Source of the DNA: Clostridia bacterium
GTDB taxonomy: Bacteria; Bacillota; Clostridia; Christensenellales; Aristaeellaceae
Assembly (NCBI GenBank): GCA_017470945.1
Contig: JAFUXH010000146.1
Span: 1 to 33,437, forward strand
DNA: 33,437 nt
Reading direction: 5' to 3'
The position numbers and the translations under genes are program-made. Shown here one piece after another: positions 1-33,437 of the stretch. Every line of letters starts with the position of its first letter. Position 1 is the stretch's first letter. The notes under the pieces were generated by a model. The model was not told where the DNA came from. It saw nothing but the letters and a program-made list of their open reading frames with translations, and did not search any database.

Positions 1-118
1 GGCAAAATACCCGGCCCGCCGCCGCGCACAGGGCCCGCCCGGGCGGCCCGGCCGTCCGCCTGCCCGCCTCATCCACCAGCACAAGGCCCGCCTCCCCGTC
101 CGCCACCCACAGCCGCAT
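1..118 (-). CDS. Partial unidentified protein, N-terminal 39 residues
   Basis: An open frame runs on the minus strand from an ATG at 118 to the window edge without a stop. An AGGAGG-type ribosome site sits about 8 nt upstream of the ATG, which is what decides the start. Codon third positions are almost all G or C, as in real genes of this window. The visible part begins MRLWVADGEAG and continues with Gly/Ala-rich, Val/Leu-containing strands, which would suit the first blade of a beta-propeller or a similar repeat protein, but this is a guess. It is divergent from pgcA. No function can be assigned from 39 residues. Confidence 0.55.
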   Translation of the reverse strand, partial: MRLWVADGEAGLVLVDEAGRRTAGPPGRALCAAAGRVFC

Positions 119-174
119 GTCGCCCGCCTCCTCATTTTTCAGCATATGCAGGCCGGAAAGCGGCGTTCCTCCCC

Positions 175-203
175 TTGCGGAACAGTGGATTTTCCTGTAT
201 AAT
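175..203 (+). promoter_or_regulatory. Promoter of pgcA
   Basis: TTGCGG at 175-180 (a weak -35) and a perfect TATAAT at 198-203 are separated by 17 bp. The predicted transcript starts near 210, about 34 nt before the pgcA start codon. This rules out translation starts upstream of 244. Confidence 0.65.
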
Positions 204-243
204 GGAAACAGCAACATCATCTGTCAGAAAGGGGCAATGCACC

Positions 244-1956
244 ATGAATTATCGGGATGAATATCAAAAATGGCTGACCATGTTCGCCAATGACGCCGAA
301 ACCATCCAGGAATTGCAATCCATCGCCGGGGATGAGAAGGAGATCGAGGATCGCTTCTATACCGACCTGGCCTTTGGCACCGCGGGCCTGCGGGGCGTGC
401 TGGGCATGGGCGCCAACCGGATGAACGTTTACAACGTGCGTCGGGCCACCATGGGCCTGGCGAAATACCTGATCGCCCAGGGCCTGCAGGATGCCGGCGT
501 GGCCATTGCCTACGACAGCCGCATCAAGAGCGATGTGTTCGCCAAGGAAACCGCCCTGACCCTGGCCGCCGCCGGGGTGAAGGCCTATCTGTTCGAATCC
601 CTGCGGCCGGTGCCCGTGCTGTCCTACACGGTGCGCCATCTGGCCACCAGCGCCGGCGTGGTGATCACGGCCAGCCACAACCCGCCCCAGTATAACGGCT
701 ATAAGGTCTACGCCGCCGACGGCGCCCAGCTGGGCCCCGAAGCCGCCGACGCGGTGACCCAATATATCGAAGCCCTGAATTACACCGACTGCGTGCCCAT
801 GGATGAAAAAGAGGCCCTGGAAAAGGGCCTGCTGAAGATTATCGGCAAAAAAGAAGTGGATGACGATTACACCGCCATGATCAAATCCCTGGCGGTGCGG
901 CCGGAGCTGCTGGAAGCCCGGGGCAAGGACCTGAGCATCGTTTACACGCCCCTCCACGGCAGCGGCAACGTGCCGGTGCGCCGGGTGCTGAAGGAATTGG
1001 GCATCCACGTCACCGTGGTGCCGGAGCAGGAGCTGCCCGACGGCCGCTTCCCCACCGTGACCGCCCCCAACCCCGAGGATCCCGCCGCCTTCAAGCTGGC
1101 CATTCCCCTGGCTGACCAGGTGGGCGCCACCGTGGTGTTCGGCACCGACCCGGACTGCGACCGCTTGGGCGCCGCTGTGCGGGATGGCAGCGGCCAGTTC
1201 CATACCCTCACCGGCAATCAGATCGCCTGCCTGATGCTGAGCCACATCCTGCGCAGCCGCAAGGAAAAGGGCGATCTGCCCGCCAACGGCGCGGCGGTGA
1301 AATCCATCGTGTCCACCAAGATGGCCGACGCCATCGCCGCCGATTACGGCGTGAAGATGTACGACGTGCTGACGGGCTTCAAATTCATCGGCGAAAAGAT
1401 CCAGCAGTTTGAGGAAACCGGCAGCCATACCTTCCTGTTCGGCTTTGAGGAGAGCTTCGGCTACCTGAGCGGCACCCAGGTGCGGGATAAGGACGCCGTT
1501 AACGCCTCCCTGCTGGTGTGCGAAGCGGCCTGCGCCTGCATGGAGCGGGGCGAAACCCTGTACGACGCCCTGCAGGCCCTGTATCAGAAGTACGGCTACT
1601 TCAAGGAAAAGGGCGTGTCCGTCACCCTGCCGGGCAAGGATGGCGTGGAGAAGATCAAATCCATCATGGCCGCCCTGCGGGAGAATTATCCCACGGAAAT
1701 CGCCGGCTTGAAGGTGACCGCCGTCAAGGATTATCAGAAGGGCATCCGCATCGAAAACGGCGTGGAAACCAAGCTGGATTACCCCGCCTCCAACGTGATC
1801 TATTTCGAGATGGAAAACGACAACTGGGTGTGCGTCCGTCCCAGCGGCACCGAGCCCAAGATCAAGCTGTACGTCGCCTCCAAGGCCGACAGCCAGGCTG
1901 CCGTCGACGCCCTGAACGACCGCATGACCGAGGAAGCCAAGAAGCTGCTGGCGTAA
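244..1956 (+). CDS. pgcA: Alpha-phosphoglucomutase (phosphohexomutase family)
   Basis: Interconverts glucose 1-phosphate and glucose 6-phosphate (possibly also mannose phosphates) in the cytosol, feeding UDP-glucose, glycolipid and polysaccharide synthesis. At 570 aa it has the normal length of the Bacillota PgcA type. All four family signatures are visible: the phosphoserine loop TASHNP with Ser144, the Mg-binding loop GTDPDCDR at 300-307, the sugar-binding loop GFEESFGY at 400-407, and the phosphate-binding loop RPSGTEPK at 532-539. The ATG at 244 was chosen because AAAGGGG lies just upstream and a promoter lies at 175-203. The gene is monocistronic, followed at once by a strong terminator. 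Its identity as a phosphohexomutase is near certain. The preference for glucose over mannose phosphates is inferred from length and signature. Confidence 0.93.
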   Translation: MNYRDEYQKWLTMFANDAETIQELQSIAGDEKEIEDRFYTDLAFGTAGLRGVLGMGANRMNVYNVRRATMGLAKYLIAQGLQDAGVAIAYDSRIKSDVFAKETALTLAAAGVKAYLFESLRPVPVLSYTVRHLATSAGVVITASHNPPQYNGYKVYAADGAQLGPEAADAVTQYIEALNYTDCVPMDEKEALEKGLLKIIGKKEVDDDYTAMIKSLAVRPELLEARGKDLSIVYTPLHGSGNVPVRRVLKELGIHVTVVPEQELPDGRFPTVTAPNPEDPAAFKLAIPLADQVGATVVFGTDPDCDRLGAAVRDGSGQFHTLTGNQIACLMLSHILRSRKEKGDLPANGAAVKSIVSTKMADAIAADYGVKMYDVLTGFKFIGEKIQQFEETGSHTFLFGFEESFGYLSGTQVRDKDAVNASLLVCEAACACMERGETLYDALQALYQKYGYFKEKGVSVTLPGKDGVEKIKSIMAALRENYPTEIAGLKVTAVKDYQKGIRIENGVETKLDYPASNVIYFEMENDNWVCVRPSGTEPKIKLYVASKADSQAAVDALNDRMTEEAKKLLA

Positions 1957-1972
1957 ACGCGCAAAAGCAGGC

Positions 1973-2011
1973 AGCCGCGCCTTGCCGTCGATGGCCAGGC
2001 GCGGCTTTTCT
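1973..2011 (+). terminator. Rho-independent terminator after pgcA
   Basis: A perfect 9-bp stem, AGCCGCGCC at 1973-1981 with GGCGCGGCT at 1998-2006, is followed by a T-rich tail (TTTCTTATTT). Confidence 0.85.
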
Positions 2012-2069
2012 TATTTGAAAAACGGGTATACGCAGGGAATTGCCGCACAGCGGGATGGAGGAGGACGTT

Positions 2070-3002
2070 GTGGATTACAGTAAAAAAATAGCGGAACGGC
2101 AGTGGAACCTTCCGGACAAAGGGGAATTGGAAAGCCGCCGGGAAGAAACGTATATTGACGATATCATTCAAAAGGATCATATTCAGCGGAAATTGCTGGA
2201 ACGGCTGGACGGTATCCGCACCGTGTTTGACGGCGGCGCGGGCAGCGGGCGTTTTTCGATCCTTTTGGCCAAGCTGGGCTGCCGTGTGACCCACTTTGAT
2301 ATTTCGCAGCCCATGATCGATAAGGCCAAGGAGCTTGCGGCGGCAGAGGGCGTATTGGATCGCATGACTTTTGTGAAAGGCGCGCTGGAGGAGCTGGGCG
2401 ATTACGCGGATCGATCCTTTGATTTGGTGATGTCTTTTGACGCGCCTGTTTCTTACACATATCCCCATCAAAACCGGGTCATTGGCGAGCTGGCGCGGAT
2501 CGCCCGGAAAAGAATCATGATCAGCGTATCCAGCCGGCTGGGCTCCCTGCCGTATTTGTGCAATCCCGTGCAGAAAAACCAGTTTATCCTGAATGAAAGC
2601 GCGGATGATCCGTTCGTTCAGTGGTGCGTGGCCAATCGCGAAAACGCAATACAAGCATTCCGTTTCGATCTGCGCCGCGCGGAGCAGGTGCTGGCGGACG
2701 GGCTTCTTGGCGGGCAGCGGGAAATCGAGGAATATGAAGCGGGCAAGGCGCCTTGGTGCATCACGTATACCTTTTTGCCCGATGAATTGGCGCGCGTCCT
2801 GCAAGGCTTCGGTGTCCAAAACATCGCGCTTTCCGGCCCCGGCGCCTACGGCCGGACCCTTCCCCGCGAGATCCTTGTCAAATTGATGTCGGACGCGGAT
2901 CAGAGGCGGGATTTTCTGGATTTTTGCTACCGGTTTGACTCCAATCCTTACGTCTGCGGTTTGGGGAAAGACAATCTGCTGGCGACGGGGGATATTATTT
3001 GA
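2070..3002 (+). CDS. Class I SAM-dependent methyltransferase
   Basis: Transfers a methyl group from S-adenosylmethionine to an unknown substrate. The Rossmann motif I (VFDGGAGSGRF) occurs about 45-60 residues in, followed by the acidic end of strand beta2 (THFDIS) and a motif IV-like stretch, DLVMSFDAPVSY. The protein would be 310 aa. The start was set at GTG 2070 because AGGAGG at 2059-2064 lies 5 nt upstream; ATG 2055 or TTG 2040 would lack a ribosome site. The long C-terminal part after the Rossmann core is not a recognisable domain and may hold the substrate site. The gene stands alone between the pgcA terminator and a repeat. The superfamily is certain, the substrate unknown. Confidence 0.8.
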   Translation: MDYSKKIAERQWNLPDKGELESRREETYIDDIIQKDHIQRKLLERLDGIRTVFDGGAGSGRFSILLAKLGCRVTHFDISQPMIDKAKELAAAEGVLDRMTFVKGALEELGDYADRSFDLVMSFDAPVSYTYPHQNRVIGELARIARKRIMISVSSRLGSLPYLCNPVQKNQFILNESADDPFVQWCVANRENAIQAFRFDLRRAEQVLADGLLGGQREIEEYEAGKAPWCITYTFLPDELARVLQGFGVQNIALSGPGAYGRTLPREILVKLMSDADQRRDFLDFCYRFDSNPYVCGLGKDNLLATGDII

Positions 3003-3045
3003 TACTACGCTCAATGAAAACGATTTACCCCAATATAAGCTCTTT

Positions 3046-3170
3046 TGTCATCCCGAGTGAAGCGGAGCCGGAGAAAAAGCGGAATCGAGGGATCTGAACG
3101 TTGGGTTGATCAGATGCGCCAGATCCCTCCGCTCCATTCCGCCTCCGGCTCCATTTCGGTCGGGATGACA
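3046..3170. repeat. Foldback intergenic repeat with TGTCATCCCGA ends
   Basis: TGTCATCCCGA at 3046-3056 is exactly inverted at 3160-3170. Between the ends the arms stay imperfectly complementary: GGAGCCGGAG and GCGGAAT on the left match CTCCGGCTCC and ATTCCGC on the right, and both arms reach GGGATCTG or its complement. The whole stretch could fold as one long hairpin. No gene was found inside it. It fills most of the gap between the methyltransferase and the ACT gene and looks like a dispersed non-coding (REP/MITE-like) element. Its copy number cannot be judged from one window. Confidence 0.7.
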
Positions 3171-3245
3171 GCGTTTTTGGCTTGCCATTTGTTGCGATTT
3201 TTCATTGAGTTCAACATGACCCCCCTGTGCCGCTGGGCCGATATA

Positions 3246-3297
3246 AAAATAAAGGCGCGCTTCCTCACCGCTTTGGAAGGGTGAAAAGCGCGCCTTT
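3246..3297 (-). terminator. Terminator of the ior operon
   Basis: Perfect 12-bp arms, AAAGGCGCGCTT at 3251-3262 and AAGCGCGCCTTT at 3286-3297. Read on the minus strand the stem is followed by ATTTTTAT, so it ends transcripts leaving the ACT gene. Confidence 0.85.
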
Positions 3298-3349
3298 CAT
3301 GGGTTTGACGGCATGCCCATGCCGGTGCTGCCCGGCACAGGCGGCCGGA

Positions 3350-3781
3350 TCACAATTCGCTCAATTCCTCCTGGTCCACCAGGCGGATTTTTTTGGCGCC
3401 CAGGGCCTGGGCGGCGGCCTTTTCATCGGTCACCTTGAAGATCATATACGCGCCTTCTTTTTTGCCGCCCAGGAAGGCGTACATGTATTCCACGTTGACC
3501 CCGGCTTCTTCCAGCGCGTCCAGCGCCTGGTACAGCCCGCCCGGCGCGTCGCTGAGCGCCACGGCCAGCACGGGGCTGACGGAGTGGATGAACCCGTTGT
3601 CCCGCAGCACCGTGGTGGTGGCGAACACGTCGTCCACGATGATGCGGGCGATGCCGAAATCGCTGGCCTCCGCCAGGGTGAAGGCCCGCATGTCGATCTG
3701 CTGCTCGGCCAGCACCCGGGTCATATTGCGCAGCGCCCCGGGCTTGTTTTCCAGGAACACTGAAATCTGCTTGACACTCAT
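3350..3781 (-). CDS. Tandem ACT-domain protein
   Basis: A small cytosolic protein of 143 aa made of two ACT domains, the fold that binds amino acids as regulatory ligands. The first starts at once (QISVFLENKPGALRNMTRVL) and has the typical N-terminal strand and PG turn before helix 1. The second follows at roughly residues 72-135 (VLAVALSDAPGGLYQALDALEE). It carries no catalytic domain. It is the last gene of the ior operon, 12 nt after the arylacetate-CoA ligase, and AAGGAGG precedes its ATG. From context it may sense an aromatic amino acid and tune the ligase or oxidoreductase. This pairing with PaaK and Ior genes recurs in anaerobes, but the ligand is inferred. Confidence 0.85.
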   Translation of the reverse strand: MSVKQISVFLENKPGALRNMTRVLAEQQIDMRAFTLAEASDFGIARIIVDDVFATTTVLRDNGFIHSVSPVLAVALSDAPGGLYQALDALEEAGVNVEYMYAFLGGKKEGAYMIFKVTDEKAAAQALGAKKIRLVDQEELSEL

Positions 3782-3793
3782 GCCGATCCCTCC

Positions 3794-5098
3794 TTAAATC
3801 TTCCGCTTGTCGATCACGCGCACGGCCTTGCCCTCGCTGCGCACGATGGATTTGGGCGCCACCAGCGTCACCTTGGCCCCGATGCCCAGCATGGAGCGCA
3901 GGCCGTCGGTCAGCTCCTTCTGCCGGCGGGTGATTTCGCCCAGGTTGTCGGTGAACATTTCGGGGGTCATTTCCACCTGCACGTCCAGCGTGTCGGAATG
4001 GTTCACCCGGTCCACCACGATCTGGTAGTTGGCGGGGTAGCCCTGGTTCAGCAGCACGGTTTCGATCTGGCTGGGGAACACGTTGACCCCGCGGATGATC
4101 AGCATATCGTCGCTGCGGCCCCTGGGCTTGCTCATTTTCACGTGGGTGCGGCCGCAGGGGCATTTTTCCCGGTTCAGTACGCAGATATCCCGGGTGCGGT
4201 AGCGCAGCAGGGGGAAGGCCTTTTTGGTGATGGCGGTGAAAACCAATTCGCCCTCCGTGCCGTCGGGCAGCACTTCGCCGGTATCGGGGTCGATGATCTC
4301 GGCAATGAAGTGATCCTCGTTGATGTGCATGCCGGTCTGGGCCGAGCACTCGAAGGATACGCCGGGGCCGCTGAGCTCGGTGAGGCCGTAAATATCATAG
4401 GCTTTGATGCCCAGGGTCTTTTCGATGTCCCGGCGCATTTCCTCGCTCCAGGCCTCCGCGCCGAAAATGCCCGCCTTCAGGGGGATCTCGTCGGGGGTCA
4501 GGCCCATTTCCTTCATGGTTTCGCCGATGTAGGCGGCGTAGGAGGGGGTGCAGCACAGGATGGTGGCGCTCAGATCGCGGATGAACATGATCTGCCTTTC
4601 GGTGTTGCCCGAGGAGGTGGGAATGGTGAGGCACCCCACCTTGTGGCTGCCGCCGTTGAGCCCCGGCCCGCCGGTGAACAGGCCGTAGCCGTAGGAAACC
4701 TGGCACACGTCCTCGTTGGTGCCGCCGGCCGCCACGATGGCCCGGGCGCAGCAATCCTCCCACAGGTCGATATCGGCCTGGGTGTAGAAGGCCACCACCC
4801 GCTTGCCGGTGGTGCCGGAGGTGGATTGGATGCGCACGCAGTCCTTCAGCGGCGCGCCCATCAGGCCGTAGGGATACGCCTCCCGCAGGTCGGCCTTGCT
4901 CAAAAAGGGCAGCTTGTGCAGATCGTCCACGCTTTGGATATCGTCGGGGGTCAGGCCCTTTTCTTCCATCTTTTTGCGGTAATAGGGCACGTTGTCCCAC
5001 ACGTGATGAACCTGCTTCACCAGCCGTTCATTCTGCCATTGCCTGATCTGCTCCGGGGACGCGGTTTCGATTTCCGGTTGATAGTAGCGCTCCGCCAT
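3794..5098 (-). CDS. paaK: Phenylacetate-CoA ligase family (aryl-acid:CoA ligase)
   Basis: AMP-forming ligase that activates phenylacetate or a related aryl acid with ATP and CoA. At 434 aa it has the PaaK length. The adenylate P-loop STSGTTGK lies at residues 92-99. YGLTELSGPG follows in mid-protein, and the C-terminal subdomain has GRSDDMLIIRGVNVFPSQIE, the hinge and cap motif of PaaK. A CPCGRTH stretch resembles the Cys-rich turn of this family. It sits 43 nt after iorB and 12 nt before the ACT gene. In this operon it could run forward to activate aryl acids, or in reverse to make ATP from the aryl-acetyl-CoA produced by IorAB. The direction is inference. Confidence 0.9.
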   Translation of the reverse strand: MAERYYQPEIETASPEQIRQWQNERLVKQVHHVWDNVPYYRKKMEEKGLTPDDIQSVDDLHKLPFLSKADLREAYPYGLMGAPLKDCVRIQSTSGTTGKRVVAFYTQADIDLWEDCCARAIVAAGGTNEDVCQVSYGYGLFTGGPGLNGGSHKVGCLTIPTSSGNTERQIMFIRDLSATILCCTPSYAAYIGETMKEMGLTPDEIPLKAGIFGAEAWSEEMRRDIEKTLGIKAYDIYGLTELSGPGVSFECSAQTGMHINEDHFIAEIIDPDTGEVLPDGTEGELVFTAITKKAFPLLRYRTRDICVLNREKCPCGRTHVKMSKPRGRSDDMLIIRGVNVFPSQIETVLLNQGYPANYQIVVDRVNHSDTLDVQVEMTPEMFTDNLGEITRRQKELTDGLRSMLGIGAKVTLVAPKSIVRSEGKAVRVIDKRKI

Positions 5099-5141
5099 AG
5101 GCGATCCATCCTTTCTGCCGTTCCTTGAAGTAATAGTAGCT

Positions 5142-5714
5142 TTATGCGTTCTTACCCAGGGCGAACGCTTTTTTGTTCAATTCCAGGAATTTGGGGGGCA
5201 CGATGGCCTCCATGCTCTTTTGCCAGGCTTCCTCGGGCAAATCGAAATAGTGGGAAAGCCTTCCCATCAGCACGAGATTGACGGCCTTGCTGCTGCCGGC
5301 CTTTTGGGCCAGGGACAGGCAATCGATGGCGTCCACCTTCGCCCCGGCTTCCCGCATTTTTTCCACCAGGCCTTGGGGGTATTCCACCTTGCCGGTGACC
5401 ACGGGCATGGGGTCGATCTGCTGGGTGGAGGTGACGATCTGCCCGTCGGGCTTTAAATACGCCAGCCACCGGGCGGCTTCCAGCACCTCGAAGGAGACGA
5501 TGAAATCGGCCTCGCCCCGATCGATCACCGGGGATGATACCTGATCCCCGTACCGCACGTAGGTGACCACGCTGCCGCCCCGCTGGCTCATGCCGTGCAC
5601 TTCGCTCACCTTGACGTCGTACCCCTGCTCCATCAACAGATGGCCCAGCAGTTTACTGGCCAGCAGGCTGCCCTGGCCGCCCACGCCCACGATCATGATG
5701 TTTTTCGTTTCCAT
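5142..5714 (-). CDS. iorB: Indolepyruvate:ferredoxin oxidoreductase, beta subunit
   Basis: The small gamma-type subunit of the IOR complex, which oxidatively decarboxylates aryl-pyruvates to aryl-acetyl-CoA while reducing ferredoxin. The protein is 190 aa, the standard size. It opens with the conserved glycine-rich stretch IMIVGVGGQGSLLASKLLG and continues with SEVHGMSQRGGSVVTYVRYG, both hallmarks of this subunit (the POR gamma domain). It begins 3 nt after iorA ends, so translation is probably coupled and the subunits are made in equal amounts. It should bind CoA at the interface with IorA. Confidence 0.93.
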   Translation of the reverse strand: METKNIMIVGVGGQGSLLASKLLGHLLMEQGYDVKVSEVHGMSQRGGSVVTYVRYGDQVSSPVIDRGEADFIVSFEVLEAARWLAYLKPDGQIVTSTQQIDPMPVVTGKVEYPQGLVEKMREAGAKVDAIDCLSLAQKAGSSKAVNLVLMGRLSHYFDLPEEAWQKSMEAIVPPKFLELNKKAFALGKNA

Positions 5715-5717
5715 GGA

Positions 5718-7463
5718 TCAGCCCTCCTTTTCCGTGCCCTGCAGGGCGTCGAACCGGCACAGCTGCTGGCACACGCCGCAGCCCACGCACAGGGTGCCGT
5801 CCACCCGGGCCTTCCCATGCTTCATGGAAATGGCCGGGCAGCCGATGCGCATGCAGGCCTGGCAGCCCCGGCATTGATCGTTCACCACCGTCAGCGGCGG
5901 CTTGTGCTTCACGTATTTCAGCAGGGCGCAGGGCCGGCGGGAAATGATCACCGAGGGCTCCTCCGCCGCCAATTCTTCCTTGACCGCCTGGTCGCACTGG
6001 GCCAGGTCGTAGGGATCCACCACCCGCACCCGCTGGAAGCCCATGGCCCGGCACAGGCTTTCCAGGTCGATCTTCCCTGCCGGGTCGCCCTTGATGTTGT
6101 AGCCGGTGGTGGGGTTTTGCTGGTGGCCGGTCATGCCGGTGATGGAATTATCCAGGATGATCACGGTGGAATTGGATTGGTTGTAGGCGATGTTGGCCAG
6201 GCCCGTCATACCGGAATGCATGAAGGTGCTGTCGCCGATGACGGCCACGGTTTTCCCTTCGCTGGCCTGGCCCAGGGCCTTGTTGAACCCGTGAATGGCG
6301 CTGATCGACGCGCCCATGCAGGCCGTCATTTCAATGGCGCTCAGGGGCGCCACCGCCCCCAGGGTGTAGCAGCCGATGTCGCCCAGCACGGTGCACTTGT
6401 TGCGGTTCAGGGTGTAAAACAGCCCTCTGTGGGGGCAGCCGGCGCACATGACCGGGGGCCGGGCGGGGATGGCTTCATCCAGCCGCAGGCCCGCTTCGTG
6501 GGGCAGGCCCAGCTTTTCGGCCACGATGGTTTGGCTCAGCTCCCCTTCGATGGGGAACAGGGCTTTGCCCACGGGGTCCAGCCCCAGGCTGCGGCAGTGC
6601 TCCTCGATGAAGGGATCCAGCTCCTCCACCACGATCAGCTGATCCACGCTGGCGGCGAAATCCCGGATCTTCTTTTCCGGCAGGGGCCAGATCATGCCCA
6701 GCTTCAAAATGGGGTAGGTATCGCCGCAGACCTCCTTCACGTACTGATAGCTGGTGGAGGAGGTGATGATGCCCTTGCTGTGGTCGCGCCCCGCCTCCAC
6801 GCGGTTGAGGCTGCTTTCCTCGGCGAAGGCGATCAGCTGCCGGGTGCGCTCCTCCACGATGGGGTGGCGGCGGATGGCGTTGCCCGGCATCATCACGTAT
6901 TTGGCAATGTTCTTTTCATAGGGCTTTTCCGGGGGCGTGATGCGTTCGCCCGTTTCCACGATGGATTGGGAATGGGCGATGCGGGTGCACATTTTCAGAA
7001 ACACCGGGGCGTCGAAGCGCTCGGACAGCTCGTAGGCTGTTTTCGCGAAGGCCAGCGCTTCCCCGGAATCCGCCGGCTCCAGCATGGGCAGCTTGGCCGC
7101 CTTGGCATAGTGGCGGGAATCCTGCTCGTTCTGGCTGGAATGCATGCCCGGGTCGTCGGCCACGGCGATCACCATGCCGGCGTTGACCCCGGTGTAGGAA
7201 ATGGTGAACAGCGGGTCCGCCGCCACGTTCAGCCCCACGTGCTTCATGCCGCAGAAGGAGCGCTTGCCCGCCAGGGAAGCGCCGAAGGCCACCTCCATGG
7301 CCACCTTTTCGTTGGGCGCCCATTCGCAGTAGATCTCATCGTATTTGGCCGCTTCCTCGGTGATTTCGGTGCTCGGCGTGCCGGGATAGCTGGATATCAC
7401 GGCGCACCCCGCCTCGTACAGGCCCCGGGCAGCGGCAGCGTTGCCCAGCATCAGTTTTTTCAT
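5718..7463 (-). CDS. iorA: Indolepyruvate:ferredoxin oxidoreductase, alpha subunit
   Basis: Catalytic subunit of IOR: thiamine-diphosphate-dependent oxidation of indole-, phenyl- or hydroxyphenylpyruvate to the aryl-acetyl-CoA, with electrons passed to ferredoxin. The 581 aa comprise an N-terminal pyrimidine-binding domain (ISSYPGTPSTEITE), a middle domain, a TPP-binding domain with the GDIGCYTLG and GDSTFMHSGMTGL stretches followed by DNSITGMTG, and a C-terminal bis-[4Fe-4S] module (CRGCQACMRIGCP and CVGCGVCQQLC). The second gene of the operon, it starts 31 nt after the TrpR-like regulator. A GGAG ribosome site precedes ATG 7463. It indicates anaerobic amino-acid catabolism yielding reduced ferredoxin. 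Confidence 0.95.
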   Translation of the reverse strand: MKKLMLGNAAAARGLYEAGCAVISSYPGTPSTEITEEAAKYDEIYCEWAPNEKVAMEVAFGASLAGKRSFCGMKHVGLNVAADPLFTISYTGVNAGMVIAVADDPGMHSSQNEQDSRHYAKAAKLPMLEPADSGEALAFAKTAYELSERFDAPVFLKMCTRIAHSQSIVETGERITPPEKPYEKNIAKYVMMPGNAIRRHPIVEERTRQLIAFAEESSLNRVEAGRDHSKGIITSSTSYQYVKEVCGDTYPILKLGMIWPLPEKKIRDFAASVDQLIVVEELDPFIEEHCRSLGLDPVGKALFPIEGELSQTIVAEKLGLPHEAGLRLDEAIPARPPVMCAGCPHRGLFYTLNRNKCTVLGDIGCYTLGAVAPLSAIEMTACMGASISAIHGFNKALGQASEGKTVAVIGDSTFMHSGMTGLANIAYNQSNSTVIILDNSITGMTGHQQNPTTGYNIKGDPAGKIDLESLCRAMGFQRVRVVDPYDLAQCDQAVKEELAAEEPSVIISRRPCALLKYVKHKPPLTVVNDQCRGCQACMRIGCPAISMKHGKARVDGTLCVGCGVCQQLCRFDALQGTEKEG

Positions 7464-7494
7464 GGCTTTCTTCTCCTCTGTTTCCCGTTTGATT

Positions 7495-7806
7495 TCATTC
7501 TTTCTTGGGTTCCGCCAGGCCCTGACGCAGGATCACATCCCGCATGGTGCCGCCGTTTTCATTATCCAGGATGTTCCGGCGCACCCGGCTGATGGTGGCG
7601 CTGCTGGCCCCGGTTTTTTCCAGGATGTCCAGATACACCCGGTCCTGCAAAAGATAGGTGGCCACGTCGAAGCGCTGCTCCATGCTGCGCAGCTCGTTGC
7701 CGGTGCACAGGTCGTCAAAAAATTTGCAGCACTCGTCCAGATCCTTCAGGTTTAGAATGGCTTCATACAGCGCGATGCTGCGCTGCTTCTTTCCGCTTTT
7801 GGCCAT
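7495..7806 (-). CDS. TrpR-like DNA-binding protein (YerC/YecD family)
   Basis: A small cytosolic helical regulator of 103 aa. Residues 11-95 match the Trp-repressor-like fold of YerC/YecD proteins, with the helix-turn-helix around YLDILEKTGASSATISRVRR. ATG 7806 was chosen because AAGGAG lies 8 nt upstream; the in-frame GTG at 7815 overlaps that ribosome site. It is the first gene of the ior operon, and its promoter contains a palindrome in the spacer, so autorepression is likely. TrpR itself uses tryptophan as co-repressor. Whether this protein senses an aromatic amino acid is inferred from the operon's aryl-pyruvate enzymes and is not shown by the sequence. Confidence 0.85.
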   Translation of the reverse strand: MAKSGKKQRSIALYEAILNLKDLDECCKFFDDLCTGNELRSMEQRFDVATYLLQDRVYLDILEKTGASSATISRVRRNILDNENGGTMRDVILRQGLAEPKKE

Positions 7807-7858
7807 GCCCGTCACTCCTTCCCCCTCTGTGTCGCTTTGATCCGATACAATGTACTTT

Positions 7859-7887
7859 ATTTTAACACATTAAAGTGTGTAAGTAAA
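7859..7887 (-). promoter_or_regulatory. Ior operon promoter with operator-like palindrome
   Basis: On the minus strand, TTTACT (7887-7882) and TAAAAT (7864-7859) stand 17 bp apart, a good vegetative promoter. The spacer is almost wholly filled by ACACA-N6-TGTGT (7865-7880). A repressor bound there would block RNA polymerase. The predicted leader of about 45 nt shows no riboswitch or T-box. Confidence 0.65.
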
Positions 7888-8007
7888 TCTTTTTTTGATT
7901 TTTCCTTTGGATAAAACAGGAAACGCTCTTTTGCCCGCCGACCGCCGGGGGGAAACGCCGCCTTCCGCCGCCCCGGTTTTCGTCCCTTTTCGTTTGTGAT
8001 TTATTGC

Positions 8008-8036
8008 TTGACAAAACAGGGGCTTTGATGTATCAT
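8008..8036 (+). promoter_or_regulatory. Promoter of the acyl-CoA synthetase gene
   Basis: A perfect TTGACA (8008-8013) and TATCAT (8031-8036) with a 17-bp spacer. Transcription would start near 8043, giving a 60-nt leader to ATG 8103. It is divergent from the ior promoter, with about 120 bp between their -35 boxes. Confidence 0.75.
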
Positions 8037-8102
8037 TCTTTAGCGAGTAAAAGCAATAAAGTACGGCGGGCCCTCCGCCTGCCAGAAAGGACGATATACG
8101 CG

Positions 8103-9737
8103 ATGCCCATTACCGATCTGCTGGAAAGAAACAGCAAGCTGTACGGCGACCAGGTAGCCCTGGTGGAAATCAACCCGGAGGTGACCGAGGCCCCCAAGGT
8201 GACCTGGAAGGAATACGAATTGATCCAGCCCACCGCCAGCGCCCCCTACCGCCGGGAAATCACCTGGGGCGTGTTTGACGAAAAGGCCAATCGGGTGGCC
8301 AACATGCTGCTGCAGCGGGGCATCAGCAAGGGGCAGAAGGTGGCCGTCCTGCTGATGAACTGCCTGGAGTGGCTGCCCATTTATTTCGGCATCCTGAAAA
8401 CCGGGGCGGTGGCGGTGCCGCTGAATTTCCGCTACACCGCCAAGGAAATCGAGTACTGCGTCAAGCTGGCGGACGCCGACATCCTGTTCTTCGGCCCGGA
8501 ATTCATCGGCCGGGTGGAGGATATCGTGCCCGCTATCGGGCAGGACCGGGTGCTGTTTTTCGTGGGGGACAGCCGGCCCTCCTTCGCTGAAAGCTATTCC
8601 GAGGCGGTGGCGAATTGCTCCTCCTCCGCCCCCAAGGTGCTGATCGAGGATACCGACGACGCGGCGATTTATTATTCCTCCGGCACCACGGGCTTTCCCA
8701 AGGCCATTTTGCTGGACCACACCGCCCTTTTGCAGTCCGCCCGGATGGAGGCCATGCACCATGAAACCACCCATGACGATGTGTTCCTGTGCATCCCGCC
8801 TTTGTATCACACCGGGGCGAAGATGCACTGGTTTGGCTCCCTGTACACCGGCAGCCGGGCGGTGATCCTCAAGGGCAACACCCCCAAGGCCATCCTGGAT
8901 GCCGTATCCTGGGAGGAATGCACCATCGTGTGGCTGCTGGTGCCCTGGTGCCAGGATATCCTGGCCGCCATCGAGCGGGGGGATATTCAATTGCAGGATT
9001 ACAAATTGTCCCAGTGGCGGCTGATGCACATCGGCGCTCAGCCGGTGCCCCCCTCCCTGATCAAGCACTGGCTGCAGTATTTCCCCAACCACAAATACGA
9101 TACCAACTACGGCCTCAGCGAATCCACCGGCCCCGGCTGCGTGCACCTGGGCATGGAAAACGTGCGCAAGGTGGGCGCCATCGGCGTGCCCGGCTTCGGC
9201 TGGAAATGCAAGATCGTGGATGAGCAGGATGAAAAGGTGGCCCCCGGCGAGGTAGGCGAACTGTGCGTGAAGGGCCCCGGCGTGATGAAATGCTATTACC
9301 ACGACCCCAAGGCCACCCAGGAGGTGCTGCGGGACGGCTGGCTGCACACCGGCGATATGGCCAAGCAGGATGAAGAAGGCTTCATTTTCCTGGTGGACCG
9401 GAAGAAGGATGTGATCATCACCGGCGGCGAAAACCTGTACCCCGTGCAGATCGAGGATTTCCTGGCCGCCCATCCCAAGATCCACGACGTGGCCGTCATC
9501 GGCCTGCCCGATCCCCGGCTGGGCGAAATTGCCGCCGCCATCATTCAGGTCAAGGAAGGCATGGAATGCACCGAGGAGGAGATCAACCACTTCTGCCTGG
9601 ACCTGCCCCGCTACAAGCGGCCCCGGAAGATCATTTTCGCCAAGGTGCCCCGGAACCCCACCGGCAAGATCGAAAAGCCCAAGCTGCGGGAAATCTACTG
9701 CGGCGTCCGGCTGGTGGAGGCCCAGAATAAGGGATGA
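8103..9737 (+). CDS. AMP-forming acyl-CoA synthetase
   Basis: Activates a carboxylic acid (fatty or aryl) to its CoA thioester through an acyl-adenylate. The protein is 544 aa, the usual length of the ANL superfamily. The P-loop SSGTTGFPK is at about residues 192-200, NYGLSESTGP forms the A5 motif, LHTGDMAKQDEEGF the A7 motif, DRKKDVIITGGENLYPVQIE the hinge, and PRNPTGKIEKPKLR carries the C-terminal catalytic lysine. ATG 8103 was chosen because upstream codons lie inside the promoter; AAAGGA is about 11 nt away. It is divergent from the ior/paaK operon and may serve the same aryl-acid metabolism. The substrate cannot be read from sequence. Confidence 0.87.
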   Translation: MPITDLLERNSKLYGDQVALVEINPEVTEAPKVTWKEYELIQPTASAPYRREITWGVFDEKANRVANMLLQRGISKGQKVAVLLMNCLEWLPIYFGILKTGAVAVPLNFRYTAKEIEYCVKLADADILFFGPEFIGRVEDIVPAIGQDRVLFFVGDSRPSFAESYSEAVANCSSSAPKVLIEDTDDAAIYYSSGTTGFPKAILLDHTALLQSARMEAMHHETTHDDVFLCIPPLYHTGAKMHWFGSLYTGSRAVILKGNTPKAILDAVSWEECTIVWLLVPWCQDILAAIERGDIQLQDYKLSQWRLMHIGAQPVPPSLIKHWLQYFPNHKYDTNYGLSESTGPGCVHLGMENVRKVGAIGVPGFGWKCKIVDEQDEKVAPGEVGELCVKGPGVMKCYYHDPKATQEVLRDGWLHTGDMAKQDEEGFIFLVDRKKDVIITGGENLYPVQIEDFLAAHPKIHDVAVIGLPDPRLGEIAAAIIQVKEGMECTEEEINHFCLDLPRYKRPRKIIFAKVPRNPTGKIEKPKLREIYCGVRLVEAQNKG

Positions 9738-9778
9738 TGCTTTGCCCGCCTCCTTTCCCGAGGCGAAATCGCGTTCAT

Positions 9779-9823
9779 ACGGCGCAATATCACCATACGG
9801 TGGATCGTTGCGCCGTTCTTTTT
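9779..9823 (+). terminator. Terminator between acyl-CoA synthetase and amidohydrolase
   Basis: ACGGCGCAA at 9779-9787 pairs with TTGCGCCGT at 9808-9816, with an inner CACC/GGTG stem, followed by TCTTTTT. It lies only 13 nt before the amidohydrolase start, so it may attenuate rather than fully separate the two genes. Confidence 0.75.
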
Positions 9824-9835
9824 CGAGGTGCGTTT

Positions 9836-10687
9836 ATGATCATTGACGTTCACACCCACACGTTCCCGGACCCGATCGCCCCGGCGGCCATCGACAAGCT
9901 GCAGGCCGCCAGCCATACCCGGCCCTTTACCGATGGCACCCGGGGGCAATTGCGGGCCTCCATGGCCCGGGCGGGCATCGGCGTTTCCGTGGTACTGCCG
10001 GTGGCCACCAGCGCCCGGCAGGTGCCCCGCATCAACGATACCGCCATTGCCACCAACAGCCGGGCGGCGGAGGAGGGGGTGTTTTCCTTCGGCGGCATGC
10101 ACCCGGATTTTCCAGATTGGGCGCCGGAACTGGAGCGCCTGGCCGCCGCGGGCGTCCGGGGCGTGAAGCTGCACCCGCCCTATCAGGGGGTGGATTTTGA
10201 CGACCCCCGGTATCTGCGCATCCTGAAAAAAGCCGCCGCACTGAAGCTGCCGGTGCTGATCCACGCCGGGCTGGACGTGGGCTTGCCCGGGGCGGAACAG
10301 GCCACGCCGGAAAAAATCGCCCGCGCTGTCGACGCCGTGCCGGAAGCGACGCTGATCCTGGCCCACATGGGCGGCTGGCGCTGCTGGGATCAGGCGGCGC
10401 GGCTGCTGCCCGGCTATCCCGTGTATCTGGATACCTCTTTTTCCCTGGGCAGCATGACCGGCAACGGCGACGGCTTTTACCGCACCCCGGAGGAAACGCG
10501 CATGCTGGAGCCCGACGCGTTCGTGGCCATCATCCGCCGCTTCGGGGCTGATCGCGTGCTGTTCGGCACCGATTCCCCTTGGGGCGATCAGGCCGCCTGC
10601 GTCGACGCGTTCCGGGCCCTGCCCCTGACGGAGGCGGAGCAGACGGCCATCCTGGAAAAAAACGCCGCCCGCCTGCTGGGATTGTAA
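9836..10687 (+). CDS. Amidohydrolase-2 family metal-dependent hydrolase
   Basis: A TIM-barrel hydrolase or decarboxylase of 283 aa, the family (ACMSD-like) that acts on small, often aromatic, carboxylates. Metal ligands are visible: HTH at residues 6-8 in MIIDVHTHTFPD, His143 in LIHAG, His177 in LAHMGG, and the catalytic Asp246 in FGTDSPWGD. ATG 9836 has GAGG 7-8 nt upstream. It lies directly after the acyl-CoA synthetase on the same strand, separated by a hairpin terminator, so the two may be partly co-transcribed. The reaction is unknown. A decarboxylase or hydrolase role in aromatic-acid turnover would fit the neighbourhood but is inference. Confidence 0.82.
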   Translation: MIIDVHTHTFPDPIAPAAIDKLQAASHTRPFTDGTRGQLRASMARAGIGVSVVLPVATSARQVPRINDTAIATNSRAAEEGVFSFGGMHPDFPDWAPELERLAAAGVRGVKLHPPYQGVDFDDPRYLRILKKAAALKLPVLIHAGLDVGLPGAEQATPEKIARAVDAVPEATLILAHMGGWRCWDQAARLLPGYPVYLDTSFSLGSMTGNGDGFYRTPEETRMLEPDAFVAIIRRFGADRVLFGTDSPWGDQAACVDAFRALPLTEAEQTAILEKNAARLLGL

Positions 10688-10752
10688 AAATGCGAAGCAG
10701 AGCTGAATGCCATTTGGGTTTCATGCATCCCTGGGGTTTGTCGATAATCTGT

Positions 10753-10784
10753 GCCATGTCCGGCTTGCCCGGCATGGCTTTTTT
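10753..10784 (+). terminator. Terminator after the amidohydrolase gene
   Basis: GCCATG-T-CCGG pairs with CCGG-C-ATGGC around a short loop and is followed by six Ts (10779-10784). Confidence 0.85.
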
Positions 10785-10821
10785 GCGGATGAAGATCGAG
10801 GAATGAAATTTTTACGACCGC

Positions 10822-10850
10822 GCATAATTTTCCGGCTCCGGCTCGTCTAT
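10822..10850 (+). promoter_or_regulatory. ECF-type promoter of the first sigma operon
   Basis: GCATAATTTT (10822-10831) and CGTCTAT (10844-10850) form a likely ECF -35/-10 pair. CGTCTA is a classic ECF -10. The same arrangement, with identical distance and the following AGGTGAAGG, stands before the second ECF gene at 12652-12680. This suggests autoregulation. Confidence 0.6.
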
Positions 10851-10873
10851 CCAGGTGAAGGGGGTGATCGGCG

Positions 10874-11401
10874 ATGGATCGTGCTATGGCGCCCGGCGGG
10901 ATCAGGGAACAAAGGCTGTCGGGCTGGATCGAGGCCTATTCGGATGCGATCCTGAGAACCTGTTATTTATATTTGTCCGATCGGGGGCAGGCGGAGGACG
11001 CCACCCAGGATACCTGGATCAAGGCCTGGAAACACATGGAGGATTTTGAACGCCGGGGGATTGCCAATGAAAAAGCGTGGCTGCTGCGCATTGCCGTCAA
11101 CACCTGCAAGGATTACAGGCGAACGGCCTGGTTCCGGCACGTCGATCGGGAGCGGGCGCTGGAGGAATTGCCCCCGCCCCTGCTGGCCGTGGAGCCCGCG
11201 GATCGTACGCTTGCCCTGACGGTGATGGCGCTTCCCGCCAAATACAAGCAGGTGATCCTGCTCTATTATTTCCAGGGGCTGACCATGCAGGAAACGGCCG
11301 ACGCTTTAGGCGCGGCCCAATCGACGGTGCAGCGGCGGCTGAAAAAGGCGGAAGAACTGCTGAAGGCTTCGCTGACGGGAGGTGAGGCAGATGAAGAATA
11401 A
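10874..11401 (+). CDS. ECF RNA polymerase sigma factor
   Basis: A sigma-70 family extracytoplasmic-function factor of 175 aa. Region 2 spans about residues 12-80, with the -10 recognition part at AEDATQDTWIKAW and WLLRIAVNTCKDYRR. Region 4 spans about 115-165, where LPAKYKQVILLYYFQGLTMQ leads into a helix-turn-helix (ETADALGAAQSTVQRRLKKAEE). The ATG at 10874 has GAAGGGGG about 9 nt upstream. It overlaps the start of the downstream anti-sigma candidate by 11 nt. The promoter ahead of it looks ECF-type, so the factor probably drives its own operon when released from the anti-sigma. Confidence 0.92.
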   Translation: MDRAMAPGGIREQRLSGWIEAYSDAILRTCYLYLSDRGQAEDATQDTWIKAWKHMEDFERRGIANEKAWLLRIAVNTCKDYRRTAWFRHVDRERALEELPPPLLAVEPADRTLALTVMALPAKYKQVILLYYFQGLTMQETADALGAAQSTVQRRLKKAEELLKASLTGGEADEE

Positions 11402-12602
11402 GCAAGAAGCGTTACAGCAATCGCTGAACGCGGTCCTTTCCGGGCTGCAAACGACGCCCCGGCAGCGGGATCGATTCTTTGACCGCGCGACGGGGGAGAG
11501 CCCAATAAAAAGAAAGCCCGTCCTCGGCGTGCGCCTGGCCCTGATCATCGCGCTGATGATCGCCATGACCGGCGCGGCCCTTGCCCTGACCCGCGGCTTT
11601 GGCATTTTTGACTTTGCCAGCAGCCATCGAAAGAACGTGGAGGTGCCTCCGGACGGGGAAAGCGGCATTTTGCGGGATCTGAAAACGGTGGATTGCGGCC
11701 ATGCGACGGTCGTTTTCCGGGAAGCGGCTTACGATGGCATGACCTGTCATTTGGTGTACGATGTGATCCCCCACCGGACAGACATGCTGCTTTTTGACTG
11801 CCCGACAGACGATAGCTGGTACGGGCTGACGCATTTGGATTGGGATGAGGAAGCCCTGCTTGCCGACGAGCGCACCATCCTGGACAGATGGGAGGAAGGG
11901 GGCTATGCCAGCGCGTGGGAAGTGGATTTTGATGTGGGCGCCGTCGATGGAGCAAGCTATGAGGACGCATACGGCGGCATGGGCGGCGTGCTGGATGAGG
12001 GAAGCGGCACGTATACCGGCACGGTGGAAATCCCGTTTCGATCCTTCCAGGCGGAAAGGACCATCCGGCTGTACGTGCGGCTGCTGCCCCTGAACGATCT
12101 TCATGACGAATATTCCTATGATTACGACCGATCGGAGATCGCCGTGCTGGAATATACCTTCCACGCGGAGGAGGGGAATGTGCGCGTCAGTGCCGGCCCG
12201 GTTCCTCTCCCCGGCATCGGCGTGACCGTAAACGACGTGCGCATGACGGTGCTGCCCCGGGAGATCGTGTATCAAATCACGTACGCCGTCACAGATCCGG
12301 CGGCCTTCCACGCCGCCTTTGACCGGGATTTGGGCGGTTTTATCCACACGGATTTCCCGCAATTCCGCTTCGTTTCCATGGACCCGGAAAGCGGGGCGGT
12401 TACCTTCCTCCCGGAGGGGATCACCTTCGAGTTTTCCCAAAATACGATCGACGCGGAAAAGGGCCTGTACGTACAAAGAGGCACCTTGGGCCTGAGCGCC
12501 GCGCGGGATACCTACACCCTCGCCGTGTTCCGCGATCTGTACGCGGAGGGAGCGACGATGCTGGAAACCGTATCCCTGAACATGCGGCCACAGGCGGACT
12601 AA
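11391..12602 (+). CDS. Membrane anti-sigma factor candidate
   Basis: A single-pass membrane protein of 403 aa: about 44 cytosolic residues, one transmembrane helix at about 45-66 (LALIIALMIAMTGAALAL), and a roughly 335-residue outside domain rich in beta strands. This topology, plus the 11-nt overlap with the ECF sigma gene, is that of a clostridial anti-sigma factor (DUF4179/RsiV-like group). The short N-terminus would bind the sigma factor and the outside domain would sense an envelope signal. ATG 11391 was preferred to GTG 11382 because GGGAGGTG sits just upstream of it. A strong terminator follows. The role is inferred from topology and context; no sequence motif proves it. Confidence 0.75.
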   Translation: MKNKQEALQQSLNAVLSGLQTTPRQRDRFFDRATGESPIKRKPVLGVRLALIIALMIAMTGAALALTRGFGIFDFASSHRKNVEVPPDGESGILRDLKTVDCGHATVVFREAAYDGMTCHLVYDVIPHRTDMLLFDCPTDDSWYGLTHLDWDEEALLADERTILDRWEEGGYASAWEVDFDVGAVDGASYEDAYGGMGGVLDEGSGTYTGTVEIPFRSFQAERTIRLYVRLLPLNDLHDEYSYDYDRSEIAVLEYTFHAEEGNVRVSAGPVPLPGIGVTVNDVRMTVLPREIVYQITYAVTDPAAFHAAFDRDLGGFIHTDFPQFRFVSMDPESGAVTFLPEGITFEFSQNTIDAEKGLYVQRGTLGLSAARDTYTLAVFRDLYAEGATMLETVSLNMRPQAD

Positions 12603-12609
12603 CGCCATC

Positions 12610-12643
12610 AAGGGCAGTTTGCGGACTGCCCTTAAATTTTTTT
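12610..12643 (+). terminator. Terminator after the anti-sigma gene
   Basis: A perfect 9-bp stem, AAGGGCAGT with ACTGCCCTT, a 6-nt loop and a T7 tail ending at 12643. Confidence 0.9.
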
Positions 12644-12651
12644 CAAAAAGA

Positions 12652-12680
12652 TGCAGGTTTTGCCTTTTTGCGCCGTCTAT
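12652..12680 (+). promoter_or_regulatory. ECF-type promoter of the truncated sigma gene
   Basis: TGCAGGTTTT (12652-12661) and CGTCTAT (12674-12680), aligned without gaps to the promoter of the first ECF module at 10822-10850. Both share TTTT and CGTCTAT at the same spacing and then AGGTGAAGG. Confidence 0.6.
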
Positions 12681-12704
12681 AGAGGTGAAGGAGGTGAGCA
12701 GCCG

Positions 12705-13097
12705 ATGATTGCAGAATTGGGCCAATCCTGCAATACAGAGGAAACATTCAACCGCTTGGTTTCAGCATATCAGCCGAAGATCCTGCGCATGTGCGCCATG
12801 TACCTGCGCGACGACGCAGCGGCGGAGGACGCCGTGCAGGAAACATTCCTGAAGGCGTACCGCGCCTTGCCCCGATTCCGGGGGGAATGCAGCGAAAAAA
12901 CCTGGCTGATGCGGATCGCCGTGAATACCTGCCGGGATATGACCCGGTCGGCCTGGTTCCGGCATACGGACAGGCGCGTCACGCCGGAGGACCTGACCCT
13001 GGCCGCGGAGAGCGCCGCATCCGATGAAAAGGAGGCGCTGGCGCAGGCAATCCTGCTGCTTCCCCGAAAGTATAAGGACGCGCTGCTGCTGTATTAG
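12705..13097 (+). pseudogene. Truncated ECF sigma factor lacking region 4
   Basis: 130 aa. The first 100 or so residues form a good ECF region 2 (FNRLVSAYQPKILRMCAMYL, AAAEDAVQETFLKAYRAL, TWLMRIAVNTCRDMTRSAWF), clearly paralogous to the sigma at 10874. The frame ends at LLLPRKYKDALLLY, exactly where region 4 begins in the paralogue, so the whole helix-turn-helix for -35 recognition is missing. No remnant of region 4 or of a partner anti-sigma gene was found in the 135 bases before the convergent ABC operon. GGAGG precedes ATG 12705 and the promoter is intact, so a shortened protein may still be made. It is most likely a deletion remnant; a region-2-only protein is the less likely alternative. 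Confidence 0.75.
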
Positions 13098-13169
13098 AAC
13101 TTTTGTCAAGGATAGAAAGATATTTTTTGGCAAAATAGCAAGCTCCGCTGAAACCGTTTGAACTGCGGC

Positions 13170-13229
13170 AAAAAAGTCAACAAGGCTTCCCATCAAAATC
13201 GAAGGGAAACCTTGTTGATTTCTTTTTTT
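13170..13229. terminator. Bidirectional terminator between the sigma remnant and the ABC operon
   Basis: CAACAAGG-C-TTCCC at 13178-13191 pairs with GGGAA-A-CCTTGTTG at 13204-13217. T-rich tails flank it on both strands (13220-13229 on plus, 13175-13170 on minus), so it serves both converging transcripts. Confidence 0.85.
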
Positions 13230-13232
13230 CTG

Positions 13233-14012
13233 TTATGCCAAATCTTGTTTACTCAATATCAGGTTAGAGGCCGTTCCCAATCCACCTGCAAACAGCGCGC
13301 CGCCCATGAGGCACATCATCACATGCATGATGCCGGCATTCAGCGGCGTCATCATGGGGATCATCATAAACAACAGCATCCCGGCAAAGGCGAACAGCAG
13401 GACGGAAAGCCAGCTTCTGTTTTTGCCAAAGCAGCTCACCGCCACAGCGATTGCCACGAACACCAGCATCAGGAAAATCTTGGCGATCATGCACATGATG
13501 AGACCGAACACGCCCGCCGCGCCCAGGGTGAAGGGCAAGCCCGCCACGCCGCCGCCGAGGACCGCGCCGATGAAGAACGCTACCAGCATCAGCGCCCCGG
13601 CAACAAAGCCGGAAACGGTCTTGGAGATAACATAATCCTTTTTCTTGGCGCGGACAGTAAACAGGTTTTTGGCGTATCCGCTGCGGAAATCATCGGCGAT
13701 GAACAGGCACACGAACACCCCCGCCATAAAGAAGATCAGGTTGATGTTGCACATGGCCGTCATGTCCATGGCCATCATGCCCTCGCCGCTCTCCGTGCCA
13801 ATGATCTGCCAGGTATTGGTAAACGTTTCCATGGCCGTTTCAATGCCCGTCTGAGGATTGGCCACTGTTGTGCCGTCCATCATGGTTGTCATCGTGAGAA
13901 TTAGAATCGGCATCATCAGGGCGATCAAAAGAAAGATGGGCAGGCGGGAGGTGGTGAACATCCGGCGGAAATCCACCTGCATCATGCTGTTCAAACGCTT
14001 GGATTTGCTCAT
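13233..14012 (-). CDS. ABC-2 type transporter permease (second pair)
   Basis: An integral membrane protein of 259 aa with about six hydrophobic helices: one near residues 25-45, one about 95-112, and four in the C-terminal half. A long loop after helix 1 (about 45-90) probably faces outward. DDFRSGYAKNLFTVRAKKKDYVISK is the cytosolic coupling stretch typical of bacitracin/lantibiotic ABC-2 permeases. It overlaps the upstream ATPase gene by 4 nt. It is paralogous to the permease at 14927, with which it shares the FRSGY/YRSGY-K-LFT pattern. It is the last gene of the four-gene ABC operon and ends at a bidirectional terminator. Confidence 0.85.
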   Translation of the reverse strand: MSKSKRLNSMMQVDFRRMFTTSRLPIFLLIALMMPILILTMTTMMDGTTVANPQTGIETAMETFTNTWQIIGTESGEGMMAMDMTAMCNINLIFFMAGVFVCLFIADDFRSGYAKNLFTVRAKKKDYVISKTVSGFVAGALMLVAFFIGAVLGGGVAGLPFTLGAAGVFGLIMCMIAKIFLMLVFVAIAVAVSCFGKNRSWLSVLLFAFAGMLLFMMIPMMTPLNAGIMHVMMCLMGGALFAGGLGTASNLILSKQDLA

Positions 14013-14911
14013 TGCTTCTTTCCTCCCATCAGGTCGATATAATATTCTTCCAGGCCGATCTTGGCCGTCCAGATTTCGCTGACCGTGACGCCCTTTTCAT
14101 ACAGGAAGGAAGCCACGTCCTCCGGCCAAACATCGCCATAAACGCGGATGGTGCCGTCCTCCTCTTCCTCCACCCGGTCGTACTTGCCTTTGAGCAGCAG
14201 CTTGATCTTGCTGCCCTCGTCCGTGCGCAGGGCGATATAGGTGGGACAGTCAGCTTCCAGTTCTTCCGCTGTCATTTCCCGGATCATCCTGCCGTGCCGG
14301 ATGATGCCGTAATGGGTGGCAATCTTCTCCAATTCGCCTAAAATGTGGGAGGAAATCAGCACGGTGCAGTGGTAGTTTTGCGTAATATCGGTGAGCACCT
14401 CCCGCATGATACGCATACCGTCTGCGTCCAAGCCGTTGATGGGCTCATCCAGCACCAGCAGGCGGGGATTCCCCAGCAGGGCCATGGCGATGCCAATGCG
14501 CTGCTTCATGCCCAGGGAGCAGTTTTTGAATTTATTGGAAGCCGCGCCTTCCATGCGCACGGTTTTGAGCACCTTGGCAATTTCCTGCTCCGGATTCTTG
14601 ATTTCCAGGTTCGCCGCCTGGATCATCATGTTGTTCCACACGCTGCAATCGGGGAAGCAGCCCGGTGCTTCGATCAGCACGCCAATGTGGGAACGGATTT
14701 CATCGTCATTGTGATCCTTGCCGTACAGTTGGATACTGCCGGAGGTGGGATGCAGCAGCCCGCAGATCATCTTCTCCGTGGTGGATTTGCCGCTGCCGTT
14801 TTCTCCGATGAAGCCGTAAATGGCCCCCTCCGGCACGGTCATGTTCAGATTGTCCACGGCTTGCTTGCTGCCAAAGCGTTTGGATAAACCGCGAATTTCA
14901 ATGGCATTCAT
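14009..14911 (-). CDS. ABC transporter ATPase, BcrA/LanF type (second pair)
   Basis: Cytosolic nucleotide-binding subunit of 300 aa. Walker A is GENGSGKST (36-44), the signature SLGMKQR (131-137), and Walker B LLVLDEP (150-156). Where most ABC proteins have a Q-loop glutamine, IGVLIEAPGCFP has Glu80, the E-loop known for lantibiotic-immunity ATPases such as NukF. The extra C-terminal stretch ends in LEEYYIDLM, as usual in the BcrA/LanF group. AGGAGG precedes the ATG. It pairs with the permease overlapping its 3' end. The likely role is removing antimicrobial peptides or related envelope-active compounds from the membrane. Confidence 0.9.
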   Translation of the reverse strand: MNAIEIRGLSKRFGSKQAVDNLNMTVPEGAIYGFIGENGSGKSTTEKMICGLLHPTSGSIQLYGKDHNDDEIRSHIGVLIEAPGCFPDCSVWNNMMIQAANLEIKNPEQEIAKVLKTVRMEGAASNKFKNCSLGMKQRIGIAMALLGNPRLLVLDEPINGLDADGMRIMREVLTDITQNYHCTVLISSHILGELEKIATHYGIIRHGRMIREMTAEELEADCPTYIALRTDEGSKIKLLLKGKYDRVEEEEDGTIRVYGDVWPEDVASFLYEKGVTVSEIWTAKIGLEEYYIDLMGGKKQ

Positions 14912-14926
14912 TGTGCGTACACCTCC

Positions 14927-15766
14927 TCAATATACATCGCTGCGGTTCAGCACCAGCGTACCCAGCGCGTTATAGACCACAGCCCAGGCCACGGACACCG
15001 CAATGCAGGTCAGTAGCGTCACGATATTGCTGCTCAGGCAGGCGTTCACCGACGAACCGTACAGAAAGACGTTCAGGGCGGGGCTATTGCCCAGCAGCGC
15101 CGCCGCGCCGATGATGGGGATACCCGTGCCCAGCACAAAGCTGGAAGTAATCGAAACACCAAACTGGCGGCGGAAGATGACGTTGAGGAAGGTGTACAGG
15201 CTGGCCCAGCCCAGGCTCATGACGGCTTTGCCCAAGATCGCCAGCAGCAAAGAGAAATAATTGGCGCGAAACTCCATCCCGGCAAACAGACCGCCTGTGA
15301 TGCCGCCCAGCAGGTACGTGGCGCACATACAAACCATGGCAAAGGCGCAAACCAGGGATTTGGAAATCATGTAGTCGCTTTTATGGGAGTGCGTTGTAAA
15401 CAGCTGCTTCACATATCCGCTGCGGTAATCGTGCCCGATGAAGATGGACACCATGATGCCGCCGAAGATGAACACCATGTTCATGTTGGCGTACTCACCA
15501 ATGTCATGCACCACATACAAAGGAGAATCCGCCGCCACGATATTCCAGGCGTTGGTGAACAGCGGGGCAGCAGCCGCGCCATCCGGCCCGCTCATCATGC
15601 CCATGCTGGATATCATGCCCGGGATGATGGCGGCAATGGCCAGGAAGATATAGAACATGGGCGTATGGAACAGCCTGTAAAAGTCCACGCCCAGCATGCT
15701 TTTCAGGCGCTTTTGCAGGGTAGGAGATTCAAAGGTGGGTGTCAAAGTCGCTTGCATTTTAGGCAC
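14927..15766 (-). CDS. ABC-2 type transporter permease (first pair)
   Basis: An integral membrane protein of 279 aa with about six hydrophobic helices, among them FYIFLAIAAIIPGMISSMGM near residue 40 and MVFIFGGIMVSIFIG near 115, then four in the C-terminal half. A cytosolic stretch, HDYRSGYVKQLFTTHSHKSDYMISK, follows helix 2 and matches the coupling region of the second permease. It overlaps the end of the upstream ATPase gene by 8 nt, so translation is coupled. Together with the 13233 permease it could form a LanE/LanG-like heteromeric channel, or each may pair with its own ATPase. Confidence 0.85.
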   Translation of the reverse strand: MPKMQATLTPTFESPTLQKRLKSMLGVDFYRLFHTPMFYIFLAIAAIIPGMISSMGMMSGPDGAAAAPLFTNAWNIVAADSPLYVVHDIGEYANMNMVFIFGGIMVSIFIGHDYRSGYVKQLFTTHSHKSDYMISKSLVCAFAMVCMCATYLLGGITGGLFAGMEFRANYFSLLLAILGKAVMSLGWASLYTFLNVIFRRQFGVSITSSFVLGTGIPIIGAAALLGNSPALNVFLYGSSVNACLSSNIVTLLTCIAVSVAWAVVYNALGTLVLNRSDVY

Positions 15767-16661
15767 CTTCTTTCTTGGACATGAGTTCGATATAGTATTC
15801 CTCCAGGCCGATGCGGTTTTTCCGGATTTCCTGGACGGTGTGGCCGTTGTCCAGCAGATCCCGCACGATGGCTTCGGTGTCGTTCATGTCATAGACCCGC
15901 AGGCTGCCGTCCTCCAGGCGTACATCGGGAAATTTCTTTTGCAGGTCGGCCAGGGCCCGCTGCATATTGCCTGTTTTCACAGTGGTGAAGGTGCGGCAGC
16001 GGCCTTCCATTTCGGCGGCAGTCAGCTCCTGGATCATTTTCCCCTGACGGATGATGCCGTAGTGGGTGGCGATCTTCTCCAGTTCGCCCAGGATGTGGGA
16101 GGAGATCAGCACCGTGCAGCCGTAATTCTTCGTGATGTCCACCAGGATCTCCCGCATGATGCGCATCCCGTCGGTATCCAGGCCGTTGATGGGCTCGTCT
16201 AAAATCAGCAGGGCCGGGTCACCCAGCAGGGCCATGGCGATGCCGATGCGCTGCTTCATGCCCAGGGAGCATTTTTTGAATTTCAGCTGAGCTTCATCGT
16301 CCATGCGCACGATCTTCAATACGCGCTGGATTTCCTCGTCCGGGTTTTGCAGGTTCAGGTTGATGGCCTGCATCATCAGGTTCTGGTAAATGGTGGAATT
16401 GGGAAAGCACCCCGTGTTCTCAATCAGCGCGCCTACCCTGGCCCGCACACCAGCGTCCCTGTAGCTTTTGCCAAACAGCTTGATATCGCCGCTGTCCTTG
16501 ACCAGGTGCCCGCAGATCAGCTTTTCCGTGGTAGATTTTCCACTGCCGTTTTCCCCGATAAAGCCGTAGATAGCGCCTACCGGAACGGTCATATCCAGGC
16601 CGTCCAGGGCATACAGCCCGCGAAAGGACTTTTTCAGCCCATGAATTTCAATGGCGTTCAT
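15759..16661 (-). CDS. ABC transporter ATPase, BcrA/LanF type (first pair)
   Basis: The 300-aa ATPase subunit, first gene of the ABC operon. Walker A is GENGSGKST, the signature SLGMKQR, and Walker B LLILDEP. The E-loop is at Glu81 (VGALIENTGCFP), again as in lantibiotic-immunity ATPases. It is equal in length to the ATPase at 14009 and colinear with it, so the ATPase/permease pair has been duplicated in tandem. An AAAGGAGAAGG ribosome site precedes ATG 16661. About 55 nt upstream lies the promoter with the 11-bp-spaced repeat box shared with the kinase operon, so the operon is probably controlled by the response regulator at 20932. Confidence 0.9.
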   Translation of the reverse strand: MNAIEIHGLKKSFRGLYALDGLDMTVPVGAIYGFIGENGSGKSTTEKLICGHLVKDSGDIKLFGKSYRDAGVRARVGALIENTGCFPNSTIYQNLMMQAINLNLQNPDEEIQRVLKIVRMDDEAQLKFKKCSLGMKQRIGIAMALLGDPALLILDEPINGLDTDGMRIMREILVDITKNYGCTVLISSHILGELEKIATHYGIIRQGKMIQELTAAEMEGRCRTFTTVKTGNMQRALADLQKKFPDVRLEDGSLRVYDMNDTEAIVRDLLDNGHTVQEIRKNRIGLEEYYIELMSKKEGA

Positions 16662-16714
16662 GTTCCTTCTCCTTTTCTCCGTTTCGTCAGGTTTTCCATC
16701 TGACAGGGAGAAGG

Positions 16715-16765
16715 ATACAAAAGGTTTGTTTGCGTATTGTTCAAGTTTTGTTAGAGAAGTGTTAA
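16715..16765 (-). promoter_or_regulatory. ABC operon promoter with response-regulator box
   Basis: On the minus strand, TTAACA (16765-16760) and CTAACA (16754-16749) are direct repeats 11 bp apart. They are followed by a -35-like TGAACA (16743-16738), a 17-bp spacer and TTGTAT (16720-16715). The box and a 15-nt stretch of spacer (ATACGCAAACAAACC) are the same as at 18964-19014. Tandem sites spaced 11 bp, just upstream of a poor -35, are typical of OmpR-family activation. Confidence 0.7.
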
Positions 16766-16925
16766 TACTAAAATCTTCTGAAAAGTGGACATCTTTTCGG
16801 TCCTTTTTCTCCGTGGCCTTGCTTCATTCCGGTCAACGTAGCGCTGCTACGCCTCCCTTCATTCAGCTTTGCCACGACAAAAAATGCCTCGAAAATCTTA
16901 TCCACTTTTCATTAGATTTTAGTAT
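16765..16925. repeat. 161-bp palindromic MITE-like element
   Basis: The ends ATACTAAAATCT and AGATTTTAGTAT are exact inverse copies. The arms continue as TGAAAAGTGGA against TCCACTTTTCA, then CTTTTCG against CGAAAAT, with CGTGGC and GCCACG further in. The centre is GTAGC-GCT-GCTAC (16838-16850). No gene lies inside. It abuts the response-regulator box of the ABC operon. It resembles a non-autonomous mobile element or large RNA hairpin; mobility would need a search for other copies. Confidence 0.75.
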
Positions 16926-16963
16926 AATGCGAAAGCGCTTGAAGGGTTCTTTTTTCTTTCCGT

Positions 16964-17006
16964 AAAAAGAACCGCAAATCAAGGCAAATTGCTTGATTCG
17001 CGGTTC
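16964..17006 (-). terminator. Terminator of the small-ORF/AttH-like operon
   Basis: On the minus strand, GAACCGCGAATCAAG pairs with CTTGATTTGCGGTTC (one mismatch) around an 8-nt loop, followed by TTTTT. Confidence 0.85.
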
Positions 17007-17027
17007 CTGGCCGTTCAAAATATATGA

Positions 17028-18167
17028 TTAAAGCGTATCGAATTTTTCGCCGCTTTTCGTTTCGTCGCTGTACAGCTCAGCGGGGAGGATGTTGGGATAG
17101 GCATGCCATTGACGAATGGAGAGGAAGCCATATCCATCGGTCAAGTGCTTGACACGGCCATCACGGTAAGTGAAGGTGCCTTCCGCCTGATCGAAAACGA
17201 GCGTGGCAACCGGGTTATCCGGGTGTTTATAGGTCACTCCCCAGGTGTCGATATTTGCGACGCGGAAACTGACCGAATAAACACCGTCTTCGGTATTGAT
17301 CCGGATCCGGTAACGGCTGGGATAAAAGCCGTCCAATGGCCGATAGAAGGCCCAATCCTCATGAACGATCTCCATTTCGGAAATATCCCTGTCGCCTCCC
17401 TTCAGGTTTCCTAAAGAGGTATAGTGTTTCCCGGTTTCAACATCATAAATGGAATAGTCCTTCATTCCCGCGCGCATGTCATACATAGAGGAGTGCATCC
17501 CGTCAAAGCAGACGAACCCCCAATCCTCCCATGCGCCAAGCTCGGCGGCGGAAGAATCTACAGCCACGTAGCGCTCCCTCAAGGCAAATCCCTTCATAAT
17601 GTTGACACGTTTTCCCCGATAGACAAAGTAACCTTCCACCGGGCCGGCCCAATTATATCCATAGGTGATGGAATGCTGCGTAAGGGCAGACGGCTTTTCC
17701 CGGCCGTACCAAAGGGGGTATCCCTTGGGAGCGTGATGGAGTTCAGCGTAGTATTCGCCGTCTCCGCTATCCAGCGTCAGATGCCAACGGTTATCTGAAT
17801 AAGCTTCCAGCGTGAACTCCCTGCCGCAGGTCACAATAATGTGATCCGGATGCTGCGTAATTTGCAATGTTCCCTGGGGATGCTTGAAAAATCTTTTGGG
17901 CATCAGCTCTCCCGGGTATTCTCCTACCCGATAGATAGAGTTTCGAAGCTGACGGGTGCCGCCGCGCCCCCGGTCGATGTGCATTGTGACAAGGTCCATT
18001 TTTTCCGCGTGCATGGAAAGGATGCTTCCGCCAAAGGAATACAGCTCCCCATCGTCACCGGTAACGATTGCTCTGAACAGCCAGTCCAGAAACCCTTGCC
18101 GTACTTCTTCCTTGACTCCTATTCTTGCATCATCGGCCAAGGTAACCTTGGGTTCGTTGATTTGCAT
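17028..18167 (-). CDS. Beta-rich protein, possibly AttH/CrtC lipocalin-like
   Basis: A 379-aa protein without signal peptide or membrane helix, so probably cytosolic. It is rich in beta strands and aromatic residues. Stretches such as ITYGYNWAGPVEGYFVYRG, ALRERYVAVDSS and GFVCFDGMHSSMYD recall the two-lipocalin fold of AttH/CrtC/kievitone-hydratase-like proteins, but the resemblance is faint and no catalytic motif can be named. ATG 18167 has AGGAGG 8 nt upstream. It is the last gene of the operon starting at the box at 18964-19014, 41 nt after the repeat protein, and is closed by a terminator. Context suggests a role in the response governed by the neighbouring two-component system. The molecular function is unknown. 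Confidence 0.65.
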   Translation of the reverse strand: MQINEPKVTLADDARIGVKEEVRQGFLDWLFRAIVTGDDGELYSFGGSILSMHAEKMDLVTMHIDRGRGGTRQLRNSIYRVGEYPGELMPKRFFKHPQGTLQITQHPDHIIVTCGREFTLEAYSDNRWHLTLDSGDGEYYAELHHAPKGYPLWYGREKPSALTQHSITYGYNWAGPVEGYFVYRGKRVNIMKGFALRERYVAVDSSAAELGAWEDWGFVCFDGMHSSMYDMRAGMKDYSIYDVETGKHYTSLGNLKGGDRDISEMEIVHEDWAFYRPLDGFYPSRYRIRINTEDGVYSVSFRVANIDTWGVTYKHPDNPVATLVFDQAEGTFTYRDGRVKHLTDGYGFLSIRQWHAYPNILPAELYSDETKSGEKFDTL

Positions 18168-18208
18168 GATCAAAGCCTCCTGGTCGTTTTCTATTTGTAT
18201 GTAAATGA

Positions 18209-18658
18209 TTATTTTTTATCGACTGGCTGATGGATTGCGGTGCGCTCCTGGATTTCCTGCATTTTCTTTTCGCGCTTTTCCTCCCGCGCCTTTTGCTCGG
18301 CAGCCATGCGCTCCTTGGCCTGATCTACGGTTTCGCCCTCTTTGGTTAGGAACTTGCCCACAATTTTGTCGGTCATCTTATTGAAGCCGCTGACCACCCC
18401 GTTTTCGATGGCCTTATAGCCGCTCACCACGCCGGTTTCAATAGCTTTATAGCCGGAAACGACGCCTTTTTCGATGGCCTCAAAGCCGCTGACGGTGCCT
18501 TTTTCAATGGCCTGGTATGTGCTGGCTGCGCTTTCGGCGATTTGTTCCCCAACTTCGCCGGCCTTTTCCAACATTTTCTGCTGACCTTCCACCGCAGCAT
18601 TCATCGCCTGCTCGTTTACGTCCATTGCGCTTTGCAGCATATCCTTGTTTTCGCTCAT
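18209..18658 (-). CDS. Helical protein with four 11-residue repeats
   Basis: 149 aa, no signal or membrane segment, strongly charged. Residues 48-91 are four tandem 11-mers of the form (Y/F)-x-A-I-E-x-G-x-V-S-G, followed by a degenerate fifth unit running into MTDKIVGKF. The N-terminal third is Ala/Gln/Glu-rich helix and the C-terminus a Lys/Glu/Arg-rich probable coiled coil (AKERMAAEQKAREEKREKK). Eleven-residue periodicity suits an amphipathic helix lying on a membrane, as in apolipoprotein- or LEA-like proteins. That is inference. The third gene of the small-ORF operon, it has a GAGAGAT-type ribosome site. Similar repeat proteins occur in Clostridia as hypothetical proteins; I know of no assigned function. 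Confidence 0.8.
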   Translation of the reverse strand: MSENKDMLQSAMDVNEQAMNAAVEGQQKMLEKAGEVGEQIAESAASTYQAIEKGTVSGFEAIEKGVVSGYKAIETGVVSGYKAIENGVVSGFNKMTDKIVGKFLTKEGETVDQAKERMAAEQKAREEKREKKMQEIQERTAIHQPVDKK

Positions 18659-18683
18659 GATGATCTCTCCTTTATTTTATTGA

Positions 18684-18815
18684 TTATTGATATATGTACA
18701 TGCCCTTGGCAAGATACTTGGCGCGGATGGCGTCCATTTCCTTCTGATCCTCGGCGGAATAGGTGATGTTCACAGCGTTTTCATGCTTGTCCATGGTGAA
18801 ACTTTCCTCTTGCAT
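18684..18815 (-). CDS. 43-residue small protein coupled to the membrane peptide
   Basis: A small charged protein with no membrane segment, ending in MDAIRAKYLAKGMYIYQ. The ATG at 18815 shares its A with the TAA stop of the preceding 32-residue gene (TAATG), the usual sign of translational coupling. An internal ATG at 18794 with AGAGGAAAG upstream could give a 36-residue form. A predicted helix covers about the last 25 residues (SAEDQKEMDAIRAKYL). The function is unknown. It sits between a membrane peptide and the 11-mer repeat protein in an operon led by the response-regulator box. Confidence 0.65.
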   Translation of the reverse strand: MQEESFTMDKHENAVNITYSAEDQKEMDAIRAKYLAKGMYIYQ

Positions 18816-18913
18816 TACGCCTTGCTCTTCTGATGGCTGCGGATATATTCGGTAAGCCCCAGGGACAGGGGATAAAGAACCGTCAGGATCACGAATAAAT
18901 GAATCAGCGTCAT
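18815..18913 (-). CDS. 32-residue single-helix membrane peptide
   Basis: A very short gene with a strong ribosome site (GGAGGG, 7-8 nt before the ATG). The peptide begins MTLIHLFVILTVLYPLSLGL, one hydrophobic helix of about 18 residues, then a basic hydrophilic tail (EYIRSHQKSKA), so the C-terminus should face the cytosol only if the N-terminus is outside. It is the first gene after the promoter with the shared regulatory box and its stop overlaps the next start. Small membrane peptides of this kind often modulate a kinase or transporter. Such a link to the adjacent kinase or ABC system is an inference from position. Confidence 0.65.
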   Translation of the reverse strand: MTLIHLFVILTVLYPLSLGLTEYIRSHQKSKA

Positions 18914-18963
18914 GGCCTTGCCCTCCTATTTCTGTCCGTCGGTTTCCAACGGACAGGTATATC

Positions 18964-19014
18964 ATACAGGCGGTTTGTTTGCGTATTGTCAAAGTTTTGT
19001 TAGAGAATTGTTAA
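18964..19014 (-). promoter_or_regulatory. Small-ORF operon promoter with response-regulator box
   Basis: On the minus strand, TTAACA (19014-19009) and CTAACA (19003-18998) are direct repeats spaced 11 bp, then a perfect -35 TTGACA (18992-18987), a 17-bp spacer and CTGTAT (18969-18964). The upstream repeat overlaps the stop codon of the membrane protein gene, so the promoter begins inside the end of the kinase operon. It is nearly identical to the ABC operon promoter at 16715-16765. Confidence 0.72.
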
Positions 19015-19889
19015 TGCGAGCCTTTTTTCCAGGGTTGGCTTTGAACGATCATATAGGCCGACAGGGTGATCAGCAGTGCCGTCACCACCGCCCCGCCGAT
19101 GGCGTTCATGGTGTGGGCAAAATCGATCCCTTCTTTTCCAAACTGTGCGATCATAGCGGTTTGCAAGGCCAGGATGGACATAAGCGCCCCGGCAAAGGAA
19201 AGGCACCGGGCGGCGGCCAAGGCTTTGTTTTCGTCCCTGCGGCGTTTGACCAGGTTCATGACGGCCGCGATGATTTTGTAAAACGCCCACGTGGCCATCG
19301 CGTAAATCAGCACGCCGGGGTAGCTGTATGCCCGATTCCGAATCACCATCTGCACGAACACGCCGGACATCACCAGCGTCAAAAAATTGAGTTGCCAGGC
19401 CGTGCGGCGATAGGCTGCCCGCCCTTGCCGGTCGTCGTTTTTGCCGATGGAACGCAGCAGGGAAAACCGCAGCGCCGCCAGTACGGCGTAATAGATCCCC
19501 AAAGCGCCCATCCAAATGGATTGAAAATAGATCCCCGTGGCCAGTTTGAATACCGCGTAGACCAGATTGACAACGAGGGAACAATTCAATATGACGGCCG
19601 AGCGTTTTTCATAAGTGGTCAGATTGGGCAGGAGACGATCCAGTTTTTCGTTGCCGGTGTGGATGCTTTGCGCGGTGCGGGAAACGGTGTTTCGAATATG
19701 ACGGATGAAGCCCGGAATCCGTACGCAGACTGCGATTAAGGTATAAGCGGAGAGAAGATAAGCAATATAATTCAGCACCGTTTTTTCTGCATTATTGTTA
19801 AAAACGATGATGAGCAGAATGATCGAAAGCACGGTCAAAATCGCGATAGCCGGGCCGCCCGGAGAAAAGAGTTTTTTCATTGTTTTCAT
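19011..19889 (-). CDS. Polytopic membrane protein of the two-component operon
   Basis: 292 aa with about eight hydrophobic helices (for example AIAILTVLSIILLIIVF near 15-30, YIAYLLSAYTLIAVCV near 41-56, and pairs near 100-140, 165-205 and 230-280). Basic loops such as NLVKRRRDENK are probably cytosolic. No catalytic motif was recognised. It starts at ATG 19889, overlapping the kinase stop by 4 nt (ATGA), so its synthesis is coupled to the kinase, which suggests it is a partner or target of the signalling system, for example an accessory sensor. It could also be an unrelated envelope-stress membrane protein. The function is unknown. Confidence 0.7.
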   Translation of the reverse strand: MKTMKKLFSPGGPAIAILTVLSIILLIIVFNNNAEKTVLNYIAYLLSAYTLIAVCVRIPGFIRHIRNTVSRTAQSIHTGNEKLDRLLPNLTTYEKRSAVILNCSLVVNLVYAVFKLATGIYFQSIWMGALGIYYAVLAALRFSLLRSIGKNDDRQGRAAYRRTAWQLNFLTLVMSGVFVQMVIRNRAYSYPGVLIYAMATWAFYKIIAAVMNLVKRRRDENKALAAARCLSFAGALMSILALQTAMIAQFGKEGIDFAHTMNAIGGAVVTALLITLSAYMIVQSQPWKKGSH

Positions 19890-20935
19890 GCCGCGCTCCG
19901 TCTGATGCTGACCGTGAAGGTGCTGCCCTTGCCGACTTCGCTCTGCACGCTGATCTGCCCTTCCGTCAAATCCACCACCCGCTTCACCAGCGCCAGGCCC
20001 AGGCCGTTGCCTTCCGTGGCGTGGCTGGTATCGCCCTGATAGAATTTATCGAAGATACGCTTGCCTGTTTCCTTGTCCATGCCGCAGCCGGTATCGGCCA
20101 CCGACACCACCGCCCATTCCTTTTCCGGGCGGACGGTTACCTGGATCGCCCCGCCCTCCGGCGTGAACTTCACGGCGTTGGACAGCAGATTGTTCCACAC
20201 CAGGGTCAGCAATTCGGGATCGGCATTGACCAGGATGCGCTCGTCCATATCGCATTGCAGGTCGATTTGTTTTTCTTCCAGCGCGTCATCAAAGGCAAGC
20301 AGGCACTCCGCCACCTGCTCGGTCAGGTCGTATTCCTGCACCTTGGGGCTGATCTGCTGGTTTTCCAGCTTGTTCATTTTCAGGATGTTGGTGATCAGCG
20401 CCGTCATGCGCTGGGTAGCTTTGTCGATGTTCTGGGCGTATTCCGTTCGTTGGCCGTCGGTCAGGCCGTCGCTTTGCAGCATTTTGGCATAATTGCGAAT
20501 CACGGCTAAAGGCGTTTTCAATTCGTGGGACACGTTGGAAACGAAATCCGTCCGCAGGGTGGTGGTATTCGATAATTCCTCCGCCATCAGGTTAAAATCT
20601 TCGGCGATTCGGCTGAAATCCTCGCTGGCCACGGTGAATTTTCCGGTGTCGATGCGGGCGGAAAAGTCGCCCGACCGCATGCGTCCCGTCGCCTCCCGGA
20701 TGCGCTTCACGGGCCGATCTACCGTCACCTTGCGAACAACCCACTCGATCAGGCAGCAGAGCAGGCTGAGAAGAAAGATGTTGCCGAAGGTGAACAGGGC
20801 ATTTTGCGCCAGAATGGAATAATCGATGTTCATGGAATGAAAGAATAACAGGAAGGACGACGTGACCACAAAAGAGATCAGAAAAAAGAAGGCCGCATAC
20901 CGCCAGATCAGAAAACCCCTGCGTTCCTTCGTCAT
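19886..20935 (-). CDS. Sensor histidine kinase, intramembrane-sensing type
   Basis: 349 aa: transmembrane helices near 12-31 and 46-66 with only about 14 residues between them, a HAMP domain (about 67-122), the phosphoacceptor box FVSNVSHELKTP with His137, and a HATPase_c domain with N-box NNLLSNAVKFTP, G1 DTGCGM and G2 GLGLAL. The tiny outside loop means the signal is probably sensed within the membrane or through a partner, as in BceS-type kinases that work with peptide-exporting ABC transporters. It overlaps the response regulator gene by 4 nt. The cognate targets are probably the three promoters with TTAACA repeats in this block. Confidence 0.92.
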   Translation of the reverse strand: MTKERRGFLIWRYAAFFFLISFVVTSSFLLFFHSMNIDYSILAQNALFTFGNIFLLSLLCCLIEWVVRKVTVDRPVKRIREATGRMRSGDFSARIDTGKFTVASEDFSRIAEDFNLMAEELSNTTTLRTDFVSNVSHELKTPLAVIRNYAKMLQSDGLTDGQRTEYAQNIDKATQRMTALITNILKMNKLENQQISPKVQEYDLTEQVAECLLAFDDALEEKQIDLQCDMDERILVNADPELLTLVWNNLLSNAVKFTPEGGAIQVTVRPEKEWAVVSVADTGCGMDKETGKRIFDKFYQGDTSHATEGNGLGLALVKRVVDLTEGQISVQSEVGKGSTFTVSIRRSAA

Positions 20936-21606
20936 GGATGGATCACCGCCTTGTAGCCCAGGCCGCGCACGGTTTGGATTTCAAAGGCATCGCAGTCCGC
21001 GAATTTATCCCGCAGCTTGGTCATATACACGTCCACCGTGCGCAGGGTGGAGGAGGAATCGGCGTCCCAGAATTCGTCCATCAGCTGGGCGCGGGTGAAG
21101 GTCTTTTTGGGGTAGGACAAGAGTTTATACAGGATATTGAATTCCCGGGTGGTCAGCGTGACTTCCTCGCCGTCCACGGTGCAGGAGCGCTCATCCGCGT
21201 CCAGCACCACATTGCCCACCGTGATCCGATGGCTGTTGGCGATCTTCGCCCGGCGCAGCAGCGCCCCGATGCGCAGCACCAATTCCTCCAGGTCAATGGG
21301 CTTCACCATGTAATCATCCACCCCGATCTGGAACCCCTGCCGCTTGGCAGCGAAATCGTCCCGGGCGGTCATGAACAGGATGGGCATATCACGGCTCGTT
21401 TCTCTTACCGTCCGGGCAAACTCAAAGCCGTCCATGCCCGGCATCATGATGTCGGACACGATGAGATCGTACAGATCATTGTACAGCGTATTGAAAGCGT
21501 CGTTGGCATTCAGGCAGCCAACGGCTTCATAACCATTTTGTTTCAGATAGGCACAGACCTGCTGGTTCAGCTCCCGATCATCCTCCACGACCAGAATACG
21601 GAACAT
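20932..21606 (-). CDS. OmpR-family response regulator
   Basis: A transcription factor of 224 aa. Its receiver domain (about 1-118) has the acidic pair ED(D) near residue 9, phospho-acceptor Asp52 (IVSDIMMPGMDG), the switch Thr in LFMTARDD and Lys in DYMVKPID. The C-terminal winged helix (about 130-222) has the TTREFNILYKLL and RTVDVYMTKLRDKF stretches. ATG 21606 was chosen because AAAGGAGGG lies 6 nt upstream. It is the first gene of the operon with the kinase. OmpR-type regulators bind direct repeats of about 11 bp spacing, which matches the boxes found before this operon, the small-ORF operon and the ABC operon. Confidence 0.93.
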   Translation of the reverse strand: MFRILVVEDDRELNQQVCAYLKQNGYEAVGCLNANDAFNTLYNDLYDLIVSDIMMPGMDGFEFARTVRETSRDMPILFMTARDDFAAKRQGFQIGVDDYMVKPIDLEELVLRIGALLRRAKIANSHRITVGNVVLDADERSCTVDGEEVTLTTREFNILYKLLSYPKKTFTRAQLMDEFWDADSSSTLRTVDVYMTKLRDKFADCDAFEIQTVRGLGYKAVIHP

Positions 21607-21651
21607 AGAAAACCCTCCTTTGGGATCGGATGAAATCATTATTCCATAACG

Positions 21652-21707
21652 CTCGGCGTGCTCCCGTTCGGGGCCCGCCGAGACGGATAATTGACCTGCG
21701 GTCAATT
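21652..21707 (-). other. Two leader hairpins before the response regulator gene
   Basis: Downstream of the predicted start point (about 21714 on the minus strand) lie a perfect 8-3-8 inverted repeat, AATTGACC-TGC-GGTCAATT (21689-21707), and a 7-bp pair CTCGGCG/CGCCGAG (21652-21658, 21676-21682). They could fold in the mRNA leader, or the first could be a repressor operator. No known riboswitch was recognised. Confidence 0.45.
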
Positions 21708-21720
21708 TCCTCGTTATTAT

Positions 21721-21748
21721 ATCATACCGATTGTTAAAGTTGTGTTAA
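21721..21748 (-). promoter_or_regulatory. Two-component operon promoter with overlapping box
   Basis: On the minus strand, TTAACA (21748-21743) and TTAACA (21737-21732) are direct repeats spaced exactly 11 bp. Here the distal repeat can act as the -35 itself, with TATGAT (21726-21721) as -10 after 16 bp, so the box overlaps the promoter instead of preceding it. This suggests autoregulation with a different sign or strength from the two other boxes. Confidence 0.6.
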
Positions 21749-21916
21749 TGCTGATTAGATGCGTTATTGCATGATTTTGCCATTATATCTACCGCAAAGG
21801 CGACAACAACGGGTCGATTATTCTTTCCCAGCGGCCGGATGTCCATGAAGCTGCCATCTGCGTTTGAAATGGACAGGCAGAATCGAACACTCGCCAACTC
21901 GCATGGATTTCTCCTC

Positions 21917-22312
21917 ATGCATGATCCCCTGTTTCTGGCCCAGAAATCCGAGCCCGCCACCGAGGCTGACCGGCAGATCATCGTCGATCTCATGGACGCT
22001 TTGCGGGCCAACCTGAATCGCTGCGTGGGCATGGCCGCCAACATGATCGGCGAAAAGAAGCGCATCATCGTATGCTGCAACGGCCCTATGCAGATGATCA
22101 TGATCAATCCGAAGGTCACCGCCGCAGCCGGCGAATATGAAGCCGAAGAGGGCTGCCTGTCCCTGGCGGGCGTGCGAAAAACCAGGCGATACCGGAAGAT
22201 CACGGTCAGCTATCAGGATCAGGCGTTTCATGCCCGCACCGGTACCTTTGAGGGCTTCACGGCCCAGATCATCCAGCACGAGATCGACCATTGCGACGGG
22301 ATTCTGATATAA
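21917..22312 (+). CDS. Peptide deformylase-like protein, variant motif I
   Basis: The peptide deformylase family removes the formyl group of new proteins using a metal held by one Cys and two His. Motif II EEGCLSL (Cys80) and motif III HEIDH (His121, His125) are intact. Motif I reads GMAANMIG instead of GhGhAAPQ, so the conserved Gln is Met43. This version belongs to a second, shorter clostridial deformylase group; activity is uncertain. From ATG 21917 the protein is 131 aa, but no ribosome site precedes that ATG, and homologues usually have a few residues before this point. Upstream in-frame starts (ATG 21869, TTG 21767) also lack one. The 5' end may be damaged or start elsewhere. Confidence 0.75.
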   Translation: MHDPLFLAQKSEPATEADRQIIVDLMDALRANLNRCVGMAANMIGEKKRIIVCCNGPMQMIMINPKVTAAAGEYEAEEGCLSLAGVRKTRRYRKITVSYQDQAFHARTGTFEGFTAQIIQHEIDHCDGILI

Positions 22313-22365
22313 TACGGCATGCGGGGGATTTTCCCCATATGAGGGCCATTCTTTCCATGATTTTC

Positions 22366-22395
22366 TTGACACCATGCGCTTGCTTCCCTTATAAT
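22366..22395 (+). promoter_or_regulatory. Promoter of the RRXRR-like gene
   Basis: A perfect TTGACA (22366-22371) and perfect TATAAT (22390-22395) with an 18-bp spacer, among the strongest promoters in the window. Transcription would start near 22402. Confidence 0.78.
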
Positions 22396-22456
22396 TATCA
22401 TAAGCTTTGGGGACGGCACCCATCAGAAAAAACGGCAGGCTTACACCGCAAAGGGG

Positions 22457-23095
22457 ATGATACCCATCGAAAAAAACATTGTTGTGGTGGATGAGAACGG
22501 GACGATATTTGAATCTACCTGGCCCCAAAGAGCCAACGGTCTTGTGAAAAAAGGCAGGGCACGCTGGCTGGATGAACAGACGATCTGCCTTGCGTGTCCG
22601 CCAAAAAAGATGGAGGACAAAGAAATGGAAAACAATCAGCAAGCGGAAACCGTCACGGAACACATTGCTGAAATGGAACGAATAAAGCAGCAGCCGGACG
22701 GCAAACTGGGCGGACTCACAGTCGAAATCCTGCTGGACCGGATGGACGCCATTCGGAAAGAAATGCTTTTCATGAATGAATTGCTTTCAACGATGGAAAA
22801 CATCGCCAATCAGGGCGGCGAAGATGGCGCCGGCCACATCGCGGAAGCGACAAGTCAGGCTTTTATAGCCAGGGAAACGACCTGCCAACAGCAGCTTAGG
22901 TTCTTGGAAAAGATCTACAATGATCATTTTTCCGCCCCTTCTGAAGAGGCAAGAATGAATAGAGCGCGCATGCTCCTGGACAAAATGAACGATTTCATCC
23001 CTTGCATGAATTATTCGGAGGAGAACGGCGGCGGCAACATCGAGGCGCTGAAAGTGATTACGGCATTTTACAATGATCTGTTGAAACAAGATTAA
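22457..23095 (+). CDS. Protein with RRXRR-like N-terminus and helical C-terminus
   Basis: 212 aa. Residues 6-47 (NIVVVDENGTIFESTWPQRANGLVKKGRARW, then TICLACPP) follow the pattern of the RRXRR region found at the N-terminus of IscB-like nucleases and in stand-alone proteins: a D-x-NG turn, then R-A-x-x-L-x-x-x-GRA. No HNH or RuvC motif follows. From about residue 80 the protein is helical (EILLDRMDAIRKEMLFMNELLSTM) and ends with EALKVITAFYNDLLKQD. ATG 22457 has GGGG directly against it, a poor spacing. An internal ATG at 22625 has an excellent GGAGG 8 nt upstream and would give a 156-residue form without the RRXRR-like part, so two products are possible. The function is unknown. Confidence 0.7.
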   Translation: MIPIEKNIVVVDENGTIFESTWPQRANGLVKKGRARWLDEQTICLACPPKKMEDKEMENNQQAETVTEHIAEMERIKQQPDGKLGGLTVEILLDRMDAIRKEMLFMNELLSTMENIANQGGEDGAGHIAEATSQAFIARETTCQQQLRFLEKIYNDHFSAPSEEARMNRARMLLDKMNDFIPCMNYSEENGGGNIEALKVITAFYNDLLKQD

Positions 23096-23102
23096 CCATG
23101 AC

Positions 23103-23137
23103 ATCCCTCGGACGGATATGTCTGAGGGATATTTCAT
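23103..23137 (+). terminator. Terminator after the RRXRR-like gene
   Basis: ATCCCTCGGAC (23103-23113) pairs with GTCTGAGGGAT (23120-23130) with one mismatch, followed by a weak T-rich tail (ATTTCAT). Confidence 0.6.
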
Positions 23138-23304
23138 AAGGGGGATGCGAATGATCGGAACCCCCGAAAATGAGGGGCATCTCCTCATGAAAATCGAAGC
23201 AAAGACCGCGGTAGCGCGGTAGTATACTCAATATAAAGGTTTCCAGGGTTTAGCCCCGGCTTGCAGCGAAGGCTGGGAAAAAGGACATAGAAGGAGATGG
23301 CAAA

Positions 23305-23628
23305 ATGATCACAGTCAATATCCGATATACTGGAACCAACGGTTCCGCGCGGGCTTTTGCCGATGAGATGACCGCTTCCGGCACCGCAGCGGCAATCAGG
23401 GCGGAGGATGGGAACGTGCGATATGAGTACTACGCTCCGTTAGACGACCCCGAAACCATCCTGCTCATCGACAGCTGGAAGGATCAGGCGGCCATCGACG
23501 CTCATCATGCAACACCGATGATGAAAACCATAGCCGCTCTCCGGGAGAAGTACGACCTTCACATGACGGTGGAGCGATTTGTGAGCATCGAAGAGAACGC
23601 GGTGGATGAAAAGTTTATCAGAAAGTAG
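23305..23628 (+). CDS. ABM-domain monooxygenase-like protein (YgiN-like)
   Basis: A small dimeric ferredoxin-fold protein of 107 aa of the antibiotic-biosynthesis-monooxygenase (ABM) superfamily, whose members oxidise quinols or other aromatics without cofactors. The pattern ITVNIRYTGTNGSARAFADEM, then YEYYAPLDDPETILLIDSWKDQAAIDAHHATPMMKTI, covers the whole domain including the conserved W-x-D and HH-x-x-P region. A GAAGGAGAT ribosome site precedes the ATG. The next gene (a CMD-family protein) starts 9 nt later, so they form an operon; ABM and CMD proteins often occur together. The substrate is unknown. Confidence 0.85.
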   Translation: MITVNIRYTGTNGSARAFADEMTASGTAAAIRAEDGNVRYEYYAPLDDPETILLIDSWKDQAAIDAHHATPMMKTIAALREKYDLHMTVERFVSIEENAVDEKFIRK

Positions 23629-23637
23629 GGAGAAGTT

Positions 23638-23967
23638 ATGGAAAAGAAAATCACACAGACAGCAGGCAGAGACCAGCTCGGCGAATTCGCGCCCATGTTC
23701 GCGCATCTGAACGACGATGTGCTGTTCGGGGAGGTATGGAACGAAGAAGCCATCGACGTCAAGACCAAGTGCATCATCACGGTGGTCAGCCTGATGGCAT
23801 CCGGCATCACCGATTCCTCGTTGTCGTACCACCTTCAGAATGCCAAGAACAACGGCGTGACCAGGGAGGAAATCGCCGCGATCATTACCCATGCCACCAT
23901 GTACGTGGGCTGGCCCAAGGGCTGGGCGGTGTTCCGTCTGGCCAAAGAAATCTGGAAGGATGAATAA
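23638..23967 (+). CDS. Carboxymuconolactone decarboxylase (CMD/AhpD-like) family protein
   Basis: An all-helical protein of 109 aa covering one CMD domain. The fold signature is visible as DVKTKCIITVVSLMASGITDSSLSYHLQNAKNNGVTREEIAAIITHATMYVGWPKGWAVFRLAKE. The family includes gamma-carboxymuconolactone decarboxylase and the AhpD disulfide reductase. The CXXC of AhpD is absent here (only a lone Cys in TKCI), so peroxidase-reductase activity by that mechanism is unlikely. It lies 9 nt after the ABM gene. A role in redox or small aromatic metabolism is plausible but not proven. Confidence 0.88.
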   Translation: MEKKITQTAGRDQLGEFAPMFAHLNDDVLFGEVWNEEAIDVKTKCIITVVSLMASGITDSSLSYHLQNAKNNGVTREEIAAIITHATMYVGWPKGWAVFRLAKEIWKDE

Positions 23968-23979
23968 GAGGGCGGCATC

Positions 23980-24112
23980 ATGCCTTTTATGGAATTGGCC
24001 GCGAATCGCTATTCCGAGCGGTATTTCGACACGGGAGAAGATCGGTCAAATGCTGGCGACGGGGCGCGCGTCTCCCACCGTCTGTAACGATCATCACCTT
24101 TTGGTTCTTTGA
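23980..24112 (+). pseudogene. Nitroreductase remnant with frameshift
   Basis: From ATG 23980 the frame reads MPFMELAANRYSERYFDT, the usual start of a nitroreductase of the M-x-F-x-ELAxxRYSxRxFD type. In another frame, from about 24033, it continues REKIGQMLATGRASPTVCNDHH and then LLVL and a stop, which is the next conserved stretch (EKIxxILEAGRxAPTACNxQP). Some codons and the reading frame were lost between the two parts, and everything after about residue 50 of a 170-residue enzyme is gone. It lies between the CMD gene and the acylphosphatase gene. It is not functional as a nitroreductase. Confidence 0.8.
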
Positions 24113-24139
24113 GGACGGCAGACATTCCAGGTTTTCGAG

Positions 24140-24415
24140 ATGAAGAACATGATCCGCAAACATATCACTTTTTTTGGCTGGGTGCAGGGCGTGGGGTTCC
24201 GCTATCGCGCCCGCCATGCGGCTGAACTGTACGGCTGCACGGGCTGGGTCCGGAACGAGTGGGACGGCAGCGTCACCATGGAAATCCAGGGAGAAGAAGA
24301 GAGCATCGACCAGGTGATCCTCGCCATTGCGCGCGGAACGTATATCCGCATTGAGAACATGGACAGCCGGACGATTCCGGCAGAACCGGAAGAACGGGGA
24401 TTTCATACAAGGTAG
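24140..24415 (+). CDS. acyP: Acylphosphatase
   Basis: Hydrolyses acyl phosphates such as acetyl phosphate or carbamoyl phosphate in the cytosol. At 91 aa it has full family length. The active-site motif GWVQGVGFR gives the phosphate-binding Arg21, and GWVRNEWDGSVTMEIQG provides the catalytic Asn39. The ATG at 24140 was kept because AGG is about 8 nt upstream, but ATG 24149 is also possible. The gene follows a decayed nitroreductase and precedes an intact one, with only 34 nt before the latter. Confidence 0.92.
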   Translation: MKNMIRKHITFFGWVQGVGFRYRARHAAELYGCTGWVRNEWDGSVTMEIQGEEESIDQVILAIARGTYIRIENMDSRTIPAEPEERGFHTR

Positions 24416-24449
24416 CCGCAAACCCAGCGGCAAAAACAGGAGGCAGAAA

Positions 24450-24947
24450 ATGAACGAGATCTTTCATCGGGTCAGTGTCAGGAAGTTTGAACAGAAGCCG
24501 GTGGAGCAGGAAAAAATCATCCAGATCCTGCGGGCGGGCATGCAGGCCCCTTCCACCGGGGATCAGAGGCCCTGGGAATTCTACGTGGTCACCAATCGGG
24601 AGAAGATCGTCGCGCTGTCCAAATGCCACAAGTACGCGGGCTGTGCCGCCAACGCGCCGGTGCTCATCGTGCCGGTGTATCGCAAGGAGGGCGTATGGCT
24701 GCCGGAATACGAGCAGATCGATATGGCCATCGCCCAGGAAAATATCTGGCTGGAGACCGATTCTCTGGACCTGGGCGGCGTGTGGCTGGGCATCGCGCCC
24801 ATGCAGGATCGGATGGACAAGGTGGCGGAGATCCTGGAATTGCCCAAGAACGTGACCGCGTTTTCGATCTTTGTGCTGGGCTATCCTGCGGAGCAGCGGG
24901 CTCAGGAGGATCGGTTTGACGCTTCCCGGATTCACTGGATCGAATAA
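24450..24947 (+). CDS. Nitroreductase family protein (FMN-dependent)
   Basis: A flavoprotein of 165 aa that would use NAD(P)H to reduce nitro groups, quinones or related compounds. FEQKPVEQEKIIQILRAGMQAPSTGDQRPWEFYVV near the N-terminus carries FMN-binding residues, and LGGVWLGIAP with FSIFVLGYPAE forms the C-terminal part. The R-S-V-R-K-F opening (RVSVRKFE) is standard. ACAGGAGG lies 6 nt before ATG 24450. It is likely transcribed with the upstream acylphosphatase. The intact enzyme is of a different nitroreductase subtype from the remnant at 23980. Confidence 0.9.
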   Translation: MNEIFHRVSVRKFEQKPVEQEKIIQILRAGMQAPSTGDQRPWEFYVVTNREKIVALSKCHKYAGCAANAPVLIVPVYRKEGVWLPEYEQIDMAIAQENIWLETDSLDLGGVWLGIAPMQDRMDKVAEILELPKNVTAFSIFVLGYPAEQRAQEDRFDASRIHWIE

Positions 24948-24998
24948 AGGGCGTCGGCGGCAGATCCTTGCGTGACAGATTAAAGGCTGGGAAAAAGA

Positions 24999-25382
24999 AT
25001 GGAATGGATTTGGTACATCCTTGCGTCGCTGGGAGCGGGCGTTGGCACCGGGCTGGCGGGGCTGTCCGCCGCCATCCTGATGTGGGGCATGGGCGATGCC
25101 GCTGCCGCGCTGGTGGGCATTCCCTTCGGAAAGCACAAAGCGGCCTTCCCGCCCGTAAACGGGAAAAAATCCTGGGAAGGCACGGGGGCGATGCTGATTG
25201 CCAGTTTCCTGGCGGGATTTTTCCTGCTTCACTTTTCCAGTGGATATCCCTCCGCCATGATCCTGCCCGGGGTATGGGTCGGCGCCATCGTCGGCGCGGG
25301 AACAGAGCTGCTGTCCCCTTCGGATTGGGACACGGTGACCGTGCCCGTCGCGATTCTGATCGTTTTGCTGTTGCTTGTGTGA
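24999..25382 (+). CDS. Small membrane protein, apparent chimera of two families
   Basis: 127 aa with about four hydrophobic helices. Residues 1-25 (WYILASLGAGVGTGLAGLSAA) look like the start of a TauE/SafE-type permease. From about residue 26 on, WGMGDAAAALVGIPFGKHK and NGKKSWEGTGAML are the cytidylyltransferase/dolichol-kinase-like (Sec59/CdsA-type) active region, which in complete proteins follows about 90-100 more residues of membrane helices. An in-frame deletion between two neighbouring genes would produce this. The ribosome site is weak. The Asp-dependent kinase/cytidylyltransferase motif is kept, but without the N-terminal half the protein is probably not a full enzyme. The stop at 25382 lies just before the hydrolase gene. 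Confidence 0.7.
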   Translation: MEWIWYILASLGAGVGTGLAGLSAAILMWGMGDAAAALVGIPFGKHKAAFPPVNGKKSWEGTGAMLIASFLAGFFLLHFSSGYPSAMILPGVWVGAIVGAGTELLSPSDWDTVTVPVAILIVLLLLV

Positions 25383-25396
25383 TGAAGGAGAAGCAG

Positions 25397-26236
25397 ATGA
25401 AGATCAAACTGAAGCCGGATCAGGATATCGCTGTTCAGAAGCGCAGGATAGGTCGCGTGCCCACGCTGATCCTTCGTCCTGCCCGCCGTTCCTCCGTTCC
25501 GGTTTCCATCCTCTGGATTCATGGCGGGGGATACGTCACCGGCATGAAGGAAATGGTGTTCATGAGCCGGGCGGCTGATCTGGTGAAAAAATACGGCGTG
25601 ACCGTCTATTCCCCCGGATACCATCTGGCCTGGCAAAAGCCCTATCCCGCCGCCGTGAACGACTGTTATCAAGTGCTGGAATATATGAACAAGCAGCCGG
25701 ATACGATCATGGTGGGCGGGGAAAGCGCGGGCGGCGGGCTGGCCGTGGCGGTGTGCATGATGGCAAGGGACAGGGGCATCCAGGTCGCGTTTCAGATGCC
25801 GCTGTATCCCATGATCAGCAACATCGACACCGAAAGCTCCCGGAACAATCACGGCAAGGTGTGGAACACGCGAAGGAACCATTTCGGCTGGCGGCTGTAT
25901 TTGCGCATGGACGCTAAAAAAGCGGTATCGCCCTATGCCGCCCCGGCGCATCAAACGGATTACACCCATCTGCCGCCCTGCTATACCTTTGTCGGCGATG
26001 GAGAACCGTTTTACGCTGAAACGCTGGCGTACGTGGAGAATTTGAAAGCGGCGGGCGTGGAAGCGGCGGTGGACGTGTATCCCACCGATATGCACGCTTT
26101 TGACATGTTGAAAGATGACGCTTTGAGCCGGGAAGCCGTTCAAAAGTTTGAGCGCCAATTTGAGAAGGCACTGCGTTGTAAGGGGAGCAAAAGGACGCAT
26201 GCCGCCATCTGTGACGATGCTTCTCGCTGCGATTGA
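25397..26236 (+). CDS. Alpha/beta hydrolase (fold-3 esterase/acetylase type)
   Basis: A cytosolic serine hydrolase of 279 aa of the hormone-sensitive-lipase-like group. The oxyanion motif HGGG is at residues 42-45, the nucleophile Ser110 lies in GESAGGG, and the C-terminal DVYPTDMHAFDML holds the likely catalytic His, with the Asp in VGDGEPF before it. ATG 25397 was chosen because GAAGGAG lies 6 nt upstream; ATG 25382 is in frame but lacks a site. The last 20 or so residues (CKGSKRTHAAICDDASRCD) look unlike the family and may be read-through into former non-coding DNA. An esterase acting on small acyl esters is likely; the natural substrate is unknown. Confidence 0.88.
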   Translation: MKIKLKPDQDIAVQKRRIGRVPTLILRPARRSSVPVSILWIHGGGYVTGMKEMVFMSRAADLVKKYGVTVYSPGYHLAWQKPYPAAVNDCYQVLEYMNKQPDTIMVGGESAGGGLAVAVCMMARDRGIQVAFQMPLYPMISNIDTESSRNNHGKVWNTRRNHFGWRLYLRMDAKKAVSPYAAPAHQTDYTHLPPCYTFVGDGEPFYAETLAYVENLKAAGVEAAVDVYPTDMHAFDMLKDDALSREAVQKFERQFEKALRCKGSKRTHAAICDDASRCD

Positions 26237-26475
26237 TGCGGCTGGGGCCACAGATCCGCTTGCCCCTCGTAACCCCGTTCCACATACCGGTATCGAACGG
26301 ATGAACAAACCGACAACGGCTGTGGGTGGAGCCTTTCTGGAACCGTTTTGCGATAGAAGGTGGGAACCTATCCACAGCATTCCCAACAGTGCAGCGTTTG
26401 GAGAGGAACTGATAAACTGCCGCGCTGTCATATTATCGGCGAATGGCAGCCGACGTAGAAGAGGAGGAGTGAGGG

Positions 26476-27171
26476 ATGATAGCCAATAAGCGGGATCTGG
26501 GTGGGTTGATTGCCAAAGATGGAAGAAAAATCAAGCCTGGACTGTTGATCCGTTCCGCCCATCTGTTTCAGGCCGAGGAACATGATTTGGCGGGCGTTTC
26601 CGCTGTGATCGATCTTCGCACACCGGGCGAACGGCGGGAAGCCCCGGACAAAACCTATGGCCGTTCCTATTTGCCGCTGCCGATCTTCGATGATTCCGCC
26701 ATCGGCATCAGCCATGAAAGCGGGGCGGCGGAGCAGATGATCCCGGACATGAGCGTGCTGTACGGGCGGATGATGACGGAATGCGCGGATGCCTTTTCCG
26801 TGGTGCTCCGAACGATCATACGCCACGATTTTTCCACCGGGGCCATGCTATGGCACTGCACGGAGGGCAAGGACCGCTGCGGCATGACTACGGCCCTGGT
26901 GCTGGACATGCTGGGCGTGGATCGGGATACCATGATGGCGGATTATCTGAAAACCAATCGGATCAATCTTCCCAAGGCCGTTGCCATCCGCGAGCGCCTG
27001 GCAAAGGATCGTGGCACAGCCTTTGCCGACAGCGTGTATCAGGCGTATATCGCCGATGAAAAATACCTGAAAGCCGCCTGGGAAGCCATGGGCGATCATT
27101 ATTTTGACCGGCTGCGCATCACGGCGAACGAAATCAACGCATTCCGGGATCAAGTGCTATCCGTTGACTGA
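26476..27171 (+). CDS. Protein tyrosine/serine phosphatase (Y_phosphatase3 type)
   Basis: A cysteine-based phosphatase of 231 aa. The P-loop HCTEGKDRCG places the catalytic Cys128 and Arg134 (C-x5-R). The N-terminal NKRDLGGLIAKDGRKIKPGLLIRSAHL and VIDLRTPGERREAPD are the family's usual start, with the general-acid region in the middle. Members act on phosphotyrosine or on phosphoinositides in other bacteria; the substrate here is unknown. GAGGAGG precedes the ATG. The 239 bases upstream hold no recognisable gene. The GNAT gene follows within 21 nt, so they are probably co-transcribed. Confidence 0.9.
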   Translation: MIANKRDLGGLIAKDGRKIKPGLLIRSAHLFQAEEHDLAGVSAVIDLRTPGERREAPDKTYGRSYLPLPIFDDSAIGISHESGAAEQMIPDMSVLYGRMMTECADAFSVVLRTIIRHDFSTGAMLWHCTEGKDRCGMTTALVLDMLGVDRDTMMADYLKTNRINLPKAVAIRERLAKDRGTAFADSVYQAYIADEKYLKAAWEAMGDHYFDRLRITANEINAFRDQVLSVD

Positions 27172-27192
27172 AACAATGACAGGAGGCTCCCC

Positions 27193-27633
27193 TTGAACGA
27201 TTGCGAAATCCTGCGGGCGCAGGAGGAATGGCAGCGGGCCGGCGCTTATTCTGTCCGCATTCAGGGCATGAACCGTCAGCACCACATTTCCCTGCGGGAA
27301 GAATTTGACGCGCACGACGGGGAAGGAACAAGATATATCGTCGTTCTGGATCAGGGTTACCCCATCGCGACCTGCCGCTTCTACGAAATTGAGCCCGACG
27401 CCGTAACCCTTGGCCGGGTGGTCGTCCTGCCGGAATACCGGGGAAGGGAGATCGGGCGCAGAACGGTCACAGAGGCGGAAAAATGGATCGGGGAGCTTGG
27501 TTATCGGAAGATCCTGATTGACAGCCGCACCGTTGCCGTCGGCTTTTATGAAAAGCTTGGATATGCGCGCGACAACGACGAGGTCGTGAAAAGCGGCGTC
27601 TTTGATTGCGTTCGGATGAGAAAGATCATATAA
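27193..27633 (+). CDS. GNAT family N-acetyltransferase
   Basis: 146 aa with the acetyl-CoA binding core: LGRVVVLPEYRGREIGRRTV corresponds to motif A (V-x-P-x-x-R-G-x-G-I-G, here with E replacing one Gly: RGREIGRR), followed by AEKWIGELGYRKILIDSRTVAVGFYEKLGY. Translation begins at TTG 27193, with AGGAGG 6 nt upstream and no nearby ATG. It follows the phosphatase by 21 nt and precedes the sugar acetyltransferase by 43 nt. The substrate cannot be told; small amines or proteins are possible. Confidence 0.87.
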   Translation: MNDCEILRAQEEWQRAGAYSVRIQGMNRQHHISLREEFDAHDGEGTRYIVVLDQGYPIATCRFYEIEPDAVTLGRVVVLPEYRGREIGRRTVTEAEKWIGELGYRKILIDSRTVAVGFYEKLGYARDNDEVVKSGVFDCVRMRKII

Positions 27634-27676
27634 GTTTGACGTTCAGAAATGAAGCAAAACCCGGAGGAGGAAAACC

Positions 27677-28342
27677 ATGAACAATATTGAAAGACGAGAT
27701 CGGCAGCTCCTTTACATTTCGGATGAAGCCGTATTTGAGGAGCAGAAAAAATGCCGCGCGATCCTCCAAAAACTGAATTTTATGGATCGCGCGGATTTTG
27801 AGGGGATTGCTGCCGTTGCAAAGGAGCTGCTGGGTTCCTCGGAAGGCGCGTTTATCAATCCGCCGTTTTACTGCGATTATGGCAGCCACATCCATGTGGG
27901 AAAGAATTTTTTCGCGAACTATAACTGTACGATCATTGACGTCGCGCCGGTCACGATCGGCGATAACTGTCAAATGGCGCCCAATGTGGCGATTTATACC
28001 GCCGGGCATCCGGTGCATCCCGCCGCGCGAAATACGGCCTACGAATACGGTATCGAGGTCACGATTGGCAATAACGTCTGGATCGGCGGGAACACGGTGA
28101 TCCTGCCGGGCGTGCACATCGGGGATAACACGGTCATCGGCGCCGGCAGCGTCGTCACGAAGGATGTTCCCGCCTGGCGCGTGGCCGCCGGGAACCCCTG
28201 CCGGGTCATCCGGGAGATCACCGAGGAAGACAGAAATTATTATTTCAGGCATATCCCCATTGACAGTGAAGCGCTTCGGCATATGCGGCAGATGTGGGAA
28301 AGCGGCAGCGATCCCATCCGGTTCCCATCGGCTGAACGTTGA
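27677..28342 (+). CDS. Sugar O-acetyltransferase (Maa/LacA, left-handed beta-helix)
   Basis: Transfers acetyl from acetyl-CoA to a sugar hydroxyl. The 221 aa comprise an N-terminal helical cap (about 1-60), then hexapeptide repeats from about 65 to 175 (IHVGKNFFANYNCTIID, VTIGDNCQMAPNVAIY, VTIGNNVWIGGNTVILPG, IGDNTVIGAGSVVTKDVP). The conserved catalytic His is in TAGHPVHP. A GGAGGAGG ribosome site precedes ATG 27677. The C-terminal 40 residues (YYFRHIPIDSEALRHM) extend past the usual maltose acetyltransferase length and look helical. The function is probably sugar detoxification or cell-surface carbohydrate acetylation, by family analogy. Confidence 0.9.
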   Translation: MNNIERRDRQLLYISDEAVFEEQKKCRAILQKLNFMDRADFEGIAAVAKELLGSSEGAFINPPFYCDYGSHIHVGKNFFANYNCTIIDVAPVTIGDNCQMAPNVAIYTAGHPVHPAARNTAYEYGIEVTIGNNVWIGGNTVILPGVHIGDNTVIGAGSVVTKDVPAWRVAAGNPCRVIREITEEDRNYYFRHIPIDSEALRHMRQMWESGSDPIRFPSAER

Positions 28343-28457
28343 TGGATTTTCAGGCGCACGAATGCCAAGGCAGGGCCGTTTTTCCCCATCAAAGGATATT
28401 CAAGGGCGGGAAGGCGAATGAAGAGAAAATACATGAAATCAATAAAGTATTTATGAA

Positions 28458-28513
28458 TTGTTCATGGATGAACTGCAAATGGATGGTTTTTTGTTAACAA
28501 AGCCAATGAACAA
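28458..28513 (+). promoter_or_regulatory. Palindrome cluster upstream of the aldo/keto reductase gene
   Basis: In the 247-base gap before the reductase gene, three symmetric elements lie together: GTTCAT-GG-ATGAAC (28460-28473), TTGTTAACAA (28491-28500), and a spaced 8-bp pair TTGTTCAT (28458-28465) with ATGAACAA (28506-28513). They look like operator half-sites. No clear -35/-10 pair was seen. Confidence 0.4.
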
Positions 28514-28589
28514 ATGTCCGGGACGGAGAAATGGGTGAAGAAATTTCTTTCACTGAGTTACGGACCCACAAAATGAGAGGAGAATGGAT

Positions 28590-29711
28590 ATGAAAAAGCT
28601 CGGATTTGGCCTCATGCGGATGCCGGTGAACGGCCCCATGAACCAGGCGGATGTGGATGTGGAGCAGGTCAAAAAAATGGTGGATCTGTTCATCGAAAAT
28701 GGTTTCACCTATTTTGATACCGCGTGGATGTATAACAACTTTGCCAGCGAAGGCGTGGCAAAGGCTGCGCTGGTGGATCGTTACCCGCGGGATCGCTTTA
28801 CCCTGGCCACCAAGCTGCACAACGCCTTCTTCAACAGCTTTGAGGATCGGGACAAGATATTCAACGAGCAGCTGCGCAAGACCGGCGCGGGTTATTTTGA
28901 TTACTACCTGCTTCATGGCATCGAGGCCGGCAGTTATCCCCACTTTGAAAAATTCGATTGCTTCAGCTGGCTGCTGGAAAAGAAAGCCCAGGGGCTGGTG
29001 AAGCACGCCGGCTTTTCCTTCCACGATTCGCCGGAATTGCTGGATGAAATCTTAACGAAGCACCCTGAAATGGAATTCGTGCAATTGCAGATCAATTACC
29101 TGGATTGGGAAAGCCCATGGATTCAGTCCCGCAAGGTGTATGAAACGGCGGTCAAGCATGGGAAGCCCGTGATCGTCATGGAGCCGGTGAAGGGCGGCAC
29201 GCTGGCCAAGGTGCCGCCGGAAGCGGAAAAGCTGCTGAAAGCTGCCGCGCCCAATCTGTCCGTGCCTTCCTGGGCCATTCGCTTCGCCGCCAGCCTGCCT
29301 GGCGTGATGATGGTTCTCTCCGGCATGAGCAGCATTGCGCAAATGGAAGATAACCTGAGCTATATGAAGGATTTTCAGCCCCTTTCAGAAGCTGACGTGG
29401 CGCTGACAAAGCAAGTCGCCGCCATCATCAACGCCCAGATCGCCGTCCCCTGCACGGGCTGCGCCTACTGCACAAGCGGCTGCCCCATGCAAATCGCCAT
29501 TCCCAAGTATTTCAGCCTGTACAACGAGGATATGCGCGAAAACCTGGCGGAAAAAGGCTGGACGGTGAACTTTACCAACTACGATAAGCTGACGGAAAAA
29601 TTCGGGAAAGCGGGCGATTGCATCGGCTGCGGTCAGTGCGAAAGCGTTTGCCCCCAGCACCTGCCTATCATCGAAAAGCTGCGGGATGTTTCCGCTCATT
29701 TCGATCATTGA
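28590..29711 (+). CDS. Aldo/keto reductase with C-terminal [4Fe-4S] domain
   Basis: 373 aa. An AKR barrel (about 1-265) carries the catalytic tetrad Asp43, Tyr48, Lys75 and His109 (YFDTAWMY, ATKLHN, YYLLHG). The C-terminal domain has two ferredoxin-like Cys sets: C288-x2-C-x2-C-x3-C (PCTGCAYCTSGCP) and C344-x2-C-x2-C-x3-C (CIGCGQCESVCP). Such proteins are common in anaerobes and probably couple NAD(P)H or ferredoxin electrons to carbonyl reduction. The substrate is unknown. ATG 28590 was chosen because AGGAG lies 7 nt upstream. A possible partner is the downstream ferredoxin-like gene at 29936, which has its own promoter. Confidence 0.9.
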   Translation: MKKLGFGLMRMPVNGPMNQADVDVEQVKKMVDLFIENGFTYFDTAWMYNNFASEGVAKAALVDRYPRDRFTLATKLHNAFFNSFEDRDKIFNEQLRKTGAGYFDYYLLHGIEAGSYPHFEKFDCFSWLLEKKAQGLVKHAGFSFHDSPELLDEILTKHPEMEFVQLQINYLDWESPWIQSRKVYETAVKHGKPVIVMEPVKGGTLAKVPPEAEKLLKAAAPNLSVPSWAIRFAASLPGVMMVLSGMSSIAQMEDNLSYMKDFQPLSEADVALTKQVAAIINAQIAVPCTGCAYCTSGCPMQIAIPKYFSLYNEDMRENLAEKGWTVNFTNYDKLTEKFGKAGDCIGCGQCESVCPQHLPIIEKLRDVSAHFDH

Positions 29712-29861
29712 TCTTGTGGCCGATCAGAGCAAGAAACGACCGGGCATGCAATTCAGATGGAATCGGGGCCAGGGGATCAGATCAGTGAGATGGGCAGGGG
29801 CATCCACGGGTCTTCTTTCTTCCCGGCAGCAGCCTCTATTACACAAAATTTCTTTTTGCGG

Positions 29862-29904
29862 TGTATCTTCAGATACAGATTTATACGAAAAACACCTGTA
29901 TAAT
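29862..29904 (+). promoter_or_regulatory. Promoter with 16-bp palindrome before the ferredoxin-like gene
   Basis: TATAAT at 29899-29904 has no good -35. Instead a perfect palindrome, TGTATCT-TC-AGATACA (29862-29877), sits about 21 bp upstream, where an activator or repressor would bind. The 5' leader to GTG 29936 is about 25 nt. Control by an unknown regulator is likely. Confidence 0.5.
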
Positions 29905-29935
29905 CAAGCCGTAACAAGAGAAGGAGGCGATCCGC

Positions 29936-30640
29936 GTGATTCGGAAGATCATTCATATAGACGAAGAGAAATGTAACGGCTGCGGGCTTTGCGCGCAGGC
30001 CTGCCACGAAGGGGCCATTGACATGGTGAATGGAAAGGCAAAGCTCATGCGGGAAAGCTTCTGCGACGGCTTTGGCGACTGCCTGCCGGGATGCCCGACG
30101 GGGGCCATCACCTTTGAGGAGCGGGAAGCGCCCGCCTATGATGAAGCGGCCGTGAAGGCGTCAAAAGCAGCGAATGCGGCGCATCCCCACCACGAAGGCG
30201 GCTGCCCCGGCTCCCGGATGATGCAGTTCTCAACCCGCAGCCAGGAGCAAGACCCCATCCCCATGGGGAAGCCGGTATCCCGCCTGGCCCAGTGGCCCTG
30301 CCAAATCAAGCTGGTGCCGCCCCAGGCGCCCTTCTTTGACGGCGCGAAGCTGCTGATCGCGGCGGATTGCACGGCCTATGCCTACGCCAATCTGCATGAG
30401 GAGTTCATGCGCGGCAAGGTCACCCTCATCGGCTGCCCCAAGCTGGACGCGGTGGATTACAGCGAAAAGCTGATGGAAATCATCCGCAACAACGATATCA
30501 AAAGCGTGATCATCGTCCGCATGGAGGTACCTTGCTGCGGCGGCTTGCAGCGGGCGGCGGAAACGGCCCTGAGAAACAGCGGAAAATTCATCCCGTGGCA
30601 GGTGGTCACCATCTCCCGTGATGGGCGGATCCTTGAATAA
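29936..30640 (+). CDS. Dicluster ferredoxin-like 4Fe-4S protein
   Basis: 234 aa. The N-terminal domain holds one standard Cys set (C13, C16, C19 and C23) and a second, less regular one (C43, C49, C53), consistent with two [4Fe-4S] clusters. The rest, rich in Ala/Pro and containing GGCPGSRMMQF and a late PCCGG, is a conserved clostridial extension that may bind a further cluster or metal. GTG 29936 is the start: AAGGAGG lies 8 nt upstream and no ATG suits. It may carry electrons for the neighbouring Fe-S aldo/keto reductase, but that is inferred from proximity. The 44 bases to the convergent LacI gene show no terminator I could identify. Confidence 0.85.
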   Translation: MIRKIIHIDEEKCNGCGLCAQACHEGAIDMVNGKAKLMRESFCDGFGDCLPGCPTGAITFEEREAPAYDEAAVKASKAANAAHPHHEGGCPGSRMMQFSTRSQEQDPIPMGKPVSRLAQWPCQIKLVPPQAPFFDGAKLLIAADCTAYAYANLHEEFMRGKVTLIGCPKLDAVDYSEKLMEIIRNNDIKSVIIVRMEVPCCGGLQRAAETALRNSGKFIPWQVVTISRDGRILE

Positions 30641-30683
30641 GGAAGAACCGTCGAGGGAACCTGAGCGATAACTTGTTCTGATA

Positions 30684-31682
30684 TTACGTACTTTCCCGCT
30701 CTATGATTCTTGGAATGGTACAATAGCTTTGCGTCTGCAATTCCGGCATGCGGATTTTTCGCAGGATGAAACGCCCGGCTTCCTGGCCCATATCGAACAT
30801 ATCGGCCTCCACTGCCGTCAGCTGTGGCTGCGTCAGCTTGGAAAAGGGATAGTTATCAAAGGTCATGATGGCGATATCGGCCGGTACGGAAAGACCTTTC
30901 TGGCGAATGATCTGCAGGCAGGCCATGGCGAGATAATTATTGGTGCACAGTAAAATTTCCGGGGGCTGCTGCATGGAAAGGGCTTCTTCCGCCTGATTCA
31001 GCCCGGATTCATATGTGCTGTCCCCATAGAACGTGGTAAAGGATAATTCCTCTTCCGCAAACATATGCAGCATCCCATTTCGCCGGGCGGCGGAGATCCT
31101 GTCCGTTTCCCGATCGCCCATCAGGAACGCCATCCGGCGATAGCCCTTGTCCAGCAGATAATTGGCGGCGGTTTGACCGGCCTGCTCGTGATTGACGTCC
31201 ATCCAGCAAATGGAGGTGGGAAAGTCCGGCTTGCCGATCACCAGATGGGGCAGCGGCAAATGGCTCAGCATCCCGGCCAGGGCCCGGCTCAGGATTGCTG
31301 CGTGGATGATCACCCCGTCCGCCTGCTCCCGGATCATCATTTCTTTGATGGCCTGTGGCGCTTCTTTCATGGTGGTATGCTTCAGGAGCATGGCGTAGTT
31401 TTTTTCATCCAGATACTGAGAAATCCCCGTCATGATTTCAAACATGTGGGGATTCTCAAAAGCCACGTTCCGATGCAGATCGGTCACGAACAAAACCACG
31501 CCGCTTCTTTGCCTCGCAAAGTTGCTGGCGCGGGCGTTGGGCCGATAATCCATTTCTTCCGCCAGCGCCAGGATGCGCTTTTTTGTTTCTTCCGATACGG
31601 CGTAATGATCGTTCAGCGCCCGGGATACGGTGGCGATGGATACGCCCGCCGCTTTTGCCAGATCATAAATCGTGTTTGCCAT
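30684..31682 (-). CDS. LacI-family transcriptional regulator
   Basis: 332 aa. The N-terminal helix-turn-helix (YDLAKAAGVSIATVSRALN, residues 5-23) and hinge (RPNARASNFA) are typical, followed by the periplasmic-binding-protein-like sugar domain (about 60-330). It overlaps the end of the GH13 gene by 20 nt, and it is the last gene of the sugar operon that starts outside the window. It probably represses that operon until a maltodextrin-type inducer binds; no operator is visible inside the window because the operon promoter lies beyond its edge. The ATG 31682 start lies within the terminal codons of the GH13 gene. Confidence 0.93.
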   Translation of the reverse strand: MANTIYDLAKAAGVSIATVSRALNDHYAVSEETKKRILALAEEMDYRPNARASNFARQRSGVVLFVTDLHRNVAFENPHMFEIMTGISQYLDEKNYAMLLKHTTMKEAPQAIKEMMIREQADGVIIHAAILSRALAGMLSHLPLPHLVIGKPDFPTSICWMDVNHEQAGQTAANYLLDKGYRRMAFLMGDRETDRISAARRNGMLHMFAEEELSFTTFYGDSTYESGLNQAEEALSMQQPPEILLCTNNYLAMACLQIIRQKGLSVPADIAIMTFDNYPFSKLTQPQLTAVEADMFDMGQEAGRFILRKIRMPELQTQSYCTIPRIIEREST

Positions 31683-33390
31683 GGTTCACGCTCCTTGCAA
31701 CAACGTAACCTGTTGGCAACAGTAAATCACAGGAAAAGCCTTTTTTCAAGAGGGTTTCGCCGGAAACAGTACAGGGCATGGGAACGGGCCCCGGGTTGAC
31801 GACGATTTCGATGCGTTCATCCGGCAAAACGCGGGCATAGCGCAGCATGTGCCCCTTGGTTTCCAGCGTAACGAACGCGCCTTCGCGCAGGGCCGCATGC
31901 GCCCGGCGCAGGCGAATGAACGCTTGATACGTGTCCGTCAAGGAGGATTCCGCGCCCCAGGGCATGGGCATCCGGTATTCTTTTTCCCGCATGCCCGTCA
32001 TGCCCTTTTCATCCCCGTAAAATACGCAGGGCATGCCGATGAAGGTCATCTGGAAGAGAATGGCCAGCTCTATCTTATTCAAATCCCCCTGGCACAGGGA
32101 CAGGAAACGGCAGGTGTCATGCCCGTCCAGCAGGTTCAGCTGGGCGGGCAGCATCTGTTTTTTATACCGCATCAGCAGGGAGGACAGCCGCAGATCGAAT
32201 GTCGCCGCGGTCAGGATACCTTCCGCAAAATACTGGGTGCAGAAGCGGCGGAAGTCGTAATTCATGGCGCCGTCCACCATGTCGCCCGTCATGAAATGTT
32301 CGGCGTTTTCCCAGATTTCTCCGATGATGACCGCGTCATGTTTCTCTTGCTTTACTGCCCGGCGGAAAGCCCGCAGAAAGCCGTCGTCCACCTCGTTGGC
32401 CACGTCCAGCCGCCAGCCGTCCACGTCATATTCCCGGATCCAGTGCCTGCCCACCTCGCAGAAATATTCCCGCAAGGAGGGGCAGGCGGTATTCGTTTTG
32501 GGCATATTCGCCACATACGCAAAGCAGGTGTAGGCGGGCGCTTCATGGGCCTGGGGCAGCGTCAGCGGATCGGGCAGATCATAAAACCAATCGTAGTAGG
32601 GCGACGCTTTCCCGTTTTTCAGCACATCCTGAAAAGAAAAATGATGCCAGCTCACATGGTTGAACACTCCGTCCACGATCATCCGGATGCCCTGCGCGTG
32701 GGCGGATCGTACCAGCGCCTTGAAATCGTCATCGGTTCCAAAGCAGGGATCGATATGCAGATAATCCATCACATCGTATTTATGGTAAGCACCCGCGGCG
32801 AAAATGGGGTTCAGGTATAGGCAGTTGAACCCCATTTCCCGGATATAATCCAGGTTTTCCCGGATGCCGCGAAGGGCGCCGCCATAGGTGGAGACAGAAG
32901 GAAAACCGTTATATGTTTCGTTTTTCCCCTGCTTGCTGATCGTTCGGCTTCCATCCGCAAAGCTGTCCGGGAAGATATTATAAACGACCGCGTCCTTGAC
33001 CCAATCGGGAACGGCGGCCAGGTCCGCCTTGTGATGGAAGGGGTACTGGAAATATTCGCTGCGCTCGATGTGCGCATCCAGCTTTTCAAAGCATTCCCCG
33101 GCATAGCGGCATTGGGCTGCGCCGTCATCCAGCAGGAAATAATAGGCGATCCGCTGCCATTTCGTTTCCAAAGTGATTTCGTACCAATCATACAAAAGAT
33201 CCGTGCGGATCAGCGGCATATCCAGCGGAAAGAAGGTCAATTCCGACGCCATGTCCGCCCGGTCGGCATAGAAAAAGGTGACGCGCTTCAAATCGCCCTT
33301 GGCCGTGCGCAGGCGAAACACAAAATGCCCTTCATCCAATGGAAAGGCGTATTCGCTCATGGGGCGGTGAAGGATGGCGGCATACTGCAT
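31663..33390 (-). CDS. GH13 glycoside hydrolase (neopullulanase/cyclomaltodextrinase type)
   Basis: 575 aa, cytosolic, no signal peptide. An N-terminal beta domain (about 1-120, as in GH13 subfamily 20) precedes a TIM barrel. Conserved regions: I DGVFNH (240-245), II GWRLDVANE with nucleophile Asp329, III VIIGEIWE with acid/base Glu358, and IV LLDGHDT with Asp425. It would split imported maltodextrins or cyclodextrins. ATG 33390 has AAAGGA 8 nt upstream, which overlaps the stop of the preceding sugar permease. The order permease, glycosidase, LacI regulator points to a maltodextrin uptake operon. GH13_20 is inferred from the N-terminal domain and signatures. Confidence 0.92.
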   Translation of the reverse strand: MQYAAILHRPMSEYAFPLDEGHFVFRLRTAKGDLKRVTFFYADRADMASELTFFPLDMPLIRTDLLYDWYEITLETKWQRIAYYFLLDDGAAQCRYAGECFEKLDAHIERSEYFQYPFHHKADLAAVPDWVKDAVVYNIFPDSFADGSRTISKQGKNETYNGFPSVSTYGGALRGIRENLDYIREMGFNCLYLNPIFAAGAYHKYDVMDYLHIDPCFGTDDDFKALVRSAHAQGIRMIVDGVFNHVSWHHFSFQDVLKNGKASPYYDWFYDLPDPLTLPQAHEAPAYTCFAYVANMPKTNTACPSLREYFCEVGRHWIREYDVDGWRLDVANEVDDGFLRAFRRAVKQEKHDAVIIGEIWENAEHFMTGDMVDGAMNYDFRRFCTQYFAEGILTAATFDLRLSSLLMRYKKQMLPAQLNLLDGHDTCRFLSLCQGDLNKIELAILFQMTFIGMPCVFYGDEKGMTGMREKEYRMPMPWGAESSLTDTYQAFIRLRRAHAALREGAFVTLETKGHMLRYARVLPDERIEIVVNPGPVPMPCTVSGETLLKKGFSCDLLLPTGYVVARSVNHGKHDL

Positions 33391-33395
33391 GGTAT

Positions 33396-33437
33396 TTATC
33401 CTTTCGTCGCGCCGCCGGTGACCCCGGCGACGTAATA
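33396..33437 (-). CDS. C-terminal fragment of a sugar ABC transporter permease
   Basis: The last 13 residues and stop of a gene entering from the right edge: YYVAGVTGGATKG. This is the usual C-terminus of MalG-type carbohydrate ABC permeases (FVxGxTxGAVKG). It ends 5 nt before the GH13 start, so both belong to one sugar-uptake operon. Only the tail is visible, so the identification rests on a short but characteristic motif plus context. Confidence 0.7.
   Translation of the reverse strand, partial: YYVAGVTGGATKG

What the first reader, a model, noticed from the sequence alone, without database searches (positions are those of the whole stretch)
16715..21748. Three promoters share a direct-repeat box spaced exactly 11 bp: a local regulon of the two-component system
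Minus-strand TTAACA-N5-(T/C)TAACA occurs before the response regulator operon (21748-21732), the small-ORF operon (19014-18998) and the ABC operon (16765-16749). Eleven-bp direct repeats are the known site shape for OmpR-family regulators, and the block encodes one. In two cases the box lies just upstream of the -35; in the third it overlaps the promoter, so the effect may differ.
Basis: partly seen in the sequence, partly recalled or inferred. Interest (0 to 1): 0.75.

Follow-up and report, generated by a model that had tools for sequence, protein, structure and literature searches.

The report
Self-contained regulon of a two-component system
Three neighbouring promoters in an uncultured gut Clostridia genome carry tandem 11-base repeats where a -35 element would be, a pattern conserved beside the same sensor-regulator gene pair in many related bacteria, so the pair most likely switches on its own genes and a nearby transporter.

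Summary
TTAACA-N5-YTAACA occurs three times in the window, at the stated places, each at a predicted promoter, and nowhere else in the 2.99 Mb genome apart from an assembly duplicate. As a 17-mer it is not rare: reversed controls average about 1.3 per genome.

At the small-ORF and ABC promoters the box is four tandem 11-bp half-sites, with a -10 starting 48 bp from the box start. At the regulator promoter two half-sites sit close to the register of repeats 3 and 4, followed by an extended -10.

A strict four-repeat-plus-(-10) pattern, scanned through 100 genomes (own included), hits only beside this kinase: 8 distinct sites in 5 genomes, no reversed-control hits. Of 97 loci with kinase relatives, 81 hold a site above every shuffled maximum in leave-one-out tests.

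Best reading: the locus OmpR/PhoB-type regulator activates these promoters and its own operon from a position replacing the -35. It resembles known PhoB, PhoP and SaeR sites but does not test as a Pho system. Binding and signal are untested. Verdict: real, conserved, new member of a known kind.

The parts
21732..21748 (-). Two half-sites TTAACA-N5-TTAACA at the response-regulator promoter
   Evidence: same layout in near relatives L053, L055, L078-L081
21716..21724 (-). Extended -10, TGaTATAAT, of the regulator promoter (predicted)
18976..19014 (-). Four 11-bp half-sites of the small-ORF promoter (TTAACA, CTAACA, TTGACA, CAAACA); the first overlaps the stop codon of the preceding gene
18961..18966 (-). 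Predicted -10 TATGAT, starting 48 bp from the box start
16727..16765 (-). Four 11-bp half-sites of the ABC promoter (TTAACA, CTAACA, TGAACA, CAAACA)
16712..16717 (-). Predicted -10 TATCCT, starting 48 bp from the box start (same hexamer in L078)
20932..21606 (-). Response regulator, 224 aa, OmpR/PhoB type
19886..20935 (-). Histidine kinase, 349 aa, two hydrophobic stretches with a short loop between
19011..19889 (-). Membrane-like protein, 292 aa, no Pfam or NCBIfam match, downstream of the kinase
18815..18913 (-). 32-codon hydrophobic small ORF, first gene after the small-ORF box
18684..18794 (-). 36-codon small ORF; relatives are 122-123 aa
18209..18658 (-). 149-aa protein with repeated GxxAIExGVVSG-like units; relatives lie beside boxes in other loci
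17028..18173 (-). 381-aa protein without family match; whether it belongs to the small-ORF operon was not tested
15759..16661 (-). ABC ATPase 1, nearest NCBIfam model TIGR03740 lantibiotic protection (below cut-off)
14927..15766 (-). ABC-2 type permease 1 (Pfam hit just under cut-off)
14009..14911 (-). ABC ATPase 2, same nearest model (below cut-off)
13233..14012 (-). ABC-2 type permease 2

Best explanation
The boxes are binding sites of the locus response regulator, an OmpR/PhoB-type winged-helix protein. Shown by sequence: 11-bp tandem half-sites of consensus about YWAACA, four at target promoters and two at the regulator promoter, in fixed register with a -10-like hexamer and without a -35, conserved beside the same kinase-regulator pair. 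Inferred: the kinase senses an envelope signal within the membrane and phosphorylates the regulator; two head-to-tail dimers fill the four half-sites from about -60 to -22 (start sites are predicted, not mapped) and recruit RNA polymerase to a promoter lacking a -35 (class II activation). The regulator promoter, with two half-sites and an extended -10, would have basal activity plus positive feedback. Targets are the small-ORF/149-aa operon and a two-ATPase, two-permease transporter resembling peptide-protection exporters, so the system most likely defends against or exports membrane-active compounds.
For: Sites and genome rarity. In 100 genomes, own included, the strict pattern at up to 1 mismatch gave 10 hits, 8 without the C145 duplicates, in 5 genomes; all lie within about 3.2 kb of a kinase relative placed, with 0 reversed controls. 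Spacing control over 103 loci (two of them duplicates): 61 four-repeat sites at period 11 against 0 or 1 at each other period from 7 to 16; TANNNT at offset 48 in 55 of 59 sites. Leave-one-locus-out PWM: 81 of 97 loci above all 97 shuffled maxima, 72 of them above 20 bits. Regulator promoters: 48 of 90 have the two-half-site and -10 form, against a mean of 0.05 of 90 in 20 shuffles and 2 of 90 in reverse complements. TG of the extended -10: 35 of 47 two-half-site sites against 6 of 55 four-half-site sites. 48 of 55 four-repeat sites have a recurring gene family starting within 330 bp. Five positions of the presumed recognition helix are invariant in 91 aligned regulators. Domains.
Against: No binding, footprint or transcript data. 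The own genome has 7 other regulators of this type (28-36% identity) that could bind instead. Of the 12 genomes with a kinase at least 49% identical (own included), only 4 have a strict-pattern hit; five others have weaker sites by PWM (L057, L060, L061, L063, L064) and three have none above the shuffled maximum (L055, L058, L062). 16 of 97 loci miss that threshold; some are short contigs, others are long (L071, L097, L098, L100, L129, L134), and one that passes does so barely (L091, -0.7 against -0.9). Leaving out one locus does not remove its near relatives. 7 of 55 sites have no recognised gene after them; one of these (L053:4028) runs into the contig end. The 17-mer alone is at background. 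The reversed-sequence control gave 30 sites at the same score; I judge it invalid because CAAACA reads almost the same backwards, but it did not come out clean. The scoring was written after seeing the first boxes.
Confidence: 0.85

Rival explanations
1. A different OmpR/PhoB-type regulator, such as a phosphate-type PhoP/PhoB, binds the boxes, and the locus is one target of a wider regulon.
For: The nearest NCBIfam models of the regulator and kinase are phosphate-type (PhoB; PnpS, PhoR), all below cut-off; 7 other such regulators exist in the genome.
Against: No other four-repeat site in the own genome at up to 2 mismatches; strict hits in 100 genomes only beside this kinase. No PstB above cut-off (best 248.8 against 343.2 bits), and PhoU only below cut-off inside a 696-aa open frame (75.1 against 130.25 bits). 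The genome is given as 95% complete, so absence is not proof.
Confidence: 0.08
2. The boxes mediate repression, at least at the regulator promoter, by covering the -35 zone. (Repression at the regulator promoter alone is compatible with activation of the targets, so these odds overlap with those of the best explanation.)
For: Half-sites overlap the promoter core in all three cases, and the regulator promoter has an extended -10 that could work without an activator.
Against: Four-repeat sites lack a -35 (0 of 55), which suits activation. In seven loci the regulator promoter itself carries the four-repeat form (L066, L099, L136, L137, L150, L155, L157).
Confidence: 0.15
3. The repeats are chance A/C-rich sequence at promoters, or copies spread by recent duplication.
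For: The window small-ORF and ABC boxes are alike over about 44 bp, so one may be a copy of the other; the bare 17-mer is at background.
Against: Period of exactly 11 bp, fixed -10 distance and conservation across divergent loci; the letters between half-sites differ from locus to locus while the register is kept.
Confidence: 0.02

Closest known systems
Bacillus subtilis PhoP / E. coli PhoB Pho boxes
   Same: 11-nucleotide direct repeat units bound head to tail by OmpR/PhoB-type regulators (review PMC4415409, passages seen). From recall only: B. subtilis PhoP sites are TT(A/C/T)ACA-like repeats, four in the core region, at about -66 to -22.
   Different: Regulator and kinase score below the PhoB, PnpS and PhoR cut-offs; strict sites lie only beside this locus; no phosphate gene was recognised among targets; Pfam found no PAS domain in the kinase.
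Staphylococcus aureus SaeRS
   Same: Direct repeat GTTAA-N6-GTTAA (period 11), a kinase with a predicted nine-residue loop between two membrane helices, and activation of its own saeP1 promoter (PMC5083920, passages seen).
   Different: Half-site here is about YWAACA, in four copies at targets; targets are a transporter and small membrane proteins; no sequence comparison with SaeR was made.
Cpr/LanFEG-type lantibiotic resistance operons with their two-component systems
   Same: Two-component system beside an ABC exporter (review PMC5786555, passages seen); ATPases nearest TIGR03740, below cut-off.
   Different: Two ATPases and two permeases here, where LanFEG has one ATPase and two permeases; sites in relatives also precede an epimerase or an acyltransferase-like protein.
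Clostridioides difficile RR_1586
   Same: OmpR-family regulator with a direct repeat of an 11-nt motif, consensus DRTTAAGNWWWDRTTAAGNWWW (PMC6222199, passages seen).
   Different: Different half-site, and two copies in the described site.

Membership tests
OmpR/PhoB-type response regulators | Receiver domain followed by Trans_reg_C winged helix | tested here: met
   PF00072 90.3 bits and PF00486 75.6 bits, both above cut-off
OmpR/PhoB-type response regulators | Direct-repeat sites of about 10-11 bp period | tested here: met
   Period 11; that this protein binds them is inferred
Phosphate regulon regulator (PhoB/PhoP) with PhoR/PnpS | Match above curated PhoB and PnpS/PhoR cut-offs | tested here: not met
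   PhoB 174.8 of 296.2 and 179.9 of 270 bits; PnpS 219.7 of 400; PhoR 195.5 of 334.2
Phosphate regulon regulator (PhoB/PhoP) with PhoR/PnpS | Controls pst/phoU phosphate genes | tested here: not met
   No four-repeat site elsewhere in the own genome; no PstB or PhoU above cut-off; genome 95% complete
Intramembrane-sensing histidine kinases | Two membrane helices with a loop too short to be a sensor domain | tested here: met
   Hydropathy peaks at residues 14-32 and 45-64, about 12 residues between; hydropathy only, no topology program
Cpr/LanFEG-type lantibiotic protection transporters | ATPase above TIGR03740 cut-off | tested here: not met
   210.3 and 191.7 of 309.75 bits
Class II activator promoters | Site overlapping or replacing the -35, no -35 hexamer | tested here: met
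   55 of 59 sites have TANNNT at offset 48; 0 of those 55 have a TTGACA-like hexamer at 16-18 bp
Class II activator promoters | Transcription rises when the regulator binds | not testable with these tools
   needs a reporter assay

The most novel reading that the evidence does not exclude
A widespread two-component family of gut Clostridia, not found described in the searches made here, uses a two-tier promoter code: two half-sites plus an extended -10 at its own gene (basal activity with feedback), and four half-sites replacing the -35 at its targets (tight, cooperative activation). Its regulon travels with it, in the genomes scanned lying within a few kb of the kinase, while the target genes are swapped between lineages (exporters, epimerase, acyltransferase-like protein, small membrane proteins).
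Probability: 0.6. Interest if true: 0.6.

Novelty: new member of a known kind. Interest (0 to 1): 0.5.

Why it matters
It gives an uncharacterised sensor-regulator family of gut and rumen Clostridia a readable binding code. New targets can be proposed by sequence alone, and relatives whose records are not labelled as metagenome assemblies (Ruminococcus flavefaciens FD-1, Clostridium sporosphaeroides DSM 1294, Lachnoclostridium sp. An169) make it testable. The natural variation between two and four half-sites around a fixed -10 is a ready-made series for asking how half-site number sets the basal level and induction of a promoter.

Tried and rejected
Rejected: a phosphate-regulon reading. Rejected: counting the two C145 sites as independent. 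Rejected: the 17-mer alone as evidence of a regulon, because its reversed control is more frequent than the motif. Dropped as a control: the reversed-sequence scan (30 sites), since the half-site is nearly its own reversal. One search had one N too few and found nothing; one search is the corrected pattern. Rfam and tRNA searches of the window were empty. No structure was predicted.

Literature: 8 answered full-text searches showed no description of this system or box in the rows listed, which are part of what matched; one search returned nothing. The primary B. subtilis PhoP papers were not seen, so the -66 to -22 figure is recall. PMC6232261 (passages) gave no PhoP consensus.

Sets and relabelling. 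One search kept the best 80 of 581 confirmed relatives, itself a capped list. Loci L075-L077, fetched for stray 17-mers, were not in the counts. Of the 97, 5 had no regulator found near the kinase (L089, L096, L126, L139, L154) and 2 too short an upstream region (L110, L148), leaving 90. Five of the 48 two-half-site regulator promoters (L136, L137, L150, L155, L157) lie within four-repeat boxes, three of them (L136, L137, L150) with the -10 match inside the box. The label MP_b came from an open frame of L144 that runs on into its regulator gene, so six of its eight sites (L066, L136, L137, L150, L155, L157) are read here as regulator promoters, by the regulator positions, and two (L144, L146:1583) as membrane-protein promoters.

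Full report
The observation. In the whole genome (2,985,186 bases, 165 contigs) the same 17-mer pattern occurs 5 times: the three in the window and two on contig C145. C145 is 9,121 bp and matches window 9909-19029 with 2 mismatches, so it is redundant assembly. The 17-mer is not itself rare: in the 28 other genomes of the genus searched it occurs 5 times, twice at the orthologous locus (G010, G020) and three times elsewhere (G013, G016, G025), while the reversed control pattern occurs 39 times over the 29 genomes.

Reading on past the second repeat, the small-ORF promoter is TTAACAATTCT-CTAACAAAACT-TTGACAATACG-CAAACAAACCG-CCTGTATGAT and the ABC promoter TTAACACTTCT-CTAACAAAACT-TGAACAATACG-CAAACAAACCT-TTTGTATCCT: four half-sites with an 11-bp period, and a -10-like hexamer that begins 48 bp after the box start. 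The third repeat of the small-ORF box is TTGACA, but 20 bp from the -10. The regulator promoter has two half-sites, then TGaTATAAT, an extended -10 whose hexamer begins 27 bp after the box start. Measured from the -10, these two half-sites lie at 27 and 16 bp, against 26 and 15 bp for repeats 3 and 4 of the target boxes. A four-repeat pattern with up to 2 mismatches finds only the two window promoters and their C145 copies (6 reversed-control hits). The regulator-promoter pattern with up to 3 mismatches finds only the window site.

Conservation. The kinase was sought in 100 genomes, own included, and 80 loci of named genome records were fetched with it, the best of 581 relatives, 44-83% identical over the best segment. 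In the 100 genomes, the four-repeat pattern with its -10, at up to 1 mismatch, gives 10 hits, 8 after removing C145: two each in G000, G010 and G024, one each in G005 and G081. All lie within about 3.2 kb of the kinase relative, and no reversed control hits. Of the 12 genomes with a kinase at least 49% identical, 4 have such a hit; the others have weaker sites by the matrix below (5) or none (3). Over 103 loci, four-repeat sites at score 17.8 or more number 61 at period 11 and 0 or 1 at each other period from 7 to 16; of 59 sites left after removing duplicates, 55 have TANNNT at offset 48. A position matrix from 55 sites, always leaving out the locus being tested, scores 81 of 97 loci above all 97 shuffled maxima, 72 of them above 20 bits. 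The 16 misses include short contigs, L055, whose contig ends inside the kinase, and long ones (L071, L097, L098, L100, L129, L134). The matrix rests on sites found with a score I wrote after seeing the first boxes, and near relatives stay in when one locus is left out, so the spacing, -10 and pattern-scan results carry more weight.

Two promoter types. In 90 loci with a usable regulator upstream region, 48 have two half-sites with a -10 at 26 (41) or 27 (7) bp; shuffles give a mean of 0.05 of 90 over 20 rounds and reverse complements 2 of 90. Five of the 48 lie in four-repeat boxes. Scored without it, 35 of 47 such sites have the TG of an extended -10, against 6 of 55 four-repeat sites; none of the 55 has a TTGACA-like -35 at 16-18 bp. 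In seven loci (L066, L099, L136, L137, L150, L155, L157) the regulator promoter carries the four-repeat form.

The genes. The regulator has receiver and Trans_reg_C domains; the kinase has HisKA and HATPase_c, with a HAMP hit just under cut-off, and two hydrophobic stretches about 12 residues apart. Nearest NCBIfam models are phosphate-type but far below cut-off. The ABC block is ATPase-permease-ATPase-permease; the ATPases are nearest the lantibiotic-protection model, below cut-off. Across loci, 48 of 55 four-repeat sites have a recurring gene starting within 330 bp of the -10: an NAD-dependent epimerase (11), a 122-123-aa small membrane protein (9, plus the window's short form, 1), a second small-protein family (6), the regulator (7), the ABC ATPase (4), the 149-aa family (3), a 508-aa acyltransferase-like protein (3), another ABC ATPase (2) and membrane-protein genes (2); 7 have none recognised (with the relabelling told under tried and rejected). 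The epimerase assignment is by Pfam; the acyltransferase label is my reading of a weak, sub-cut-off Condensation hit.

Mechanism. Shown: site structure, register, conservation, co-localisation with the two-component genes. Inferred: that this regulator binds, that two dimers fill the four half-sites, that the effect is activation, and that the signal is envelope-related. In 91 aligned regulators, R186, V188, D189, V190 and R196 (numbered from the fourth codon) are invariant; that they lie in the recognition helix is recalled from the fold, not modelled. Against: no binding data, seven other regulators of the type in the genome, and loci without a site.

Comparison. Eleven-bp direct repeats are usual for this regulator class: Pho boxes (PMC4415409, passages), SaeR (PMC5083920, passages), RR_1586 of C. 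difficile (PMC6222199, passages). It works like these; it is not a Pho system by the tests made here. The searches listed under tried and rejected showed no paper describing this box. I therefore call it a new member of a known kind, with a two-tier promoter layout as its distinctive trait.

Noticed in passing
window 16765-16925: A 25-nt inverted repeat (92% complementary, 111 nt between arms) flanked by TA abuts the ABC box; it looks like a small non-autonomous element. Besides its own arms and the C145 duplicate, one weak arm match (2 mismatches, C108) was found in the genome.
   Followed up: partly
window 18684-18794: The second small ORF of the operon is 36 codons here but 122-123 aa in relatives L078-L081 and L096; the window copy looks shortened.
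   Followed up: partly
window 21689-21707: Just downstream of the regulator -10 is an inverted repeat AATTGACC-N3-GGTCAATT that the near relative L055 lacks; it could be another regulator's operator.
   Followed up: no
contig C145 of the own genome against window 9909-19029: A 9,121-bp contig is a copy of part of the window with 2 mismatches, so the assembly is redundant; contamination is given as 8.36%.
   Followed up: yes
window 17028-18173: A 381-aa protein without Pfam or NCBIfam match sits between the 149-aa gene and the ABC box; in L078 there is no room for it at that place, and a 63% relative is in L139.
   Followed up: no
window 18209-18658: The 149-aa protein has repeated GxxAIExGVVSG-like units, and relatives recur beside these boxes in other loci; function unknown.
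   Followed up: no
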